DNA of 64,000 nt from Niallia sp. Man26 (GTDB taxonomy: Bacteria; Bacillota; Bacilli; Bacillales; Cytobacillaceae), in contig NZ_CP095744.1 of NCBI RefSeq assembly GCF_022049065.2, positions 372,001 through 436,000 on the forward strand, given 5' to 3'. Positions 1-64,000 of this stretch are shown one piece after another. Position numbers and translations under genes: made by a program. Numbering within the stretch: position 1 is the first letter of the stretch; the number at the start of each line of letters is the position of its first letter. The notes beneath the pieces were generated by a model. It did no database searches, was not told the origin of the DNA, and saw only the letters and a program-made list of their open reading frames with translations.

Positions 1-606
1 GGCAGTAAGGAAAAGGCAGTCGTTACAGCAAATAATGACATATTACCTCAAGATGACTCGACAACAGAAAGCATCGATAATTTCGAGTTAACATATACAC
101 CTTTTGAAGAGAAACTAGTCGTTTCTACAAATGATGGAAAAACAAGTACTTTTAATTATTTAAACAATAACGATGTTATCTCTTACTCCCCTTCTTATCA
201 GAACATACTGCTTAATCCCCTCGGTGGTTTTGAAGAAGGTGGAAGTCTTTTTGTGTACATGAAGGATGAGGGTACGGTAGAAGTAAAAGTGGATAACGAG
301 AATGAAAACAATTACTATCCGAAGCAAGCACTATGGCTTGATGATCAATACATATTAGTTGTCAAAAGTTACGTATACGGGACTGTAATAAACGGAGATT
401 TGCTGCTCTATGATAGCCTAAATGAAACATTAACACCGCTGAATATCTATAATGGTGATGCAGTAGTAAGCATTAGCCTCTCCCATACTAAGAATAACGA
501 GAAAACAGTTATTGTAGATGGAATAAACTTTACAGATGACATTTTAAATGAGAATCAGCCTTATGTGGCAGAGTACTCTGTAACAACCATACTGGACGAA
601 TTGTAA
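1..606 (+). CDS. C-terminal part of a hypothetical protein (5' end outside window)
   Basis: The reading frame is open from the first base of the window to the TAA at 604-606, so this is the last 201 residues of a longer protein. An ATG at 253 lies inside the frame but has no ribosome binding site, so it is not taken as the start. The visible part is acidic and asparagine-rich and looks like a run of beta strands (repeats of the type 'YILVVKSYVYG', 'GDLLLYDSLN'), as in extracellular beta-propeller-like or DUF4652-type Bacillus proteins. That family name is a guess. It faces the lipase gene tail to tail across a shared hairpin terminator. Confidence 0.7.
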   Translation, partial: GSKEKAVVTANNDILPQDDSTTESIDNFELTYTPFEEKLVVSTNDGKTSTFNYLNNNDVISYSPSYQNILLNPLGGFEEGGSLFVYMKDEGTVEVKVDNENENNYYPKQALWLDDQYILVVKSYVYGTVINGDLLLYDSLNETLTPLNIYNGDAVVSISLSHTKNNEKTVIVDGINFTDDILNENQPYVAEYSVTTILDEL

Positions 607-613
607 ATAGATT

Positions 614-656
614 AAAACCCTATTATGTTAACCTCATGTCCACATAATAGGGTTTT
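614..656. terminator. Bidirectional rho-independent terminator
   Basis: A perfect 15-bp stem (614-628 with 642-656) with a 13-nt loop lies between convergent genes. The arms begin with AAAA and end with TTTT, so both strands have a T run after the stem. Confidence 0.9.
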
Positions 657-658
657 AA

Positions 659-1291
659 TTATTTATTCGTATTCAACCCGCCGCCATTCAAAGCAACCTT
701 AATCAAGTCATTTACTTTTTTACTAGTAACAAGCCCAAAATGATCAACACCAGTTATTTCAATGTTTTTTGCTCCATCGAGGATGGAAAGTTTGTTAGGT
801 GTTATATAATCGTTTTTGCTGTAGATGGATGTATAAAGGATTTTGCGGTTTGGATCTGTTCCGACGGGTGCTTTTGTTGTTATTACTCGATTTGGGGATC
901 CTAATGTTACTACATCGTTAACTTTATTTCCCCCATCAGTCAGAATATAAGTTAGCGCATTTATCCCGCCTGCACTGTGTCCTATAATATCAACCTTTTT
1001 CTTACCCGTTTTTCTTAGCACATCATCTACATAAGTAGACAGCTGTTTCGCATTGGTAATGCTGTTCCCTGTTTTATCAAGTAATTCAATGGCGTACAAC
1101 TCATTATCTGCCCAGCCTTGCTGCTTCAAATAGGTTCTAATGAAATAAAAGTTAGTACTGTTTCCCCCTAATCCGTGCACGAAAATTACAGGATCATGTG
1201 TTACTCGCTGTGCTTCGGAGACAGTTGGGTTTAAACCGACTGCACATAAAAGAATCATCATACATGTTATTAGTGAATGTAACATTCTCAT
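659..1291 (-). CDS. Secreted triacylglycerol lipase/esterase, LipA (subfamily I.4) type
   Basis: A 210-residue protein that closely matches the small secreted Bacillus lipases LipA and LipB, which hydrolyse ester bonds of acylglycerols without a lid domain. Residues 1-28 form a signal peptide with a hydrophobic core and a likely cut after SEA. The oxyanion segment is FVHGLGG (about 37-43). The nucleophile elbow is GHSAG with Ser106 (Bacillus LipA has AHSMG). Asp161 and His184 sit at the family spacing. The C-terminus GLNGGG-type end is also conserved. The first AGGAGG is 12 nt from the chosen ATG; another ATG (MKK...) nearer to it is out of frame by one base at an A5 run, so the N-terminus may have slipped. 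The next gene upstream on this strand is the amidase, with its own terminator. Confidence 0.9.
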   Translation of the reverse strand: MRMLHSLITCMMILLCAVGLNPTVSEAQRVTHDPVIFVHGLGGNSTNFYFIRTYLKQQGWADNELYAIELLDKTGNSITNAKQLSTYVDDVLRKTGKKKVDIIGHSAGGINALTYILTDGGNKVNDVVTLGSPNRVITTKAPVGTDPNRKILYTSIYSKNDYITPNKLSILDGAKNIEITGVDHFGLVTSKKVNDLIKVALNGGGLNTNK

Positions 1292-1453
1292 TTTTCTTCA
1301 TTTCCTCCTAAAAATTATGCTGTTCATGACTGTTTTATTATGGACAATTTTTGTGGAGAAATTCACGGTAACTTCTGTTAGAAAAATAGAAGTTTTTTTA
1401 CATTTCAGCTTCTGATCGGAATAAACAGAACTAGGAGAAGAATAATAAAAAGA

Positions 1454-1471
1454 CTTAGGATATATCCTAAG
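1454..1471 (-). terminator. Terminator of the amidase gene
   Basis: A perfect 18-bp palindrome (CTTAGGATATATCCTAAG) overlaps the last codons of the amidase. On the minus strand it is followed by TCTTTTTATTATT, the pattern of a rho-independent terminator. Confidence 0.75.
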
Positions 1472-2522
1472 CCTTAGGCAGCAATACACTTTTTGGGATT
1501 GATACATGAATTCCTTTATTTTCATCCACCACTTGTGTTATCGAAAAATCGCCACAAACGCTGATTAACGAGTATGCATCTTGCCTTGACAGCCCATATC
1601 TTGAACTCAGAAATCCAACCATTTCTAACGCTGCATTTTTTGCAGCTTGCTCTAAATCCGGATGAAAACCATGGGTTATCCATGCATCAGTTGTTTCAAG
1701 CAAGGGAGAGTGAAAGGCCATGTCTTTACGGACATTTATTTTTAACAAGCAATTTAATGAAGCTTCTACTGCAGTTCCGCTCAGTTCACTGTCTCCTTGC
1801 GCGAAGTGACCGTCACCTAGGGACAGCAATGCGCCTTCTACTCCGACTGGATAATAAATCGTAGCACCAGCACCAATTTTCCAGTTGTCGATATTTCCTC
1901 CATACATTCCTGGAGGTGTTGAACTAAAGCAACCCTTTTCCTTAGGTGCGACTCCCATATTGCCGATATGAAGTCTTGCTGGTATTTGCATATTTGTTAA
2001 TGCAGGCTCCCTTATAGCCTCTTCAGGTGCAATAATTCTGCCATTGATGTTGTATTCATAAGGGTAGTCGTAAGCAAATTTAGCATTCAGCCACTTGCCT
2101 TCTCGGTCTAATTCATAAATAGTGATTCGTTCCTTTTTATCAAATTCATTAAATAAAAAGCCCCAATTCGCCAGCAAGTTTGCACCATAAGGTAAGCGTG
2201 GAGTTAGCTGCAGAATTTCTACTTGAAGCATATCTCCAGGTGTTGCATCCTTAACATAGATCGGTCCAGTCATAATATGAGCACCTGGTATTCTTTGCTC
2301 AAAAGGAATATTATCGTATATTTCTTTAATCCCGTCATCCATCATCAAGTCAGGTGCGTCCCCCGCTTGGTGTGTTACTGTTTCTACACTCACGATATCA
2401 CCGGAGTTTATTTCTAACGCTGGCTTAACAGAATTATCAAAATAGCCCCAATGCACCGTTTTTGAAGTTGCTTTCAGTGTATGAAGCGATGTTTCTTGTA
2501 CTTTCGTATCATTTACAGCCAT
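1467..2522 (-). CDS. Acetamidase/formamidase family protein
   Basis: A 351-residue cytoplasmic enzyme of the FmdA/AmdA family, which hydrolyses short amides such as formamide or acetamide to the acid and ammonia. Family signs are the N-terminal segment with EINSGDIV and VETVTHQAGDAPDL, the PG-rich middle (IPARLHIGNMGV, FSSTPPGMYGGNID) and the conserved GDGHFAQGDSE segment near residue 238. Length is close to that of shorter family members. The ATG at 2522 is preceded by GGGGAGAGG at good spacing. It appears to be transcribed alone. The substrate cannot be told from the sequence. Confidence 0.88.
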   Translation of the reverse strand: MAVNDTKVQETSLHTLKATSKTVHWGYFDNSVKPALEINSGDIVSVETVTHQAGDAPDLMMDDGIKEIYDNIPFEQRIPGAHIMTGPIYVKDATPGDMLQVEILQLTPRLPYGANLLANWGFLFNEFDKKERITIYELDREGKWLNAKFAYDYPYEYNINGRIIAPEEAIREPALTNMQIPARLHIGNMGVAPKEKGCFSSTPPGMYGGNIDNWKIGAGATIYYPVGVEGALLSLGDGHFAQGDSELSGTAVEASLNCLLKINVRKDMAFHSPLLETTDAWITHGFHPDLEQAAKNAALEMVGFLSSRYGLSRQDAYSLISVCGDFSITQVVDENKGIHVSIPKSVLLPKA

Positions 2523-2947
2523 TGTACCTCTCCCCTCTCGGTTTTTCCTCCGATACAGTCACATAGGTTTGTGCTGACAATCCTCCATGAAAGTATTACT
2601 ATGAATTATGCTTACCGCATTAATCTCTCTGAAGAAAACATCTGTGTGTTACAGCTGTCCAAGTCTTTTTCAAGTTTTCCATCACCTTGACAGCCTGTTA
2701 TGCAATTCACCTTTTACCTATTCGGCGGCTACCTTGTTATAAACAGAAAAATCGCTAGCCTAGTATGGTTCAACTTCTTCGGAGCATTCTCTAAGACGTA
2801 CCTAGTTATTCTGGGATTTTCGTTCAAATGAAAGGTAAATAAGTCGATGTATTTGCAATTCATCGTAATTTATTCCTTCTTTACAGGCAAGCAACTTGTC
2901 AGATTATTTAACAAATTATTTTAATAGCTTGCATGAATACAAAAAAT
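2523..2947. other. Gene-free stretch upstream of the amidase
   Basis: About 425 bases without a convincing gene. It probably holds the amidase promoter and leader. One imperfect hairpin is visible (2654-2663 with 2686-2694, GCTGTCCAAG against CTTGACAGC). I compared the leader by eye with common riboswitch cores (SAM, TPP, FMN, purine, lysine, cobalamin, guanidine) and did not find a match. Confidence 0.5.
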
Positions 2948-2975
2948 AGAGCTGCATCCATTCAGATGCAACTCT
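2948..2975 (-). terminator. Terminator downstream of the sugar porter gene
   Basis: An 11-bp stem (2948-2958 with 2965-2975, one G-U pair) with a 6-nt loop, followed on the minus strand by TATTTTTTGTATT. Confidence 0.85.
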
Positions 2976-2996
2976 AAATAACAATTATAAGATCCT

Positions 2997-4415
2997 TTAA
3001 CTCCGTTTAAAATTCTCCTCAATCTGCTCCAGCGACAATCCTCTTGTTTCCGGTAAATACTTTCCTATAAACACAATCCCTCCAACCGCAAATACGGCGA
3101 AAAGGAAGAAGGTTGCCGATAAGCCAACACTGTCTAATAGTACGGGGAAGAATAAACCAACTAAAAAATTGAAAAGCCAGAGAAACAAGACTGCCATTCC
3201 CATCCCTATTCCTCGGATTCTGGCTGGAAATATCTCTGATAAGGTGAGCCATGTCATTGGACCGACTGCTCCTTGGAAGAACGCTAAGTATAAACATGTC
3301 ATAGAAAGGACGACATATGGCAGCATTGGGGAATCCGCAAGAAGCAGTGTGGAAATTCCGATTGAAAGGAGAGCTGCGGTAACACCAATTAATCCTGTCA
3401 AAAACATAGAGCGTCTATTTACTTTATGCATGATGGACATGCCAATAATGACGGCTACTAAGGAAATTAAGCCATTTGCGACATTTTCGATTAATGCTGC
3501 CTTTGTTCCAAAGCCAGAGTTTTGGAGAATTTGTGTGCCATAGTACATGATTGAATTAATGCCTACTAATTGTGAAATCGCTCCGATTCCTATTCCAAGG
3601 ACAACGATTCTTCTAATCCATGGAATGCCTAAATCTTTAAAGGTAACTTTTTTGGTGTTTTTCATTTCTTCGATACTTGCTTGAATACTTTTTAATTCTT
3701 TCTCAGCCGAAATTCCTTCACGAATTTGTTTTAGTGTATGCAGTGCTTCTGCTATTCTCCCTTTTGATGCGAGCCAGCGTGGGCTTTCTGGCAATATAAG
3801 AACACCTAACCATAAGGCAACGGCTGGTAGTGTAGCAATCACTAGCATATATCGCCATACATGGCCTGTTTCGTCAAACGTATTTCCAATAACAGCATTA
3901 AAAACATAGGCAAGAAATTGACCAGTGACAATCATTAATTCATTTTGCGTTACTAATCTTCCTCGTCGTTCTGCAGGTGACATTTCTGCAAGATAAGATG
4001 GAATAATTACAGATGCTCCGCCTACCGCTAGACCTAACAGAAAACGGAATGAAATCATGATTGTTGTATTTGGGGCGATAACACAGCCAAGTGCAGCGAA
4101 GAAGAACAAGATCGCTAAATAAAGTATTGTTTTTCGATGTCCTTTAGTATCTGACAGACGACCTCCGAAAATTGACCCAATCGCCGCACCCAAAACAAGT
4201 GAACTTGCGACTAAACCTTCTGTAAAAGGAGTTAAGTTAAGCTGGTCAGGCTGAGCCATGAATGGCAGTGCACCGTTAATTACACCTGTATCATAACCAA
4301 ACAACAATCCTCCAAAGGTCGCTACAATCGTAATTAACCGGAGATTTTTTTTTGGATCTTTATTACCCTTTCCTGTCTCCATCGAGTAATGATTAGACAA
4401 CTTTGCATTATCCAT
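2997..4415 (-). CDS. Sugar porter family MFS transporter (IolT/CsbC-like)
   Basis: A 472-residue, 12-helix proton-coupled sugar symporter of the MFS sugar porter family. Signs are FGGLLFGYDTGVI in helix 1, the GRLSDTKGHRK loop 2-3 motif, PESPRWL after helix 6, QLVGINSIMYYG in helix 7 and the PETRGLSLEQIE C-terminal signature. It is most like Bacillus myo-inositol and related transporters; the substrate is inferred only from the neighbouring Gfo/Idh and TIM-barrel genes. An upstream in-frame ATG at 4460 was rejected because AAGGAGG lies 8 nt before the ATG at 4415. A cre-like site and a strong 18-bp inverted repeat lie upstream. Confidence 0.9.
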   Translation of the reverse strand: MDNAKLSNHYSMETGKGNKDPKKNLRLITIVATFGGLLFGYDTGVINGALPFMAQPDQLNLTPFTEGLVASSLVLGAAIGSIFGGRLSDTKGHRKTILYLAILFFFAALGCVIAPNTTIMISFRFLLGLAVGGASVIIPSYLAEMSPAERRGRLVTQNELMIVTGQFLAYVFNAVIGNTFDETGHVWRYMLVIATLPAVALWLGVLILPESPRWLASKGRIAEALHTLKQIREGISAEKELKSIQASIEEMKNTKKVTFKDLGIPWIRRIVVLGIGIGAISQLVGINSIMYYGTQILQNSGFGTKAALIENVANGLISLVAVIIGMSIMHKVNRRSMFLTGLIGVTAALLSIGISTLLLADSPMLPYVVLSMTCLYLAFFQGAVGPMTWLTLSEIFPARIRGIGMGMAVLFLWLFNFLVGLFFPVLLDSVGLSATFFLFAVFAVGGIVFIGKYLPETRGLSLEQIEENFKRS

Positions 4416-4445
4416 TGCCCATTCCTCCTTTTTCGCCAGAGTATT

Positions 4446-4459
4446 TGTATCCGCTTTCA
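4446..4459 (-). promoter_or_regulatory. cre-like CcpA site upstream of the sugar porter
   Basis: On the minus strand the sequence is TGAAAGCGGATACA, a close match to the Bacillus cre consensus (TGWAARCGNTNNCA type). It lies about 30 bp before the chosen start, a position fit for catabolite repression of the transporter. Confidence 0.65.
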
Positions 4460-4491
4460 AAAATAATCAAATAAAACGGATGCTTTCTTAG

Positions 4492-4541
4492 CTTTACAAC
4501 TCTATCATATGATGGATCTTCTTTATGATAGAGTTGTAAAG
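4492..4541. repeat. Perfect 18-bp inverted repeat between operon genes
   Basis: Arms 4492-4509 and 4524-4541 are exact complements (begin CTTTACAACTC) around a 14-nt loop. No T run follows on the minus strand, so it does not look like an ordinary terminator. It separates the TIM-barrel gene from the porter gene and could stabilise mRNA, attenuate, or bind a regulator. Confidence 0.75.
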
Positions 4542-4547
4542 AACTGT

Positions 4548-5441
4548 TTATTTGGTATTAATTACGTTAGTAATAGTTTTTAAGTATTCACTTGTCCGCT
4601 TTGCAATTGGAAATGGCTTATCAAATGGTGCAGGATACATATCCTGTTCGACAACTGCCCACCCATTATAGTTTATGTCCTGCAAAGTTTTAAAGAAAGC
4701 TTCCATATCGACTACACCTAATTCAGGTTCACACATAATATCCTCACTCACTGCTTTAGCAAAGGACCAGCCCTCTATTTGCATTCTTTCTCTTACCTTG
4801 AGATCACAGCTTTTAATGTGAAGGTATGGAATACGAGCATGGTGTTTGCGCATGAACGCAACTGGTTCACCATCTGCATATGCATGATGTCCTGTATCTA
4901 AGCATAGATTTATATCTGTGTCATGCAGAAGTCTTTCGATTTGCTCCTCTGTCTCAATATGGCTTTGTGCATGAGGATGAAACACTACTTCCAAGCCGTA
5001 TCTTAATTTTGCATGGTTTTTTATTTGTTCTACATTGCGGATAAATGAGCTCCATTCGTCATCGTTTAATATTTGCGGACGGATAAGTTCGCCTGAAAAC
5101 AAATCTGTATAACAATCATCGATTAACACTACATATTTCGCAGTTGGAAACTTCAGCTGAAGCTCTGCCATTTCATCGAGTAGAGCAATCATTTCCTGTG
5201 TTTTTTTCTCAGAAGTAAGATCACCAACTAATGTTGTTGCTGTCAGGGTTAAGTTGCGTTTCTCAAGCTCTTGCTTTAATTGCTGATAATTATTCGGAAG
5301 ATAGCCCCATGGTCCAAGCTCAATCCCCTCATAGCCTGCCTCTTCCATTTCATTTAAGCACCGTTCCCACGGCACTTGCTTTTCATCTTCGGGAAACCAT
5401 ACTCCCCAGGAGTCTGGTGCTGTTCCTATTTTAATATTCAT
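4548..5441 (-). CDS. Sugar phosphate isomerase/epimerase family TIM-barrel protein (IolE-like)
   Basis: A 297-residue xylose-isomerase-like TIM barrel. The N-terminus GTAPDSWGVWF is typical of the inosose dehydratase (IolE)-related group. Likely metal-binding and catalytic segments are EGIELGPWG (about 39-47), EVVFHPHAQ, CLDTGHHAY (about 181-189) and VVEQDM near the C-terminus. The family isomerises or dehydrates keto-sugars. Its ATG overlaps the stop of the upstream dehydrogenase gene (ATGA), so the two are translationally coupled. A dehydrogenase making a keto-cyclitol or keto-sugar followed by this enzyme is a sensible pathway, but the substrate is not proved. Confidence 0.85.
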   Translation of the reverse strand: MNIKIGTAPDSWGVWFPEDEKQVPWERCLNEMEEAGYEGIELGPWGYLPNNYQQLKQELEKRNLTLTATTLVGDLTSEKKTQEMIALLDEMAELQLKFPTAKYVVLIDDCYTDLFSGELIRPQILNDDEWSSFIRNVEQIKNHAKLRYGLEVVFHPHAQSHIETEEQIERLLHDTDINLCLDTGHHAYADGEPVAFMRKHHARIPYLHIKSCDLKVRERMQIEGWSFAKAVSEDIMCEPELGVVDMEAFFKTLQDINYNGWAVVEQDMYPAPFDKPFPIAKRTSEYLKTITNVINTK

Positions 5442-6583
5442 GCGATTACACCTCCCACTTCATTCACCCGAACCCATTGCTGCTGTACTGCTGATGCTAG
5501 AATGGCATCAACTGTTTTATCAATTTGTGCGCCAAATTCAAAATCACAAGCATAGGAAGTGCCTTTTGATAGTGCTGACAGCAATTCGTGTGCTTCAAGC
5601 ACTTTCATATCGTTATAACCGATTGCAATACCAGCTGCTGGATAAAATGCACTATAGCCTTTATGATCTGGACCTAAAAATACTGTTCGGAAACCTCTGT
5701 CTGCACTATTATCTGATGTGAAATACACGTTTACTTCATTCATACGTTCTAAAGAATAGTGAACAGTGCCTTTTGTTCCTTGGATTTCATATGTTAAGTA
5801 ATTTTTTCTTCCTGCTGCAATCCGGCTAGAAGAAATTGTGCCGACTGCTCCATTTTCATAGTTTGTTAGGATTGCAATAATATCTTCATTTTCTACTTCT
5901 GCTAAAGTTAAAGAACCAGGAGATGAAGGTCTTTGTTTAAATATAGTTTTCGCTGTTGCATTAACGCTTTCAATATTTCCCAAAATAAACTGGGAAACAC
6001 TTAACAAGTGGGAGCCTAAATCACCTAGTGCGCCAGAACCAGAATACTTATTAATATGTCTCCACGTAATAGGCAAATTTGGGTCAAGCAGGCTATCTTG
6101 TGCATACGTTCCGAAGAAGCCGACGATGTCGCCTAGTTTCCCAGTGTCTACTAGTTCTTTTATATAAGCACTGGCTGGATTCATCACATTATTGTAGCCA
6201 ACATAGTTGACGACTCCTTTAGCCTTCGCAATTTCCGCAAGCTCTAATGATTGTTCACTTGATAGAGTTAAAGGTTTTTCACAGTATACATGCTTGCCGT
6301 TCTCTAGTGCAGCCTTTGCAATTTCATAGTGAAATGCATTTGGTGTCGCAATATCAACGATGTCAATATGTTCGTCAGTGACTATGTCCTGCCAGTTTGT
6401 TGTCCATCTAGAATAGCCTAATGTCTCACTTGCTTTTTGAGCTGCTTCAGCACTAACATCTGATACAACTTCAAAAATTGGCTTGCCATATTCAGGACCA
6501 AAGTTCAATAAAGCGTTTACAAATGAGTTCGTATGAGCCTTACCCATCCAACCTGCACCAATCAGTCCAATTCTAATTTCCAT
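5438..6583 (-). CDS. Gfo/Idh/MocA family NAD(P)-dependent oxidoreductase
   Basis: A 381-residue sugar or cyclitol dehydrogenase. The Rossmann motif GLIGAGWMGKAH lies at 6-17 and the family motif EKP at 102-104 (VYCEKPLT). The C-terminal half holds the GGALGD-like segment SGALGDLGSHL, which carries the substrate-binding and catalytic His region. These enzymes oxidise a hydroxyl of inositol or sugar derivatives to a ketone. It is the first gene of a three-gene set (dehydrogenase, TIM barrel, porter) divergent from an AraC regulator. AAAGGAG precedes the ATG by 9 nt. Confidence 0.9.
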   Translation of the reverse strand: MEIRIGLIGAGWMGKAHTNSFVNALLNFGPEYGKPIFEVVSDVSAEAAQKASETLGYSRWTTNWQDIVTDEHIDIVDIATPNAFHYEIAKAALENGKHVYCEKPLTLSSEQSLELAEIAKAKGVVNYVGYNNVMNPASAYIKELVDTGKLGDIVGFFGTYAQDSLLDPNLPITWRHINKYSGSGALGDLGSHLLSVSQFILGNIESVNATAKTIFKQRPSSPGSLTLAEVENEDIIAILTNYENGAVGTISSSRIAAGRKNYLTYEIQGTKGTVHYSLERMNEVNVYFTSDNSADRGFRTVFLGPDHKGYSAFYPAAGIAIGYNDMKVLEAHELLSALSKGTSYACDFEFGAQIDKTVDAILASAVQQQWVRVNEVGGVIA

Positions 6584-6654
6584 GTTATTTAACTCCTTTA
6601 TTGTTTATTTTTGCTTTCCTTATGTACATATTAATAAACTCTATTTACAATGTC

Positions 6655-6660
6655 ATTATA
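6655..6660 (-). promoter_or_regulatory. Probable -10 element of the dehydrogenase operon
   Basis: The minus strand reads TATAAT here, about 70 bp before the dehydrogenase start, without a recognisable -35 element. A good -10 with a poor -35 is what is expected for a promoter activated by the divergent AraC-type regulator. Confidence 0.45.
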
Positions 6661-6734
6661 GGATATTGCTAAATAATGTAATATTCTTGCTGTCTTTATA
6701 ATGCGTGTAAAAGATATGTAGGAGGAAGTTTTAT

Positions 6735-7565
6735 ATGGTGGAAAAAGGAGTCTTATCACAATCAAAAATGTATTTTCATACACCTAGTGATTTCGCGAAA
6801 GATGCACTTTTCTATTTATCTTACTCTGGTACGTTCTGCTGCAGTAACGAATATATCGTAGAGCGGAACAATTGGAACAGCTATCTATTTATGATTGTAA
6901 AGAAGGGAAAAATGAGAATCTTTTATGAGGGAAAGGAATATACCGCCTCAGAAAACTCGTTTGTGTTTCTGAATTGCTATAAACCACATAAATATCAGGC
7001 CGAAGAGGAAACTGTATTTGATTGGATTCATTTCTCTGGTAATGCGAGTGAAGCTTATTATAATCTCCTATATGAAGCAGGCGGATGTGTTTTTTCGATT
7101 GCAAACAATTATGTAATTCAAGACTATATGACTAGTATTCTCCATGCAGCCAAAGAAAATCATGTAGAAGAGGATGCTGTATCTATTTATATACATAAGA
7201 TATTGTATGAATTAAAAAAGAAATCGAGTGAAGTGGATTCCTTGCAGTTCAAATCTATCTTAGAGGCGATTAATTACATAGAAAGCTCCTTTCCTAACCA
7301 AATTAAGCTTCAGGACATTGCCGATTGTGCAGGATTAAGTCCATATCATTTTTCACGAGTATTTAAAAAACATTTGAACTGTTCTCCCTATCAATATTTA
7401 ATTAACTTCCGCATTAATCATGCCAAAGAGCTCTTGCACAACACAGACTTATCTATTCAGGAAATCACATTTGAATGTGGCTTTAACAGTGTGCCTCATT
7501 TCATAAAAATTTTTAAAGAGCATACAGAATTAACACCAAAGAAGTTTAGAAATCTGCCGTTTTAA
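6735..7565 (+). CDS. AraC family transcriptional regulator
   Basis: A 276-residue regulator. Residues about 30-120 form a cupin-like sensor domain of the arabinose-binding type (GTFCCSNEYIVERNNW, ENSFVFLNCYKPHKY). The C-terminal 100 residues are the double helix-turn-helix (LQDIADCAGLSPYHFSRVFKK; then IQEITFECGFNSVPHFIKIFK), with the family end TPKKFR. It is transcribed away from the dehydrogenase/TIM-barrel/porter operon across a 151-bp gap and is its likely activator. Start ATG has GGAGG 9 nt upstream. Confidence 0.92.
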   Translation: MVEKGVLSQSKMYFHTPSDFAKDALFYLSYSGTFCCSNEYIVERNNWNSYLFMIVKKGKMRIFYEGKEYTASENSFVFLNCYKPHKYQAEEETVFDWIHFSGNASEAYYNLLYEAGGCVFSIANNYVIQDYMTSILHAAKENHVEEDAVSIYIHKILYELKKKSSEVDSLQFKSILEAINYIESSFPNQIKLQDIADCAGLSPYHFSRVFKKHLNCSPYQYLINFRINHAKELLHNTDLSIQEITFECGFNSVPHFIKIFKEHTELTPKKFRNLPF

Positions 7566-7570
7566 AGAAA

Positions 7571-7601
7571 GAAGGAACAAGTGGTATACACTTGTTCCTT
7601 C
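7571..7601. terminator. Bidirectional terminator between AraC and GH32 genes
   Basis: A perfect 13-bp stem (7571-7583 with 7589-7601) with a 5-nt loop lies between the convergent genes. Confidence 0.85.
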
Positions 7602-7606
7602 TATTA

Positions 7607-9076
7607 TTATTCCCATATATCTTTCAATTCCCAATAAGTAAAATCGATTACTTCAGCTGCTCCATTTTCTGCAAAAAGTTCAAACCCTAGTATTGCTTCG
7701 TTAGGATATATACGGCTTGTCATTGTCACTTGTCCATCATTTGCGAATACTTCGATAGAGGATCTGTCGATAAACACCCTTAGTGAAAGTTGTGTGTCAG
7801 CTTTAAGTGTAGTGCCTCTTACTCCATCTTCGCTTTTTCCAGCTTTAGACACATCTAACACTAGCTTCTGTTCTTTCGTTTCATATTTTATCAAGGTTTC
7901 CTCTTGATTGATGCCGCGGATTTTCACGCCCACTGTTTGTGCTGCTGTTTTTGTTAAATCAATATCAAGCTTTAATTCCATAAGATCATTATTTGCTTCA
8001 ACGAGATAGCTTTCAGCTAGATGTTTGTTTGTGCACACCTTTTGCTCTGTTGTTCGCAGCAATGACAATTCCTCTACTGGTTTCATGAGGATTTTGTTAT
8101 TTTGATCAAGTGTTAACTCGCGGGGAAGTGTTAAGGCGCCGCACCAGCCGTCTTCCTTTGTCGGCATAATCGATTCCCACATATCCATCCAGCCAATCGC
8201 AATGCGGCGGCCTTTGTCATCTAAAAATGTTTGCACTGCATAAAAGTCATGGCCATTATCTAGTTCTGTGAAATCATCTGCTTCAAAGCTATTTGTTTCA
8301 TAACTGTAATCTCCAACTATATAGCCTGTTTGGAAGATATTATTATATAATTCACCTTGTGCCTCCATGCCTTGCGGAGAGAATAATAGTACATGCTTTC
8401 CTCCAAGCTCAAAGAAGTCTGGACATTCCCACATATAACCTAGTGATCCATCACTCTCTGCTAATACGCCAATATATTGCCACTCTCGTAGATCACTTGA
8501 TTTATATAAAACAACTTTGCCGGTATCTTCCTTTCTTGTGCCTAATATCATATACCAGAAGTCCTCATACTTCCATACTTTAGGGTCACGGAAATGACCA
8601 GATCCTTCTTCAGGATGCTTGGATATTACCGGATTTGCGGTGTCTTTTGTAAAGTGAATGCCATCTGTGCTAGTAGCAATACATTGGGACTGATCGAGAA
8701 TATCTTTCTCTTTGTCTATAAATATATTGCCTGTGTAAATCAAGGTAAGAATGCCATTATCATCAACAGCACTTCCAGAAAAACAACCATCTTTTTCGTA
8801 TGCTTCTGTTGGTGCAAGGGCAATTGGCAAGTGCTCCCAATGAACTAAATCCTTGCTTTTCACATGGCCCCAATGCATCGGACCCCAGTTTTCATCAAAT
8901 GGATGATGCTGATAAAACACATGATATTCCCCTTTATATTGGACTAAACCATTCGGATCATTTATCCAATTTGCAGGCGCCATAATATGATAGCCTAATC
9001 TGTAGCGGGAATTCATTTGCTGCTTTGCCTTTTCGATGGCTTCTTGCGCTAGTTGAAGCTTATTAGTTGTTAACAT
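7607..9076 (-). CDS. GH32 sucrose hydrolase (sucrose or sucrose-6-phosphate hydrolase)
   Basis: A 489-residue cytoplasmic invertase of glycoside hydrolase family 32. The nucleophile is Asp40 in WINDPNG, the transition-state Asp164 lies in FRDP, and the acid/base Glu217 in WECPDFF. A five-bladed propeller is followed by the beta-sandwich (FIDRSSIEVFANDG). Because the paired transporter is a permease and not a PTS, the natural substrate is probably free sucrose. The start at 9076 is chosen because GGAGG lies 8 nt upstream; an in-frame TTG at 9082 is too close to it. The ribosome binding site overlaps the stop of the permease gene, so the pair is coupled. Confidence 0.92.
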   Translation of the reverse strand: MLTTNKLQLAQEAIEKAKQQMNSRYRLGYHIMAPANWINDPNGLVQYKGEYHVFYQHHPFDENWGPMHWGHVKSKDLVHWEHLPIALAPTEAYEKDGCFSGSAVDDNGILTLIYTGNIFIDKEKDILDQSQCIATSTDGIHFTKDTANPVISKHPEEGSGHFRDPKVWKYEDFWYMILGTRKEDTGKVVLYKSSDLREWQYIGVLAESDGSLGYMWECPDFFELGGKHVLLFSPQGMEAQGELYNNIFQTGYIVGDYSYETNSFEADDFTELDNGHDFYAVQTFLDDKGRRIAIGWMDMWESIMPTKEDGWCGALTLPRELTLDQNNKILMKPVEELSLLRTTEQKVCTNKHLAESYLVEANNDLMELKLDIDLTKTAAQTVGVKIRGINQEETLIKYETKEQKLVLDVSKAGKSEDGVRGTTLKADTQLSLRVFIDRSSIEVFANDGQVTMTSRIYPNEAILGFELFAENGAAEVIDFTYWELKDIWE

Positions 9077-9088
9077 GTACAATTCCTC

Positions 9089-10321
9089 CTAATTAACTAT
9101 TTGCAGTTTTTTCTTATTATTTATCGTTTTATTCGAATTGAGTAATGTGAAGATCGAAATAATCGAAAATACGAGCACCAATAATCCCATTAATAAATAG
9201 GACTGTCTAAATCCAATACTGTCATATAATCTGCCGGCCAAAGGAGATAGAATCGATGCACCGACTTGAGATGCAAATTGAAAGCCGACTAAATATAAGA
9301 CTGATGACAATCTAGTGTCAAAATTCGCAGCTAAATATTTAAAGATAGCAATTAACATGATTGGCAGCTCCACTGCATGAATTAACTTCATCGAAGAAAT
9401 TCCAATTGGACCTATTACAATACCGGAGCCAATGATGCGGAAAGCCATCAAAAAACCTGCCAGCAATAAACTTCGTTTCGCTCCAAGCTTATTCACAAGA
9501 AATGGAGCTAAGAACATCATTCCTGCTTCCAAAAACACTTGGAATGAATTTAAATAGCCAAACACTTGATTACCAAGGGCTTCAGATGCAAACAAAGAAG
9601 AATAATAGATTGGAAATTGTTGATCATATACACTGTAAACGCAAGTGACACCAACAACATACATCATTAAAAACCAGAAATCTTTTAAGAGAAACAGCTG
9701 TCCTACATCTTTCAAGGTAACAGAGTCGGCTCTTTCCATTTCATGATGAGTCATCTCTACTCTTACAGATAAAATGATTGCAACGAGAATGACCGCAGAC
9801 ACAGAGGCAATCCAAAAGTTGATGTTCGGGTTAACATTAAACAGCTGCCCGGCAAAGAAAGTAGCTGCGGCCCATCCCAGCGAGCCCCACATTCTTGATT
9901 TCCCATACTCAAACTGATATTTCCGGCCAATCTTTTCAATATAAGACTCGATTGCACCGATGCCGGCTAAAAAGGCTGTTCCAAGATAAAGGCCACCAAC
10001 CGCTGCCCCTAATAGCACATTAAATTGCAATAATGGTCCGTAAACATAAATATAAAACGGTCCAACAAAAACAAGAAGCAAGCTAATGAAAAACAGAATA
10101 TTTTTCTTCAGACCAATTTTATCTGAAATATATCCGTATATGGGCTGCATACATAAAGCGAAGATAGCGTTTACAGAAAAGATAATGCCAGTTTCTGCTC
10201 CGTTTAAGTTTATTTCTTGACCTAACCAAATGGAAAATAAGGAATAACTAGAAGACCAAGTGAAAAAGAAAAAGAAAAAATAAGCACTTAATTGCCAATA
10301 CAATCGTTTTGAACCATTCAT
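9089..10321 (-). CDS. Sucrose:H+ symporter, oligosaccharide symporter family (CscB/LacY-like)
   Basis: A 410-residue 12-helix MFS transporter of the LacY/CscB family. Family signs are the start YWQLSAYFFFFFFTWSSS, the loop GYISDKIGLKK, and the helix 4-5 segment SYIEKIGRKYQFEYGKSRMWGS with the conserved acidic and basic residues, written here in parts as FEYGKSRMWGSLGW. It imports unphosphorylated disaccharide with a proton. It is followed at 12 bp by the GH32 hydrolase, forming a two-gene sucrose operon. GGGG lies 8 nt before the ATG. Upstream is a clear promoter with operator-like repeats. Confidence 0.9.
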   Translation of the reverse strand: MNGSKRLYWQLSAYFFFFFFTWSSSYSLFSIWLGQEINLNGAETGIIFSVNAIFALCMQPIYGYISDKIGLKKNILFFISLLLVFVGPFYIYVYGPLLQFNVLLGAAVGGLYLGTAFLAGIGAIESYIEKIGRKYQFEYGKSRMWGSLGWAAATFFAGQLFNVNPNINFWIASVSAVILVAIILSVRVEMTHHEMERADSVTLKDVGQLFLLKDFWFLMMYVVGVTCVYSVYDQQFPIYYSSLFASEALGNQVFGYLNSFQVFLEAGMMFLAPFLVNKLGAKRSLLLAGFLMAFRIIGSGIVIGPIGISSMKLIHAVELPIMLIAIFKYLAANFDTRLSSVLYLVGFQFASQVGASILSPLAGRLYDSIGFRQSYLLMGLLVLVFSIISIFTLLNSNKTINNKKKLQIVN

Positions 10322-10362
10322 TTCAATTTCCCCTTTTTGATGTAATGGAGTACAAATCTAAA

Positions 10363-10378
10363 TTGAAAGCACTTTCAA
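10363..10378 (-). promoter_or_regulatory. cre-like palindrome downstream of the sucrose promoter
   Basis: TTGAAAG-CA-CTTTCAA is a perfect dyad (7-bp arms). It resembles a CcpA cre box (TGAAAGC...TTTCA) though the central CG is CA. It lies just past the -10 element, a road-block position. Confidence 0.55.
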
Positions 10379-10382
10379 CATC

Positions 10383-10423
10383 ATTTTATGTCAACCGGTT
10401 TCATATGTCAACGGGTTGACATA
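10383..10423 (-). promoter_or_regulatory. Sucrose operon promoter with two LacI-type operators
   Basis: On the minus strand TTGACA (10406-10411) and TAAAAT (10383-10388) are exactly 17 bp apart. The -35 lies inside a 20-bp palindrome TATGTCAACGGGTTGACATA (10404-10423), and a second, imperfect copy (TATGTCAACCGGTTTCATA, 10387-10405) covers the spacer. Dyads with a CG-rich centre are the usual form of LacI/GalR family operators. A ScrR-like LacI repressor gene lies about 11 kb away at 21250. Confidence 0.75.
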
Positions 10424-10429
10424 GATTTT

Positions 10430-10915
10430 TCTTAAATTAGTTTTAGGTCTACTAATATCGAAACATCTAAAGTTATGGTAAATGTTCAACTTACTTCCCT
10501 ACTTGAGAAAAAGTTTTAATTTTTATTTGGTTCCATTATTAACTTCAAAATGGCTAAACCACAGTATTTTAAGTCCTATATTATAAAGAATCTTATTTCC
10601 TAAAAAGTCTTTGTAATATTCCATTATGTTTAAAGTAAAATCTGTTCGGGTATTTAGTATGAGACAAAAAATATAGGTTATATAAGCAGATTTATTGTAG
10701 TGAATGATAGCAAGGTTTAAATCGTTAGGATTATAAAAAAATGAAAGGAGGGAAACAACTATTCACTTGAGATCAGTGTTAGTTTGACCTGACGAATTTG
10801 GCACTATATTAATTATTTGTGCTTTCAGTTTACCTCAAATGCTTTTCCCCACAATATGATACATGAGTAACTCTAGATTGAACTAATCTGTTATTTTTGT
10901 ATAACCGCACATCAC
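10430..10915. other. Gene-free stretch
   Basis: About 490 bases between the sucrose promoter and the ProP-type gene. Only very short open frames are present; one AAAGGAGGG at 10743-10751 is followed by no usable start. It probably contains the promoter of the downstream transporter. I see no structured RNA or repeat. Confidence 0.5.
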
Positions 10916-10927
10916 GGAGTTGAAAAA

Positions 10928-12346
10928 ATGAAATTTAACAAGAAGAAGATTAACATTGTAGATATTCAAACAGCGAAGAAAAGTGTGTTTGCTACAGGAG
11001 TAGGAAATGCAATGGAATGGTTTGATTTTGGTTTATATTCCTACTTAGCTGTTATTATTAGTCAGAACTTTTTTAGTGCAGTACAAAATGACGAGTTAAA
11101 ATTAGTATTTACTTTTGCCACATTTGCAATTGCCTTCTTAATGCGACCTTTAGGCGGTATTATCTTCGGTAAAATTGGTGATAAAGCAGGAAGAAAAGTC
11201 GTCTTAACTACAACCATTATTTTAATGGCCTTTTCGACCTTATTGATCGGTTTATTACCTACTTATGACCAAATTGGAATATGGGCTCCTATCCTGTTAT
11301 TAGTCGCAAGAATTATTCAAGGATTTTCAACTGGAGGCGAATATGCCGGTGCAATGGTCTATATTGCTGAATCATCTCCTGACAATAAGCGCAGCATCCT
11401 CGGAAGTGGATTAGAAATTGGTACCCTTGCAGGATATATATTAGCTTCACTCGTAGCAAGCATACTCTTTATCACCTTATCAGATGAACAAATGGCCTCA
11501 TGGGGTTGGAGAATTCCATTCTTGCTTGGTTTACCACTAGGATTTGTTGGATTGTATTTGAGAAAGAACCTAGAGGAATCACCTATTTTTGAAAATGAAA
11601 TTTCTACTACGGATGCTCAAGAACAAACAGAAGAAAGCTTCTTCTCTATACTAAAAAATCATAAAAAAGATATTATTGTCTGTTTCGTATCTGTAGCCTT
11701 CTTTAATGTTACCAATTATATGTTATTATCCTATATGCCTTCCTATTTAAACGAAATTATTGGTTTATCAAGCACTACAGGTACTATATTAATTACACTT
11801 GTGATGGTCATCATGGTGCCACTCACATTACTATTCGGTAAGCTAAGTGATAATATTGGTAATAAAAAAGTCTTCTTAATCGGTTTAGGCGGTTTGACCC
11901 TTTTATCGGCGCTAGCTTTTTATTTCGTAAACATGAGTGGCCTAATATTTATTTCATTAGGTATTCTAATTCTGGGTGTACTGCTTGCAACCTATGAAGG
12001 CTCCATGCCTGGTTCGCTACCAGCAATGTTCCATACCGATATACGCTACCGAACACTATCTGTAACATTTAATGTCTCAGTTTCTATATTTGGTGGTACT
12101 ACACCATTAGTTTCCACCTGGCTCGTTCACCAAACAGGCAATAACTTAGCACCTGCCTGGTATTTAACAATCATAAGCCTTATAGGATTCTTTGTAATTC
12201 TATTCTTATTTAAGAGTACAACAGGAAAATCCTTAAAAGGATCTTACCCAACAGTTGCTACAAAGTCTGATTATAAAGAAGTTATTGAAAATCCAGCCGA
12301 TGCCCTATGGTGGAAGGCTGAACAAGAAGAAAACAAACTTTATTAA
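10928..12346 (+). CDS. Metabolite:H+ symporter family MFS transporter (ProP-like)
   Basis: A 472-residue 12-helix transporter of the MHS family, which includes ProP (proline/betaine) and dicarboxylate or alpha-ketoglutarate permeases. Signs are [16 protein letters not shown] in helix 1, [18 protein letters not shown] in loop 2-3, [17 protein letters not shown] in helix 4-5 and [11 protein letters not shown] in helix 6. The C-terminal tail is charged but lacks the long coiled coil of E. coli ProP. CGGAG precedes the ATG by about 9 nt. It is a single gene with its own terminator. Osmoprotectant uptake is the most likely role, not proved. Confidence 0.88.
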
Positions 12347-12395
12347 CAATCTATTGGTTCCATTTATCAACTGGATAGAACTCTCAACAGAATTA

Positions 12396-12424
12396 AAGCA
12401 TCAGCATTTTGCTGGTGCTTTTTT
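12396..12424 (+). terminator. Terminator of the ProP-like gene
   Basis: A 10-bp stem (12396-12405 with 12411-12420, one G-U pair), 5-nt loop and a run of six T. Confidence 0.9.
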
Positions 12425-12513
12425 GAGTTGAATTCCTGTAAGAGCATATTTATTGGACTGTTTAAATAGTAATGCAAGGCAACTATTAATACAGTTTACC
12501 CTCTTTTAGGGAA

Positions 12514-12550
12514 TGAAGAAAAGCTGCCCATAACGGACAGCTTTTCTTCA
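12514..12550. terminator. Hairpin, probable terminator
   Basis: A perfect 13-bp stem (12514-12526 with 12538-12550) with an 11-nt loop lies between the ProP-like gene and a small minus-strand gene. The T-rich side is on the plus strand, but it may also end the minus-strand transcript. Confidence 0.6.
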
Positions 12551-12609
12551 TTTTCTCGTTAACTATACTTCTTAAGAATATTTTTATATACTCTAGCAAC
12601 ATCAAAAAT

Positions 12610-12762
12610 TTATGGGACAGCACAGATTACAGATATAAATAATCCAAAATAACGAAATACTTCTTCATTATCATCCATCCAATATAATACATGAGGTACG
12701 GGAGTAATTAATAAAACTACACCAATAATAAATCCATAAAAAAGGGCTCGTTGTCTATCCAC
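12610..12762 (-). CDS. Small membrane protein (50 residues), hypothetical
   Basis: An open frame from GTG at 12762 to TAA encodes 50 residues. The frame is closed directly upstream of the GTG, and GAGG lies 11 nt before it. Residues 7-28 (ALFYGFIIGVVLLITPVPHV) form one membrane helix, followed by an acidic turn (MDDNEE) and a second hydrophobic stretch (FRYFGLFISVICAVP). The codon choice and clean two-helix pattern support a real gene. No family recognised. Confidence 0.5.
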   Translation of the reverse strand: MDRQRALFYGFIIGVVLLITPVPHVLYWMDDNEEVFRYFGLFISVICAVP

Positions 12763-12807
12763 TTATCCAAAATCCTCTATTCCTTAGTTATTCTAACCAT
12801 ATGTATT

Positions 12808-12969
12808 CTATCTTACTCTGACAATTCCTTCTATCACTAACTGTTGAAAAACAACTATTAAATCCTTCTTTTTTCTGTCTAAAAGGAAATCCCGCTTTTT
12901 AGCTTTTATCCATTCAAGATAACAAGGAAGAACCCTTCTTAATTCATGGATCCCTTCTTTAAATTTCAC
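12808..12969 (-). other. Possible small gene or gene remnant
   Basis: A 53-residue open frame starts at GTG 12969 without a ribosome binding site and stays open upstream to 13000. It is rich in Lys and Arg with a coding-like composition (LEWIKAKKRDF, DLIVVFQQLVIEGIVRVR). It follows the broken VOC gene on the same strand. It may be the end of a decayed gene; function unknown. Confidence 0.25.
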
Positions 12970-13004
12970 AAGATTTACATGATTAGTTTTTCTGAACTGT
13001 TCTG

Positions 13005-13407
13005 TTACTCAATTTCCTCATAAAATGTAATTCTATTTGAAAAAGGGTCAATAACTGTTAATTCGATAGTGTTCCAAGGCATTTTTTCAATAGCTGAATT
13101 AGAGTATGGATATTCTTTTCTTGATAGTAAGGAATGAAAATTTTTTAAATCATTAATTTTAATTCTAATTGAACTCCCTGGAGAAGAGTCTCCATTATGT
13201 TCAGATAGATGTATAACTATATCATTTAAAGAAATTTGGAGATATACTGGCATATTTTCAAGAATATTTATGTTCCCAATCTATTCTAAATCCTAAATAA
13301 TTTATATAAAACGAGCAAACTTTTTCAATATCAAAACACGAAAGATAGGTATAATCATATATTATTCCTTTTGTGCACACTAGATAAAGACCCAAACTTA
13401 CATACAT
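13005..13407 (-). pseudogene. Frameshifted glyoxalase/bleomycin-resistance (VOC) family protein
   Basis: Two minus-strand frames join to give one VOC protein. The first (ATG at 13407 or a later start) reads YDYTYLSCFDIEKVC, then FYINYLGFRIDWEHKYS, and hits a TGA at 13259. The second continues from ENMPVYLQISLNDIVIHLSEHNG through KMPWNTIELTVIDPF to TAA 13005. One base lost or gained near 13255-13262 separates them. VOC proteins bind metal or drug and act in glyoxal detoxification or antibiotic sequestration; metal-ligand-like His and Glu (VIHLSEH, FYEEIE) are present. The lesion could be real decay or a read error. Confidence 0.65.
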
Positions 13408-13487
13408 ATTGATAGGAATTAATCGAGTTTTGCATTCGTCAACTCCTTAATGCTCCCCGTTGACAGACACTATAAGGGGAATTTCTA

Positions 13488-13652
13488 TCAATGTCCAATA
13501 TTATTGTTATCACTACTAATTGGTTCAATTAAATTCCCATTTTTATCTGTTATGACACTTTCTGTTTTATCATTGGATTCTTTCGAAAATGAATAATATG
13601 AAATAGACACAACTATAATAGCTACCAACACAATAGAAATAATTTTCTTCAT
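13488..13652 (-). CDS. Small membrane-anchored protein (54 residues), hypothetical
   Basis: AAAGGAG lies 5 nt before an ATG that opens a 54-residue frame. Residues 1-20 (MKKIISIVLVAIIVVSISYY) are a signal anchor; the rest is polar and acidic, rich in Ser, Asn and Asp (KESNDKTESVITDKNG, EPISSDNNN). There is no Cys lipobox. Probably an exported or membrane-tethered peptide; no family recognised. It lies alone between the VOC pseudogene and a gene-poor stretch. Confidence 0.6.
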   Translation of the reverse strand: MKKIISIVLVAIIVVSISYYSFSKESNDKTESVITDKNGNLIEPISSDNNNIGH

Positions 13653-13945
13653 AGGAACTCCTTTCAAACGCTTCTTATCTTTTATTTTAACTTCCTTTTT
13701 AATTTATAAAAATAGGACTTCCTCGTCAAACTAATCAAAAAATCCCAACAGCATAAGAAAATTATTTGCTTCACATGTTAAAGAAAAGCTTTTTGTTTTT
13801 AAAAATCCATTATATTGCTGCATGAAGCGGAATTACATCAACTAAATGGAAGTTTACATTTGTAAATTCAGAACAAAGTGAAAGACAACACTGAAAGTTA
13901 AACAAATATTCCTTCTTCAACAAACTTACCCTTTCATAATAAAAC
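13653..13945. other. Gene-free stretch
   Basis: About 290 AT-rich bases carrying no convincing frame, repeat or RNA. It should contain the promoter of the small gene at 13488-13652. Confidence 0.4.
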
Positions 13946-13979
13946 AAGAACCAGCCGCCTATTATAGCAGCTGGTTCTT
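13946..13979 (-). terminator. Terminator of the 69-residue protein gene
   Basis: A 10-bp stem (13946-13955 with 13970-13979), extendable inward, overlaps the stop codon of the gene and is followed on the minus strand by TTGTTTTATT. Confidence 0.8.
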
Positions 13980-14187
13980 ATTTTCGCTTGTGTTTTTCAT
14001 TAATTATTTTTTTGTTGAGTATCCTGACTTTTCCAACCATTAGCAATCTCATATCCTCTACGATATATTTCGCTAACTCATCATCAGAAATGTCATCTCC
14101 ATGGATATCGAGACGAAAATCCTGTCCTTGTAAACCACCGCCATTAGTAAAATCGATTTCAAAGTCGAATTGGACTCTTTTATCCAT
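13978..14187 (-). CDS. Conserved small hypothetical protein (69 residues)
   Basis: A 69-residue protein with FEIDFTNGGGLQGQDFRLDI and the acidic segment HGDDISDDELAKYIVEDMR, followed by a basic tail (KKIINEKHKRK). The pattern of beta strands then one helix recurs in Bacillaceae small proteins of unknown role that I recall without a name. The ATG at 14187 is chosen because AGAGGTGG lies 8 nt before it; a GTG at 14199 lies inside that site. The opposite-strand frame of the same length has no ribosome binding site and is a shadow. Confidence 0.7.
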   Translation of the reverse strand: MDKRVQFDFEIDFTNGGGLQGQDFRLDIHGDDISDDELAKYIVEDMRLLMVGKVRILNKKIINEKHKRK

Positions 14188-14306
14188 TTTTATATCCACC
14201 TCTAGTTAGTTTTGTGTCGATATTATATATATTCTTATAAAGTAAAACAATGACTTTTTACAGCTATCCTAACTCAATTAAGGCATAATATTTCATAACC
14301 CACGAT

Positions 14307-14340
14307 AAATGGCGATCCTCATCTATAAGAATCGCCATTT
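14307..14340. terminator. Hairpin downstream of the MFS gene, probable terminator
   Basis: A 10-bp stem (14307-14316 with 14331-14340) that can be extended inward. T-rich sequence follows on the plus strand more than on the minus strand, so its direction is uncertain. Confidence 0.55.
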
Positions 14341-14376
14341 TCTAATTAATATTTTTACAAATGTAGCCTACATTAT

Positions 14377-15543
14377 TTATGACAGTTTTTTCGCTGGTTT
14401 AGAAATATAACCTCTCAGTAAAATAGTCACCAAACTTAACACTAAGAACAATATTCCTCCCCAAACAATATATTCTATCCCAATGCCTGTAATGAATAAG
14501 CCTCCTACAGCAGTTCCAATACTTATTCCCCAGTTAGAGCCCGAGACGAATAATCCATTAGCAAACTCTGGTGCTTCTGGTGCAGCAGAAGTTATCCAAT
14601 ATTGGTTCAAATTATTTTGAATGGAGAACAAAATGCCGAATATAATCATAATTATTGCCATCGGAACTAGAAGCTCTCCTACAAAAAACCATACGATGAA
14701 AATTAATGCCATTACTATCGGAAAAATAATGGCTGTTTTGATTGCACTTTTAGTAAGAAAATTCCCAGCCAGAAGATTTCCAACGATACTTGCTGCACCG
14801 AATAAAAAGAGTACTAGGCTTAAAGTTTTCCCAGATACTTGTGTAACACTAGTCAAGTATTCAGTGGTAAAACTATTCGTTCCAGCAACTGCGGCGGTTA
14901 GAAAAATAATCGTAAAAATGCTTAACCATGTAACTGGTCTTTTCAATACGCTTAACTGCTTTCCGTAAGATGTTTTCCCTGCAACTGGCATAGAAGGTAC
15001 TAAGAACAAAGTTAATAAAAATGCTACTGCATTTAAAGCAGCAGGAAACAGTAACGCCATTTCAATTGAAGCCATACTTGCAATAAATGTAGTGATAGGT
15101 ACACCAAGCACCATACCTGCAGAAACTCCCATAACAATAATGGTTATTGCTTTCCGAGCTTCCTTTTCATCCCCTGCCGTAGCTGCAATTGTTAATGCCA
15201 ATGAACAATAGATTGGATGAAAAAATGCAGGAATTATACGAGCGACTAATGCAATGTTAAAATTAGTTGCAAAAATAGAAAAAACAGTGCCGACTACAAA
15301 TACTCCTAAAGAAATAAGCATTACCTTTTTACGATTAATACCTGAAAATAAAACTGGTAATACTGGACCTGTAATAGCAACAACAAGTGCAAACAGACTA
15401 ACCAACAATCCGGCTCTTGTGACAGAAATTCCGTAATGCTCTGCCAGTAAAGGTAAAATACCGATTACACCCATCTCTGTGTTCAATACCCCAAATACTC
15501 CAAATGCTAAAATAAAAATAAGTAGTTTAGTATGTTTCTCCAA
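14377..15543 (-). CDS. DHA1-type MFS transporter (YtbD/AraJ-like efflux)
   Basis: A 388-residue 12-helix MFS protein of the sugar- or drug-efflux group. Signs are the start LLIFILAFGVFGVLNTEMGVIGILPLLAEHYGI (here in parts: FGVLNTEMGVIGILPLLAE) and the loop 2-3 region SGINRKKVML. B. subtilis has a similar pair, ytbD (MFS) with ytbE (aldo-keto reductase), and here the MFS, quinone reductase and aldo-keto reductase genes run in the same direction behind MerR-type promoters. Start is TTG at 15543, with GGGAG 7 nt upstream. It may export toxic carbonyl or electrophile products, by context only. Confidence 0.88.
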   Translation of the reverse strand: MEKHTKLLIFILAFGVFGVLNTEMGVIGILPLLAEHYGISVTRAGLLVSLFALVVAITGPVLPVLFSGINRKKVMLISLGVFVVGTVFSIFATNFNIALVARIIPAFFHPIYCSLALTIAATAGDEKEARKAITIIVMGVSAGMVLGVPITTFIASMASIEMALLFPAALNAVAFLLTLFLVPSMPVAGKTSYGKQLSVLKRPVTWLSIFTIIFLTAAVAGTNSFTTEYLTSVTQVSGKTLSLVLFLFGAASIVGNLLAGNFLTKSAIKTAIIFPIVMALIFIVWFFVGELLVPMAIIMIIFGILFSIQNNLNQYWITSAAPEAPEFANGLFVSGSNWGISIGTAVGGLFITGIGIEYIVWGGILFLVLSLVTILLRGYISKPAKKLS

Positions 15544-15712
15544 AATAGTACTCCCTTTTTAACAAAAAATTTCATTTGATATTTTTATAAATAAATTTTC
15601 GCTAACTAATATTAGCGGACCGGAAATGATTCCAGCTTATGGTTTAAAGCATATTTCATGTGAGCCTTCTATTTATACTTAGTTATAAATCATTTATATA
15701 CTGGATATATTT

Positions 15713-16720
15713 TTAATCTTGTGGAATAGTTAAAACGATTTTCCCAAAGTTTTCTCCCTGTTCCATTTTGAATAATCCCTCTGGTAGCTGTTCCAACGAA
15801 AGAGTTTCTTCCAAAATAGGATGAATTTGGTGTTCTTCAACAAATTTAAGCATCTCAGCAAAGTCTTGGGGACTTCCCATTGTAGAACCTATCAGGGACA
15901 TCTCCTTTACAGTCATACTTGGAAGGAATAAATTCGGTACTGCACCTCTCGTTGCACCAAAACTGACAATTCTACTACCAATTTTCCCAAGTGACACTAA
16001 GGTTGAAAACGAATCTCCACCAATACTGTCAATAGATAGGTCAATACCACCAGTTAATTTCTCTAATTTCTCCGACCAATCATCTGCTGTGTAGTTGACA
16101 CCTCCCACCGCACCAAATTCTTTAGCCTTTTCTATCTTTTCTTCTTTGCTTGATGTTACGTAAACTTTTGCTCCTAATGCAGCTGCAAACTGAACAAGAA
16201 AAGTAGCTACGCCTCCGCCAACACCTGGGATAAGTACGGTTTCCCCCTTCTTCACTTTACCTTTCGTGATTAGAGCACGGTAGGCAGTTAAGCCAGCGAG
16301 TGGTAGTGCTGCTGCTTCTTCCCAAGATAAATGAGTAGGTTTTGCGTAAACATTTTCCACTTGTATCTTTACATATTGAGCGAATGTTCCGTCAGTTGGA
16401 TTACCAAGAACTTGGAAGTCGGTACTTTTTTTATCTTTATCATTTCCCCAGTTTATTCCAGGGTTTATAATGACTTCACCAATAAAGACATTTTGAACTT
16501 CGCCTCCAACCTCGACGACCTTTCCTGCACCGTCGGAACCAAGAATAGCTGGCAGTTTCATCCCTGGGTATTGCCCTTTTACAACCATAAGATCTCTTCG
16601 GTTAAGAGATGCCGCTTGTAATCGAACGATGACATCATTCGGACCCGGTTTTGGCTTTTCTATATCTTGTAACTTTAATTGACTTGGTTCCCCTGTTTCT
16701 CTTAACATTATTGCTTTCAT
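15713..16720 (-). CDS. Zinc-type alcohol dehydrogenase-like / NADPH:quinone reductase (MDR family)
   Basis: A 335-residue medium-chain dehydrogenase/reductase. The N-terminal GroES-like domain holds LPAILGSDGAGKVVEVG (about 56-72). The nucleotide site is VLIPGVGGGVATFLVQFA (about 163-180), followed by SSKEEKIEKAKEFGA. The cysteine cluster of structural zinc is missing, so this is a quinone- or enone-reductase-like member. It is the second gene of the aldo-keto reductase set, 52 bp downstream of it; AAAGGA precedes the ATG. It likely reduces reactive carbonyls or quinones. Confidence 0.88.
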   Translation of the reverse strand: MKAIMLRETGEPSQLKLQDIEKPKPGPNDVIVRLQAASLNRRDLMVVKGQYPGMKLPAILGSDGAGKVVEVGGEVQNVFIGEVIINPGINWGNDKDKKSTDFQVLGNPTDGTFAQYVKIQVENVYAKPTHLSWEEAAALPLAGLTAYRALITKGKVKKGETVLIPGVGGGVATFLVQFAAALGAKVYVTSSKEEKIEKAKEFGAVGGVNYTADDWSEKLEKLTGGIDLSIDSIGGDSFSTLVSLGKIGSRIVSFGATRGAVPNLFLPSMTVKEMSLIGSTMGSPQDFAEMLKFVEEHQIHPILEETLSLEQLPEGLFKMEQGENFGKIVLTIPQD

Positions 16721-16772
16721 ATAAATCTATCCTTTCATGGCTAAGTCTTTCTCTATTTCAGAGAAAATTAAA

Positions 16773-17624
16773 TTAAATATCAAATTTCCAATTGGCAAAT
16801 TGCTTCACAATATTTGGATTGTTTTTGGAAGGAAATAGACTCGTATTTGTATCTAAAGTTGAAATTGCGTCCATATCGTCTTGGCTTAATTCAAAGTCAA
16901 AAATACGAAAGTTTTCGATAATTCGTTCCTTGTGAACAGACTTTGGAATCACAACAATTCCCCTTTGTGTTAACCACCTTAAAATTACTTGAGCAACAGA
17001 CTTTTTATGCTTATTAGCTAATGTAACTAAAATTTCATTTTGAAAAATGTTATTTTTACCTTGAGCAAGCGGACCCCAAGACTCCATCTGGATATTGTAT
17101 TCTTTCATAATTTTTTCACTTTCCAATTGGTGGTAAAATGGATGGGTTTCAATTTGGTTTACAACTGGAACAATATCGTTATGACAAATCAAATCTACTA
17201 AACGATCCATCTGGAAATTACTTACGCCTATTGCTTTAACTTTTCCTTGTGCATACAATTCCTCCATCGCACGCCAAGATCCGTATATATCCCCAAATGG
17301 CTGGTGAATCAAATATAAATCTATATAGTCCAATTGCAGCCTATCCAATGATTTTTCAAAAGCTATTTTTGCACGCTCAAAACCAGCATCCTGAACCCAC
17401 AGTTTTGTTGTAACAAATATTTCCTCTCTAGGCACTCCACTGCGTATGATAGCTCTCCCGACCGCTTCTTCATTTTCATAAGCAGCTGCAGTATCAATTA
17501 GACGATAACCAGCAATAAGTGCATCGTAAACTGCTTGTTCACATTCTTCAGCATCTGGGATCTGCCAAACTCCAAATCCGAGTAAAGGCATTTCAACACC
17601 ATTATTTAAAGTCACTTTTTGCAT
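16773..17624 (-). CDS. Aldo/keto reductase (YtbE / 2,5-diketo-gluconate reductase type)
   Basis: A 283-residue NADPH-dependent carbonyl reductase. The full catalytic tetrad is visible: Asp44, Tyr49 (DTAAAYENE), Lys74 (TTKLWV) and His107 (LYLIHQP). The family signature GVSNFQ and the cofactor-binding IPKSV segment near the C-terminus are present. The start at 17624 is chosen since GGAGG is 7 nt upstream; the ATG at 17660 would read through this site. First gene of the operon, led by three tandem MerR-type promoters. A role in aldehyde detoxification fits both the family and the regulator type. Confidence 0.92.
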
Positions 17625-17726
17625 ACTAAAACCTCCAAAAATAGTCTCTGATTTATTCAAAGTAAATCCTTTACTCTTGCATGTTTTATTGCGAAATTTT
17701 ACTATCAGATTCTTTGAACAGCTTTA

Positions 17727-17757
17727 AATATAATTCCTTCGTGTAACACGAAGTCAA
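17727..17757 (-). promoter_or_regulatory. MerR-type promoter 1 (proximal) of the reductase operon
   Basis: On the minus strand TTGACT (17752-17757) and TATATT (17727-17732) are separated by exactly 19 bp, the long spacer typical of MerR-activated promoters. The spacer contains the dyad CTTCGTGT-A-ACACGAAG (17737-17753). Confidence 0.8.
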
Positions 17758-17821
17758 GAAAGAGATAGCATTTTTTAAATCGATTTAGGTATTTACAAGA
17801 TTGGAAATCCTGAGTATCATT

Positions 17822-17852
17822 ACCTTACCAGCTTCGTGTTACTCGAAGTCAA
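17822..17852 (-). promoter_or_regulatory. MerR-type promoter 2 (middle copy)
   Basis: TTGACT (17847-17852) with a 19-bp spacer to TAAGGT (17822-17827). The dyad (17832-17848) has one changed base (CTTCGTGTTACTCGAAG) and the -10 is poor, so this copy may act mainly as a binding site. Confidence 0.6.
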
Positions 17853-17913
17853 GAAAAGATAGTATTTTTTATATTTATATAGGTATTACAAGATTGAAAT
17901 TCTGAGTATCGTT

Positions 17914-17944
17914 ACAATATCACCTTCGTGTTACACGAAGTCAA
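17914..17944 (-). promoter_or_regulatory. MerR-type promoter 3 (distal copy)
   Basis: TTGACT (17939-17944), 19-bp spacer, TATTGT (17914-17919), with a perfect dyad at 17924-17940. It lies 46 bp from the MerR start codon, so it may also serve autoregulation of the divergent regulator. Confidence 0.65.
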
Positions 17945-17989
17945 TAATATAAATTAACCTAAATTTAAAGAAAAGGAGTTTTTTAATAT

Positions 17990-18451
17990 ATGTATACGGT
18001 AAAAGAAGTTGCTAAATTACTTGATATAACCTCCCACACTGTACGTTACTATACAGATAAGGGGTTAGTTCCTAATCTACAGCGAGATAAAAATAATAAT
18101 CGCATCTTTAAGGATGATTCTATAAATTGGCTTAGAGGGGCAAAAAACTTAAAAAAGAGTGGAATGTCAGTTGATGATATAAAGAAATATGTTGAGCTCT
18201 GTTTGGAAGGTGATTCTACTATTCCGGAACGTTTTGAAATAATATTGAAGCAAAAAGAACTGGTCCTGAAGCAATTAGAAGAAGCAAAATTAATGGCCGA
18301 ATATATTCTAAATAAAGAAAAGCACTACCGTAATATTATGAATCAGGTTATTCCAGATGATACGAACCCTGCCCTTTGGCATAATGGTAGATTGCCAAAG
18401 AGTGACAGCCAATCTTGTCAACCCGTTAATGAGGCTAAGATTGCTGATTAG
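17990..18451 (+). CDS. MerR family transcriptional regulator (AdhR/YraB-like)
   Basis: A 153-residue regulator. Residues 2-35 are the winged helix-turn-helix (YTVKEVAKLLDITSHTVRYY) followed by the second wing (NNNRIFKDDSINWL). A long coiled-coil dimer helix spans about 78-120. There are no paired metal-binding cysteines; a single Cys sits near the C-terminus (SQSCQP). This is the pattern of the electrophile-sensing branch. It is divergent from the reductase operon and next to three matching operators, so it almost surely controls that operon. AAGGAG lies 11 nt before the ATG. Confidence 0.9.
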   Translation: MYTVKEVAKLLDITSHTVRYYTDKGLVPNLQRDKNNNRIFKDDSINWLRGAKNLKKSGMSVDDIKKYVELCLEGDSTIPERFEIILKQKELVLKQLEEAKLMAEYILNKEKHYRNIMNQVIPDDTNPALWHNGRLPKSDSQSCQPVNEAKIAD

Positions 18452-18490
18452 AAAGAATTATTTATAATATAAATTATCCATTAATAGTTA

Positions 18491-18524
18491 AAAGTCGATG
18501 TTCCTATGGAATATCGACTTTTTC
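18491..18524 (+). terminator. Terminator of the MerR gene
   Basis: A 14-bp stem with one G-U pair (18491-18504 with 18508-18521), a 3-nt loop and a following T run. Confidence 0.9.
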
Positions 18525-18739
18525 TTTATGATCTCTCAATAAACAAACACTTATTCTTAAATTTAACATTTTATAAAGCTAAAGCAGCAGAAAAGAATAA
18601 ATAAAGTGCCAACTAATTAGTGCAGGCTTGATGAATAAATGAGATACAGGAATGTTTTTATCCTACATTTTTGTATTACAGGAATTCTGCTCTAATTGTA
18701 CTAGAAAAGACGCTCCCTTTTATGAAAAGAATGCATTTT

Positions 18740-19312
18740 TTAGTACATATGCCTAGAAAAGAACTCGTTTATCAATTTATCTGTTGTAAGTATTGTGGCA
18801 AATTCTTCGTGCAATGTAGCTAGAGATATATTATGAATAGCTTCTGCATCATAATATATCTCATTTTGGTCCTTTAAACCAAAGGCAGCTGTTGCATCTG
18901 AAATCAGGTATGTATCGAAACCTAAGTTACCACTCATTCTTGTAGTTGTAGATACACAATGAGGTGTAGTTAAACCAGTAATTACAACTGTTTTTATTTC
19001 ATTTTCTATTAAAATCTCTTCTAAATTTGTACCAATAAAGCTACTGTTTACTTTCTTATTTATTATTACTTCTTTATCAATAGGTTTAACGATTTCTTTA
19101 ATAGCAAACCCCTCATTTTTATGATGAAATACTGAATTAGGATTATCAGATGTATGTTGTATATGTATTACTAACCATTCTTGTTCTCTCCATAATTTTA
19201 GTATCTTACTAATGTTTTCTTCTGCATTAAGGTTGTTACGTTCTCCCCATTTTTTATTATCGAAAGCTTTTTGCACATCGACTATAATTAAAGCTTTTTT
19301 CTTTTCCTCCAT
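18740..19312 (-). CDS. Isochorismatase-family cysteine hydrolase
   Basis: A 190-residue hydrolase of the isochorismatase/nicotinamidase superfamily. The catalytic triad is Asp12 (IIVDVQKAF), a Lys near 87 (NKKVNSSF) and Cys119 (TGLTTPHCVSTTTRM). The cis-peptide region before the Cys is typical. Members hydrolyse amides or vinyl ethers; this one's substrate is unknown. The ATG at 19312 has AGGAGG 7 nt upstream; the ATG codons at 19330 and 19333 lie before that site and were rejected. Confidence 0.88.
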   Translation of the reverse strand: MEEKKKALIIVDVQKAFDNKKWGERNNLNAEENISKILKLWREQEWLVIHIQHTSDNPNSVFHHKNEGFAIKEIVKPIDKEVIINKKVNSSFIGTNLEEILIENEIKTVVITGLTTPHCVSTTTRMSGNLGFDTYLISDATAAFGLKDQNEIYYDAEAIHNISLATLHEEFATILTTDKLINEFFSRHMY

Positions 19313-19448
19313 AAGATATCCTCCTATCATCAATTTTCACTACATTTTAAATCACTTTTGTTCATTTAACCTACCATGTTATGTAATAAGAAAAATATCA
19401 TTGCTGCCTTTAGCACTTATTTCTGTTAGGTGATTTTCTTTAAAACTA

Positions 19449-19952
19449 TTAAAATGAAAATTCCTTTTCAGATAGTCCCAAAATATCTGTATTATTAGGT
19501 AAATAACCGAGTAACCGCAGCATTGCTACAATTTGCCCCTTATGATGAAATTCATGCGTAATAGAATGGCATAGTAATTGGTGTGGCGATTTTCTTATAA
19601 CCCCACTGCCTACTTTCCAAGAAGGCTCTTTAACGATCAGTTCATTATTTCTATCAGCGAATTGATCGAAAACATTATCTACATATATATTTGCCTGCTG
19701 AAAATAATGTTGGATATTTTCCATTTTCATTTCCTTGATTGCTTCCTTTGATAATAATGGTGCATCCGTTTTGGCAAGCACAAAAGAACCTAACCAAGCA
19801 TGATAACAACCCGCGACATGAACTAAGGAATCTCTTATATTTTAAAATCCAAATCCAAACTCTTTTGTAAAATCAGCTTCATTCAATTCTTTACACTGGT
19901 CTAGTAAAATCTGCCTTGTTTGTTTTACCCACTCATATTCCTGTTTGTCCAT
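19449..19952 (-). pseudogene. DinB family protein gene broken by an in-frame stop
   Basis: The frame from ATG 19952 to TAA 19449 is one DinB-like four-helix protein of 167 codons, interrupted by TAA at 19842-19844 after FGFGF. Downstream the frame resumes with NIRDSLVHVAGCYHAWLGSF and ends with the family His motif HEFHHKGQIVAMLRLLGY. The metal ligands His (LVHVAG; HEFHHKG) are intact on both sides, so a single substitution (for example CAA or GAA to TAA) accounts for it. The part after the stop could still be made from an internal GTG or ATG, but it would lack helix 1. DinB/YfiT proteins are metal-dependent thiol transferases or damage-induced proteins. Confidence 0.8.
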
Positions 19953-20069
19953 CTCACTATCCCCCACTTATAAAGATAATAACTGAATATTCTTCTTATT
20001 ATACATAAATGAAGCTTTTCACTAAACACTAATTTTCCATTTCGTACCGACATAATGTGGAGTCTTTTA

Positions 20070-20804
20070 CTACCGTAAATATCCTCCATTATTAATATCA
20101 AACGTTGCTCCTGTGTAATGCTTTGCTTTATCTGATAATAAAAAAACAACCGTTTCCGCCACATCTTCAGGTAGGACAGGGGTATTAATGAGTTGGTGAC
20201 TTAAATATTCTTCTTTTCTCCAATCAGGTATTATCCCCATCATCGTTGTATTCACCATCGTAGGCGCAACAGCATTAACTCGAATATATGGTGAAAAATT
20301 CATGGCGCAGCTTTTAGTTAAACCAAGTATAGCTGCTTTCGAAAGTCCGTAAATCGCATCTGAACTGCCTTCCATCCCTGAAACTGAAGACATATTAATG
20401 ATGACTCCCTTCCGTTTCTCTTCCAATAATTTTTTGCCAAACATTTGTGAAAAATAAATAAATCCCTTTACATTTATGTCTAAAACTTTATCCATTTCAT
20501 CTGCTTGATAATCCAAAATATTTTTTGCTAAATAAATTCCAGCATTGTTAACTAAACAATCTACGTCAGAATGTTCTGCTTCGATGTAATAAAAAAATTT
20601 AGTAACAGCTTCATATTTACTGACATCTAATTGGTATGTATATAAAACATTGCGATCATCCATTGCCAGTGATAAATTATTTAAAGAGTTGCCATTAATA
20701 TCGCAAGCAATTACCGATGCACCCTCATTTAAACATCCTTTGACAATCTCCTTTCCAATTCCAGAGCCTGCACCTGTTACTATAACTTTTCTTTTTTTGA
20801 GCAT
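20070..20804 (-). CDS. SDR family NAD(P)-dependent oxidoreductase
   Basis: A 244-residue classical short-chain dehydrogenase. TGAGSGIG (10-17) binds the cofactor, and Asp35 at the end of strand 2 suggests NAD. NNAG is at 86-89, with catalytic Ser140, Tyr152 and Lys156 (YGLSK). The C-terminus TGATFDINNGGYLR is the usual SDR end. GGAG lies 9 nt before the ATG. It stands alone between the DinB pseudogene and a small membrane protein. Substrate unknown. Confidence 0.9.
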   Translation of the reverse strand: MLKKRKVIVTGAGSGIGKEIVKGCLNEGASVIACDINGNSLNNLSLAMDDRNVLYTYQLDVSKYEAVTKFFYYIEAEHSDVDCLVNNAGIYLAKNILDYQADEMDKVLDINVKGFIYFSQMFGKKLLEEKRKGVIINMSSVSGMEGSSDAIYGLSKAAILGLTKSCAMNFSPYIRVNAVAPTMVNTTMMGIIPDWRKEEYLSHQLINTPVLPEDVAETVVFLLSDKAKHYTGATFDINNGGYLR

Positions 20805-20919
20805 TTTTTATAACTCCTCTCTATATTGATTTTTTTGAAAATTTTATCTTCTTTAAATTATAAATGAAACAAATGGAAAAAGTGGAGGAATTACTTTGTA
20901 ACAATATTCGTAACATAAC

Positions 20920-20950
20920 AAAGAACCCAGCATTTTCTGCTGGGTTCTTT
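20920..20950. terminator. Hairpin terminator
   Basis: A perfect 13-bp stem (20920-20932 with 20938-20950) with a 5-nt loop lies between the small membrane protein gene and the SDR gene. Confidence 0.75.
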
Positions 20951-20979
20951 AAATAACATTTCTTATTCTTGCTGTTTCT

Positions 20980-21168
20980 CTACTCAAGCGTAGTGAGTGA
21001 AGCTATGGTCATAATGATTAGTACAAAGGAAATTGTAAACCATACGGTATTATTAGCTGTATTTTCTTCATACTTTATCTTCTTTAACAATGACACAAGA
21101 TTTAAACAAAAAACAATACAATAAATGGGTAATAAGTAAAAGCTAAAAATAGCAAAAACTTCAATCAA
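20980..21168 (-). CDS. Small two-helix membrane protein (62 residues), hypothetical
   Basis: Two hydrophobic helices (about VFAIFSFYLLPIYCIVFCL and VWFTISFVLIIMTIASLT) flank a charged loop (KKIKYEENTANN). The TTG at 21168 is preferred because AAGGTG lies 6 nt upstream; a GTG at 21177 is part of that site. A terminator hairpin follows. No family recognised. Confidence 0.65.
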   Translation of the reverse strand: MIEVFAIFSFYLLPIYCIVFCLNLVSLLKKIKYEENTANNTVWFTISFVLIIMTIASLTTLE

Positions 21169-21249
21169 AATAGTCACCTTTTTTCTTTCCTAAGTCAAAA
21201 TAAAAGCGAATTAAACCAGCATCTCTACCACCATATAATAAAGCAATAT

Positions 21250-22221
21250 TTAAGCTGTAGTTCCTTTTAATAATCGAACAGGCAGCCTTGTTTCTAAATG
21301 AATGTCTGTGAATTCTCCCTCTATTTCTTTCAATAAAATATCGATAGCTGTTTTCGCTATTAGATCGACTGGCTGCCTAATGGTTGTAAGTTCTGGTAAT
21401 AATGTTTGAGCTGTCTCTGTCCCATCATAGCCGACTACCTTAATGTTTTTTCCTCGTTTTTTTGCTTCATTCCAAAATGCTGCCGCAAATAAATCATTAG
21501 TGGCAAATACACCATCTACTTCTGGATGGTCGTTAAAAATTTCATTTATTATATGTATATAACTATTTTGAGCAAAAACCTCTGATATTTCATAAATAAT
21601 TGGCGTCCTGCCCTGTTGCTCCATAAGATCTATATACGCTTTTCTTCTTAATCTGGCCGGCGTTTCCAGTTCTCCAATTCCATCCATTAGCACAATACAA
21701 TTACAGTCATTTTCAATTAACAATTCTGTTGCGATTTTCCCACCTTCGTAATTATCAGAGCCGACAACTGGGATGGTTTCAGACAGATACCTATCTATAG
21801 CAACAACAGCTAAACCTTGCTTATGATAATCAAAAATACCGCGATTATGTGTGCCGACAATAATTCCATCCACCTGATTTCGTAATAACATTTCCAAGTA
21901 TTTTTCTTCTTTATCAATCTGATTTAAACTATTGCAAAGCAACACCTTATACCCTAACGTTGCACAAATGTTTTCTAAGTGAAAAGTCAGTTCTCCAAAG
22001 AAAGGGTTTGCCGTTGTCGGCAGTATCAAGCCAATTAAGTTAGACCGCTTGTTAAATAAAGACCGAGCAACATCATTTGGAAAATAATTAAGCTCATTCA
22101 TCGCTTCTTGGACTTTTTCCCTAGTTTTATCACTTATGTACCCGCGGTTATTCAAAACACGCGAAACAGTAGTTGGCGAAACACCAGCCTTTTTCGCCAC
22201 ATCTTCAATTTTAGGCTTCAT
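21250..22221 (-). CDS. scrR: LacI family repressor, sucrose operon repressor (ScrR) type
   Basis: A 323-residue LacI/GalR regulator. Residues 3-55 are the DNA-binding domain (IEDVAKKAGVSPTTVSRVLN, then the hinge helix FPNDVARSLF). The sugar-binding core runs from LIGLILPTTANPFFGEL to VKLL-type end. Its wording throughout (NQVDGIIVGTHN, IAIDRYLSE-like VVAIDRYLSETIPVV, ELTTIRQP) matches Gram-positive ScrR proteins as I recall them. AGGAGG lies 7 nt before the ATG. No sugar gene is adjacent, but a sucrose permease-hydrolase operon with LacI-type operators is about 11 kb away in this window. Confidence 0.82.
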   Translation of the reverse strand: MKPKIEDVAKKAGVSPTTVSRVLNNRGYISDKTREKVQEAMNELNYFPNDVARSLFNKRSNLIGLILPTTANPFFGELTFHLENICATLGYKVLLCNSLNQIDKEEKYLEMLLRNQVDGIIVGTHNRGIFDYHKQGLAVVAIDRYLSETIPVVGSDNYEGGKIATELLIENDCNCIVLMDGIGELETPARLRRKAYIDLMEQQGRTPIIYEISEVFAQNSYIHIINEIFNDHPEVDGVFATNDLFAAAFWNEAKKRGKNIKVVGYDGTETAQTLLPELTTIRQPVDLIAKTAIDILLKEIEGEFTDIHLETRLPVRLLKGTTA

Positions 22222-22611
22222 TTCTGTTCCTCCTAAAAAACCAATTAAGTATATTATAGTACAAAAGATTATCCGCTGTTTTACAAGATGAAAGATTTAT
22301 AACATTTTAGGAAGAAAAAGTGCTCATCACGTTATTAACATTAGCCGTCACTTCCATTTTTAAGCTCTACTCTGAATTTTCTTGTTTGTATGTTTAATCA
22401 GCAAATCTTGGGTTAACAGACATTAAGATTACTTTTGTTTTAAAGTCAGAATTCAGTTATTTTCATTTTGTCTTTATTCTATAGATAAATGATGTAAAAA
22501 AACCGCAAACATTGTCATATCATGCGATTTCTCAGGAAATACAACATAAAATACGGAAAATATTTCTCAGCTTGTCGCTCCTTCATGATATGCCCCGAAA
22601 TAGTGCATAAT
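22222..22611. other. Gene-free stretch
   Basis: About 390 AT-rich bases between the ScrR-like gene and the lipoprotein terminator. I see no coding frame with a ribosome binding site, no strong repeat and no copy of the TGTCAAC operator, so ScrR autoregulation is not evident. Confidence 0.45.
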
Positions 22612-22645
22612 AAAAGCCCGAATCCGCATAAGAATTCGGGCTTTT
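22612..22645 (-). terminator. Terminator of the lipoprotein gene
   Basis: A perfect 12-bp stem (22612-22623 with 22634-22645) ending in four A/T on both sides, 8 bp after the stop codon. Confidence 0.85.
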
Positions 22646-22652
22646 CATTATT

Positions 22653-23282
22653 TTATTCTTCTGTAGCTAATTCCTCTTCTGCTTCTTCTAAATCATCAGG
22701 ATAAACTGTCGTATCAAATACTTCTCCTGTTGCTTCGTCTTTAACATCGATATTTACCTTCATTTTATCCATGTCTTCTCCGTTAAAGAGGTTATACATC
22801 ATACCCGTAATACCAATACCGATAATGGACCATGAATCCATGCTGTTCTCATAGGCTGCTTTATCAACCGTTAAAGTGAACTTAGAGAAAGAGTTATTGT
22901 AAGTAATATCTTTCACAGATGGGAAAGTGCCGTCTGTTTTTATTTCATCTAATGATTTTTCGGCATTTGTTTTAATGTCTTTCATCATTTTTTTATGCTC
23001 TGATTTAGACATTTTATACGTTAAAGAACCATCCTCGTTTTTTGTTACCTCAATACCTTCTGCTTCCGCTTCTTTAATGGTATTATCAATGTCCTCGCCT
23101 TCAACAAAAGATGCTGGCATTGTAATTTCCACATTTAGCAGACCTTTGTCTACAGCAAAATCCTCTGTTTCTTCTGATTCCTTCTTGTCACTTGAAGTCT
23201 TGCTTGCTTCTTTGTCAGCTCCACAAGCAGCAAGTGCAAGTACCGTAATGGCTAAAAATAACAAAAACCCAAATTTTTTCAT
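22653..23282 (-). CDS. Secreted lipoprotein of unknown function
   Basis: A 209-residue lipoprotein. The signal peptide ends in the lipobox LALAAC with Cys20 as the lipidated residue. A short acidic and Ser/Lys linker follows, then a folded domain with strands (LLNVEITMPASFVEG, TYKMSKSEHKKMMKDIK, ITYNNSFSKFTLTVDKAAY) and a Glu-rich tail. The 'VEITMPASF' style resembles small surface lipoproteins of Bacillaceae of unknown role. GGGGG lies 8 nt before the ATG. Single gene with its own terminator. Confidence 0.75.
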   Translation of the reverse strand: MKKFGFLLFLAITVLALAACGADKEASKTSSDKKESEETEDFAVDKGLLNVEITMPASFVEGEDIDNTIKEAEAEGIEVTKNEDGSLTYKMSKSEHKKMMKDIKTNAEKSLDEIKTDGTFPSVKDITYNNSFSKFTLTVDKAAYENSMDSWSIIGIGITGMMYNLFNGEDMDKMKVNIDVKDEATGEVFDTTVYPDDLEEAEEELATEE

Positions 23283-23390
23283 GTAAGAATCCCCCTACTG
23301 TACTATATATTGTATTTACGTACCTTAGTACAATACCATATAATAGGAGGTCATTTCTAGCAATCTCTAATAATCGAATTATTCTAAACT

Positions 23391-23567
23391 CTATTCCTTA
23401 CCGACATATATGTAATTATCAAAGGATAATAATGACATTTCAGCCCCATTCTTTTCGTTAATTGTCATCGCCCCCTCCTGTGCTATTTGAAGCTCGTAAT
23501 ACTTCCTTTTCTTGTCTGAAAAAAAGGTGATAGTTTCACGGCTCTCTCTCCTAGTTTTATTTGGAGA
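23391..23567 (-). other. Open frame resembling the end of a decayed gene
   Basis: A minus-strand frame without a start codon runs from after a stop at 23568-23570 to TAG at 23391-23393. It has a protein-like pattern (SRETITFFSDKKRKYYELQ, then AMTINEKNGAEMSLLSFDN, ending YIYVGKE). It looks like the C-terminal end of a lost gene, but no family is recognised. The rest of 23283-23779 holds nothing I can name. Confidence 0.3.
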
Positions 23568-23779
23568 TTAGACGGAATAATTTACAAAAAATTACAATCT
23601 TAGTTATAATAAAAGAATCTTTTCCTTTTAAATTTTTCCCCAATTATTCGCATTTAAAATACTTGAGTAACTCATTTAACACCTTCACTAATCCCTGTTA
23701 TTTCCTTATATTAAAATAATAATTATATTGGGTTACTATGTATTCAGATTGAGATGTTTATTACAGTCTATAATTAATA

Positions 23780-23813
23780 AAAACGGGTGCCTAGTGCTTA
23801 GGCAACCCGTTTT
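23780..23813 (-). terminator. Terminator of the DHA2 exporter gene
   Basis: A 14-bp stem with a one-base bulge (23780-23793 with 23799-23813) and a 5-nt loop, 15 bp beyond the stop codon. Confidence 0.8.
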
Positions 23814-23827
23814 TCTGTGTCTTATTC

Positions 23828-25342
23828 TTACTCTTTTATACTATCAAGCTTCGTACTAACTTCCTCTTTAGCCGCCTGATTTCCATAATGCGGTCTTACT
23901 CGTTTAATAAACAATGCGAGTATTAGTGCAAGCACTGCAATCCATGTAGAAACAATAAAGGTAAAGTTAATTCCATGTATCATTGCTTCATTCATGATTT
24001 GTTGTTGAATTTCCGTTGCCGACTGTGCTGTACTTGCATCCATATTTGCCATTGCATTAGCAGCTAATTCCTCTGCTTCTGCTTTCGTTCTATTTTGCAT
24101 AACGGTAATTAATAACGCTGACCCAATTGCACCTGATACTTGTTGTAAAGTGTTGTTCAATGCTGTTCCGTGTGGATTGTTAATCGGCGGCAATTGATTT
24201 AATCCGTTTGTCATTACTGGCATCATAACCATGGACATTCCGAACATACGCAAGGTGTACAATAAGACAAGTGTGGAATATGCAGTATTCATGCCGATCT
24301 TGCTGAAGTAATAAGACGTTATAACTGTAATTGTTAAGCCAATTACGGCTAGTATTCTTGCTCCGTACTTATCAAAGAGTTTCCCTGTTATCGGCGACAT
24401 TATTCCCATTACAATCGCTCCAGGGAGCATTAACAAGCCTGAATCCATTGGAGAAATGCCGCGGATGGTCTGCACATAGATTGGCAGCAGGATCATAGAT
24501 GAAAACATTGCGACTGAAATAACAATGGAAATAACTGACGACAATGCAAACATAGGATACTTATAGATGCGAAACTCAAGCATCGGCTCATCCATCCGAA
24601 GCTGGCGCAGGATAAAAGTAAGCAATGCAACTGTACCAATAATAATCGTTCCATATACGTATGGGCTATCCCAGCCCTTCTCTCCTGCAGAACTAAAGCC
24701 ATACAGCAACCCACCGAAGCCAATGCTCGATAAAACTAATGAGAATATATCAAGCTTAATATCTCGTTGGGCCGTTACATCTTTTAATTTAATAAAGGCA
24801 AAAACTAAAGTTAAAACTGCAATTGGCAGAACAATATCAAATAACATTCTCCAGCTGTAATGCTCAATCAGCCAGCCTGAGAGCGTTGGCCCAATTGCTG
24901 GAGCTGTAATCATCACCAGACCAAACATCCCCATTGCAGCCCCTCTTTTTTCAACTGGAAATGCTGTAAGCATCACATTCATTAATAACGGCATCATGAT
25001 CGCTGATCCTGCTGCCTGAATCATGCGCGCTCCTAGTAACACACTGAATGCTGGAGCAACGCTTGCTAAGAGCGTTCCTAAAGTAAATAATAACATGGCT
25101 GTTAAGAATAATTTTTTATCAGAAAAACGCTGAATGAAGAACGCACTAGCTGGTATTAATATCCCATTAATGAGCATATAACCTGTAGACAGCCATTGTA
25201 CTGCAGTCGCATTGACGTCGAATTCCTCCATAATTGCTGGAAGAGCAACGTTAAGCAAGGTCTCATTTAATATCGCTACAAAGGCGCCGATAAATAAAAT
25301 CGCAATCATGCCATATGGAGGTGAATTCGTTTCCTTTGTCAT
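23828..25342 (-). CDS. DHA2 family (EmrB/QacA, LmrB-like) multidrug MFS exporter
   Basis: A 504-residue, 14-helix drug:H+ antiporter. Motifs are the helix 1 LNETLLNVALPAIMEEF (about 25-41), the helix 2 WLSTGYML, the loop 2-3 segment RFSDKKLFL, and the motif C-type antiporter segment FGLVMITAPAIGPTLSGWL in helix 5. The length and the N-terminal pattern match B. subtilis LmrB. Such exporters are usually controlled by an adjacent TetR repressor, but none is present here. AAGGA lies 10 nt before the ATG. Confidence 0.92.
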   Translation of the reverse strand: MTKETNSPPYGMIAILFIGAFVAILNETLLNVALPAIMEEFDVNATAVQWLSTGYMLINGILIPASAFFIQRFSDKKLFLTAMLLFTLGTLLASVAPAFSVLLGARMIQAAGSAIMMPLLMNVMLTAFPVEKRGAAMGMFGLVMITAPAIGPTLSGWLIEHYSWRMLFDIVLPIAVLTLVFAFIKLKDVTAQRDIKLDIFSLVLSSIGFGGLLYGFSSAGEKGWDSPYVYGTIIIGTVALLTFILRQLRMDEPMLEFRIYKYPMFALSSVISIVISVAMFSSMILLPIYVQTIRGISPMDSGLLMLPGAIVMGIMSPITGKLFDKYGARILAVIGLTITVITSYYFSKIGMNTAYSTLVLLYTLRMFGMSMVMMPVMTNGLNQLPPINNPHGTALNNTLQQVSGAIGSALLITVMQNRTKAEAEELAANAMANMDASTAQSATEIQQQIMNEAMIHGINFTFIVSTWIAVLALILALFIKRVRPHYGNQAAKEEVSTKLDSIKE

Positions 25343-25491
25343 GTGGAATCAGTCCTTCTTTCTTATTTAATTTATCCTTCAAAACTGTAAAGCTCCCCTC
25401 TTCCCCTCCGTTTCAATAATTCCTTTGTTTCTGTTTTAAATAATTGAATTTACAACAAAAACACTCCTTTTAAATTTTTTTCAAAAAAGGA

Positions 25492-25544
25492 TTGACGAAA
25501 GCATGGTATACATCGTATAATTAAGATAGGGATAATATACGATG
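25492..25544 (+). promoter_or_regulatory. Plus-strand promoter with overlapping inverted repeats
   Basis: TTGACG (25492-25497) and TATAAT (25516-25521) are 18 bp apart. The -10 lies in a dyad TATAC-ATC-GTATA (25507-25519), and a 9-bp inverted repeat CATCGTATA (25511-25519) with TATACGATG (25536-25544) spans the start site. This is the shape of a repressor operator, for example TetR type. No gene with a ribosome binding site follows. Confidence 0.65.
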
Positions 25545-25608
25545 ATGACTAAATATAAAATGCATACCTATGTAAATTTACCATATCTAGTAACTCTTTT
25601 CAATGGTG

Positions 25609-25636
25609 AATTACATATTTTTTTATGTAATTTTTT
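25609..25636 (+). terminator. Hairpin with T run, first of two
   Basis: A perfect 9-bp stem (25609-25617 with 25624-25632), T6 loop, followed by TTTTATT. Confidence 0.65.
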
Positions 25637-25639
25637 ATT

Positions 25640-25675
25640 AGAAGTGCGTTCAATGAACGCACTTCTATTTTTTTT
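25640..25675 (+). terminator. Strong terminator, second of two
   Basis: Arms 25640-25652 and 25654-25666 (13 bp, AGAAGTGCGTTCA) are followed by ATTTTTTTTT. The T run lies on the plus strand. The hairpin may also serve the convergent minus-strand gene. Confidence 0.85.
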
Positions 25676-25688
25676 TGCGGCAGGCTGT

Positions 25689-26111
25689 TTATTCTTTACT
25701 ATAAACGGAATAATTAGCATGCAGCTGTCCATCTTGTCCAAGTATTCGCTGTGTAACGAACATTTGTGTTTTATCTGCTGATAATGATCTCGTTGCCTCG
25801 TTAAGGATGTTTCTATCTTTATATGCAGCAGAGATGAATTTTCCATCTGCAGTTATTTCATACTTAACAAAATCGACTCCTTGACCTTTAAAAGGATGCT
25901 TTTCCCCGTCAGGAATCCCGGAAAATTCCACTTGATATGTTTGTTCACTTTGTTCCTCCCAGCTGACGTGAAATAGCACTTTCTCGCCAACTAGCTTGAT
26001 ATTATACGTGCCTGAAGCAGGCGGACTGCCTAATGAATAATTAGATTCTTCCCTTAACAACTTCCATGTTCCGCAAAAGTCTTGAACAGCATTTCCTAGA
26101 CTTTGTTTCAT
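25689..26111 (-). CDS. Hypothetical lipocalin-like protein in the UvrA/AlkD-type operon
   Basis: A 140-residue protein with no signal peptide. It opens with a helix (LGNAVQDFCGTWKLLREES) and continues as short beta strands (GTYNIKLVGEKVLFHVSWEE, TYQVEFSGIPDGEKHPF, KYEITADGKFISAAYKD). GTWKL at about 14-18 resembles the first strand of lipocalin-like small-molecule binding barrels. It lies 22 bp after the UvrA-like gene and should be in the same transcript; GGAG is 11 nt before the ATG. Function is unknown; a ligand-binding role is a guess. Confidence 0.65.
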   Translation of the reverse strand: MKQSLGNAVQDFCGTWKLLREESNYSLGSPPASGTYNIKLVGEKVLFHVSWEEQSEQTYQVEFSGIPDGEKHPFKGQGVDFVKYEITADGKFISAAYKDRNILNEATRSLSADKTQMFVTQRILGQDGQLHANYSVYSKE

Positions 26112-26133
26112 AATATCCGTTGCTCCATTTCTG

Positions 26134-29100
26134 TTATTTTGCCAAGCTGTGATATACAGCCATCATATCTCGCTTATTTAATTCTCGAATGCGGTTGAAT
26201 ATTGGAATTTCTTTGACTTCCTCTGCAGCGCCTTCTGTAACCACATCGCTTACCGTACCAGTCAGCCATGTTTGTACTTTTACACCTTCAACTAATTCCT
26301 CTAATCCCTCTTCATTGATCCCGCTCGCATGACAGCTGATACACGGCACCGATAATTTCATGACACCATCATGAAGATTATCTTCCGAGATAACCTTTTT
26401 GCCTTTGCAGAAAGGACATGGATGACTTGCTTTTATTTTATTAATTTGGGTTACAATTTTTTTATATCCGAATGCTTCATATACATAGGTTAGCTTTTTG
26501 TATTTCCCATTCGTGAAATATTTATCAATAATACTTTCTCTCGTTTCATCAATACCAGTAAAATCACAGATTGTCAGCTCGTTTTTACTGCTTAAGTTTT
26601 TGATATTGTCTTTAATACTGCTCCAGAACGGCAACACATTTTGCAAAACAATTTCATAGCCGACAAAGCTTGCTAATTCAAGTTCCAGCATTTTAAGGGC
26701 TGCTTGTGTTTTTCGAGGCAGCAAGGAAACATCCTGCGTCAGTGGCATGTCTTTGCCGACGATTGCTTTAAGTTTCTCTAAAACTGGTAATGAGCCGACG
26801 ATATTAATAATCTTTGTAATAGGAAGTTGAATTAACTCCCGGATATCGACGTCACTAATCAACAGCTTTTTCTCGTGATTTAATATAGTGCCATTACAAA
26901 TTGGGCAAGGTATCATTTCTTTTGATTGCTTCATCTGTTCTTTAATGATGGATTTTGACACAACCATATAACGGCCAAGTATAAAGTTGAAGCCTTCCCA
27001 TTTCTTTGAAGACTTTGTCGCTTTATCATAAAATGACTTGTCCCAATAGCCATATAAGAAGGTATGTTTTTCTGCTTCTGTTAACTCGTTATAGCTCTTA
27101 CTCAAATCATGACCTAATTCATTTTTTATTTCCTCGAAAAGAAAATGTATTTTTGCATGTTGATAATATTTCAGCACTTCCATCACATCAGGATGTAATA
27201 AGCCGTCCCAAAATGGAACTGTTTTATCTTGAATCACTAACTCAAAATCAAATTTTTCCATTTCTCTGCGCCCGGAACAGCTTGGACAGTGATTAGCTTG
27301 ACTATAAAAATCAAAGCTTTTTGTATCTTTATTAGCTGGATGAGCAGATACGATATGATTAATTATTCCGCCTATTTCAAAAAGAAAACTGTATTGGCTA
27401 TATAAGTGCCTCTCTAAATCAATAGCGATGACTGGTGCAATTTTTTCAGATTCATATTCGCCGTAAATCAATCGTGCCATAGAAGAAAGACTCTTAAGAA
27501 TGCCGCCTTTATAGACGTTTTCAGCTTGTTTAAAATAACTGATATGATTTTCCGTTAAATAATTTATTCCCTTTACTGAATCTAATTGGGATGATATATG
27601 TATCGATTCATCATTCTTCTCAGTATTTTTTTGGCTGAAATATTCATCATGACTGACCACATCAAGATGCAGCACAGGTTCGGACTGTCTTTTTCCAAAA
27701 TCTACAATAAAATCAGAGCTTTCAAGCATATAAGCATTATGTTCAATCATTATGATGGAGACTGTTTGATCTTCCAAAATAATTCTTACACTATCAATGA
27801 ATTGATTTAAGATATTTTGTGATAACCCTTTAGAAGGCTCATCAAATATAAATAGTGTATGCGGATTTCTGGTGTTGGCAAACAGCTCTGAAACTAAGTG
27901 AACACATTGAAATTCACCTGTTGACAGTGTCTGTGTTTTTCGTTCCAATGTTAAATATCCGAGCCCAAGCTTAATCAATAAACTTAGCCGTTTATGGACA
28001 ATGTCTTCTTTTGGAAGCTCTTCAACAATATCTTCAATTGAGCGCTGAAAAACATCTTCTATTTCGCTGCTATATTTTGATAGCTTCCTTTTTATATCAA
28101 GAAATGTCGCAATGGTTGACCTGCTCGTGATGGACTGATTCCGGTCCTGACCTACCATTACGAGTTTGTCTTTTGGGTATCGCTTCAGAAAATCCCTTGC
28201 AATACACTCATTTACTAAAGTTGATTTACCGCAGCCAGATTCACCTGTAAAGGTTACAAGTCTATTTTTTGGAATCTCGATTTCCGCCATTTGAATATTG
28301 CGGCAATACAAATCGTAAAATGGATAGAATTCAGTTGGAGTTTCCTCATTCCGTTCCCAAAGTATGGCTTGCGGACGCGGAGATTCTTTCACTAGCTTTC
28401 CTCCGTATTTACCGCTGCCTGGCCCAAAGAACAATTGCTTATCTGCTGCATTTAATACACTATCTGAATGATCTATCAGCCAAATTTGGTTTTTACAGCC
28501 TAATTGTTGAACCTGTTCTAATATTTTTAATAGCGTGTCATGATCAAGACCAACCGATATTTCATCAATAATAATCACCGTATTGCTGCTGGCAGACATA
28601 AATTCTGCCAAATATAGACGGGTTAGTTCTCCGCCCGATAAGGTGCCCATTATCCGGTTTAATGTTAAGTAACCTATATTCATATTGATAATATTGCGAA
28701 GAACAAGCTGTCTTTCTTCACTAATATTTAATTCCTTCGCCAAGGAATAGATCGTTTCAACACTTAAATTATTCACATCAGAAATGCTGTGAGGATGATT
28801 TCTAAGCTTTAGCAGATGTTGCTCTACATCTTCACTATAACGCTTGCCATCGCACTTTTTACATGTAACATTTTTTGTCGTTCCCCGCCCTTTGCATGCA
28901 GGGCACCATCCTAACGCATTATTAAAAGAAAATACCTCTGGTGACAGATGAAACATTTCTCCAAACTTATTTCGTATCTCTTTAAAAACACCAGTATGTG
29001 TGCCAATAGTAGAGCGTGGATTGGAAGAAATCGAGGATTTTCCAAGAAAAAGCACTAACGGCATATTCTCCATATTAATAGCGCTAAAATTGGTTTCCAT

Positions 29101-29295
29101 AATATCTGCAAATAAATATTGGTATTCCGCTTTAGGCAATAGAGAAACAAGCCGTTTTTTTGATTCCTCCCCTATTGTTTGACAAAAGGTAGTTTTTCCT
29201 GACCCGGATAAGCCTGCAATTCCGAGCGACCGATCCTCTGGCAAGATTGCATCTAAACGGTTAATATTGTTGGCAATTAACTGATTGATTTTAAT
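26134..29295 (-). CDS. UvrA-like ATPase with extended, rearranged architecture
   Basis: About 1053 residues. The first ATPase half has Walker A GLSGSGKTT at about 40, a CxxC zinc pair region (CPACKGRG, CKKCDGKR), signature LSGGE and Walker B VIIIDEISVGLD. The second half has GESGCGKST, a degenerate signature LSTGE and LFIFDEPSKGL. A further 500 residues follow that resemble the UvrA region between Walker A and signature (CPSCSGRREM, ILYG-like TFLYGY), with more CxxC pairs (CPIC, CPFC, CISC) and no Walker A. Homology with UvrA starts at INQLIANNINRLDAILPED, upstream of the first normal start (TTG 29244). The codon 9 nt after AAGGAG is ATT at 29293-29295, taken here as start. Likely a DNA-damage recognition or drug-resistance UvrA paralogue. 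Confidence 0.75.
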   Translation of the reverse strand: MKINQLIANNINRLDAILPEDRSLGIAGLSGSGKTTFCQTIGEESKKRLVSLLPKAEYQYLFADIMETNFSAINMENMPLVLFLGKSSISSNPRSTIGTHTGVFKEIRNKFGEMFHLSPEVFSFNNALGWCPACKGRGTTKNVTCKKCDGKRYSEDVEQHLLKLRNHPHSISDVNNLSVETIYSLAKELNISEERQLVLRNIINMNIGYLTLNRIMGTLSGGELTRLYLAEFMSASSNTVIIIDEISVGLDHDTLLKILEQVQQLGCKNQIWLIDHSDSVLNAADKQLFFGPGSGKYGGKLVKESPRPQAILWERNEETPTEFYPFYDLYCRNIQMAEIEIPKNRLVTFTGESGCGKSTLVNECIARDFLKRYPKDKLVMVGQDRNQSITSRSTIATFLDIKRKLSKYSSEIEDVFQRSIEDIVEELPKEDIVHKRLSLLIKLGLGYLTLERKTQTLSTGEFQCVHLVSELFANTRNPHTLFIFDEPSKGLSQNILNQFIDSVRIILEDQTVSIIMIEHNAYMLESSDFIVDFGKRQSEPVLHLDVVSHDEYFSQKNTEKNDESIHISSQLDSVKGINYLTENHISYFKQAENVYKGGILKSLSSMARLIYGEYESEKIAPVIAIDLERHLYSQYSFLFEIGGIINHIVSAHPANKDTKSFDFYSQANHCPSCSGRREMEKFDFELVIQDKTVPFWDGLLHPDVMEVLKYYQHAKIHFLFEEIKNELGHDLSKSYNELTEAEKHTFLYGYWDKSFYDKATKSSKKWEGFNFILGRYMVVSKSIIKEQMKQSKEMIPCPICNGTILNHEKKLLISDVDIRELIQLPITKIINIVGSLPVLEKLKAIVGKDMPLTQDVSLLPRKTQAALKMLELELASFVGYEIVLQNVLPFWSSIKDNIKNLSSKNELTICDFTGIDETRESIIDKYFTNGKYKKLTYVYEAFGYKKIVTQINKIKASHPCPFCKGKKVISEDNLHDGVMKLSVPCISCHASGINEEGLEELVEGVKVQTWLTGTVSDVVTEGAAEEVKEIPIFNRIRELNKRDMMAVYHSLAK

Positions 29296-29319
29296 CGTTA
29301 TTCTCTCCTTACATTCTAA

Positions 29320-30027
29320 TTAGCATCTGACATATTTACGTTTAAATCCCAGTTTTCCTCTATCCACTTCTTTTTGAATATTTTCATAAGCATGTAAGAA
29401 GCTGCTTTTTTTATTAGCTCGTTTCATTTCGACAATACCTATTTGTTGTGCTGTTTCAACTGCCTTTTCATGTAGCGGCAAATAAGAAACACCAACAGTA
29501 TATATAAAATTATTCATAGCAGATTTTGTTCGTTCAGGCGATTCTGCAATTGTTTCTTTAATATTTTCTAGCATGCTTGAAATCTTGCTCTCGGAAAACT
29601 CGGTGTCTTTGCGATTTCCTAGCATCCAGCAATAACAGCTCCAGCCTGCAGACATCTTCAATTCGTCTCCGCTTGCAATCCACTTATCAGCAACCTCTTG
29701 GGCAATATCAGACTCAGATAATGTTACCGCTACCACATAATCGGACAGCATATAAAAGTAAGCACCATCTATCCACCGATCGTAATCCGATTCTGTCATG
29801 CCTTTTGGGTCTGCAATAATGCCTGCGAAATACATTGCATCATAGTTCCCAGTTGCATATAGCTCTTCTGCCAATGATTGATTAATTTTAATTTTTTTAG
29901 CGATTGGTTTCATAGCACCTGTAGCCACACCAAATAAAGGCTCATGAGCACCATTGGACATGTAAATCTTTTTTGTGCGTTCCTTGCCAAGTGCTTCAAG
30001 CTCACTCATTACCGTTTGAAAATCCAT
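29320..30027 (-). CDS. DNA alkylation repair protein (AlkD-like HEAT-repeat family)
   Basis: A 235-residue, all-helical protein of the DNA alkylation repair family, which includes AlkC/AlkD glycosylases that remove alkylated bases without flipping them. Signs are GVATGAMKPIAKKI near 34-47, the paired helices with SDYVVAVTLSESDIAQEVADKW and SAGWSCYCWMLGNRK, and TVGVSYLPLHEKAVETAQ near the end. The Asp/Trp of AlkD catalysis cannot be placed with certainty. First gene of an operon with the UvrA-like ATPase (24 bp apart) and the lipocalin-like protein. GGAGAGG lies 6 nt before the ATG. Confidence 0.85.
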   Translation of the reverse strand: MDFQTVMSELEALGKERTKKIYMSNGAHEPLFGVATGAMKPIAKKIKINQSLAEELYATGNYDAMYFAGIIADPKGMTESDYDRWIDGAYFYMLSDYVVAVTLSESDIAQEVADKWIASGDELKMSAGWSCYCWMLGNRKDTEFSESKISSMLENIKETIAESPERTKSAMNNFIYTVGVSYLPLHEKAVETAQQIGIVEMKRANKKSSFLHAYENIQKEVDRGKLGFKRKYVRC

Positions 30028-30121
30028 TGTCTTCCTCTCCTAGTTAAGCTCTTTCATATCTTCCATTTTACCATTATTTTTTTGCCTGTATTCTCCTACT
30101 TTTGATATAGATGAAATAAAA

Positions 30122-30144
30122 CAGAGCTGTCCGAAACAGCTCTG
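30122..30144 (-). terminator. Terminator of the AraC/GyrI regulator gene
   Basis: A 9-bp stem (30122-30130 with 30136-30144), 5-nt loop, then GTTTTATTTC on the minus strand. Confidence 0.8.
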
Positions 30145-30153
30145 AATCATCTA

Positions 30154-31029
30154 CTAGTATTTTGCTACAACAGGAATCCAAATCTCCGTTTTAACAGCTG
30201 GTGAAGTTAAATCTTTATTTTTAATGGACAGAATCTCAGGACCTTCTACTGCTTCATAGTTAGAAGACGGAAACCATTCTGAGTATATTCTTCCCCATGT
30301 TGCTTGCAGTGTACTTGGGAATGGGCCGATAGATTCAAAAACCGCCCAAGTCAAAGCTGGCACTTCAAGTTTAGAAAAGTGTTCCGGACAGCTTTCCGTT
30401 GTAGCTACACCAATATATTGATCAAGCTCCCCTTTTTCCTCCATCCGCCCTTCTGAAAAGTTAAGAGATGCTTGTATCATTCCTTTAGGCTCTAAATTGG
30501 ACAGCTGCTGCAATTGTGCTATTTTCTCCATCGTTAATGACTGCCACATCGCTGTTATTTCTGGATTCTCTCCTTCAAATATTATTGGAACTCTTTTCAT
30601 AATACCAACTATTTGAAAGGGGTCTTTCTGTTCTATACGGTAATTCATTTCATTACCTCCTCTAATAGATAATTCGAAGGTCATGTGCGGATACGCTTTT
30701 AACTGAATACTTTTGCGTTTTACTTCTGATGGGGTAACACCATGCAGCTGTTGAAAAGCTCTAGTAAATGCATCAGGCGAATTGTACCCATATTTTAGAG
30801 CTGCATCAATTATTTTTATGCTGCTATTAGTTAGTTCAAGTGCTGCTAAACTAAGACGTCTGCGGCGGATATATTCTGAAAGAGAAATCCCAGCCAAAAA
30901 GGAAAACATCCTTTTAAAATGATACTCTGAACAATGTGCTAACCTTGCTACCACTTTAAAGTCTATTTCGTTCGTTAAATTCTCCTCAATATATTTCATT
31001 GCATCATTCATGTTTTTTAGCGAATCCAT
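30154..31029 (-). CDS. AraC family regulator with GyrI-like effector domain
   Basis: A 291-residue regulator. Here the AraC helix-turn-helix is N-terminal (residues about 8-105: [47 protein letters not shown]). Residues about 128-291 form a GyrI/SOUL-like ligand-binding domain ([21 protein letters not shown], ending [10 protein letters not shown]), as in Rob and BmrR-type drug sensors. GGAGG lies 7 nt before the ATG. No target gene is obvious; the adjacent AlkD operon is only a possibility. Confidence 0.9.
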
Positions 31030-31110
31030 TTTACGACCTCCTCAACCAAATAATAGCTGAAATGATTGCCAGCAACCCGACATTTTGTGCACGATTATGC
31101 AGGGTTAAAA

Positions 31111-31143
31111 AAACCTTCCAATCGAAATATCAGTGGAAGGTTT
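31111..31143. terminator. Bidirectional hairpin terminator
   Basis: A perfect 10-bp stem (31111-31120 with 31134-31143); the minus strand continues with a T run. It serves the DUF1801/YdeI gene. Confidence 0.85.
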
Positions 31144-31153
31144 CATTTTTAAT

Positions 31154-31750
31154 TTACTTGTCGTTTAAGCCTTTGCCGTCAAGAATATGCTGTACATATT
31201 TGTCTACTCTAGCGGCTCGAGTTTTTGCTTGTTTTGCTTGTGAAAAATGTAATAAATATGCTCTTTGTCTTCCAGGTGTCAATCCTTCGAATGCAGACTT
31301 TAATGCTGGGATTTCTGCAAATTTTATCTGCAGCTCTTCAGGCATGGAGTATTCTTCATTCTTCTTTAATTCAACCTCTAAGCCGGCCTCTTCTACTGCA
31401 ATAGCTTCTTTAATATAGGCTTTTAAGACTGATTCCATGTCTATTATTTGCTGAACATTAGTAAACCGGATTTGCCGGGCTGCTTGTACATTCTCTGTTT
31501 GCTGAACAAGAATACCTTGTGGGTCTTTTATTAATGCGCCTTTATGAAACAGAAGAGCAACATACTCTTTGAAACCATGGATTAATACGACGTTCTTATC
31601 ATTAAGTGTATAACAAGGATGCATCCACTTAAAATCCTCTGTAAGCTCACAGTCAAGAATGATATTACGTAATATTCTATATTCCTCTTGCCATGTTTTT
31701 GCTTTATTCAAAAATTCATCGACCTTAGGATTAGTTTTATAATTTGACAT
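31154..31750 (-). CDS. YdeI-like DUF1801/OmdA-type protein
   Basis: A 198-residue protein with an N-terminal DUF1801 domain (about 8-110: TEDFKWMHPCYTLNDKNVVL, LIHGFKEYVALLFHKGALI) and a C-terminal YdeI/OmpD-associated segment (LTPGRQRAYLLHFSQAKQAK, TRAARVDKYVQHILDGKGL). The family is common in Bacillus and has no proven function. AAGGAG lies 9 nt before the ATG. Single gene with terminator. Confidence 0.88.
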   Translation of the reverse strand: MSNYKTNPKVDEFLNKAKTWQEEYRILRNIILDCELTEDFKWMHPCYTLNDKNVVLIHGFKEYVALLFHKGALIKDPQGILVQQTENVQAARQIRFTNVQQIIDMESVLKAYIKEAIAVEEAGLEVELKKNEEYSMPEELQIKFAEIPALKSAFEGLTPGRQRAYLLHFSQAKQAKTRAARVDKYVQHILDGKGLNDK

Positions 31751-31868
31751 GAAAAAATACTCCTTTTCGCGTTTCGTTTACCTGACAATTATGTATGTGG
31801 TTCTATTATAATCGATTATTATATGTTTTAATATGTGCTATTTGTGTTAAACAGCCTGAGACTGCGAC

Positions 31869-31908
31869 GTAAAAAATCCAGCAACTAAAATAGTGCTGGA
31901 TTTTTTAC
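31869..31908. terminator. Bidirectional hairpin terminator
   Basis: A perfect 15-bp stem (31869-31883 with 31894-31908), 10-nt loop, with A6 and T6 at the two sides. Confidence 0.9.
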
Positions 31909-31918
31909 AATACAGTCA

Positions 31919-32218
31919 TTATTTTTTTACACCATCAGGATAATTCTTCGCATGATATTTATCTCCTAAATGAGTGAAATCATCAACCGTTTTGCGCAAC
32001 TCATTCATAAGTGTATACTTTACGTCATGCATCGTTTTATAAAAGGCATACTCTTCACAGCCCTCATGCTTAATTCCTGCTAAGGCGTTTGATGATACGA
32101 TTCTCCGATGTTCATCAATTAATTTATCAAGTGCTTCAAACACATGCTGCGTGTATTTTGCTACATTCTTATGCTCCATTTTTAATTGATCCTGCAGTTG
32201 TTGAATTTGTTTGTCCAT
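31919..32218 (-). CDS. Hypothetical alpha-helical protein (99 residues)
   Basis: A small all-helical protein starting with a Gln/Lys-rich coiled-coil-like helix (MDKQIQQLQDQLKMEHKNVAKY) and holding several His residues spaced along helices (EHKNVAKYTQH, DEHRRIV, MHDVKYT, DFTHLGDKYHAKNY). A metal-binding four-helix fold is possible but not shown. The ATG at 32218 is chosen with GAGG 6 nt upstream; the ATG at 32230 has no site. A strong terminator follows. No family recognised. Confidence 0.65.
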   Translation of the reverse strand: MDKQIQQLQDQLKMEHKNVAKYTQHVFEALDKLIDEHRRIVSSNALAGIKHEGCEEYAFYKTMHDVKYTLMNELRKTVDDFTHLGDKYHAKNYPDGVKK

Positions 32219-32312
32219 TTCGACCCTCATTTCTTTGTTCTAATCATAAACAAACTTTTATTAATATGTTTTCAAAAAATGGACTGTATCATGACTTGTA
32301 AAATTTACATCT

Positions 32313-33119
32313 TTAAAAAAACAGTTCCCAGTAAATTATAAGAGTAAACATTTTGCCTGCTCCGATTAGTCTTTGCTTCTGTACCAGTATTTGGTACACT
32401 TCTTTAAAGCCGATTTTGGAATAAAGCTTTAAAGCAGGTTCATTATTTAACATTACTTGCAGATAAGCATATTGCGCTCCATTATCCTTGCCCCAGTCCA
32501 GGATATTTTGAATTAGCACTGTCCCATACCCTTTATTACGACAGTTGCTGGCTGTGACGATATCAAATAATCCGATATATCCTCTTTCTAATACACACAT
32601 CCCACATGCAAGTATTTCACCACTATCGTTCTTCAGCAGAAAATAGGCAGTTTTCGCCACAATGTTTTTTAGCATTTTCGCTAATGTTACTTGATTACTC
32701 CCACTAATATGATTGAGGTGGCAATAGTAATTAAACCAATGTTCTTCGAAAGTTTGATAAAATTCAGCCTTATGTACTACTGCAATATTTACATCTTCTA
32801 AAGGCAATACTTGAACAGCGGTTAACCCAGCTTGAATATAGCCATTTTTCGCTAAATTCTCATCCAAGTTTTCCGGTAAAGCTTGCTTCGTCATTTTAAA
32901 AATTGGCTTTAAATTTCTGTTACGATAGGTTTGTTCGATAGTACTAATTTTATTAGCAACCTCTTGATAGGAAGAATATATCGGATTGACGGAATTTGCT
33001 CTGTTGGTATAGCCATCAGCAAAACGCAATACCCATCCATCATACACATTTGTTTGTAAAGCAGGTAAGGCGTTCATGGACAGTTCCTCTATAATTTGAA
33101 TCCAGTTTGTTCTCGACAT
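32313..33119 (-). CDS. GNAT family N-acetyltransferase with frameshifted C-terminus
   Basis: A 268-residue acetyltransferase. The N-terminal half (NVYDGWVLRFADGYTNRANSV) is the domain found before GNAT folds in this subgroup; the GNAT core holds GLFDIVTASNCRNKGYGTVLIQ (acetyl-CoA loop) and LQVMLNNEPALKLYSKIGFKEVYQ. After YQ the frame runs into an unrelated tail (ILVQKQRL...WELFF). One base less in the AAA at 32390-32392 would give YQYWYRSKD and a stop at 32366-32368, the usual GNAT end. So the tail is most likely caused by a one-base insertion. Strong GGGAGGGG precedes the ATG. Confidence 0.85.
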   Translation of the reverse strand: MSRTNWIQIIEELSMNALPALQTNVYDGWVLRFADGYTNRANSVNPIYSSYQEVANKISTIEQTYRNRNLKPIFKMTKQALPENLDENLAKNGYIQAGLTAVQVLPLEDVNIAVVHKAEFYQTFEEHWFNYYCHLNHISGSNQVTLAKMLKNIVAKTAYFLLKNDSGEILACGMCVLERGYIGLFDIVTASNCRNKGYGTVLIQNILDWGKDNGAQYAYLQVMLNNEPALKLYSKIGFKEVYQILVQKQRLIGAGKMFTLIIYWELFF

Positions 33120-33223
33120 TTTACCCCTCCCGTTTAATTGAATAAAAATACTTATTAACTAATAATTATACAAAATTACATAAATTCCTTCTTCCCTAAC
33201 ATGATATTTTTTTCATAGCAAAA

Positions 33224-33251
33224 AGAAGCATGAAAACTTCTTCATGCTTCT
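33224..33251 (-). terminator. Terminator of the ROK regulator gene
   Basis: A perfect 11-bp stem (33224-33234 with 33241-33251), 6-nt loop, then TTTTTGC on the minus strand. It overlaps the last codon. Confidence 0.85.
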
Positions 33252-34374
33252 AAATAGTATTTAAAAACGATTGAATAAATGGTATACCTGCACCTAAAAG
33301 CACGCCATTTTCTGGGGAACGGCTTATATAAATAAAAGGATCATTGCTTGGAAATGCTGTCTTTTCATTTACTTTTTCATGAAGAATATTAATATCCTCT
33401 TCTCTTAAGTATGAAGTAATATGGCCACCCAAAATGAATTCTCTATTCAATACAAGGTGGATATTATTAATGGAAATGGCTAAATAATTAAGAAATTCAT
33501 TCCATCTCGCAACATAAACTGGAGAATTGTTTCGCAGTTGTTCAAAAAATGACTCTAATGATTCGTCTTCTGTTAGAAGTGCATGGACAGAACTGTATGT
33601 TTCCATGCAGCCTTTCTTACCGCAATAGCACGGGGGCCCGTTTGGATTTACTGTCATATGTTCAACCGTTCCGCTATGCCCTTCTTTCCCCATGTAAATC
33701 TGCCTGTCGATTATAATCGCTCCGCCAAGATGGGGACCAATCGAGAGGTAGACAGCATCATCCATATCATTTCTTACCCAAAGCTCTGTTGTTGCTGCAC
33801 ATTTGGCATCATGTAAAAACATGCAGCGATATGGCAGATGCTGTGAAAACACCTCAATATCCAAGCCTGTAGAAATTAATATTTTTCCATAGGTTATTTT
33901 TTTGCCGTCATTAGATGTTAACCCTTGTACAGCAAAGCCAATTCCGAGAACCTGCTCTTCTTTCACTTGTAAGGCATCAATAAAGGCTAGAACTTCTTGA
34001 CTTAACCATTTGTAATAGTGATGCTCATTAGCATATCCCAAGGATAACCGTTTTTGCTGAAATGCTTTTCCAAGCAAATCAACTGCCAGTAATTGTACAG
34101 TAGATTTTTGGATCTCCACTCCAATGCTGATTCGGGCCTGTGGGCAGATAGCATAAGCAGCTGCTCGTCTTCCCACTGAAGATTCAAACTGCCCACTCTT
34201 CTCAATTAACCCTTCTTGCTCCAAACGGACTAAATTTTGCGTTACTGTCGGCAAGCTTAAATGCAGCTGGTTAGCAATTTCTTGTTTGGAAAGCTTCCCA
34301 TTTTGATAGATGAGATGATAGATAGCCGAATAATTGCTTTTTTTTATATCTTTAAATGTGATGTTATTTTCCAT
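33250..34374 (-). CDS. ROK family transcriptional regulator (XylR/NagC-like)
   Basis: A 374-residue repressor. Residues about 15-65 are a MarR-like winged helix (LSKQEIANQLHLSLPTVTQNL). The ROK sugar-kinase-like domain follows, with the ATP-site-like GIGFAVQG, the His ligand in GHSGTVEHMTV and the zinc motif CYCGKKGCME near 250. The kinase-type DNGANAA-like motif is degenerate, as in regulators. It is divergent from an SDR, FGGY kinase and GPH symporter operon and is its likely repressor. GAGG is 7 nt before the ATG. Confidence 0.92.
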   Translation of the reverse strand: MENNITFKDIKKSNYSAIYHLIYQNGKLSKQEIANQLHLSLPTVTQNLVRLEQEGLIEKSGQFESSVGRRAAAYAICPQARISIGVEIQKSTVQLLAVDLLGKAFQQKRLSLGYANEHHYYKWLSQEVLAFIDALQVKEEQVLGIGFAVQGLTSNDGKKITYGKILISTGLDIEVFSQHLPYRCMFLHDAKCAATTELWVRNDMDDAVYLSIGPHLGGAIIIDRQIYMGKEGHSGTVEHMTVNPNGPPCYCGKKGCMETYSSVHALLTEDESLESFFEQLRNNSPVYVARWNEFLNYLAISINNIHLVLNREFILGGHITSYLREEDINILHEKVNEKTAFPSNDPFIYISRSPENGVLLGAGIPFIQSFLNTI

Positions 34375-34399
34375 GAAAATACCTCATTTGATAAACCAA

Positions 34400-34409
34400 T
34401 TTTATAAAA
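34400..34409. promoter_or_regulatory. TTTTATAAAA box, possible ROK operator
   Basis: A 10-bp palindrome in the leader of the ROK gene, repeated at 34540-34549 and, as TTTTACAAAA, at 34553-34562 before the divergent operon. Placement at both promoters fits autoregulation plus operon control. Confidence 0.45.
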
Positions 34410-34501
34410 ATACTTATCTTAACTCCTTTAAATATAACATACGAGCATATCCAATTACAGCTTTGTCAAAAAGCGTCTGACAATTTTTACTTTTAAATAG
34501 A

Positions 34502-34530
34502 TTGACTATTATCAAAAGACGTTTTATTAT
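34502..34530 (+). promoter_or_regulatory. Promoter of the SDR-kinase-symporter operon
   Basis: TTGACT (34502-34507), 17-bp spacer, TATTAT (34525-34530), 59 bp before the SDR start. Confidence 0.65.
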
Positions 34531-34539
34531 GTAAATGTA

Positions 34540-34562
34540 TTTTATAAAACTATTTTACAAAA
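34540..34562 (+). promoter_or_regulatory. Two TTTTAYAAAA boxes, probable ROK operator
   Basis: TTTTATAAAA (34540-34549) and TTTTACAAAA (34553-34562) lie just after the -10 element, where a bound repressor would block transcription. Confidence 0.5.
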
Positions 34563-34588
34563 TAACTTAACGAAAAGGAATGATAAAT

Positions 34589-35365
34589 ATGGGCATTATT
34601 GAAAAAATGAGACTGGATGGAAAAAAGATTTTCGTTACAGGCGGTGCTAGAGGTATTGGAAAGAGTGTCGCAACCGCTTTCGCTGAAGCTGGCGCAGATA
34701 TCGCTATTGTAGATTTAGATATTGAAGAAGCTGTCAAGACTGCAAAAGAATTAGAAGCTAACAATGGGATTAAGTCTATCGCTATCAAAGCAGATGTTAC
34801 TAACCCACAAGATGTAAACGCTATGATTGATACTGTGCTTGAACATTTTGGCCGTTTAGATGTTGCCTTTTGCAATGCCGGCATCTGCATGAATATCCCT
34901 GCTGAAGATATGACCTTTGAACAGTGGAAAAAAGTAGTCGACATTAATCTTACTGGTGTATTTCTAACCGCCCAAGCTGCTGGAAAAGTCATGTTAAAAC
35001 AAGGCGGCGGGTCTATTATTAATACAGCTTCCATGTCAGGTCATATTGTTAATGTTCCACAACCGCAATGCTCTTACAATGCTTCAAAGGCAGGAGTTAT
35101 TCAATTAACTAAATCATTGGCAGTAGAATGGGCAACAAGAAATGTGCGCGTTAATTCCATCAGCCCAGGATATATCGGCACAGAGCTTACCTTGAATTCG
35201 CCAAGCTTACAGCCATTAATTGCTCAATGGAATGAAATGGCACCGCTTAAACGGATGGGAAGACCGGATGAATTACAATCTATCTGTGTTTATCTTGCTG
35301 GCGATACGAGCAGCTTTACAACAGGATCTGACTTTGTCATCGATGGTGCATTCACTGCTATTTAA
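34589..35365 (+). CDS. SDR family polyol dehydrogenase (arabinitol/xylitol/sorbose-reductase-like)
   Basis: A 258-residue short-chain dehydrogenase with TGGARGIG (17-24), CNAG (95-98), catalytic Ser148, Tyr163 and Lys167. Asp42-Asp44 after strand 2 points to NAD(H). The segment SMSGHIVNVPQPQCSYNASK is typical of fungal and bacterial polyol dehydrogenases such as arabinitol and xylitol dehydrogenases. Followed by an FGGY kinase and a sugar symporter, it probably oxidises an imported polyol to a ketopentose. The start at 34589 has AAAGGA 9 nt upstream; the ATG at 34580 is directly on that site. Confidence 0.9.
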   Translation: MGIIEKMRLDGKKIFVTGGARGIGKSVATAFAEAGADIAIVDLDIEEAVKTAKELEANNGIKSIAIKADVTNPQDVNAMIDTVLEHFGRLDVAFCNAGICMNIPAEDMTFEQWKKVVDINLTGVFLTAQAAGKVMLKQGGGSIINTASMSGHIVNVPQPQCSYNASKAGVIQLTKSLAVEWATRNVRVNSISPGYIGTELTLNSPSLQPLIAQWNEMAPLKRMGRPDELQSICVYLAGDTSSFTTGSDFVIDGAFTAI

Positions 35366-35388
35366 TAGATTCATAGGAGGTCATCATA

Positions 35389-36924
35389 ATGAACTACTTA
35401 CTCGGTACAGACATCGGAACATCTGGTACGAAAACCATTTTAATGGACACAGAAGGAAACTTGCTTGCTCAAGATCTCCAAGAATATGATGTGTTAACAC
35501 CAAAGCCTTTATGGGCTGAACAGTGGCCTGATGTTTGGCTTGATGCTGCAAAAGCTTCTATCAGCAACACGGTTGAAAAAGCAGGTATTCATCCTGAAGA
35601 CATTCGCGGACTTGCTATTAGCGGACTGTACGGCGGATCAGGCATTCCACTAGATGAGCATATGGAGCCTGTAAGACCTTGTATGATTTGGATGGACCGC
35701 AGAGCTTCTGTCGAAACGCAATGGGTGTTAGATACTATCGGGGAAGAAAAGCTGCTGGAAATTACCCATAATGGCGCCGATCCTTACTACGGCTACACGA
35801 AAATATTATGGATGAAAAATCACGAACCGGAAAACTGGAAAAAAACGAAGCTGTTCTTGCCTCCGAATGATTATGTTATTTATAAACTGACCGGAGAAGT
35901 GGCGATTGATTATTCTTCAGCTGGTAATATTGGCGGGATTTTTGATATGAATAACCGCACTTGGTCAAAGGAATTGCTCGATGCAATGGGAATCCCCTAT
36001 TCCATGATGCCAGAAAAAATTGTTGAATCAACAGACATGATCGGCGGGTTAACAAAAGAAGCAGCTGCAGAGTTAGGACTTGCAGAAGGAATGCCTGTTA
36101 TCGCCAGCGGGATTGACTGTGGTGCAGCTAATATTGGCCTTGGTGTGTTTGAATCTGGCAAATATGCAGCAGCTATTGGCACGTCCATGTGCGCCGCATT
36201 GATTTCTAATCAGCCAGTGAAAGGAAAAGACTTAATTGTTTGGCCATATTTATTCGATGCTAAAAGACTATCATACTATTTTGCTGGTGGAGCTACTGCA
36301 GGAGCAATCGTAAAGTGGTTTAGACAAACGCTATGCCAATTTGAATTAGAAGCAGAAAAAGCAGGCGGGAAAAATGCTTATGATGTATTAAATGAACAGG
36401 CTGCCAATATACCTGCTGGCAGTGAAGGATTAGTTGTTCTTCCCTACTTTATGGGCGAAAGAAGTCCTGTCTGGGATTCAGATGCGAAAGGCACCATTGT
36501 CGGTTTATCTTTAGCACATACGAAAGCACATATATATCGCGCCTTTTTGGAAGCGGTTGCCTACAGTTTAAGAGATGCCATTGAAGCAACAGGCGAAAAT
36601 GTAGGTGAATCAATCTTGCTTGCAGGAGGTGTTACTAAATCAAAATTATGGAGACAAATTTTTGCTGATGTGACAGGCTATCCAGTTGTATGTCCTATTC
36701 ACGATGTCGAAGCAAATATGGGGGATGTAATGCTGGCTGGAATTGGTACTGGTTTGCTTTCCTTTGAAGATGTGAAAAAGTGGCAGGTTCTTGATGAGAA
36801 GATTATGCCGATTGAAGACAATCACAAGAAATATAATGACTATTACAAAGTTTATAAATCTATTTACCAAAACTTAAAAACAGATATGAAAACGTTGACA
36901 AAAATATCAGCAGCTACAGTATGA
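35389..36924 (+). CDS. xylB: FGGY family carbohydrate kinase, xylulokinase type
   Basis: A 511-residue sugar kinase. The phosphate-1 motif GTDIGTSGTKTILMD is at 6-20. Family signatures MIWMDRRA (about 99-106) and ASGIDCGAANIGLGV (about 240-254, with the probable catalytic Asp) are present. The ATP-binding end holds ILLAGGVTKSKLWRQI. Members phosphorylate ketopentoses, pentitols or related sugars; with the upstream polyol dehydrogenase D-xylulose is the best guess. GGAGG lies 9 nt before the ATG. 23 bp separate it from the SDR gene. Confidence 0.88.
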   Translation: MNYLLGTDIGTSGTKTILMDTEGNLLAQDLQEYDVLTPKPLWAEQWPDVWLDAAKASISNTVEKAGIHPEDIRGLAISGLYGGSGIPLDEHMEPVRPCMIWMDRRASVETQWVLDTIGEEKLLEITHNGADPYYGYTKILWMKNHEPENWKKTKLFLPPNDYVIYKLTGEVAIDYSSAGNIGGIFDMNNRTWSKELLDAMGIPYSMMPEKIVESTDMIGGLTKEAAAELGLAEGMPVIASGIDCGAANIGLGVFESGKYAAAIGTSMCAALISNQPVKGKDLIVWPYLFDAKRLSYYFAGGATAGAIVKWFRQTLCQFELEAEKAGGKNAYDVLNEQAANIPAGSEGLVVLPYFMGERSPVWDSDAKGTIVGLSLAHTKAHIYRAFLEAVAYSLRDAIEATGENVGESILLAGGVTKSKLWRQIFADVTGYPVVCPIHDVEANMGDVMLAGIGTGLLSFEDVKKWQVLDEKIMPIEDNHKKYNDYYKVYKSIYQNLKTDMKTLTKISAATV

Positions 36925-36957
36925 ATTTAGCAGCAGTAAAAAGGAGTTGTGATAAAT

Positions 36958-38322
36958 ATGGATAAATGGAGAAAAAGAATTGGATACGGGGCGGGCGATT
37001 TTGCCTGCAACCTCGTATTTAGTACAATGGCATCCTACCTCCTTTTCTTTTATACAGATGTTTTCGGAATTTCGGCAGCGGTTGCAGGTACTTTAATGTT
37101 AGTAACGAAAATCATCGATGCTTTTGCTGATACTGGCATGGGATTATTGGTGGACAGAACGAAAACCAGATGGGGTCAAGGGAGACCTTACTTCATTATT
37201 GGGGCACTTCCTTTTGCTGTGTTTACTATTATGACCTTCATCGTTCCTGATTTCAGCATGTCAGGCAAAATTCTATGGGCGTATATCACTTATTGCTTGT
37301 TGAACATTGCTTATACCGTCGTAAATATTCCATTAAACACGATTGTACCTCGGTTAACTTCCGATAATCATGAGCGCAACTGGTTAGTATCAACTAGAAT
37401 GATCTGCGCATTGCTTGGGACTGCATTAGTAATGACCATCACCACACCGATGGTAAATTTCTTCGGTCAAGGAGATGACCAAAAAGGTTATTTAGTTACA
37501 ATGACTATATATGGCATTGTCGCTGTGCTTGTCTTTGTGTTCACCTTTATGAATACAAAGGAAGTTGTGCCGCCGACCGTCCAGCCTGGCAAGTCCTCCT
37601 TTAAAGAGGATTTCAAAGGATTAACAGCCCCTGCTGCTATATTTTTTATATTAAACTTTCTCTACTTTAGTCTATATGTTATCCGAAATACGACTGTTAT
37701 CTACTATTTCACCTATAATCTTGGCAGAACCGATTGGCTCACATTTGTAGGGATATTCGGAATTCTTTCCGGATTGCCAATCCTGCTATTATTGCCTTGG
37801 CTCCAAAAAAAGATGGCTAAGAAAAATGTTTTGCTTTTAAGCACCTTAATTTATATTGTTGGAGATTTAGTCCTTTACTTTGGAAAAACATCCCCTGCCA
37901 TGCTGATTGCCGGCTTAACGATAACTGGTCTTGGCATTTACGGCATCTTTGGGACAACATTTGCGATACAGCCGGACGTTATTGATTATTCCGAGTACAA
38001 AAATAATCGCAGTATTTCTGGAATGATTGCCGCATTCCAAGGTTTTTTTGTAAAAGTCAGCTTAGGTCTTGGCAGCGCCCTTGTAGGAGTTTTCCTTAAA
38101 ATCGGTGGATATGTACCTAATGCAACGCAAACTGAAAGCGCTTTAAAATATATTGAAATCAGCTTTATCTGGGTTCCGCTTATTATTTGTGTGCTGATTG
38201 GCATAACGATTGTTTTCTATAAGTTAGATGACAAACGGGCCGAAATGGATATTGAACTCGAACGAAGACGTGCAAAGATTAACAAAAATACCGAGCAGGA
38301 TGCTTTAAACGAAGCACATTAA
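36958..38322 (+). CDS. GPH family glycoside-pentoside-hexuronide:cation symporter
   Basis: A 454-residue, 12-helix symporter of the GPH family (XynP, UidB, MelB relatives). Signs are the start RIGYGAGDFACNLVFSTMASYLLFF in parts (IGYGAGDFACNLVF), the loop DTGMGLLVDRTKTRWGQGRP, and the C-terminal half motif DVIDYSEYKNNRSISGMIAA. It imports a sugar or polyol with H+ or Na+. The ATG at 36958 (AAGGAG, 11 nt) is preferred over GTG at 36949, which is 2 nt from that site. Third gene of the polyol operon; a long hairpin ends it. Confidence 0.9.
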   Translation: MDKWRKRIGYGAGDFACNLVFSTMASYLLFFYTDVFGISAAVAGTLMLVTKIIDAFADTGMGLLVDRTKTRWGQGRPYFIIGALPFAVFTIMTFIVPDFSMSGKILWAYITYCLLNIAYTVVNIPLNTIVPRLTSDNHERNWLVSTRMICALLGTALVMTITTPMVNFFGQGDDQKGYLVTMTIYGIVAVLVFVFTFMNTKEVVPPTVQPGKSSFKEDFKGLTAPAAIFFILNFLYFSLYVIRNTTVIYYFTYNLGRTDWLTFVGIFGILSGLPILLLLPWLQKKMAKKNVLLLSTLIYIVGDLVLYFGKTSPAMLIAGLTITGLGIYGIFGTTFAIQPDVIDYSEYKNNRSISGMIAAFQGFFVKVSLGLGSALVGVFLKIGGYVPNATQTESALKYIEISFIWVPLIICVLIGITIVFYKLDDKRAEMDIELERRRAKINKNTEQDALNEAH

Positions 38323-38326
38323 GTGT

Positions 38327-38357
38327 TAAGAGGATAGTGGATACCGCTATCCTCTTA
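38327..38357. terminator. Bidirectional terminator
   Basis: A 14-bp stem (38327-38340 with 38344-38357, one G-U pair) and 3-nt loop between convergent genes. Confidence 0.85.
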
Positions 38358-38360
38358 TCT

Positions 38361-39941
38361 TCAATGAAAGCCTTTCATATAAAACTCAATTGCTGTTGCT
38401 TCTTCGTTTTGAAGTCTTTCACGATTGCTTGATAATAAAGTTATTAATGCATTCATTTGCTCTGATGATGGTGTCACAAAGCTGCGATTAAAATGATTAA
38501 TCCACTTCAAAAGAGCAGACTTACCTAATCTGGAAACTTCTCTGTTTTCACATTGAACATAAAAACTTATACTATAAAAAATTGCTTCCCATTTGGATAA
38601 AGAACATAATAAAATGGCTATATTATATTTAGTATGTTCATAGCTTGCTTCCTTATAAATATCATATAAGTAATCCTTTATATCTTCGTAATAATGCTGT
38701 GCTATTGCCTTTCGTGCAGCCTTGGATATGCCTATCATTTCCGATTGCAGAAGCTGAATAAATTCTTGCTTATACTTTGCTCCATCTAACTTCGATATAG
38801 CATGGATAGCAGCTTTTGTGATGGAAATACGGCTGTGATACAAGTACGGCTGTATTAGCTGTGCTTGTTCTTTACTGCCTGTCTCCCCTATTCCTAATAA
38901 GCTTTCACGAATATACTGGTTAGCATTCAACATACCCATATAAAAGCTGCTGAAATCTATGGATGTTTTTTGCTTCTTTAATAAAAATCTAGCAAAATAG
39001 CGAATAGTACTGCTTTTGTCTAAAAGCGCCGCTTCCAATTCCCTGCCACTTATTTCTGGAAAGTAGGAGTGAAATACCTCCAATCCCTTTAAACGAATCG
39101 AAGGAAACTTATCTCTTTTAAAAATGGAGTAATGCTCTTTAAATTCATGAGCTTTGAGACTACTTACTAATTCATTAAACAAACTTTGCCGCACAAGAGG
39201 GTCCTTTTCCTTTTTATATAGGTTTACTAGTAATTCCTTATCATATAGATTTGCGTGCATGATCATTTGATAACAAAAATACCGGACGTTCCTATCCTTT
39301 GCGCTTGTCCCCTCTTTCAGAAAAGGCAATGATTCTGGCTGTGATAAAACTTGAGCAACTTGTTGAAAAAGATGCTCTTTCTTAAGTTGCCACTTAAAAA
39401 CAAGAGGAAGACTTGAGACAATTTCAGCCATATACTTATCATTTAAGCGACGCTCCACATATTTATCAGCTGCTCCCCTCACTGCTGCAACCCAATCCTT
39501 ACATCTCAAAAGTAAAAATGGCCACTCTTTACCTGAAGTGTATTGATTTAATAGAATTAAAGCTTTTTCACGGAAATAGCCATTTGGGTGAAAGCTGCAC
39601 AACCCTAAAATAATCACTCTCTGTTCTTCCCGCATATTTGGCAATAATAAATTCTCCGGTTTTTCCTTACTCCAATCCATGGACCAGTCTAATGAAGTTC
39701 GTTCTCGAAACAAGGCATCAAGTTTTGCCAATTCAAGGATGGTTAAGCACGCAACATGTTTAGTAAGCATACTAGCTGTTCTTCTTTTCAACACATCAGA
39801 ACGTGTTAACAATAAGGGAAAAATAGCGGGAATTCTTGTTAGCTCGATATTGTCTGTATCTTTAAGCAGTTCTTCTATATAGCCATCTGAAAATCTGTCT
39901 GCAGGATTGTCTTTTTTACGTTTAGAAAACGGCCATTTCAA
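38361..39941 (-). CDS. HEAT-repeat protein of unknown function
   Basis: A 526-residue cytoplasmic protein made of repeated antiparallel helix pairs with HEAT-like spacing (for example LVRQSLFNELVSSL, SIRLKGLEVFHSYF, TIRYFARFLLKK, ISITKAAIHAISKL, ISKAARKAIAQHYY). There is no signal peptide or catalytic motif. Such solenoids are scaffolds for protein or nucleic acid binding. The start is TTG at 39941 with GGAGG 9 nt upstream. It is not obviously linked to its neighbours. Confidence 0.75.
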   Translation of the reverse strand: MKWPFSKRKKDNPADRFSDGYIEELLKDTDNIELTRIPAIFPLLLTRSDVLKRRTASMLTKHVACLTILELAKLDALFRERTSLDWSMDWSKEKPENLLLPNMREEQRVIILGLCSFHPNGYFREKALILLNQYTSGKEWPFLLLRCKDWVAAVRGAADKYVERRLNDKYMAEIVSSLPLVFKWQLKKEHLFQQVAQVLSQPESLPFLKEGTSAKDRNVRYFCYQMIMHANLYDKELLVNLYKKEKDPLVRQSLFNELVSSLKAHEFKEHYSIFKRDKFPSIRLKGLEVFHSYFPEISGRELEAALLDKSSTIRYFARFLLKKQKTSIDFSSFYMGMLNANQYIRESLLGIGETGSKEQAQLIQPYLYHSRISITKAAIHAISKLDGAKYKQEFIQLLQSEMIGISKAARKAIAQHYYEDIKDYLYDIYKEASYEHTKYNIAILLCSLSKWEAIFYSISFYVQCENREVSRLGKSALLKWINHFNRSFVTPSSEQMNALITLLSSNRERLQNEEATAIEFYMKGFH

Positions 39942-39980
39942 TGGATATCTCCTCCCTACGGAAACCTAAGGCTTTAGCAA

Positions 39981-40304
39981 TTAATCAATTATCTCCCAAA
40001 CTCTTTCATCTTCTATCGTAAGCATCTTATTGAAAACTCCTAACGTTCTTACAGTTAGTTTTTCTCCATTTTCGAAATCAAATTCCTTTTCATAAGTTGC
40101 ATAAACGCCGAAATTAGATAGATTAGAAGTACTGCTGCTTATCATGATATTGTCTAATGAGCATATTTGATTTGAATTGCAGTCAAGTCCATTTGTTGCA
40201 ATTAACCATTGATCAAATTCTGTATTTGAAGGGGTAGTAAACCACATAAAAACAAATAAAACTATAATAATACTCGCTGCCACATACCTCTTTTTCTTGA
40301 ACAA
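39981..40304 (-). CDS. Membrane-anchored hypothetical protein (107 residues)
   Basis: A basic N-terminus (MFKKKR) and one membrane helix (YVAASIIIVLFVFMWF) are followed by an exported domain with two Cys (GLDCNSNQICSLDN) that could form a disulfide, and strands YATYEKEFDFENG and KLTVRTLGVF. Start is TTG at 40304 with AAAGGA 9 nt upstream. Function unknown; it lies in a minus-strand run with an MFS gene and the HEAT-repeat gene. Confidence 0.65.
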   Translation of the reverse strand: MFKKKRYVAASIIIVLFVFMWFTTPSNTEFDQWLIATNGLDCNSNQICSLDNIMISSSTSNLSNFGVYATYEKEFDFENGEKLTVRTLGVFNKMLTIEDERVWEIID

Positions 40305-40348
40305 ATCAATTATTCCTTTCTACAATAATGTGGCTATCTTGATAAAAA

Positions 40349-40377
40349 AAGATAGCTGCCAACTTGGCAGTTATCTT
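40349..40377 (-). terminator. Terminator of the MFS gene at 40371
   Basis: A 13- to 14-bp stem (40349-40361 with 40365-40377, one G-U pair) overlaps the end of the gene and is followed by TTTTTTATC on the minus strand. An alternative pairing with GCTATCTT at 40333-40340 is possible. Confidence 0.75.
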
Positions 40378-41594
40378 AAAGTTTCTTGTTTCGCTGCTAA
40401 ATACATACGGTTCTGTATCCCGGTAATAAAAGAAAGCAAAAAGCAAGCTGTGGCTGTTAGGAAAGTACATACCACCCCAAACTCTTCAGTAAGCCATCCT
40501 AAAAAAACAGACGAAATACCGAATGCCGCATACATTAAAGTCCCTCTTGCAGAAAACACTTTAGCAAGCGCCTCTTGCCTAACTGCTTTCTGGAAAATGG
40601 ATACCGCAGCTACGTCTTTAACCATCTGAGGAAATCCAAATAACAACGAAATGATTAAGGCAATCCAAGCATTCGAGATTAGCGCGAAGGCTAATGTAAG
40701 GATCACTAGTAAGAAGGTGGACCAGATAATGTAATACCCCAGCTTTTTCTCCAGCTTATCTGCAATTCGATAGACAATTAAACCACCAAAAAACATGCCT
40801 GCAAAGAAGGATGCATTTATTATCCCCCACCAAAACTCTTGCTTATGAAGAACTTCTTCTACATATACATATAAAATCGCAGCAATCCAAACGCCATTAG
40901 CAAAGGTTTCAAAAATATTCATTAAACTAATAGATCGGAGTTGTCTATTCTCCCAAATAATTATCCAGCCTTCTTTAATGGAGGACCACTTAGAAATAAT
41001 CACTTCGTTTTTTGGTTGCTGATCTTGTTTAATATAAAACATAAACAATGAAGAAATAATGAATAAACAGAAAGTCAGCCAAAGAAGATGATTCCCTCCC
41101 CAAATAACTAACAGTATGCTCCCAATCGGCCAGGCGATTAACTGCGTTATTTGGTCAAGAACAGCTAAAAAACTATTTGTCTTGACGAGTTTCTCTTTTT
41201 GTACGAGAACTGGGACTAGTGCATTTCTGGCTGGCGTAGCACATCCATCTAAAAAGGATATGAAGGCAATCAGTATATACAATAGAATCAAGTTATCTAA
41301 CTGAATCGTCGGTATTAATATACAAAGCAGGAAAAGCAGCAGCGTCTTACCACTTTGCGAATAAAATAAAATCCATTTCAGTTTATATTGATCAAGAATA
41401 ATCGGCGCAAAAAAACCGCTGCATAATGCCGTAATGGTGATAACAAATGGCACTAGCGACATTAATGTTACAGAGTTAGTTGCTTTATAAACAATTGTTG
41501 TTAAACTAACTGTATAGATGACATCACCTAGATTAGCTAACATTTGGCCAAGCCAAAGAAACCTAAATGACATCTCATTTTTAAATTTTGACAT
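40371..41594 (-). CDS. MFS transporter (DHA3/macrolide-efflux-like)
   Basis: A 407-residue 12-helix MFS protein. The N-terminus FRFLWLGQMLANLGDVIYTVSL and the segment DGCATPARNALVPVLVQKEKL, where helix 4-5 passes PARNA, are typical of the MefA/DHA3-type exporter group. The substrate is unknown; many Bacillus members are uncharacterised. GAGGG lies 6 nt before the ATG. Confidence 0.85.
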   Translation of the reverse strand: MSKFKNEMSFRFLWLGQMLANLGDVIYTVSLTTIVYKATNSVTLMSLVPFVITITALCSGFFAPIILDQYKLKWILFYSQSGKTLLLFLLCILIPTIQLDNLILLYILIAFISFLDGCATPARNALVPVLVQKEKLVKTNSFLAVLDQITQLIAWPIGSILLVIWGGNHLLWLTFCLFIISSLFMFYIKQDQQPKNEVIISKWSSIKEGWIIIWENRQLRSISLMNIFETFANGVWIAAILYVYVEEVLHKQEFWWGIINASFFAGMFFGGLIVYRIADKLEKKLGYYIIWSTFLLVILTLAFALISNAWIALIISLLFGFPQMVKDVAAVSIFQKAVRQEALAKVFSARGTLMYAAFGISSVFLGWLTEEFGVVCTFLTATACFLLSFITGIQNRMYLAAKQETLR

Positions 41595-41755
41595 AGGTAG
41601 CCCTCACTTCTTAATTTATTAAGTTTTAAGAAAGCGGGGAATTCTACATTGGATAGCCTCCTGTCAAAATATTCTAAATCAAGAATACCATAAATCTGTT
41701 TATTTGTACCATTATTTGTTAGAAAAAAAGCCGCCTAAAGGCAGCGAGGCAAATA

Positions 41756-42043
41756 TCATTGTTTTTTATACAAATCCTCCGACGACAACCATTGAACCAA
41801 TTGTTCGTATGGATAATAGGTAGTTCCTTTTAATACCAATTTAGGTGCATCAGGATATTTTTCCAACAGTTCTCTAACCTCTTCAGGGCGTAATCTTAAA
41901 TAAACAAATAAATCTCGTTCTTTAATTAATAAAGGAGTTCCTGATGGACTGCCTTTAGGATTTTTAAAATTTTTCAAACCATTTCCGATGAAATAACCCA
42001 ACAATGCCAACCCTGCACCTATCCAGAAAAAATCAATTTCCAC
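41756..42043 (-). CDS. Small membrane-anchored hypothetical protein (95 residues)
   Basis: The N-terminus IDFFWIGAGLALLGYFIGNGL is a membrane helix. The C-terminal half (LRPEEVRELLEKYPDAPKLVLKG, then TYYPYEQLVQWLSS) resembles a small helix-turn-helix or excisionase-like fold. The GTG at 42043 is chosen because AGAGGG lies 8 nt upstream; earlier in-frame ATGs lack a site. It ends a minus-strand run with the XRE and DUF3169 genes, 57 bp after DUF3169. Function unknown. Confidence 0.55.
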   Translation of the reverse strand: MEIDFFWIGAGLALLGYFIGNGLKNFKNPKGSPSGTPLLIKERDLFVYLRLRPEEVRELLEKYPDAPKLVLKGTTYYPYEQLVQWLSSEDLYKKQ

Positions 42044-42099
42044 GTCTTCAACCCTCTCTTTTTTTATCATTAATACGAGTATCAACTGCAAAAAGTTAC

Positions 42100-42783
42100 C
42101 TATTTGTTGCGAATGGATAAATAATATTTGCCATTTGCCAGCACTAGAACAATGCTCATTGCTATTATGGAGAAAATTTGTGAATTACCTGATGAGATGG
42201 AATAGAATGTGGCGAACATGATTGCTATTAGTAAAGCTGTGCAAAAAAGATGATATGATTTATAAAAACCTATTAACATCACATGTTTTTCTCCATCATC
42301 GGCGACGTTTAATAGGGCATTTCCATAATCTTTATGCGAAGACCTTGGAATGATTGGGCGATGTGGTTGCACCAATCTATACAGATTCATCATAATTGAC
42401 ATTAAAACGCAGCAAATTAAAACGGTAATTAAGGAGAGTATAATAATTACAATTTCTTTATTGGTAATGAGCGTAATACATAACGCTAGCAAAGAAAAAA
42501 TGAAATTAGAAAAAGTCAATAACGCATAATCTGAAAGCTTTTTATAAATTTGGATGTCTACTGCATCTTCTTCCTCTCCATCGACATCTTTATTATTTAA
42601 ACTAATAATCTGCTTGTATAATCCAAAGCTTACCCCCATTACAATCACAATAATAATAAATATTGCAATTACAAACTCATCTACATATGGATCAAAATTT
42701 ATTTCAAAGCCTTTCAAGATCAGAATCGAGCTAAAAAACCCGAGAATTGCACTAACAATGATTTTAATCCATGTTCTCATCAT
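42100..42783 (-). CDS. DUF3169-like integral membrane protein
   Basis: A 227-residue protein with six predicted membrane helices in three pairs (about 8-25, 36-56, 90-110, 112-132, 180-200, 203-220) and a charged loop EEEDAVDIQIYKKLSDYALL. Its start overlaps the stop of the XRE regulator gene (ATGA), a pairing typical of DUF3169 proteins in Bacillaceae. The role is unknown; such XRE-membrane pairs may sense membrane or envelope state. Confidence 0.75.
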   Translation of the reverse strand: MMRTWIKIIVSAILGFFSSILILKGFEINFDPYVDEFVIAIFIIIVIVMGVSFGLYKQIISLNNKDVDGEEEDAVDIQIYKKLSDYALLTFSNFIFSLLALCITLITNKEIVIIILSLITVLICCVLMSIMMNLYRLVQPHRPIIPRSSHKDYGNALLNVADDGEKHVMLIGFYKSYHLFCTALLIAIMFATFYSISSGNSQIFSIIAMSIVLVLANGKYYLSIRNK

Positions 42784-42980
42784 TCATCCTCCTCTATAAA
42801 AAATACATTTTCGACAGGCTCATTAAATATTCGGGCAAGCCGCACTGCAATTAATAGCGAAGGAATAAACTCCTCCCGTTCAATTAAACTGACTGTTTGC
42901 CTGCTTATCTTGGCAAGCTTGGCGAGTTGAGTTTGATTTAAACCGTCCCGTGCCCGCAGCTCCTTCAAACGACTTTTCAT
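42780..42980 (-). CDS. XRE/Cro-CI family regulator (66 residues)
   Basis: A one-domain helix-turn-helix protein: LKELRARDGLNQTQLAKLAK, then ISRQTVSLIEREEFIPS, then LLIAVRLARIFNEPVENVFF, the exact pattern of small YazB/HTH_3 regulators. It is coupled to the downstream membrane protein. A TTTTGACAA inverted repeat lies about 45 bp upstream and is its probable operator. Confidence 0.9.
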   Translation of the reverse strand: MKSRLKELRARDGLNQTQLAKLAKISRQTVSLIEREEFIPSLLIAVRLARIFNEPVENVFFIEEDE

Positions 42981-43022
42981 AATTTTCTCACCTCATACAT
43001 TTATTGTAAATTACACATTTTG

Positions 43023-43046
43023 TTTTGACAAGTATATTTGTCAAAA
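43023..43046. promoter_or_regulatory. Inverted repeat, probable operator of the XRE regulator
   Basis: TTTTGACAA (43023-43031) and TTGTCAAAA (43038-43046) form a perfect dyad with a 6-bp spacer. A half copy (TTGGTCAAA, around 43059-43067) lies next to it. On the minus strand the repeat includes TTGACA, so it may overlap the -35 of the XRE gene. Confidence 0.6.
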
Positions 43047-43074
43047 TGATAATTATATTGGTCAAATTAAAAAC

Positions 43075-43111
43075 AAAAAAGACATCTTACTCTTTGTAAG
43101 ATGTCTTTTTT
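43075..43111. terminator. Strong bidirectional terminator
   Basis: A perfect 16-bp stem (43075-43090 with 43096-43111), 5-nt loop, A6/T6 ends. It overlaps the last codons of the serine hydrolase gene. Confidence 0.9.
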
Positions 43112-44124
43112 GTTCTAATATAAGAATCATATATTTCTCCGATAATTCCTTTAAATTGGTGAACACCTGTATTACCATTAGTCATGATAATTAACCCTCT
43201 TCTTAACTTAGGGTATGCTACCATCATGCATTGAAATCCACTTCCCCAACCTAGTGATGAAATCTCTCCGCCTTCGAGAAACACGCCAAGTCCTGTCCAG
43301 CTTCTGCAGCCTTGTGCGGTAATTAGTTCTCTTGCTGCAGTTGGAGAAATGCCGATTTTACTTTGATCACCTAGCGCATTCATAACTTCTATTACTAATA
43401 GTGACAAGTCAGCTGCAGTTGTCCAAAGTCCTGCCGCTGCGGGATATGGATATAATGGATACTTTTCTTGCATGACATTTCCATACTTGTCATGGCCACA
43501 GCAATAATTATGGGATATGTCACTTATACGGCTTGGATAACGGCTGTTCGCCATTTTTAATGGTTGAAAGATGAACTCCTCTATAATTTCTTCTACTTGT
43601 TTTCCAGTTACATCCTCTATGAGCAGCTGGATAATACAATATCCAGCATCCGAATATTGAAAGTCACTTTCTGGTTCATACTGCACTTCAATCGGAGACT
43701 GGCAATATGGCGTTTCACCAGTTAATATTTCTTCCATAGTGGGAAGAACCGTGTCTTTTCGTTCTATAAAACTATCTTTAGGATCTTGTATCCCAGATTG
43801 ATGACATAACAAATTCCGTAATGTTACACCCTTTTTTTTAGTTAAATAATTGTTGGGGATTTTCCATGATGTCAGCCTGTTATTTACATCCTCATCTAAA
43901 TCAAGAATCCCTTGTTCTGATAGCACCATTACCAAGACAGCTGTTAAAAACTTGCTGATGGAACAAGCACTGAAAAGGGAATGATTGTTCACTATTTTAC
44001 TCGTACCTGCTTCAAGAACACCATAATTATCAATTTGGGAAATCTGACTATCTTTAATAACAGAAACACTTAAACCTGCTACATTATAATGCTTCATGCG
44101 CTCAGGGATATTTATGTTTTGCAC
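43087..44124 (-). CDS. Serine hydrolase of the beta-lactamase/penicillin-binding class C family
   Basis: A 345-residue protein without a signal peptide. The SxxK nucleophile motif is S55-I-S-K58, and the second motif is Y157-S-D (YSDAGY) where class C beta-lactamases have YSN. The KTG-like motif is probably replaced by the GWGSGF region near 290. Such intracellular members are esterases, D-aminopeptidases or of unknown substrate; beta-lactam resistance is unlikely. Start is GTG at 44124 with GGTGG upstream. Confidence 0.85.
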   Translation of the reverse strand: MQNINIPERMKHYNVAGLSVSVIKDSQISQIDNYGVLEAGTSKIVNNHSLFSACSISKFLTAVLVMVLSEQGILDLDEDVNNRLTSWKIPNNYLTKKKGVTLRNLLCHQSGIQDPKDSFIERKDTVLPTMEEILTGETPYCQSPIEVQYEPESDFQYSDAGYCIIQLLIEDVTGKQVEEIIEEFIFQPLKMANSRYPSRISDISHNYCCGHDKYGNVMQEKYPLYPYPAAAGLWTTAADLSLLVIEVMNALGDQSKIGISPTAARELITAQGCRSWTGLGVFLEGGEISSLGWGSGFQCMMVAYPKLRRGLIIMTNGNTGVHQFKGIIGEIYDSYIRTKKTSYKE

Positions 44125-44246
44125 TGTACCACCACTCCCTATTTTTAACCAAATGATACCAGATGAAATGATATAGTGAAATAGACTACGCCACTATTTA
44201 AAAAAATGCACCTGATTTTAATCAGATGCATTCATTTAAATGATCA

Positions 44247-47200
44247 TTATCGCTTTAACACAAGCACATTCACCGAATTTGCAGCTAAAGTAACCACTAT
44301 ACCATTACCCTCAAGGCTTATTTCTGTTTCTGCTGGTACAATCAGCTCTGCATTTTTCTTGTTTACATTCGGAGTAGAAATTAGCGAAGCATCTCCCGTA
44401 ACTGTTATCATCTTGCCGGTCTGATTGACAACTATGTCTTTTAGTTCTAGCTTCGTTGTTTTTTCAAATGGATCTGCATTTACGAGCTTCACATATACAT
44501 GGTTATCATCTTTTGTGACAGAGTGGTAGATATCCCGATTATAAGCTTCGAGTTTATAATCTAGCACTTTGCTTTTGAAGGTTCCGTCTGTGTATGAACA
44601 GATGAGTCGATTGCCTGTTTCTCCGCCGTAATTAACCGTAATTAAATAAGGCGTATTAACAGCAAGCTCTTCATAGCTGCTGGAGCGGAGATTTCCTGCT
44701 GCGGTGCTGGATGAGTAATCGCCTAGTCTATAACCTTCAACGCCTTGCTTATAAACCTTCACTCCTGTTGCGTTGCCATTATAGCCGATCGCATACTCCA
44801 GTACATCCTTTTTCTCTGGCGAAATATCGGTTAATCCGACACCTACAAATATACCATCATTGCCAGAGACCTTCGATGCTACAACTTCTACTTTATAATT
44901 CGTCCATGCTGCATTTTGGATATACAAGCCGTTTAGACCACTGTTTTGCGGCTTTAATACTAGGCCTCTTTCTTTATCAAGCGTATACCCTGCTGCACCT
45001 GGAATCATCTGCCATGCAGCATGCAATTCTTCTCTGAAATCTTGTTGGAACAATACTTCTCCGCTTTTGTTTTCAATCACCTTAACAGATTTCACTTCAA
45101 CCTCTGCATTTCCGGAAGCTATTTCAATGCCGCCTCTTGCTGTAAGCTCAGTCAAGCTCCCATTTTGGTAAGAAGAAAAGGATGTTCCAAGCAATTTCGT
45201 ACCAAGATATTTTCCGAACAGCTGTTGTACATAATAATTTGGCGTATACCAGACTGTTTCGTCATCAAACCAAATCAAATCTGGTGTCCAACGGTAAGTT
45301 CCATCTGTAAGTACTTTGTTGAACAGTGGTGCATAGGCAGCCAGACGGACAACATCTGAATTTCTTTCAAACCCAGTCATAATGGCTGCTTCAGCAACTG
45401 CACCTGCTAATGTATTCTTGTCAGTAGACGCAAACTCGCCGACAAACACTTTTGAAATTTCTGCCTCATTTATGCTGCCATCAGCCTGATAAGCTCTATA
45501 GTAATAATTGTATCTATCTGCGTTATTCAACAGATAATCATTGGAACGATAGTAATGCTCATCTGCGATTGTATCCATATAATTAGGCTGTGTTTCATAC
45601 CATGTTACTGTTTCTTCGGTAACTGTTTTGCCGTCTGTAAAGCTGACGTTTGCTGCTTCTGTTAAGTTACCGCTTAAGAATTTCCAGCCTTCCTGATAGG
45701 CATCATCATCCGCTTGCGCACCAACTGTTGAGATTATTTGCAGGTTATGGTCTGGGTAATGCTTCACCATATACGCATCAATTGCTGCTTTAAAATATTC
45801 AAAGTTCGCAAAAAACTCTGTACCCCAGTTTTCATTGCCAACACCTAAATAAGGAAGTTCAAATGGTGCTTCATGGCCCATTTGTTTACGCAATGCTGCC
45901 CATTCATTACCTTCAAAATCTGTATTGATCGCAAAATCAATTAAATCTGTAAAGCTCTTAACAAAGTAATCTCTTAAATCCCCGCCTGCAGGATGGACAT
46001 AATCAGAACGCGCTTGACAAAGCACACCGCAAGCCATAACCGGTAACGGAATTGCGTGCAAGTCCTCAGCCAATTGGAAGTACTCCATATAGCCTAGACC
46101 CATGGTCATCATATAGCCCCAAACATTAAAGTTTTCCTTACGCAGTTCGATAGGACCGACAGAGTCTTTCCATTCATACACATTCTCCCATATATAAGAG
46201 CCCTCTGAAATACAGCCGCCTGGAAAACGAAGGAAGGTTGGATGCAGATCTGCTAATGCATTCACTAAGTCTTTCCGCAGTCGATAGTTCGGATTTCCTT
46301 GATAATTTTCATGTGCAGTTGCTGATCTTCCTTCCTCACTAGCTCCCCAAACATCCTGTGGCATTAAAGATACCATATCAATTGAAATGTCACCGCTAAA
46401 TGTTAAGGCCAGCTGTCCAAGCATGGACTGCGAACCTGTAAGAACAACACTTTCATCTACCCCGTATTTTTTCCATGTGTTGCTGTTGTCAACATGAATC
46501 GTTACTGTGTCGCTGATTGCTGCACCATCTTTATCCTGAAGCTGCAGATGAATGCTTCCTTGATTTTCTGCTTTTGCCCAAATAGTAAAATTGTATTTAT
46601 CTCCTTCTTTAATAGACATAGCACAATGATGATTAGAATCAGTGAAGCCTTTATTGATAAGTGTGCTGCCATTTGGAACAGTAAGATAATGTGTATTAAC
46701 GTCTTTATCCATTATGTCGAAAAATTCATTTAACCCGCCTGTATTGTGGACGGTAACAGACTCGATATCGCCATACCAGGCATGAAGCGGCTGATGATTT
46801 CTTCCTGTTGAACAGCCGCACACACCGGATGTATGCGAATATGTATCGAATAAAAAAGATTCAAAGGAACGATTTTGGACAAGTTCGGCATATATTCCCC
46901 CGTCTGCGGCGTTATTAATATCTTCATAAAACAAGCCATATAATGTCTTGCTTATATCTAAGATTTCTTGATTTCCGTCGATTGTTAATAAATGAGATGG
47001 AACTCCTTCCGGCAGGACAGACAATGAGAATTCCTTTTCCGCTGTTTCCGTTCCTTTACGCAACACAGCTGTCAAAGTAACTCCTTCCGGCTCGCTAATT
47101 TCGCCTAATTTCCCTTCATCTGACAGTAAGCTTGGATTACTTGATTTCCATGTGACTGCCACCTTCGCTCCCATAAGACTTTCAGGAAGTGTAACATCCT

Positions 47201-47999
47201 TTGAAACGACCGTAATTGGAAATGATAAATATTTATCTCTGGCAAGCTCGACAATCTCCGTATCAGAAAGTGTTTCACACATCACTTCAATTACTTCATC
47301 TTGTGTTAAACAAGTCTTATATACACGGAAATCGGACAACGAGCCGCAAAAGTCAGCATCTGCCTCAAATTGCGATTTTCCAATAAAATTATTGCTGTAG
47401 TTATCTTGATCAGTAAAAGTCTCAAACCATTCGCGCAGCTTTGCATATGTACCGCTCGAAGTCTGGCTGATTGTTCCGTCTGCAACAATTTCACCATTCA
47501 CATAAATAACAGGACCTGCACTGCTTAACGTTCCACCTTCTGTGCCTCTGACTGTCATCGCCACATGTAGCCATTCTCCAGAAGAGTATGTTCTATTAGC
47601 ATCAGCAATTAAATCCGAACCAGCAAAACAATTGCCCCGTAAATTTCTCGTTAAAAATAGGTACGGTCCAGTTTCCCCTTTTCCGAAATCAAAGATTCTT
47701 TCCCAAACATTGGACCCTTTCCCTAAGGAAAGCCAAGTGCTGACGGTCAATCCAGTCTGATCGGTAACTCCTTCAAGCAACCCAGCTGGAAGCTTTAAAT
47801 AGGATGTCCCGCTCGCTCCGCCTGATAACGTAACAGCACTTCTCCCGCCAACAGTTTCTGCCACTGGTTTAATCTTCCCTTCAGCAGTTGCATGATTTTC
47901 ATATTTGGAACTGTCTCTTCCTATATTATCTGCATCATTAAATTGATATTGAGCAACAATTGATTCAGCCAATGAGTTACTTTCATCGTTTCGCTTCAT
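44247..47999 (-). CDS. Large multidomain GH51-type alpha-L-arabinofuranosidase
   Basis: A 1250-residue glycosidase. Domains in order: LamG/concanavalin-like (about 12-240), bacterial Ig-like 'atrophied' repeat (about 245-330), start of the GH51 fold (LYGLFYEDINNAADGGIYAE, 353-372), an inserted carbohydrate-binding-like beta-sandwich (about 405-545), the catalytic barrel with acid/base Glu723 (GVGNENWG) and nucleophile Glu855 (VFVGEFAS), and a further LamG-like sandwich (about 990-1140) before the final strands. It should release arabinose from arabinan or arabinoxylan oligosaccharides. No signal peptide or anchor is present, so it seems cytoplasmic despite surface-type domains. AAAGGAG precedes the ATG. 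No transporter is adjacent. Confidence 0.9.
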   Translation of the reverse strand: MKRNDESNSLAESIVAQYQFNDADNIGRDSSKYENHATAEGKIKPVAETVGGRSAVTLSGGASGTSYLKLPAGLLEGVTDQTGLTVSTWLSLGKGSNVWERIFDFGKGETGPYLFLTRNLRGNCFAGSDLIADANRTYSSGEWLHVAMTVRGTEGGTLSSAGPVIYVNGEIVADGTISQTSSGTYAKLREWFETFTDQDNYSNNFIGKSQFEADADFCGSLSDFRVYKTCLTQDEVIEVMCETLSDTEIVELARDKYLSFPITVVSKDVTLPESLMGAKVAVTWKSSNPSLLSDEGKLGEISEPEGVTLTAVLRKGTETAEKEFSLSVLPEGVPSHLLTIDGNQEILDISKTLYGLFYEDINNAADGGIYAELVQNRSFESFLFDTYSHTSGVCGCSTGRNHQPLHAWYGDIESVTVHNTGGLNEFFDIMDKDVNTHYLTVPNGSTLINKGFTDSNHHCAMSIKEGDKYNFTIWAKAENQGSIHLQLQDKDGAAISDTVTIHVDNSNTWKKYGVDESVVLTGSQSMLGQLALTFSGDISIDMVSLMPQDVWGASEEGRSATAHENYQGNPNYRLRKDLVNALADLHPTFLRFPGGCISEGSYIWENVYEWKDSVGPIELRKENFNVWGYMMTMGLGYMEYFQLAEDLHAIPLPVMACGVLCQARSDYVHPAGGDLRDYFVKSFTDLIDFAINTDFEGNEWAALRKQMGHEAPFELPYLGVGNENWGTEFFANFEYFKAAIDAYMVKHYPDHNLQIISTVGAQADDDAYQEGWKFLSGNLTEAANVSFTDGKTVTEETVTWYETQPNYMDTIADEHYYRSNDYLLNNADRYNYYYRAYQADGSINEAEISKVFVGEFASTDKNTLAGAVAEAAIMTGFERNSDVVRLAAYAPLFNKVLTDGTYRWTPDLIWFDDETVWYTPNYYVQQLFGKYLGTKLLGTSFSSYQNGSLTELTARGGIEIASGNAEVEVKSVKVIENKSGEVLFQQDFREELHAAWQMIPGAAGYTLDKERGLVLKPQNSGLNGLYIQNAAWTNYKVEVVASKVSGNDGIFVGVGLTDISPEKKDVLEYAIGYNGNATGVKVYKQGVEGYRLGDYSSSTAAGNLRSSSYEELAVNTPYLITVNYGGETGNRLICSYTDGTFKSKVLDYKLEAYNRDIYHSVTKDDNHVYVKLVNADPFEKTTKLELKDIVVNQTGKMITVTGDASLISTPNVNKKNAELIVPAETEISLEGNGIVVTLAANSVNVLVLKR

Positions 48000-48021
48000 T
48001 TAATATCTCCTTTAAAATTAT

Positions 48022-48033
48022 TTAAGCGCTTAC
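48022..48033 (-). promoter_or_regulatory. cre-like or LacI-type site upstream of the GH51 gene
   Basis: TTAAGCGCTTAC, with the core AAGCGCTT, lies about 23 bp before the start codon. It resembles a CcpA cre box or a LacI-family operator. Confidence 0.55.
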
Positions 48034-48255
48034 TTAAAATCCCTACTTGTATGCACCAAATACCATTAAAATCAAACTTATACTTACAACTATTATAATA
48101 TTGAACAATGAAATTTTCCAATATAATTTACAAATCTAAACTTAATATTCGAATAAAATTATCTAGTTAATAATTTTTATACCTATAACTCCCCTCTTTA
48201 TGGTTCATTTTAATTAGACTAGTAGTTTTAATTAAAAGAATATTAAAATATTAAA

Positions 48256-48289
48256 TTGACAAACCAATCTACAATGATTATCATTCTCA
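48256..48289 (+). promoter_or_regulatory. Iron-regulated promoter with Fur box
   Basis: TTGACA (48256-48261) and TATCAT (48279-48284) are 17 bp apart. A Fur box TGATTAT-C-ATTCTCA (48275-48289) overlaps the -10 and matches the 7-1-7 consensus TGATAAT-N-ATTATCA at 12 of 14 arm positions. Confidence 0.8.
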
Positions 48290-48322
48290 ATATAACTAAA
48301 ATATAGAAAAAAGAGGGGAAAA

Positions 48323-49285
48323 ATGTACATAACATCTTTTAAAACAAAACCTGTCCTAGTTGCTGCACTATTTTCTTTATTCCTAGCTGGATGTTCAGCA
48401 GGTCAAGAAAATACAAATAGCGAAAATGTAGCTACACACTCTGTTACACATGAGCTTGGAACAGCAGAGGTTCCTGATAAAGCGGAGCGAGTTGTTACAT
48501 TAGAGCTTGGCTTAACAGAAACGGCTGCTGCTCTTGGCGTGATACCAATCGGTGTTGCAGATGATGATAAGCCAGAAAGAATTGCTGAAGATACAATGAA
48601 ATTAATCGATGGATACACATCAGTCGGCACACGTGCCCAGCCAAATTTAGAAGTAATTAGAAGTCTTAATCCTGATCTGATTATTGCTGATGTTGACCGT
48701 CATGAGAGCATTTACGAGGAACTACAAAAAATTGCGCCAACCGTTGCTTATAAAGACGATGCCGCAAACTATGAAACGGTAGTAGAAACTACAACAAAGC
48801 TAGGTGAAGCATTAAATAAAGAGTCCGAAGCAGAAAAACTGATTACACAGCATAATCAATTAAGTGAGGAACTAAAATCAAAGATGGAAGTAACGGATAA
48901 GACAGTATTACAAGCAGGATACAGTGAAGAAAATGTATTTAGTGTATCGACTTCCTCTGCTTTTACACCTGGTTTCTTAACAACGCTAGGTGTTAATTAT
49001 GCACTGCAAGATGATACTGCAACAACTCAAGAGCTAACGATTGAACAGCTTCTTAAAATCAATCCGGATACATTAATTGTGACCATTACGGAAGATGCTC
49101 CTTCTGTTTTGGAAACATTAAAAGAGGATCCTTTGTGGAATAAGCTGACTGCTGTCAGCAGCAAGCAAGTTTACGAGGTTGGTCATAATGACTGGTCCCG
49201 CCGGAGAACATTGTTAGCTATTGAGGATAATAAAGAGAAACTTACAGAAATCTTACAAAATATGAAAACAGAAAATGCAGAATGA
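48323..49285 (+). CDS. Iron-siderophore ABC transporter substrate-binding lipoprotein
   Basis: A 320-residue binding protein of the FecB/FhuD (BtuF) class. The lipobox LAGC places the lipidated residue at Cys24. The mature part begins with the usual sequence VTHELGTAEVPDKAERVVTLELG, has ANLEVI-like QPNLEVIRSLNPDLIIAD and a long linking helix (TTTKLGEALNKESEAEKL). It binds a ferric siderophore or ferric citrate outside the membrane. Two permease genes follow. A Fur box controls the operon; GAGGGG lies 4-5 nt before the ATG. Confidence 0.92.
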   Translation: MYITSFKTKPVLVAALFSLFLAGCSAGQENTNSENVATHSVTHELGTAEVPDKAERVVTLELGLTETAAALGVIPIGVADDDKPERIAEDTMKLIDGYTSVGTRAQPNLEVIRSLNPDLIIADVDRHESIYEELQKIAPTVAYKDDAANYETVVETTTKLGEALNKESEAEKLITQHNQLSEELKSKMEVTDKTVLQAGYSEENVFSVSTSSAFTPGFLTTLGVNYALQDDTATTQELTIEQLLKINPDTLIVTITEDAPSVLETLKEDPLWNKLTAVSSKQVYEVGHNDWSRRRTLLAIEDNKEKLTEILQNMKTENAE

Positions 49286-49322
49286 CTTTATAGTCGTTCT
49301 CTTTTTTTGGAGGTGAAATTCC

Positions 49323-50327
49323 ATAGCTTCCCGGTTTAATCTATCATTCGTGTTTGCAGCAGGACTAGTAATTCTGCTAATATCCAGCTTTTTTTCTTTA
49401 AAGATTGGTGCATTTTCCTTTTCATCCACCCAAATAATAACCGATTTGTTTTCAAACTCAGAATCAGAGTCTGCAATCATTCTCCAGGATGTTAGAATGC
49501 CAAGATTACTTATTACTATGATTACTGGAGCAAATCTAGCTGTTGCTGGGGCATTGATTCAAGCGTTAATGCGCAATCCTCTTGCTTCACCGAGTGTACT
49601 TGGCATTAATGCTGGGGCCTCTTTAACGGTAGTATCTTGCTTAGTATTCTTTCCGGCGATTACCGGCTATTGGCTCATCATTACAGGATTTATCGGTGCT
49701 ACTGTCGCCGCATTGCTTATTTTTATCATGAGTGTGGTATTTCGAGGAGGAAATATCGCTGTTAGCATTTCACTCGTTGGCATTGCTATTCAAGCGTTTT
49801 TTTCGTCTGCAACTCAATCAATCTTAATATTTAATGAAGAATCCATCAAAACAATTCTTATTTGGCTGGCTGGTATGACAGCAGGTTCCACTTGGGACGA
49901 TGTCTATCTTCTGCTGCCGCTTAGTTTGCTTGTTTATTTTTTTGCCTTTTGCTCCCATCGCTCCTTGTCCATATTGCTGTTAGGAGAAGAAGTCGCCATT
50001 AATTTAGGGCAAAGACTTGTGGCGATCAAGCTTTATGTAAGCATACTAGTCATACTGCTCGCCGGCGCAACCGTATCCATTGTCGGACCGATTGGCTTTG
50101 TCGGCTTAATCATCCCCCATATTGTCCGCTACTTGGCCGGACAAGATTATAAATGGGTGCTTCCATTAAGTGCTTTATATGGCGGCTGTTTATTAGTTGT
50201 TGCAGACATCCTTTCCCGGTTTATCATGTTCCCTGCTGAGACACCGGTAGGAATTTTAACCGCCTTATTAGGTTCCGTCTATTTTGTCTACCTGTCACGC
50301 ACTAAAAAAATGAAAGAGAAGAGTTGA
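49323..50327 (+). CDS. FecCD/BtuC family iron-siderophore permease (first), with ATA in start position
   Basis: About 334 residues, some 9-10 helices. Family signs are RMPRLLITMITGANLAVAGALIQ in parts (RMPRLLITMI; GALIQALMRNPLASPSVLGINAGASL), GMTAGSTWDDV, and VGPIGFVGLIIPHIVR. The family's N-terminal part and the ribosome binding site GGAGG (49309-49313) lie upstream of the first normal start (GTG 49350), 36 nt away. The codon at the right spacing (9 nt) is ATA at 49323-49325, taken here as the start; an upstream in-frame stop at 49314-49316 rules out longer forms. It forms a membrane channel with the next gene. Confidence 0.8.
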   Translation: MASRFNLSFVFAAGLVILLISSFFSLKIGAFSFSSTQIITDLFSNSESESAIILQDVRMPRLLITMITGANLAVAGALIQALMRNPLASPSVLGINAGASLTVVSCLVFFPAITGYWLIITGFIGATVAALLIFIMSVVFRGGNIAVSISLVGIAIQAFFSSATQSILIFNEESIKTILIWLAGMTAGSTWDDVYLLLPLSLLVYFFAFCSHRSLSILLLGEEVAINLGQRLVAIKLYVSILVILLAGATVSIVGPIGFVGLIIPHIVRYLAGQDYKWVLPLSALYGGCLLVVADILSRFIMFPAETPVGILTALLGSVYFVYLSRTKKMKEKS

Positions 50328-51343
50328 GTTATGTGAACTATAAACGACATCCGCTTTTTATTATGATGGGGTTGTGTGTAGTCCTCCTAACCCTGGCTGT
50401 TATTAATATTGGTCTGGGAGCAGTGCCCATTCCACCACTTCGAGTCATCTCTTCCTTGATCGGATTAGGAGAATACAACGAAACATACATTATAGTTTTT
50501 TACAGACTGCCCCGAATTGTCTTAGCCTTACTCGTTGGCGGATGCTTAGCTGTTGCTGGTGTAATAGCTCAATCCATATTACGAAATCCATTGGCTGCAC
50601 CAGATACATTAGGTATAACAGGCGGAGCAAGCATTGGAGCAATCGGGTTTTCCCTGCTGTTTCCGGCAGCGTCTCCCTCCCTGACAGGTATCGCCGCTTT
50701 TATCGGCGGCACTATTGCTGCGGCAGCTGTTTATTTACTAACCTATCAACGCACCGGTACCGAACCTGCCCGATTGGCGTTAGTCGGTGTTTCTGTTAGT
50801 GCATTTTGCGGTTCATGTGTAGAGCTCTTTATTTTAAAGATGAATACAAACCTGCAGACATCCTTGCTTTGGCTGAACGGCAGCTTATTTGGACGTACAT
50901 GGCAATCGGTAATTGACCTCCTGCCATGGGCAGTTATCTTAATAACTGTTACTCTTTTTCTAGCAAAAACTCTCGATATTTTCATCCTAGGAAAAGAATC
51001 GGCAATCGGTCTAGGTATCAAAACAGAAACGGCCACTGCAATTTTAATGGGATTATCCGTCCTATTGACTGGTGCAAGTGTTGCTGCAGCAGGAATGATT
51101 GGCTTTGTCGGACTAATCAGTCCCCATATTGCCAGAAAGCTAGTTGGCACAGTTCATCATTATCTTATTCCAACAACCACATTAATTGGAGCAATAATGC
51201 TGCTTTTTGCTGATTGTATCGGGAGAGGAATAATCCCTCCAATTGAAATTCCAGCAGGGATTGTCACTGCCTTAATTGGGGCACCATATTTTCTATTTTT
51301 GCTGTGGAAGCAATCGTCGAAGAAGGGATTGTTGACTCGGTGA
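50324..51343 (+). CDS. FecCD/BtuC family iron-siderophore permease (second)
   Basis: A 339-residue permease with the same family pattern: FYRLPRIVLALLVGGCLAVAGVIAQSILRNPLAAPDTLGITGGAS in sequence (split: YRLPRIVLALLVGG; RNPLAAPDTLGITGGA), WLNGSLFGRTW and GMIGFVGLISPHIARKLVG. Its TTG start overlaps the stop of the first permease by 3 bases; a GTG at 50333 is an alternative. Together they form a heterodimer channel. No ATPase gene follows: a terminator and a convergent histidine kinase gene come next, so an ATPase from elsewhere (YusV type) must be shared. Confidence 0.88.
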   Translation: MSYVNYKRHPLFIMMGLCVVLLTLAVINIGLGAVPIPPLRVISSLIGLGEYNETYIIVFYRLPRIVLALLVGGCLAVAGVIAQSILRNPLAAPDTLGITGGASIGAIGFSLLFPAASPSLTGIAAFIGGTIAAAAVYLLTYQRTGTEPARLALVGVSVSAFCGSCVELFILKMNTNLQTSLLWLNGSLFGRTWQSVIDLLPWAVILITVTLFLAKTLDIFILGKESAIGLGIKTETATAILMGLSVLLTGASVAAAGMIGFVGLISPHIARKLVGTVHHYLIPTTTLIGAIMLLFADCIGRGIIPPIEIPAGIVTALIGAPYFLFLLWKQSSKKGLLTR

Positions 51344-51354
51344 AATTCAAATGG

Positions 51355-51388
51355 AAAAGGAGGAGCAATTATTTTTGCTCCTCCTTTT
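51355..51388. terminator. Bidirectional terminator
   Basis: A perfect 14-bp stem (51355-51368 with 51375-51388), 6-nt loop and T6 tail between the convergent permease and kinase genes. Confidence 0.92.
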
Positions 51389-52636
51389 TTAACTCAATCG
51401 CACCGTAAAAGTAGTAATACCACCTGGAGTACTTTTCACTGTTATCTTCCCTTTATGTTTCTCTACAATCGATTTAGCAATAGCTAAACCAAGGCCGTTT
51501 CCACCATTTTTCCGCGAACGGGAAGGGTCATTACGATAGAATCTGTCGAATATTTTTTCTAAATGCTCTGATGTAATCCCCTCTCCCGTATTTGTTACCT
51601 CTAGTAATATTTCATTATGACGCTTTCTTAGATCTACTGTAATTAAGCCTTGAAGATTTGTGTACTTAATAGCATTATCTATTAAAATCATCACTAGTTG
51701 CTTCATTTGCTCCACATTACCAAAAGTGTTTAACTCAGGTTCGATATGATACTCAAGATTGACTTCCTTTTCATAGATAACACCTTCCATTGTCAGAATG
51801 ACACTTTCGACTACTTTGCTTATATTGAAAGGAGCAAAAACTAAGTCAGAGCGTTTGTCATCCATTTCTGCCAGGTAAAGCAGGTCATTGGTAAGCAACT
51901 TCATTCTTTCTGTTTCTGTTTTAATGTGATGAATCCATTTTAATTGATTCGCAATTAAATCTTCCTGGTTGCTCAATAGTACATCTGTATTGGTATGAAT
52001 GACAGATAGCGGTGTTTTTAATTCATGAGAAGCATCAGAAATAAATTGCTTCTGCTTATTAAACGCTTCCTTGACTGGCGCGATATAACGGTTAGCCAAA
52101 AACCTATTAACTATAAACACGATAATTAGCATAATAATACCTACAAGAATAAAGGTATAAATTAAATTATCGACGACTTTTAACTCGGCCGTAACATCAA
52201 GCGCATAAACATAATAGCCTGACTGATTTTCTTCCACCATATATGCCCAATTAGTATCATTTAGCTTTAAGCGTCCTTTAGAAGAGTCACTTGTTGATAT
52301 CTCCTCTATAACTCTTTCATAGAATGCATTATCTAGGTCTAATTTAGATTGTGAAGATAGTATATTCCACTTGTCATCTGTCCTCAGCTCAAAGCATGGT
52401 AAAAGTTCATCCTTTGAAAAGCCGGTTTGTTCACCTTGAGAAGGTGGTGATTTGTCATCCTTGCTGATTTTGCTTTTTTTGTGATAATAATCAGATACCA
52501 TTTCTAGATTAATGTTTATATCACTATTTACTTTTTGACAAGTAATAATGTAGATAGAGATAAATGCTGCTAGCATAATAATGATGATGGTAGCCATGTT
52601 GGCAATTAAGAAGCGATTACGTAATTTTGTGAACAT
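51389..52636 (-). CDS. Sensor histidine kinase of a two-component system
   Basis: A 415-residue membrane kinase. Two helices (about 12-32 and 158-179) enclose an extracellular sensor of about 125 residues. The phosphorylated residue is His204 in SDASHELKTPL. ATPase motifs are N (LIDNAIKYTN, about 315-324), G1 (NTGEGI), F (FDRFYRNDPS) and G2 (GGNGLGLAIAKS). Its start overlaps the regulator gene by 20 bp, and its ribosome binding site GGAGG lies inside that gene's end. No HAMP domain is evident. Signal unknown. Confidence 0.92.
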   Translation of the reverse strand: MFTKLRNRFLIANMATIIIIMLAAFISIYIITCQKVNSDININLEMVSDYYHKKSKISKDDKSPPSQGEQTGFSKDELLPCFELRTDDKWNILSSQSKLDLDNAFYERVIEEISTSDSSKGRLKLNDTNWAYMVEENQSGYYVYALDVTAELKVVDNLIYTFILVGIIMLIIVFIVNRFLANRYIAPVKEAFNKQKQFISDASHELKTPLSVIHTNTDVLLSNQEDLIANQLKWIHHIKTETERMKLLTNDLLYLAEMDDKRSDLVFAPFNISKVVESVILTMEGVIYEKEVNLEYHIEPELNTFGNVEQMKQLVMILIDNAIKYTNLQGLITVDLRKRHNEILLEVTNTGEGITSEHLEKIFDRFYRNDPSRSRKNGGNGLGLAIAKSIVEKHKGKITVKSTPGGITTFTVRLS

Positions 52637-53312
52637 CTGATGCCACCTCCAAAATATACCCGACCCCTCTTATTGTTTTTATTTGGACGATTGAATTTAA
52701 AAAAGCTAGTTTTTTTCGTAAAAAAGAAATATATACTTCCACATTATTATGTTCAACATCTGAATCAAGCCCCCATAATTTTTCAATGATTTGCTCTTTC
52801 GATGTGACCGTATTTTTTCTAATTAAAAGCAGCTCTAATAACTTGCCCTCTTTTAAAATTAATTTCAAATCTTTGCTTTTGCACATTAACATAAGGGTAG
52901 ACATATTTAACTCCAGATCTCCAAATTTCAAGGAATCTTCTGGAACTACTTCATTATTGCGTCTTAGTGCCGCTCTTATTCTTGCCAGCAGTTCATCAGT
53001 AGCAAACGGTTTTGCGATGTAATCATCTGCACCATTATCAAGTCCTGAAACTTTATCTGGAACTTCTCCTTTTGCAGACAGCATTACAACAGGAGTTGCG
53101 ATTCCCCTATCTCGAATTGTTCTCAAAACTGTTATTCCGTCTAGTTCAGGCAGCATAATATCAAGCAGTATTAAATCATAAATGCCGGTGAGGATAAAAT
53201 CCAGCCCTGTTTCTCCATCATGCACCATGTCCACATAATAATTGTTTTTACTCAGAATTTGCGCTAATGCTTCAGCAAGACCCACTTCATCCTCGACGAT
53301 TAAGATTCTCAT
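52617..53312 (-). CDS. OmpR/PhoB family response regulator
   Basis: A 231-residue regulator. Acidic pocket Glu7-Asp8, phosphoacceptor Asp51 (LLLDIMLPELDG), Ser79 and Lys101 (AKPF). The winged helix C-terminal domain runs from about 130, with the recognition segment NNVEVYISFLRKKL and the wing IKTIRGVGYILE. It is transcribed first and coupled to the kinase gene. It is divergent from a YceI gene whose upstream region has a pair of 11-bp direct repeats, a likely binding site. AAGGGG lies 7 nt before the ATG. Confidence 0.93.
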   Translation of the reverse strand: MRILIVEDEVGLAEALAQILSKNNYYVDMVHDGETGLDFILTGIYDLILLDIMLPELDGITVLRTIRDRGIATPVVMLSAKGEVPDKVSGLDNGADDYIAKPFATDELLARIRAALRRNNEVVPEDSLKFGDLELNMSTLMLMCKSKDLKLILKEGKLLELLLIRKNTVTSKEQIIEKLWGLDSDVEHNNVEVYISFLRKKLAFLNSIVQIKTIRGVGYILEVASDVHKIT

Positions 53313-53417
53313 TATACTTCCCCTTACCTAGTTTAATAAAAGTCTAAAAACATATTTCATGAGGATAATCATAACACTTTTCAAAGTCAAATTTAAAATT
53401 TATTCATTGATTCTTCC

Positions 53418-53439
53418 ATTTAAGATTCATTTAAGGTTC
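53418..53439 (+). promoter_or_regulatory. Tandem 11-bp direct repeats, likely response-regulator site
   Basis: ATTTAAGATTC (53418-53428) is followed directly by ATTTAAGGTTC (53429-53439), one helical turn apart as OmpR-family dimers bind. A -10-like TATAAG follows at 53443-53448, with no separate -35, as in promoters activated by such regulators. Confidence 0.6.
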
Positions 53440-53612
53440 GGTTTATAAGATAGTCTTAGCACAGAACAGAAAGAAAAGGAGGAGCTGCTGTTACTTTTAC
53501 TTCCAGTACGGACAAAGGATCATTAATTGATTAAATATGTAATGCGAAGTCTTTTGGGAGTAATTAATATGTCCATCTAAATTTAAATATCTATAATAAA
53601 AGGAGAATATAA

Positions 53613-54320
53613 ATGAAGAAAAAATATATTATTTCAATAGCAGCAGTTGCTGTACTTATACTAGGAATCGGAGGCTACACATTACTTAACAGCTTTATGG
53701 GAAATAATGTGGAGATAAACTCTGTGTTAGATCAAAATGAGGAATCTAGTACATCTGAAGCAAGTGCAGATTCTGATGCAACACCTGTTTCTGCAGAAGA
53801 TTTAAACGGTGATTGGCAAATTGCTGACGCTTCAAGTGTATATTGGTCTGTTACAACATCACAAGAAACAGTTAACTTTGTCAATGAAGAGGTAACAGGC
53901 AATTGGACAGTGGATATAAATGACCCAACAGCAATGTCTGGTGAAGGAATTGTCGATATGAATGCATTGGATTCAGGGAATTCCCAAAGAGATGATCATG
54001 TCAAAGAAGGCGCTGAGTATTTAAATGTTACCGAATTTCCAGAAGCAACATTTGCGACAAGCACCTTTTCAGAATTACCAACAAGTTGGACAGAAGGAAC
54101 TGTTGTACCCGTAACGATAGATGGAACAATCACTATTAAAGGCATCGAAAAGGATGTGCAATTTGAATCAGAAGCAATGTACCAAAACGGGCAGCTTCTG
54201 TTATCAGGATCTACTGTTGTGACATTCGCTGATTTCGGAATGGAAAACCCACATTCAGTAGCCTTAGACACAGAGAATGACCTTACTGTACAGTTGGAGC
54301 TTGTATTAGATAAGGCATAA
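53613..54320 (+). CDS. YceI family polyisoprenoid/lipid-binding-like protein, membrane anchored
   Basis: A 235-residue exported protein. Residues 5-27 are a signal anchor. A Ser/Glu/Ala-rich linker leads to the YceI lipocalin-like barrel (DLNGDWQIADASSVYWSVTT, SGEGIVDMNALDSGNSQRDDHVK, FPEATFATSTF, VTIDGTITIKGIEKDVQFE). YceI proteins bind long isoprenoid or amide lipids; their role in Gram-positives is unclear. It is divergent from the two-component genes across a 300-bp gap with direct repeats and is their probable target. AAGGAG lies 7-8 nt before the ATG. Confidence 0.9.
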   Translation: MKKKYIISIAAVAVLILGIGGYTLLNSFMGNNVEINSVLDQNEESSTSEASADSDATPVSAEDLNGDWQIADASSVYWSVTTSQETVNFVNEEVTGNWTVDINDPTAMSGEGIVDMNALDSGNSQRDDHVKEGAEYLNVTEFPEATFATSTFSELPTSWTEGTVVPVTIDGTITIKGIEKDVQFESEAMYQNGQLLLSGSTVVTFADFGMENPHSVALDTENDLTVQLELVLDKA

Positions 54321-54332
54321 TAACTGATAAAG

Positions 54333-54356
54333 ACGCCAATGGATGTTGGCGTTTTT
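54333..54356 (+). terminator. Terminator of the YceI gene
   Basis: A 7-bp stem (54333-54339 with 54346-54352) and a T run. Confidence 0.75.
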
Positions 54357-54488
54357 GTCTTTTTTCTCGGGGTTAATAATCATTCCATTCTAATCTGCAA
54401 CGCTTCCCTTTACCATGTTTACAAAGCATCTAGATTTTTAGTTTTTCTATTAAGTAAATAAGGACCCTTTGTTAGTAATGATTAAAAT

Positions 54489-54923
54489 TTAACTGCCTGA
54501 TATTATTAACTTTCTAGTTTTTTCATCATAAATTTTGTAACTAATTTCAACCATATGATCTTTTGTAACTGTCACTTCACAATAGTAAGGGATTGATTTT
54601 CCATAAGCATCTAGTTCAGGAATATTCCTAAAGGAAAACCATTCATCTTTGTTGAGCATGTTAAATTCTGCTGATGAAGAGCGACCAGCTGTATCTATTT
54701 CAATAACACATTTTCCAGTGACAACATCATATTCCTTTAGTACAACATATTTCACGCTTGGAAGAGTAATCACTAGCATTAAAACACCTATCAATAAAAC
54801 TCCACCATTTTTTATTATTTTTAATAATGAATAATCCTTACCACGATAAATTACAATAAAGGAAATAACTGCTGCTATTACAAACAGCACTCCGAGGCTA
54901 AGCATCAAGTAGTATAAAAACAT
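54489..54923 (-). CDS. Hypothetical membrane protein (144 residues)
   Basis: Two N-terminal membrane helices (about 3-25 and 37-55) are followed by an extracytoplasmic domain of about 85 residues with two Cys (GKCVIEIDTAGRSSS and IPYYCEVTV) and beta strands. GGGAGAG lies 4 nt before the ATG. No family recognised. It stands alone on the minus strand. Confidence 0.7.
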   Translation of the reverse strand: MFLYYLMLSLGVLFVIAAVISFIVIYRGKDYSLLKIIKNGGVLLIGVLMLVITLPSVKYVVLKEYDVVTGKCVIEIDTAGRSSSAEFNMLNKDEWFSFRNIPELDAYGKSIPYYCEVTVTKDHMVEISYKIYDEKTRKLIISGS

Positions 54924-55000
54924 TTTTCTCTCCCTATCATTATTCTTCTGTTGCTTATATTATAGCATCGCTCTTCCAGAATCCTACCATTTCAAAAAAC

Positions 55001-55555
55001 TCACTTCGAGATTTTTATCCCTTCCACACCACACCTAATAGAATAGAACTTGGTAATTATGGGATGAGTATCCCGAGATAGATTTAATTTTTTTAACCTT
55101 CTTTTACCTAACCTTCTATCTAACATAGAAAAAGCCTGAATAATAATATTTTCTGAGTTTATAGCTTGCTCAATAGTTAGAGAATTGTAATTGATTAGTG
55201 CTGCATAAAGATGGTAACTTTGAAAAATGCTTTGCGTTATCATAATCTCTTCAGCAGCATCTGAAGCTACTAATAATTCTCTTCGTTCGAGGGAGTTAAG
55301 CATTACATTCCAATCTTGGTTATAGGGGATTTCCTTTAGTACTTTTTCATCCTTAATCTGTTGATATAGCTTCTCATGTTTAACTGCATATGTAACATCA
55401 GATGCTGTTAATATTTCATGTTTGTCCAAAGTAATCCATACCCTACTTGGACTATCATGATATTTCCGATAAACCGCTGCATGTATTTGAATTCTTCCTT
55501 TTAGCTTATCACTTAGAAAACCTTCCAATGTAGTTTTCAACTTACTCCATTGCAA
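55001..55555 (-). CDS. SF0329-like protein of unknown function
   Basis: A 184-residue protein starting with QWSKLKTTLEGFLSDKLKGRIQIHAA and the segment SRVWITLDKHEILTASD, which recall the SF0329 family of Bacillus proteins. The assignment is from memory. The C-terminus is basic (LDRRLGKRRLKKLNLS), ending with a conserved-looking SIRCGVEGI. The TTG at 55555 (AAGGTG 6 nt upstream) gives the family-type start; a GTG at 55570 has a weaker site. Possibly linked to polymorphic toxin immunity in other species, but not shown here. Confidence 0.6.
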   Translation of the reverse strand: MQWSKLKTTLEGFLSDKLKGRIQIHAAVYRKYHDSPSRVWITLDKHEILTASDVTYAVKHEKLYQQIKDEKVLKEIPYNQDWNVMLNSLERRELLVASDAAEEIMITQSIFQSYHLYAALINYNSLTIEQAINSENIIIQAFSMLDRRLGKRRLKKLNLSRDTHPIITKFYSIRCGVEGIKISK

Positions 55556-55633
55556 AACATTCACCTTCACTTTTTAATCTGTCTATATATCTAAACGCTC
55601 TTGGAGAACTAATCTGCATTTTGTTTATAATAC

Positions 55634-56155
55634 TTAATCTATAACTCTACTATCATTCGTAATAGAATTAGCGATAACCTCACATTTTTTTATAGCCCAG
55701 CTATAATGACTAGCAGTGTTTGCTGTGAAATAGCTGTATAAGTTTGTTGTTTTTGTCCACTTATAGTATTTTTTTGTCATGATTTCTTCATTAGTATGTA
55801 ATTTAATAAGATTCGTGACCCTTCCATGGCTTAGCTTTAATTTTTTTATTGCTTGATTTAATGTTACATCTTGATAGTTAGCCCAAATTTGCATATTTAA
55901 CTCTTTCAGATTACTCCATTTAAATCCTGGTGCCGGCATACAAGGAATGTCCCCATCCATACCTTCTCTGTGCCATCTTTCAAGCATTGCTTGCCACTCA
56001 TAAAGATGCATTAATACATCACGAAAATTCTTATCTCTTTCTTGAGTTTCAATAGATTGAGTCCTTTTTCTGCTAGGCAATGACTCAATTATTTCTAACA
56101 ATGTTTTCAAATTTATATCGCAGTTTATTAATAATTTTTCTTTTTCATTTTTCAT
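55634..56155 (-). CDS. ClbS/DfsB family four-helix bundle protein
   Basis: A 173-residue protein of the family once called DUF1706. The segment RDKNFRDVLMHLYEWQAMLERWHREGM is typical, as are PAPGFKWSNLKELN and the C-terminal W in ASHYSWAIKKC. ClbS of colibactin producers hydrolyses the cyclopropane warhead of that genotoxin, and DfsB relatives are widespread with unknown roles. Strong GAGGGG lies 8 nt before the ATG. A stand-alone gene; self-protection against an electrophile is a family-based guess. Confidence 0.78.
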   Translation of the reverse strand: MKNEKEKLLINCDINLKTLLEIIESLPSRKRTQSIETQERDKNFRDVLMHLYEWQAMLERWHREGMDGDIPCMPAPGFKWSNLKELNMQIWANYQDVTLNQAIKKLKLSHGRVTNLIKLHTNEEIMTKKYYKWTKTTNLYSYFTANTASHYSWAIKKCEVIANSITNDSRVID

Positions 56156-56349
56156 AGGCGTATCCCCTCACTTTTACTATATATTAACATAAGAACATAC
56201 GGTCTTTTATTGTACTTTCTAAAAAACTGGAAAAATCTCTAAAATTATGTATAAGAATAAATAGATATATATTATTTTTTACAGAATTTTTTTAATTGTT
56301 AATTTATAATATATATTGATACGTTCTTAATAAAGAAGGGAGTATGTTT

Positions 56350-56883
56350 GTGAAGAAAAAATTTTGGAGAAAAAATACATTAATTATAATTTGTTCTATC
56401 CTTATTGCTGGAACAGCAGGATACTCTGCGTATTTACAATTTTCTAAAGCTGATGTCAAAGTTAGCGAAGTAACAGCCACAGCTGAATCGGATTCAAACA
56501 CAAAAACATTTATTAAAATTGAGGAAACTAATGCTAAACCAGTTGAGGAAGAGTTCCCGCTAAATATTGGTGAAGGCGAAGTGCAAATAGCAATACATAA
56601 AATGTCACATCAAAAAATTGAAGCAGATGAAAAGTGGGGATTTTTGCCGCTGACTCAAGAGCGAATCAAGAGACTGATTAAAGTTGTTAACAGCGGTAAT
56701 TATGAACACAAATCTCTGTATTTAGAAATACTTAACCGCTGGTCAAATGGAGACTTTTCACAAGCAGATAAAGATCATAACGCTATTTGGAGGCTGCAAG
56801 GCGGTTCAGTCGGTGAAGCGACAGGTGTATTATCAACAGAGGAAGAAAAAGCGTTTATTGAAGAGCATTTTGATGTGGATTAA
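56350..56883 (+). CDS. DUF6241-like membrane-anchored protein
   Basis: A 177-residue protein: basic start, one membrane helix (about 8-29), a Glu/Thr-rich linker, and a C-terminal domain (about 75-170) with HKMSHQKIEADEKWGFLPLTQ, SLYLEILNRWSNGDFSQADK and WRLQGGSVGEATGVLSTEEE, matching the Bacillus DUF6241 domain as I recall it. Function unknown. GTG at 56350 (AAGGGAG, 7 nt) is preferred to ATG at 56344, which is 1 nt from that site. Confidence 0.72.
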   Translation: MKKKFWRKNTLIIICSILIAGTAGYSAYLQFSKADVKVSEVTATAESDSNTKTFIKIEETNAKPVEEEFPLNIGEGEVQIAIHKMSHQKIEADEKWGFLPLTQERIKRLIKVVNSGNYEHKSLYLEILNRWSNGDFSQADKDHNAIWRLQGGSVGEATGVLSTEEEKAFIEEHFDVD

Positions 56884-56993
56884 TGACATTATGACTTTTG
56901 AACAATGATACCTTATTTAAACTGTTTGTCAGCTACTTATGCTAATTATTCCGTTCTGTGCCTAAACATATTTATTATGATTGGATGGACTAT

Positions 56994-57026
56994 AAAAGCA
57001 TGTTTAATTTTTCAATACATGCTTTT
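56994..57026 (+). terminator. Hairpin terminator downstream of the DUF6241 gene
   Basis: A perfect 10-bp stem (56994-57003 with 57017-57026) and 13-nt loop, followed by TTTTATTG. It lies about 110 bp after the stop. Confidence 0.6.
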
Positions 57027-57083
57027 ATTGCATCTTATTTTCTTAACTAGAATAACCTCTAATGCAAATGGAATTACTTAGTA

Positions 57084-57587
57084 TCAAAGTCTTTCTAAAA
57101 ATAAACGAACCTGTTTTGGAGTATTAAGTATAACCACTTTCTTATGTTTAGATAAAACCTCTAGACTTTTCAATATAACAGGTCTTTTCGTATGAGGATA
57201 CTTCCAAATCCACTTAAAAAATGCAAAAGAAAATCTTTCTTCACAGCCTTCTCCCATATCTGGCCTAGTTTTATGATGATATTTTAGTATCCTTTTAATC
57301 ATTCTAAACATACAAGTCCATCTAGAAATATCAAGAAAAATGATTGTATCTGCTGCATTCAGCCTTATATCCATTGTACCGCCATAGTTCCCATCGATAA
57401 TCCAGCTTTCTTCTTTCACTAATTCAACTTGAATATTTATTTGTTCATTTTTCGGGACGCCAACCCAATTAGGCTTCCAGAATAATACATCAAGATGATA
57501 TACCCTCAAATTTAACTTTTCCCCTAATTGCCTGGCCATAGTTGATTTACCAGATCCACCAGAACCAATCAATACAATCTTCTTCAT
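57084..57587 (-). CDS. P-loop NTPase, DNA topology modulation protein FlaR type
   Basis: A 167-residue adenylate-kinase-like NTPase. Walker A is GSGGSGKST (8-16). YHLDVLFWKPNWVGVPK is the family's typical substrate-side segment, and WIIDGNYGGTMDIRLNAADTIIFLD, in parts WIIDGNYGG and TIIFLD, carries the Walker-B-like Asp. The name FlaR is historical; a kinase-like activity is more likely than a DNA topology role. GGGGAGG lies 10 nt before the ATG. Confidence 0.85.
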   Translation of the reverse strand: MKKIVLIGSGGSGKSTMARQLGEKLNLRVYHLDVLFWKPNWVGVPKNEQINIQVELVKEESWIIDGNYGGTMDIRLNAADTIIFLDISRWTCMFRMIKRILKYHHKTRPDMGEGCEERFSFAFFKWIWKYPHTKRPVILKSLEVLSKHKKVVILNTPKQVRLFLERL

Positions 57588-57650
57588 TCATATTACACCT
57601 CCCCTATAATGACAAAAAGCCGCCATATGGCAGCCTTCGTATTAGTTAAA

Positions 57651-58466
57651 TCAAATTAACTTAACAAACCATGCTACATAATATGCAGCTGGTATAAATA
57701 TTAGTTGTGCAACAATCGTACCAACAAACTTGGAACCTATCATTGTGAGAGAGTAGCTTTTTAGATAAATGTAATCAACCTGTTTCTTCATGACTTTATC
57801 TGCTAGAACAGATGCTTTTGGGTCTATAAATAAAGTTAGCAATATGGTCGCTATTCCATTTATGATGCCAGATGACATTAAAGCAGCCGGAGCATACGTT
57901 TCAGGTACGAGCATTGAAGCATAAATAGACGACAAAACACCAATCGTAAACACTGCAGAAATAACTACATTAATGATAAAAAGTCGTTTAGGAATAGTCT
58001 TAAGAGTAATCCCTTTTAAATATGTAAACCTCGGAAGACGAAAACACATTACCACCTTTTTAAAACCATTTTTATTAAAATTTTTTATAAATAAAGCTAC
58101 AACAGAACCACTTTGTTGAGAAAGTTGAATGATGGCTCTCGAGAAAATATTAATGAATGTAGGAAATAAAAATATTCCTAACAATACACCAAAAGATGTA
58201 ACTCCTATCAAAACTCTATATTGCTCTTCAATGTAATGCATTGGATTAATACTTGGTGCTTCTGCAATAAGCTTTGCTGTTAAAGGTTGTTGAAACATCG
58301 TAGAAAACCTAGAAACAATAAGCAATGTACTAAATAAAGATAAAGCTGTTGCGATTAACTTTACCCTTGCACCTGAAATTCTAGTAGAATATGCTAATGT
58401 TTCAATCATTGTTACTAACAATAAAAATAATGATATTAATAAGACTTTACCTGTAACTAGATCCAT
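57651..58466 (-). CDS. amj: Amj-type alternative lipid II flippase (DUF2837)
   Basis: A 271-residue membrane protein with about seven helices. The start LVTGKVLLISLFLLLVTMIETLAYSTRISGARVKLIA in parts (ETLAYSTRISGARVKLIA), the segment SRFSTMFQQPLTAKLI and the end SGIINGIATILLTLFIDP ... SKFVGTIVAQLIFIPAAYYV match B. subtilis Amj (YdaH), which moves lipid II across the membrane when MurJ is blocked and is sigma-M controlled there. GAGGAG lies 5 nt before the ATG. No sigma-M promoter was identified by eye. Confidence 0.87.
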   Translation of the reverse strand: MDLVTGKVLLISLFLLLVTMIETLAYSTRISGARVKLIATALSLFSTLLIVSRFSTMFQQPLTAKLIAEAPSINPMHYIEEQYRVLIGVTSFGVLLGIFLFPTFINIFSRAIIQLSQQSGSVVALFIKNFNKNGFKKVVMCFRLPRFTYLKGITLKTIPKRLFIINVVISAVFTIGVLSSIYASMLVPETYAPAALMSSGIINGIATILLTLFIDPKASVLADKVMKKQVDYIYLKSYSLTMIGSKFVGTIVAQLIFIPAAYYVAWFVKLI

Positions 58467-58646
58467 AATAACTCCTCATTAGTTAACTTAAATATCTTAG
58501 ATTATTATAGACCATTATACAAAAATTGATAATATAAAGACTCCAATCTTAGGAAAATAATATTAAACTTATTAAATAAAATCATGAAACTTTATATTAT
58601 TGAAAACGTATTAAATACTAACAATTAAACGGAGGTGAGTTTTAAT

Positions 58647-58826
58647 ATGGAAGGTAAAAAATGCTCAGAGTGTGGGGGAACTTCTTTTTCTCAAGGAAGT
58701 GACTATATTAACCTTAGACCATTAAACAAAAAGATGGCAATTGGTTCTGAGAAAATCTATACATACTGTTTAAACTGTGGAGAAGTTATTTCTATAAAGA
58801 TTGTGAATCCCAGCAAGTTAACTTAA
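58647..58826 (+). CDS. Small zinc-ribbon protein (59 residues)
   Basis: Two CxxC pairs (KKCSECGG at about 4-11 and YCLNCGE at about 41-47) enclose a short polar domain, the pattern of a zinc ribbon. Such small proteins in Bacillus are usually of unknown role or bind nucleic acids. The ATG at 58647 has GGAGG 11 nt upstream; a GTG at 58635 sits within that site. A hairpin with T7 follows. Confidence 0.75.
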   Translation: MEGKKCSECGGTSFSQGSDYINLRPLNKKMAIGSEKIYTYCLNCGEVISIKIVNPSKLT

Positions 58827-58840
58827 ATTTGTTATTCATT

Positions 58841-58867
58841 GTACCTTTTTCTACAGGTACTTTTTTT
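58841..58867 (+). terminator. Short terminator of the zinc-ribbon gene
   Basis: A 6-bp stem GTACCT (58841-58846) with AGGTAC (58855-58860) followed by T7. Weak stem but clear T run. Confidence 0.55.
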
Positions 58868-58933
58868 GTTTTTAAAAAAATTAAGTTAAGCTCGTTTTCG
58901 TTAGTTAAAATTCTATCTACAGCAAAAAAACAT

Positions 58934-59488
58934 TTAAATTCCCCTAATAACATGATGATTTGCATCAAAACAAGTTGTTTCTGCAGGAAAGGTCTGAGTT
59001 AAATCATCTGGAATTTTGTCATACTTCAAAAAAGTTTCCTCCTCTGAAACAGTAAAAGTTAAACTATAATTTTCATTCAATAAAGCTGCAGTAATTTGAG
59101 CAATTTTTTTATTAGGATTTTCCCCATAAATTATGCCATAAACTCCGCTATTTGTTTTTATATCTACATATGATACTTTACTGGTACCATACCCTGACAT
59201 TTTTATTTTATATTTTCCATTCCATCCTTTATTTAATTGTGCGTAACCAGTATATTTATTATCTAGTTCAAAAAGCACAACAGATGTATTTGAATTTCCC
59301 AATGTGACTACATCTAAGACTTTAATCTTAACTTTTTCTTCCTCCCCTCTATTCTCCCATTCAGTTAAACTGGACTCTATTGATTGGCTATTAGCATCAA
59401 TAACGTAATCATTATTAATATAGAAATAAAGAAAACCAACTAATAGAAATAAAAATAAAAAAGGTATAAATATTACTTTTTGCTTCAT
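58934..59488 (-). CDS. Membrane-anchored hypothetical protein (184 residues)
   Basis: One membrane helix (about 5-25, FIPFLFLFLLVGFLYFY) is followed by an exported domain with strands VKIKVLDVVTLGNSNTSVVLFEL, in parts KVLDVVTLGN and SVVLFEL, and KYTGYAQLNKGWNGKYKI. This DUF-like pattern is common in small Bacillus proteins; no family name is certain. The ATG at 59488 has GGAGG 7 nt upstream; the ATGs at 59518 and 59521 lie before that site. Confidence 0.7.
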   Translation of the reverse strand: MKQKVIFIPFLFLFLLVGFLYFYINNDYVIDANSQSIESSLTEWENRGEEEKVKIKVLDVVTLGNSNTSVVLFELDNKYTGYAQLNKGWNGKYKIKMSGYGTSKVSYVDIKTNSGVYGIIYGENPNKKIAQITAALLNENYSLTFTVSEEETFLKYDKIPDDLTQTFPAETTCFDANHHVIRGI

Positions 59489-59602
59489 TAAATATCCTCC
59501 AGATGGTACTAACCTCATCAAACAAAATACTAGCCCTATATTGAAAAACCAAATGTAATTATGTATAGTAAGGAAAAATCGATTAAATGTGCTAAATCCA
59601 GC

Positions 59603-59743
59603 CTAAAAAGCTACCATACCAATCATCCGGCCTACTCCATATCCAACTAAAATGATTGAGAATCCTATCATTACATAAATACTAACTTTAATAAATTCAC
59701 TCTGTTCATTAACCTTCTTTAATATAGCGTTATAAATCCCCAT
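59603..59743 (-). CDS. Small membrane protein (46 residues), hypothetical
   Basis: AAGGAG lies 10 nt before an ATG opening a 46-residue frame: a charged amphipathic start (ILKKVNEQSEF), then one membrane helix (FIKVSIYVMIGFSIILVGYG) and a short end with GRMIG. The ribosome binding site, the helix and the clean stop support a real small gene. It lies in an otherwise empty 520-bp gap. No family recognised. Confidence 0.6.
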   Translation of the reverse strand: MGIYNAILKKVNEQSEFIKVSIYVMIGFSIILVGYGVGRMIGMVAF

Positions 59744-59952
59744 AATATTATTACTCCTTCTATATCACTGCTCTAAAACAGATTATTCTAAAGCTGTTGT
59801 TAATATTAAAAATCCTGTGATGTTGACATATACTATCTTGTTATATTTATATACGTTTCTTTAACTGTTTGGTTTCACTTAGAGGTATATTGATAGACTG
59901 TTGACATTATAAGGACGCTCTACATTCTTTCGGACTACTCCTCGAATAAAAT

Positions 59953-59975
59953 AGCTTTCCCATTTAAGGAAAGCT
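59953..59975 (-). terminator. Terminator of the 272-residue protein gene
   Basis: An 8-bp stem (59953-59960 with 59968-59975), 7-nt loop, then ATTTTATTC on the minus strand. Confidence 0.75.
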
Positions 59976-60008
59976 CTATGTTATACTGACCTATTGCTAA
60001 TTTATACT

Positions 60009-60827
60009 TTATTCTGCAATACATTCGTCCGGATTCATCTTCAGAAGTTTCCATTTACCATCGTTCATTTTCCGAAATTGCGCGATTTCTACGTCTGTAC
60101 CATTAGTTAAAGTAAAAAATAGAAAACAATAATAAGCCCCGTCAGTACCAAGAACATAAATATTTTTAACATATCCCTGCTTTACTGTTGGATATCTTTT
60201 CTTGATTAATTTACACCAATCACCATACTTTACATCTACAACGGATTCGGCATTATGTTGCCAAAGATGATATGGAGCACATAAAAAATCTTCACTTAAC
60301 TGCTGAATATCGTTTATACGGTAGCCATTTCCTTCAAAACTAAGCTCCATAAATCCATATGAGTAACCAAAAAATTCAGCAGCTGTTTCTTTAAAACCAT
60401 GGATTGTTTCTAGTTCATTAAAAAAACGTAATTCTTCTTCACCTGGTAGCCTGCAAAGCTTAATAAGACTAATATGTCCTATCCCTGCAAATGAGTTAAT
60501 GAAATCCTCATAATGAACTTTATCTCGTAATGCATTACTAAACAAATTGTAGGCAATTGGATATGGCGTCTTTGCATTTCCAACTGATCCACAGCTTCTG
60601 ACATATAGATTTTCTGCCTCACGCAAAATGCTAAAATAATTAACAACAGTATCTTCAGGAGTTTTAGTCAACTCTGCGGGTAATTGTATCTGGTTATAGT
60701 AGTTCTCCCCAAATTGGTCAAAGAACTCAAAATTAAATCTTAAATTTAATGCTGGTAAGCAGGAAGGCCGGAAATATTGTTGTTGATGTGCTTCTTGGTC
60801 CAATTGATTCTGGTTTCTTAATGACAT
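60009..60827 (-). CDS. Hypothetical cytoplasmic protein (272 residues)
   Basis: A soluble protein without signal peptide. The middle part (about 50-85, TKTPEDTVVNYFSILREAENLYVRSCGSVG) and the end (YYCFLFFTLTNGTDVEIAQFRKMNDGKWKLLKMNPDE, in parts FRKMNDGKWKLLKMNP) look like an NTF2/SnoaL-like or DUF4878-type 'do not collapse' fold, where a closing strand reads 'dGkWKl'. The family is not certain. The ATG at 60827 (GAGG, 8 nt) is chosen; GTG at 60836 overlaps that site. Confidence 0.65.
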   Translation of the reverse strand: MSLRNQNQLDQEAHQQQYFRPSCLPALNLRFNFEFFDQFGENYYNQIQLPAELTKTPEDTVVNYFSILREAENLYVRSCGSVGNAKTPYPIAYNLFSNALRDKVHYEDFINSFAGIGHISLIKLCRLPGEEELRFFNELETIHGFKETAAEFFGYSYGFMELSFEGNGYRINDIQQLSEDFLCAPYHLWQHNAESVVDVKYGDWCKLIKKRYPTVKQGYVKNIYVLGTDGAYYCFLFFTLTNGTDVEIAQFRKMNDGKWKLLKMNPDECIAE

Positions 60828-60888
60828 TTGAATCACCTCATTTTAGTTTATGGGCAATCCGTTTTTAGGTGCAAATCAGCTTAATATT

Positions 60889-61512
60889 CTATATTTCAAA
60901 ATTACTTATTTCCATAAGTACACCTTTCAAAATTTCAACAGATTCTATAGGAAGTCCATCCAGCTCTAAACTGTGATTTCCTCCTTCTACCAGATGGAAA
61001 GTCAGTTGTCGATTGTTTTTCAATTTTTCAAATCGTTCCGCAATGAAACAACTGTCTTTATCACCAATAATACACAGTCCTTTATTTTCACTAGTGACCA
61101 TTGCTTTAAATACATCATCTCTTTGCAATAATGGAGTTAACCATATAGTTTTTGCATCTTTCAACATTTTATTATGAAGCAAATAACTCAGAGCTATCGT
61201 TCCTATTGATTTTGCCACTACAAAAATATTTTTGTATTTCTTGTTCTCAATGGCTTTGTCGATTGTACGTTGTATTTCTATTGTAAAATACTTTTCACTT
61301 AAGTAAGATAACTCTTGCTTACTGAATGAATAATTAATATGTAATACATCAAACCCTTTAGTGTAAAACAAGCTTGTTGTAAAGTGTAACAACGGAGCCT
61401 GTGTAGTGTAGCCCGCCCCTGGTAAGATAATAACTAAATTATCCGCTGTTTCTTGCTGTTCTATTAATCTGAATGGAATACTGTAAGAATCAAAAATTTC
61501 TTTATTAGTCAC
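60889..61512 (-). CDS. Alpha/beta hydrolase family protein
   Basis: A 207-residue hydrolase. After the oxyanion-type segment ILPGAGY (29-35), the nucleophile elbow is AKSIG with Ser102; likely triad partners are Asp151 (IIGDKDS) and His180 (GGNHSLEL). The elbow has Ala where Gly is usual. It has no lid and no signal peptide. Substrate unknown. Start is GTG at 61512 with GGGAG 10 nt upstream. Confidence 0.82.
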   Translation of the reverse strand: MTNKEIFDSYSIPFRLIEQQETADNLVIILPGAGYTTQAPLLHFTTSLFYTKGFDVLHINYSFSKQELSYLSEKYFTIEIQRTIDKAIENKKYKNIFVVAKSIGTIALSYLLHNKMLKDAKTIWLTPLLQRDDVFKAMVTSENKGLCIIGDKDSCFIAERFEKLKNNRQLTFHLVEGGNHSLELDGLPIESVEILKGVLMEISNFEI

Positions 61513-61593
61513 TGTTTTATCACTCCCAATAGTTTTACGGTTCTCTAATTTTTTTCTTAAACTATTAATTAGTTTCCTTCTTCAGTACGCACG

Positions 61594-61983
61594 TTATTTC
61601 TGTTGATCAAAACTTACTTCCGTTTGCTTCTCAAATGTATTATATGATCCTAGAATCGTTAATTCACCTTCAAAACCTTGCTTTGTCCATCTTGAATAAA
61701 AGCCTGGATTTTCATCATCAAATTCTGATTTAATATACTCACTCTTCCACCCTAGTTCAGGCAGTTTATTAACATAATACTCATAGACTTCATTCAAGTG
61801 GTCCCCATTCCTAACATAATTTACTCTTGTAGGTTCTAAACCCTTAAATAAAGGTATATCTTCATGTTGTTCAGGGATAATTGACATACCTTTATAAGTT
61901 TCATCTGTCAATTGTATATATACTAAACTCCCCGCAAAAATTACTATTATAGTAATCGCTAATAATAACACTATTTTCTTCAC
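61594..61983 (-). CDS. Membrane-anchored hypothetical protein (129 residues)
   Basis: A signal anchor (KKIVLLLAITIIVIFAGSLVY) is followed by a small exported domain with PEQHEDIPLFKGLEP, NEVYEYYVNKLPELGWKSE and a closing strand pair (FEGELTILGSY, KQTEVSFDQ). The 'Y-x-x-x-LPELGW' pattern resembles small Bacillus extracytoplasmic domains of unknown role. Start is GTG at 61983 with AGGAG 6 nt upstream. Confidence 0.65.
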   Translation of the reverse strand: MKKIVLLLAITIIVIFAGSLVYIQLTDETYKGMSIIPEQHEDIPLFKGLEPTRVNYVRNGDHLNEVYEYYVNKLPELGWKSEYIKSEFDDENPGFYSRWTKQGFEGELTILGSYNTFEKQTEVSFDQQK

Positions 61984-62153
61984 ATTAAACTCCTTATGTA
62001 TGTGTTTCTTAATTTACTTTCACCATAAAAAGGGATCAGCCAACTTTATAGTCTTTAATTTATATTAAGTATAAGAATAGTTCCAATCTTTTATTAATCC
62101 AGAGAAGAAATTGATTTAAAAATCCCCTCCTTCCATAAATTCCAGCTGTTTTT

Positions 62154-63017
62154 TTATCTCAAAAAGGCTTGTAATCTCCCCAAATTTTCCTCCATAAACA
62201 CAGCATTCTCTTCCACTCCACGACGTTTACACCAGCCAATACTATTAAACGCATCAGTAAATTGATAAAAAGGCAATACACTGTCTAAATCAATTAAGGG
62301 TCTGATACTCTCATAGCCTTCTCGATAAGCCTTATACAAAGCAGAATCAATACTCAGGAAATCACGGTACAATTTAGTGAAATCAATTTCTGTGGAACCA
62401 AACCGAACACTTTCAAAATCTATCACTCCAGCAACTTTATCATCATCAACTAATATATTTGCTGGACGAAAATCCATGTGGATAAAGCTAGGTCCATCAG
62501 GTGTGGGGAGTTGAAGTTTCATTTCCGCAAACTTTTCGAGTGCTTGTTTATATAAGGTGGTTGGTAAGATGTCTTTTACATCTTCTGCAAAGCTATAAAA
62601 CTGGTCTTCTATGAATACAGACCAGTTGGGAAACGCATTTTGGATCGTATTCAACTTTTCGCCAGAGTTTGCTTTGATTGTATGCATGGTTGCATGAACT
62701 TCTCCAACTTGGAATGCCACTGAATGTGAAGCAGCAGTTGTTAGCGGTCTCCCCTTCAATGCTGATAATAAAAAAGCACCGCAGCACTCCTCATCGCCTG
62801 ACCAATAGTCCAACATTTCAGGAATGGAGACATTCCCCTTTAAAAGGTTATATGCTTCCAATTCTCGGTGATACTTTAATTTTGAATAAGGAATTTTCAC
62901 ATATACATTTTCACCATTTTGCAAATTACATATATAGACTGTGGAACTGTATGAATCTTCAACCTCACTTATTGATAATACATCTAGTCTAAAATGTTGA
63001 ATGATTCTATTTATCAT
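62154..63017 (-). CDS. Aminoglycoside phosphotransferase (APH/choline kinase) family protein
   Basis: A 287-residue kinase-like protein. The catalytic loop is HMDFRPAN (His180, Asp182, Asn187) and the metal-binding Asp is Asp200 (GVIDFES). Lys41 (YVKIPYS) is the probable ATP-binding lysine. The family covers drug, choline and homoserine kinases; nothing here points to a real antibiotic-resistance enzyme. GGAGG lies 8 nt before the ATG. Single gene. Confidence 0.87.
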   Translation of the reverse strand: MINRIIQHFRLDVLSISEVEDSYSSTVYICNLQNGENVYVKIPYSKLKYHRELEAYNLLKGNVSIPEMLDYWSGDEECCGAFLLSALKGRPLTTAASHSVAFQVGEVHATMHTIKANSGEKLNTIQNAFPNWSVFIEDQFYSFAEDVKDILPTTLYKQALEKFAEMKLQLPTPDGPSFIHMDFRPANILVDDDKVAGVIDFESVRFGSTEIDFTKLYRDFLSIDSALYKAYREGYESIRPLIDLDSVLPFYQFTDAFNSIGWCKRRGVEENAVFMEENLGRLQAFLR

Positions 63018-63124
63018 TAGTATTACCTCCTTATTCTATGCTTCAATTGTAGCTAACCGTTCCTTTTATTCCAAATTATACCACTCCATCTGATTATCCT
63101 GCCACTCTAGAAAAATTAAAAAAT

Positions 63125-63155
63125 AAGGGCGATTCAATAGTATTGAACCACCCTT
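63125..63155 (-). terminator. Strong terminator of the DUF3885 gene
   Basis: A 15-bp stem (63125-63139 with 63141-63155, two G-U pairs) followed on the minus strand by TATTTTTTAATTTTT. Confidence 0.88.
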
Positions 63156-63160
63156 ACAAT

Positions 63161-63799
63161 TTATTTAAAAACCTTGTCAATCAAATTCCGATCGTAATCT
63201 AATATCCAATCATTAAAAGTTTTATAAATACTTCTTATATTCTCTGGTGATTCAGCTAATAAATCACAGCCTCTATCATCGTAAACATGAAAGATTGTTT
63301 TTCTATCAATATTAATAAAATAGACTCTATGATAAATACTTGGTTTTAGTGCCAAATCTTGATTACAAATTGCTTTTAACAGCGGAATATAGTTGAGATC
63401 TGCTGCTTTACATTTTAGAGTAAATCTATGTGTTTTGTATATTCCTGCTTCGTCATCTTCAGGAAAAACATAAGCTTTGATTTCATGGCTCAGCCTGTAC
63501 AATAAGGATTTTTCAACATAGGACGAAAAGTTCCCTAGATTTCGTCTAATATTTCTCCCCTTATGAAAATCACTTATATCCATCACTACATAAATATCTT
63601 CCTCAGGGGAATGTAATGCTTCAAACAAGGAAATCGCCCTATGATAGCACCCAAGTATATACGGGTTATCTGGATAGTCATATTCCCTTTCCCAATTAAC
63701 CCCAAGTTCAAAACGAATGCCGATATCCCAGCTATAAAACAAGGGCGGTCTCAGTTCTAAAGCCGGGAAGTTTGTATTCATATAATTATTTAATAGCAT
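63161..63799 (-). CDS. DUF3885 domain protein
   Basis: A 212-residue protein of the Bacillus DUF3885 type. Typical parts are FELGVNWEREYDYPDNPYIL, AISLFEALHSPEEDIYVVMD, FHKGRNIRRNLG, and the C-terminal VYDDRGCDLLAESPE with IYKTFNDWILDYDR. The domain is widespread in Bacillus, often in mixed accessory loci, and has no known activity; some members occur near toxin or immunity genes. The ribosome binding site (GCGGTG) is modest. A strong terminator follows. Confidence 0.82.
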   Translation of the reverse strand: MLLNNYMNTNFPALELRPPLFYSWDIGIRFELGVNWEREYDYPDNPYILGCYHRAISLFEALHSPEEDIYVVMDISDFHKGRNIRRNLGNFSSYVEKSLLYRLSHEIKAYVFPEDDEAGIYKTHRFTLKCKAADLNYIPLLKAICNQDLALKPSIYHRVYFINIDRKTIFHVYDDRGCDLLAESPENIRSIYKTFNDWILDYDRNLIDKVFK

Positions 63800-63835
63800 G
63801 CTACACCGCTTTTCTAGAAAGTTTACTAGTTATTC

Positions 63836-64000
63836 TTATTGAGCTTGAGTGATTGGATAACAACGGTCATGGCATTCAAAACTATACGGTTCAAGTTTTT
63901 CATCTATGATTTCTGCTTGATAGTTATTATCCTTTAAATAGTTTAATAGAGTAGGAAGTTCAGAAGCTGTGCCACTTCTGTCATGCATTAATATTATTGG
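63836..64000 (-). CDS. C-terminal end of a polysaccharide deacetylase family protein (5' end outside window)
   Basis: A minus-strand frame runs from the window edge to TAA at 63836-63838 and gives the last 54 residues. IILMHDRSGTASELPTLLNY and the following LKDNNYQAEIIDEK match the end of the NodB/polysaccharide deacetylase domain, where the LLHD motif and the 'lP.ll.yLk..gY' helix close the barrel. These enzymes remove acetyl groups from peptidoglycan or other N-acetylglucosamine polymers. The short tail has two Cys. The catalytic Asp/His residues lie outside the window. Confidence 0.7.
   Translation of the reverse strand, partial: PIILMHDRSGTASELPTLLNYLKDNNYQAEIIDEKLEPYSFECHDRCYPITQAQ

Follow-up and report, generated by a model that had tools for sequence, protein, structure and literature searches.

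Three tandem MerR-type promoter units with exact 19-bp spacers between a merR gene and a reductase gene run in Niallia sp. Man26

The stretch of DNA considered here, referred to as the window, comprises 64,000 nucleotides of Niallia sp. Man26, and all coordinates below are counted from its first letter unless another locus is named. It contains a gene for a MerR-type regulator (17990..18451, plus strand; 153 aa, MerR_1, PF13411) that diverges from a run of genes read from the minus strand. These include an aldo/keto reductase gene (16773..17624, 283 aa), whose product is a relative of solved 2,5-diketogluconate reductases and of YvgN, followed by a gene for a zinc-type alcohol dehydrogenase / quinone-oxidoreductase-like protein (15713..16720, 335 aa) and by a gene for an MFS transporter (14377..15543, 388 aa). 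The reductase start was taken as the ATG at 17624 for its GGAGG, the mechanical ORF beginning at the TTG at 17660. As for the dehydrogenase, none of the listed NCBIfam matches reaches its cut-off, and this includes the one by which it resembles PIG3-family quinone oxidoreductases. Co-transcription of the MFS gene with the dehydrogenase gene is not certain because a terminator-like hairpin (15600-15617) lies between them. The same three gene types occur in the same order in N. cucumis (L038), with a short reductase ORF (175 aa), while at L035, at L036 and in genome G006 the array described below faces a different MFS gene, as assigned by Pfam, with no BLAST match to the window transporter at 1e-8. 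On the other side of the array, a 15-pair hairpin with a T-run directly after merR (18490-18522) looks like the merR terminator. Further along, the stretch 19449-19960 holds a 110-aa minus-strand ORF, and the sequence upstream of it to about 19960 also looks coding by eye; this ORF may be the remainder of a longer, possibly broken gene.

The intergenic region contains three units, numbered here from merR, each with a promoter read from the minus strand in the direction of the reductase, namely the target promoter. Copy 1, the nearest to merR (17914..17944), reads TTGACT-N19-TATTGT with a dyad at 17924-17940 (CTTCGTGTTACACGAAG); copy 2 (17822..17852) reads TTGACT-N19-TAAGGT with a dyad at 17832-17848 (CTTCGTGTTACTCGAAG, one arm mismatch); and copy 3, the nearest to the reductase (17727..17757), reads TTGACT-N19-TATATT, the best target -10 of the three, with a dyad at 17737-17753 (CTTCGTGTAACACGAAG). 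The dyads are 17 nt long, and in all three copies they lie inside the -35/-10 spacer, whose 19 bp fall in the range of 19-20 bp expected of a MerR-activated promoter. The first-pass annotation of this DNA had described these dyads, hexamers and spacers in repeats of about 93 bp, and all are where it placed them, the actual dyad-to-dyad spacings being 95 and 92 bp; its reading of a MerR-type promoter geometry between a divergent merR and a run of reductase genes is likewise supported. TRF reports the whole array (17736..17944, no strand assigned) as 2.2 copies of a 92-nt unit with 84% matches and a score of 306, and the other seven repeat rows of the window score 40-61. A search for TTGACTTCGTGTNACACGAAG with up to three mismatches gave five matches in 64 kb, which are the three array sites and two of them re-read from the opposite strand, so that the window holds no further site at this threshold; 100 shuffles gave a mean of 0.00. 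Outside the core, copies 1 and 2 are 81% identical, and copy 3 is 52% and 38% identical to these, a divergence that rules out an assembly artefact. The 19-bp register is not a peculiarity of the window: among 45 related sites, selected ignoring the -10, 40 have a TAnnnT at 19 bp from the -35, and none has one at 17, 18 or 20 bp.

Two of the three units carry, in addition, a sigma-A-like pair that points the other way, toward merR, a feature absent from the first-pass annotation. In copy 2 it reads TTTACA-N17-TATCAT (17792..17820, plus strand; 10/12, shuffle p 0.0005), and the weaker pair of copy 1 reads ATTACA-N16-TATCGT (17885..17912, plus strand; 8/12, shuffle p 0.04). Both -10 elements end 11 nt ahead of the dyad, so that at the level of sequence an opposite-strand merR promoter adjoins the dyad in these copies and not in copy 3, where the shared register scores 5/12 (shuffle p 0.59). 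A generic promoter scan of the region gave 6 matches, against 5.3 in shuffles, and included the pair of copy 2 and not that of copy 1; consensus alone therefore proves nothing, and the case rests on the register. This register was spotted in the window and at L036 first, and the same register was then scored elsewhere. In all five arrays of the regulator clade described below, the copy closest to merR has a TTTACA-like/TATnAT-like pair scoring 8-10/12 at this fixed position. The same scores are reached at 11 single-copy loci from Bacillaceae or from the window's own family (L039, L040, L097, L099, L103, L104, L121, L122, L124, L125 and L128), with mixed scores, from 4 to 9, at more distant loci. 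On average, the 33 merR-nearest sites score 7.8, and ten control registers over all 45 sites score 4.4.

Regarding the regulator itself, PF13411 covers residues 2-69 (E 9.6e-18), and the protein aligns to MerR structures over residues 2-109, as expected for an N-terminal MerR helix-turn-helix. Among solved structures, its closest relatives are HI_0186 (5e01) and two further entries of identical aligned sequence (E about 1e-18), and its best NCBIfam model, the NmlR equivalog NF041849, gives 74.5 bits, below the curated cut-off of 175. The cysteine of the QCLK motif of HI_0186, a protein that we take to be NmlR, is the sensing residue; it aligns to position 53, where the window MerR has Asn53. 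This position is a cysteine in 5 of the 34 orthologs, and Cys71 is common to 31 of the 34 rows. The window MerR thus resembles the AdhR/NmlR group (B. subtilis AdhR, H. influenzae HI_0186) in its nearest solved relatives and best model, and differs from it in the low NmlR score and in Asn53; two papers describe this group as redox/aldehyde-type regulators (PMC9909328, PMC11577753). The genome also encodes a paralog, 64% identical to the window merR (G000:C2:1226111-1226572; L104 7112-7615), with a single operator that faces genes for a distantly related aldo/keto reductase (30%) and for an FAD-binding protein. Cross-talk between the two regulators is likely, since they share 34 of their first 40 residues and the operator of the paralog is identical in sequence to that of copy 1.

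In the whole genome (G000; 5.7 Mb, 6 contigs), four strong operators were found, three in the array and one before the merR paralog (C2:1226121), while a weaker site with three mismatches lies ahead of another aldo/keto reductase gene (C2:1132681). Outside this genome, the operator adjoins merR orthologs in Neobacillus, Priestia, Weizmannia, Paenibacillus, Cohnella, Psychrobacillus and others. Of 193 genomes of the family, 5 match a strict tandem-pair pattern, which misses arrays with a changed motif or a longer spacing; among 397 genomes sampled from the order, the genome of the window alone matches it. The family count is a lower bound, because the pattern has no match in G005 nor in G146, even though locus L120 of G146 carries the N. 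cucumis array.

The number of units was counted in 41 sources, two of which, L119 and L120, duplicate L037 and L038 and so were dropped from the register scoring, the tree and the recount; the distant loci L058-L073 and L076-L078 were screened in a separate step, and L074-L077 in another. Besides the window, with its three copies, arrays were found in G006 (three copies, spacings of 81 and 140 bp), Neobacillus sp. Marseille-Q6967 (three copies; 99 and 157 bp), Bacillus sp. ISL-18 (four copies; 97, 153 and 97 bp) and N. cucumis (two copies; 101 bp), whereas Bacillus sp. MM2020_1 (L037) has one copy. The MerR orthologs of these six form one clade (97/93) in a maximum-likelihood tree of 34 rows, built without L056, L074, L075, L126 and L127, each of less than 100 aa; among the remaining 28 rows, one site is present in 21, none in five and two in two. 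Since L037 keeps the same reductase and dehydrogenase genes with a single copy, the array is dispensable. Units resemble each other across species as well as within arrays: copy 3 of the window is closest to the second unit of ISL-18 (67% outside the core), units 2 and 3 of Marseille-Q6967 match units 2 and 4 of ISL-18 (70% each), and units 1 and 3 of ISL-18 are 81% alike. Units have therefore been both inherited and re-duplicated, and the single unit of L037 could have arisen by dyad-to-dyad recombination. The first-pass annotation had called the tripling unusual, which is right at the scale of the family (at least 5 of 193 genomes with the strict pattern) and of the order sample, where the window genome stands alone; its suggestion of a recent selection for higher resistance is not supported, given that the same MerR clade has arrays of two to four diverged units in other species. 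A recent duplication is rejected on the same ground, and because the copies of the window differ by at least 19% outside the core. Judged by these comparisons, the array seems to be a regulatory design of some age whose units have been reshuffled, and not a recent accident.

In two genomes, G002 and G005, the search found no MerR of this clade above its threshold, and the best candidates there (63-64%) fall in the paralog group. Each nevertheless has, in front of the dehydrogenase gene and with no merR adjoining, two units separated by 98-99 bp (L098 5460-5578; L101 6739-6858). The outer unit retains a remnant of a merR-direction promoter, scoring 8/12 at the register and 9 one base off, and the inner unit scores 5. 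Both genomes also have decayed merR-like stretches with stop codons (G002:C2:21214-21592 and G005:C2:173755-173964; L129 and L130), whose neighbourhoods share several ORFs and have no operator within 13 kb around each.

The two promoter directions raise the matter of whether the units differ in role. The 15 units of the five clade arrays, all selected ignoring the -10, read TAnnnT in 14 cases, the exception being copy 1 of L038. The -10 identity among them is 0.69, against 0.39-0.56 in the flanking stretches, while the identities of the -35 and of the dyad are inflated, since the sites were found through both. When these units are classed by the presence of a merR-direction promoter at 8/12, their target -10 scores (out of 6) are 3, 3, 3, 3, 4, 4, 4 and 4 with one, and 3, 4, 5, 5, 5, 5 and 5 without; a score of 5/6 thus occurs in 5 of 7 units lacking the merR promoter, in none of the 8 that have it, and in none of 26 single-copy sites. 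The contrast has a Mann-Whitney p of 0.017 and a Spearman coefficient of -0.71 (p 0.003), values that overstate the case because the copies share ancestry. The merR-side unit of N. cucumis presents the converse: it keeps the dyad and a merR promoter (TTTACA/TATTAT) and has lost the target -35 and -10 (TACACT, TGTTCT). A division of labour purely by position fits the five arrays of the clade; outside it, the scheme fails in both available pairs, L123 (G061; units 150 bp apart) and L044 (Paenibacillus sp. P96; 78 bp apart), where the merR-nearest unit scores 5/12 for the merR promoter and the target-nearest unit 9 and 8, the reverse of the window. Including these two loci weakens the -10 contrast (p 0.11; Spearman -0.45, p 0.056), and across the full set of 45 sites the Spearman coefficient is -0.19 (p 0.22). 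Moreover, across the seven multi-copy loci, the merR-promoter score of the target-nearest unit is 5, 5, 8, 5, 7, 8 and 9, so that its loss at the target side is clear in three of the seven. The -10 contrast would at best be a property of the clade. That a multiplied divergent region has split its two jobs, with the merR-side units keeping the merR promoter and the target-side units having lost it and gained a stronger target -10, is a tentative idea, with the chances leaning against it.

MerR promoters are textbook one-site switches, in which the regulator distorts an over-long spacer, this being the general MerR mechanism. For the array we give a slightly better than even chance to a reading in which MerR switches each copy, the merR-side units also autoregulate merR, and target transcription starts mainly from the reductase-side unit. 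A MerR dimer would sit on the dyad inside the over-long 19-bp target spacer of each unit and, on induction by a putative inducer, would distort the spacer so that RNA polymerase can use the target promoter. In copies 1 and 2, an ordinary promoter with a 16-17 bp spacer would face merR, and MerR on the same dyad would keep merR expression low. The main reductase promoter is probably copy 3, because it lacks a merR promoter and has the best target -10; copies 2 and 1 would add transcripts running through the downstream copies and set the level of merR. What the sequences show is the anatomy of the units, the exact 19-bp register in relatives, and an array that is old and recurrent; binding by the window MerR, the use of each start, the division of labour and the inducer are inferred, binding from the linkage of the operator to merR orthologs. 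The graded strength and merR autoregulation offered earlier are compatible with this scheme and are sharpened by it, as the merR-direction pairs are confined to copies 1 and 2. Counting against it, transcripts from the upstream copies would need to pass MerR-bound dyads.

A simpler account, which we regard as unlikely, holds that only one copy, adjacent either to the reductase or to merR, is used, and that the others are functionless leftovers of slippage or unequal recombination. The variation from one to four copies inside one clade, with a single copy at L037, would fit this, as would copies 1 and 2, which look like a tandem duplicate with their 81% identity. Leftovers would hardly be expected, however, to keep the -10 at exactly 19 bp, as TAnnnT in 14 of 15 units, when the flanks have drifted to 0.39-0.56 identity, and the sole exception, in N. 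cucumis, is without a -35 as well; the pair also persists without merR in G002 and G005. It is also improbable that the extra dyads serve as decoys, titrating MerR and thereby making the response sharper or later: the array does hold three of the genome's four strong operators, yet decoys need no -10 at 19 bp. Moreover, the usual copy numbers of such regulators are well above the four or five sites present in a genome.

Cooperation between units, with MerR dimers on neighbouring dyads interacting or looping the DNA, is quite improbable. Spacings near 92-101 bp do recur (95, 92, 99, 97, 97 and 101, and 98-99 in G002/G005), but shared descent can explain this similarity, spacings of 81, 140, 153 and 157 also occur, and at 10.5 bp per turn the helical phases of the ten spacings range from 0.05 to 0.95, with no fixed helix face. 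We consider it very improbable that the dyads represent mobile or REP-like palindromes, RNA hairpins or attenuators, although they are palindromic and repeated and that of copy 3 is flagged as terminator-like on the minus strand. The four strong matches of the genome are confined to this array and to the site before the merR paralog, the leader folds little better than its shuffles (z -0.89; 35 of 200 as good), and at 40 of 45 sites a -10 stands in register.

Among known systems, that of mercury resistance has MerR lying between two adjacent, divergent promoters of the mer operon and in contact with both (PMC1526738), and its target promoter has a 19-bp spacer (PMC11049809). The merR/mer region of Tn21/Tn501 is therefore similar in its divergent promoters and target spacer, and differs, as described there, in having one unit, against three here and one to four in the relatives, with a regulator of another subfamily and other targets. 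BmrR and EcmrR activate by distorting a 19-bp spacer (PMC8113463); they share with the array the promoter geometry and the expected mechanism, whereas Pfam recognises only MerR/HTH models, and no drug-binding domain, in the 153 aa of the window MerR. Among the matches listed by a literature search of titles and abstract openings, with subscription papers mostly outside its scope, there was no tandem series of MerR promoter units, and four literal operator cores led to one unrelated paper only. Both the divergent arrangement of promoters around MerR and the 19-bp spacer are classical features (PMC1526738, PMC8113463); the tandem series appears to be a new variation on them.

If the two jobs of the divergent region have indeed been split between units, an array of one to four units that keeps losing and gaining copies and moving to other reductase and transporter genes would be a regulatory module evolving by dyad-to-dyad recombination. 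This natural series of one, two, three and four units before the same regulator allows one to ask how copy number affects a promoter activated by distortion, whether a polymerase that has started upstream gets past downstream sites bound by MerR, and how an overlapping promoter that serves two directions avoids a conflict between its outputs.

A mixed form of the operator, TTGACTTAGAGTAACACGAA (TTGACTTAGTGTAACACGAA at L096), occurs before a gene for a 281-aa aldo/keto reductase in four genomes (L131 6682-6702; L096 5987; L100 6967; L102 6775). This reductase is 56-57% identical to that of the window, and one half of the mixed operator is like the CTTAGAGT half of the dyads at the distant merR loci L068 and L071.
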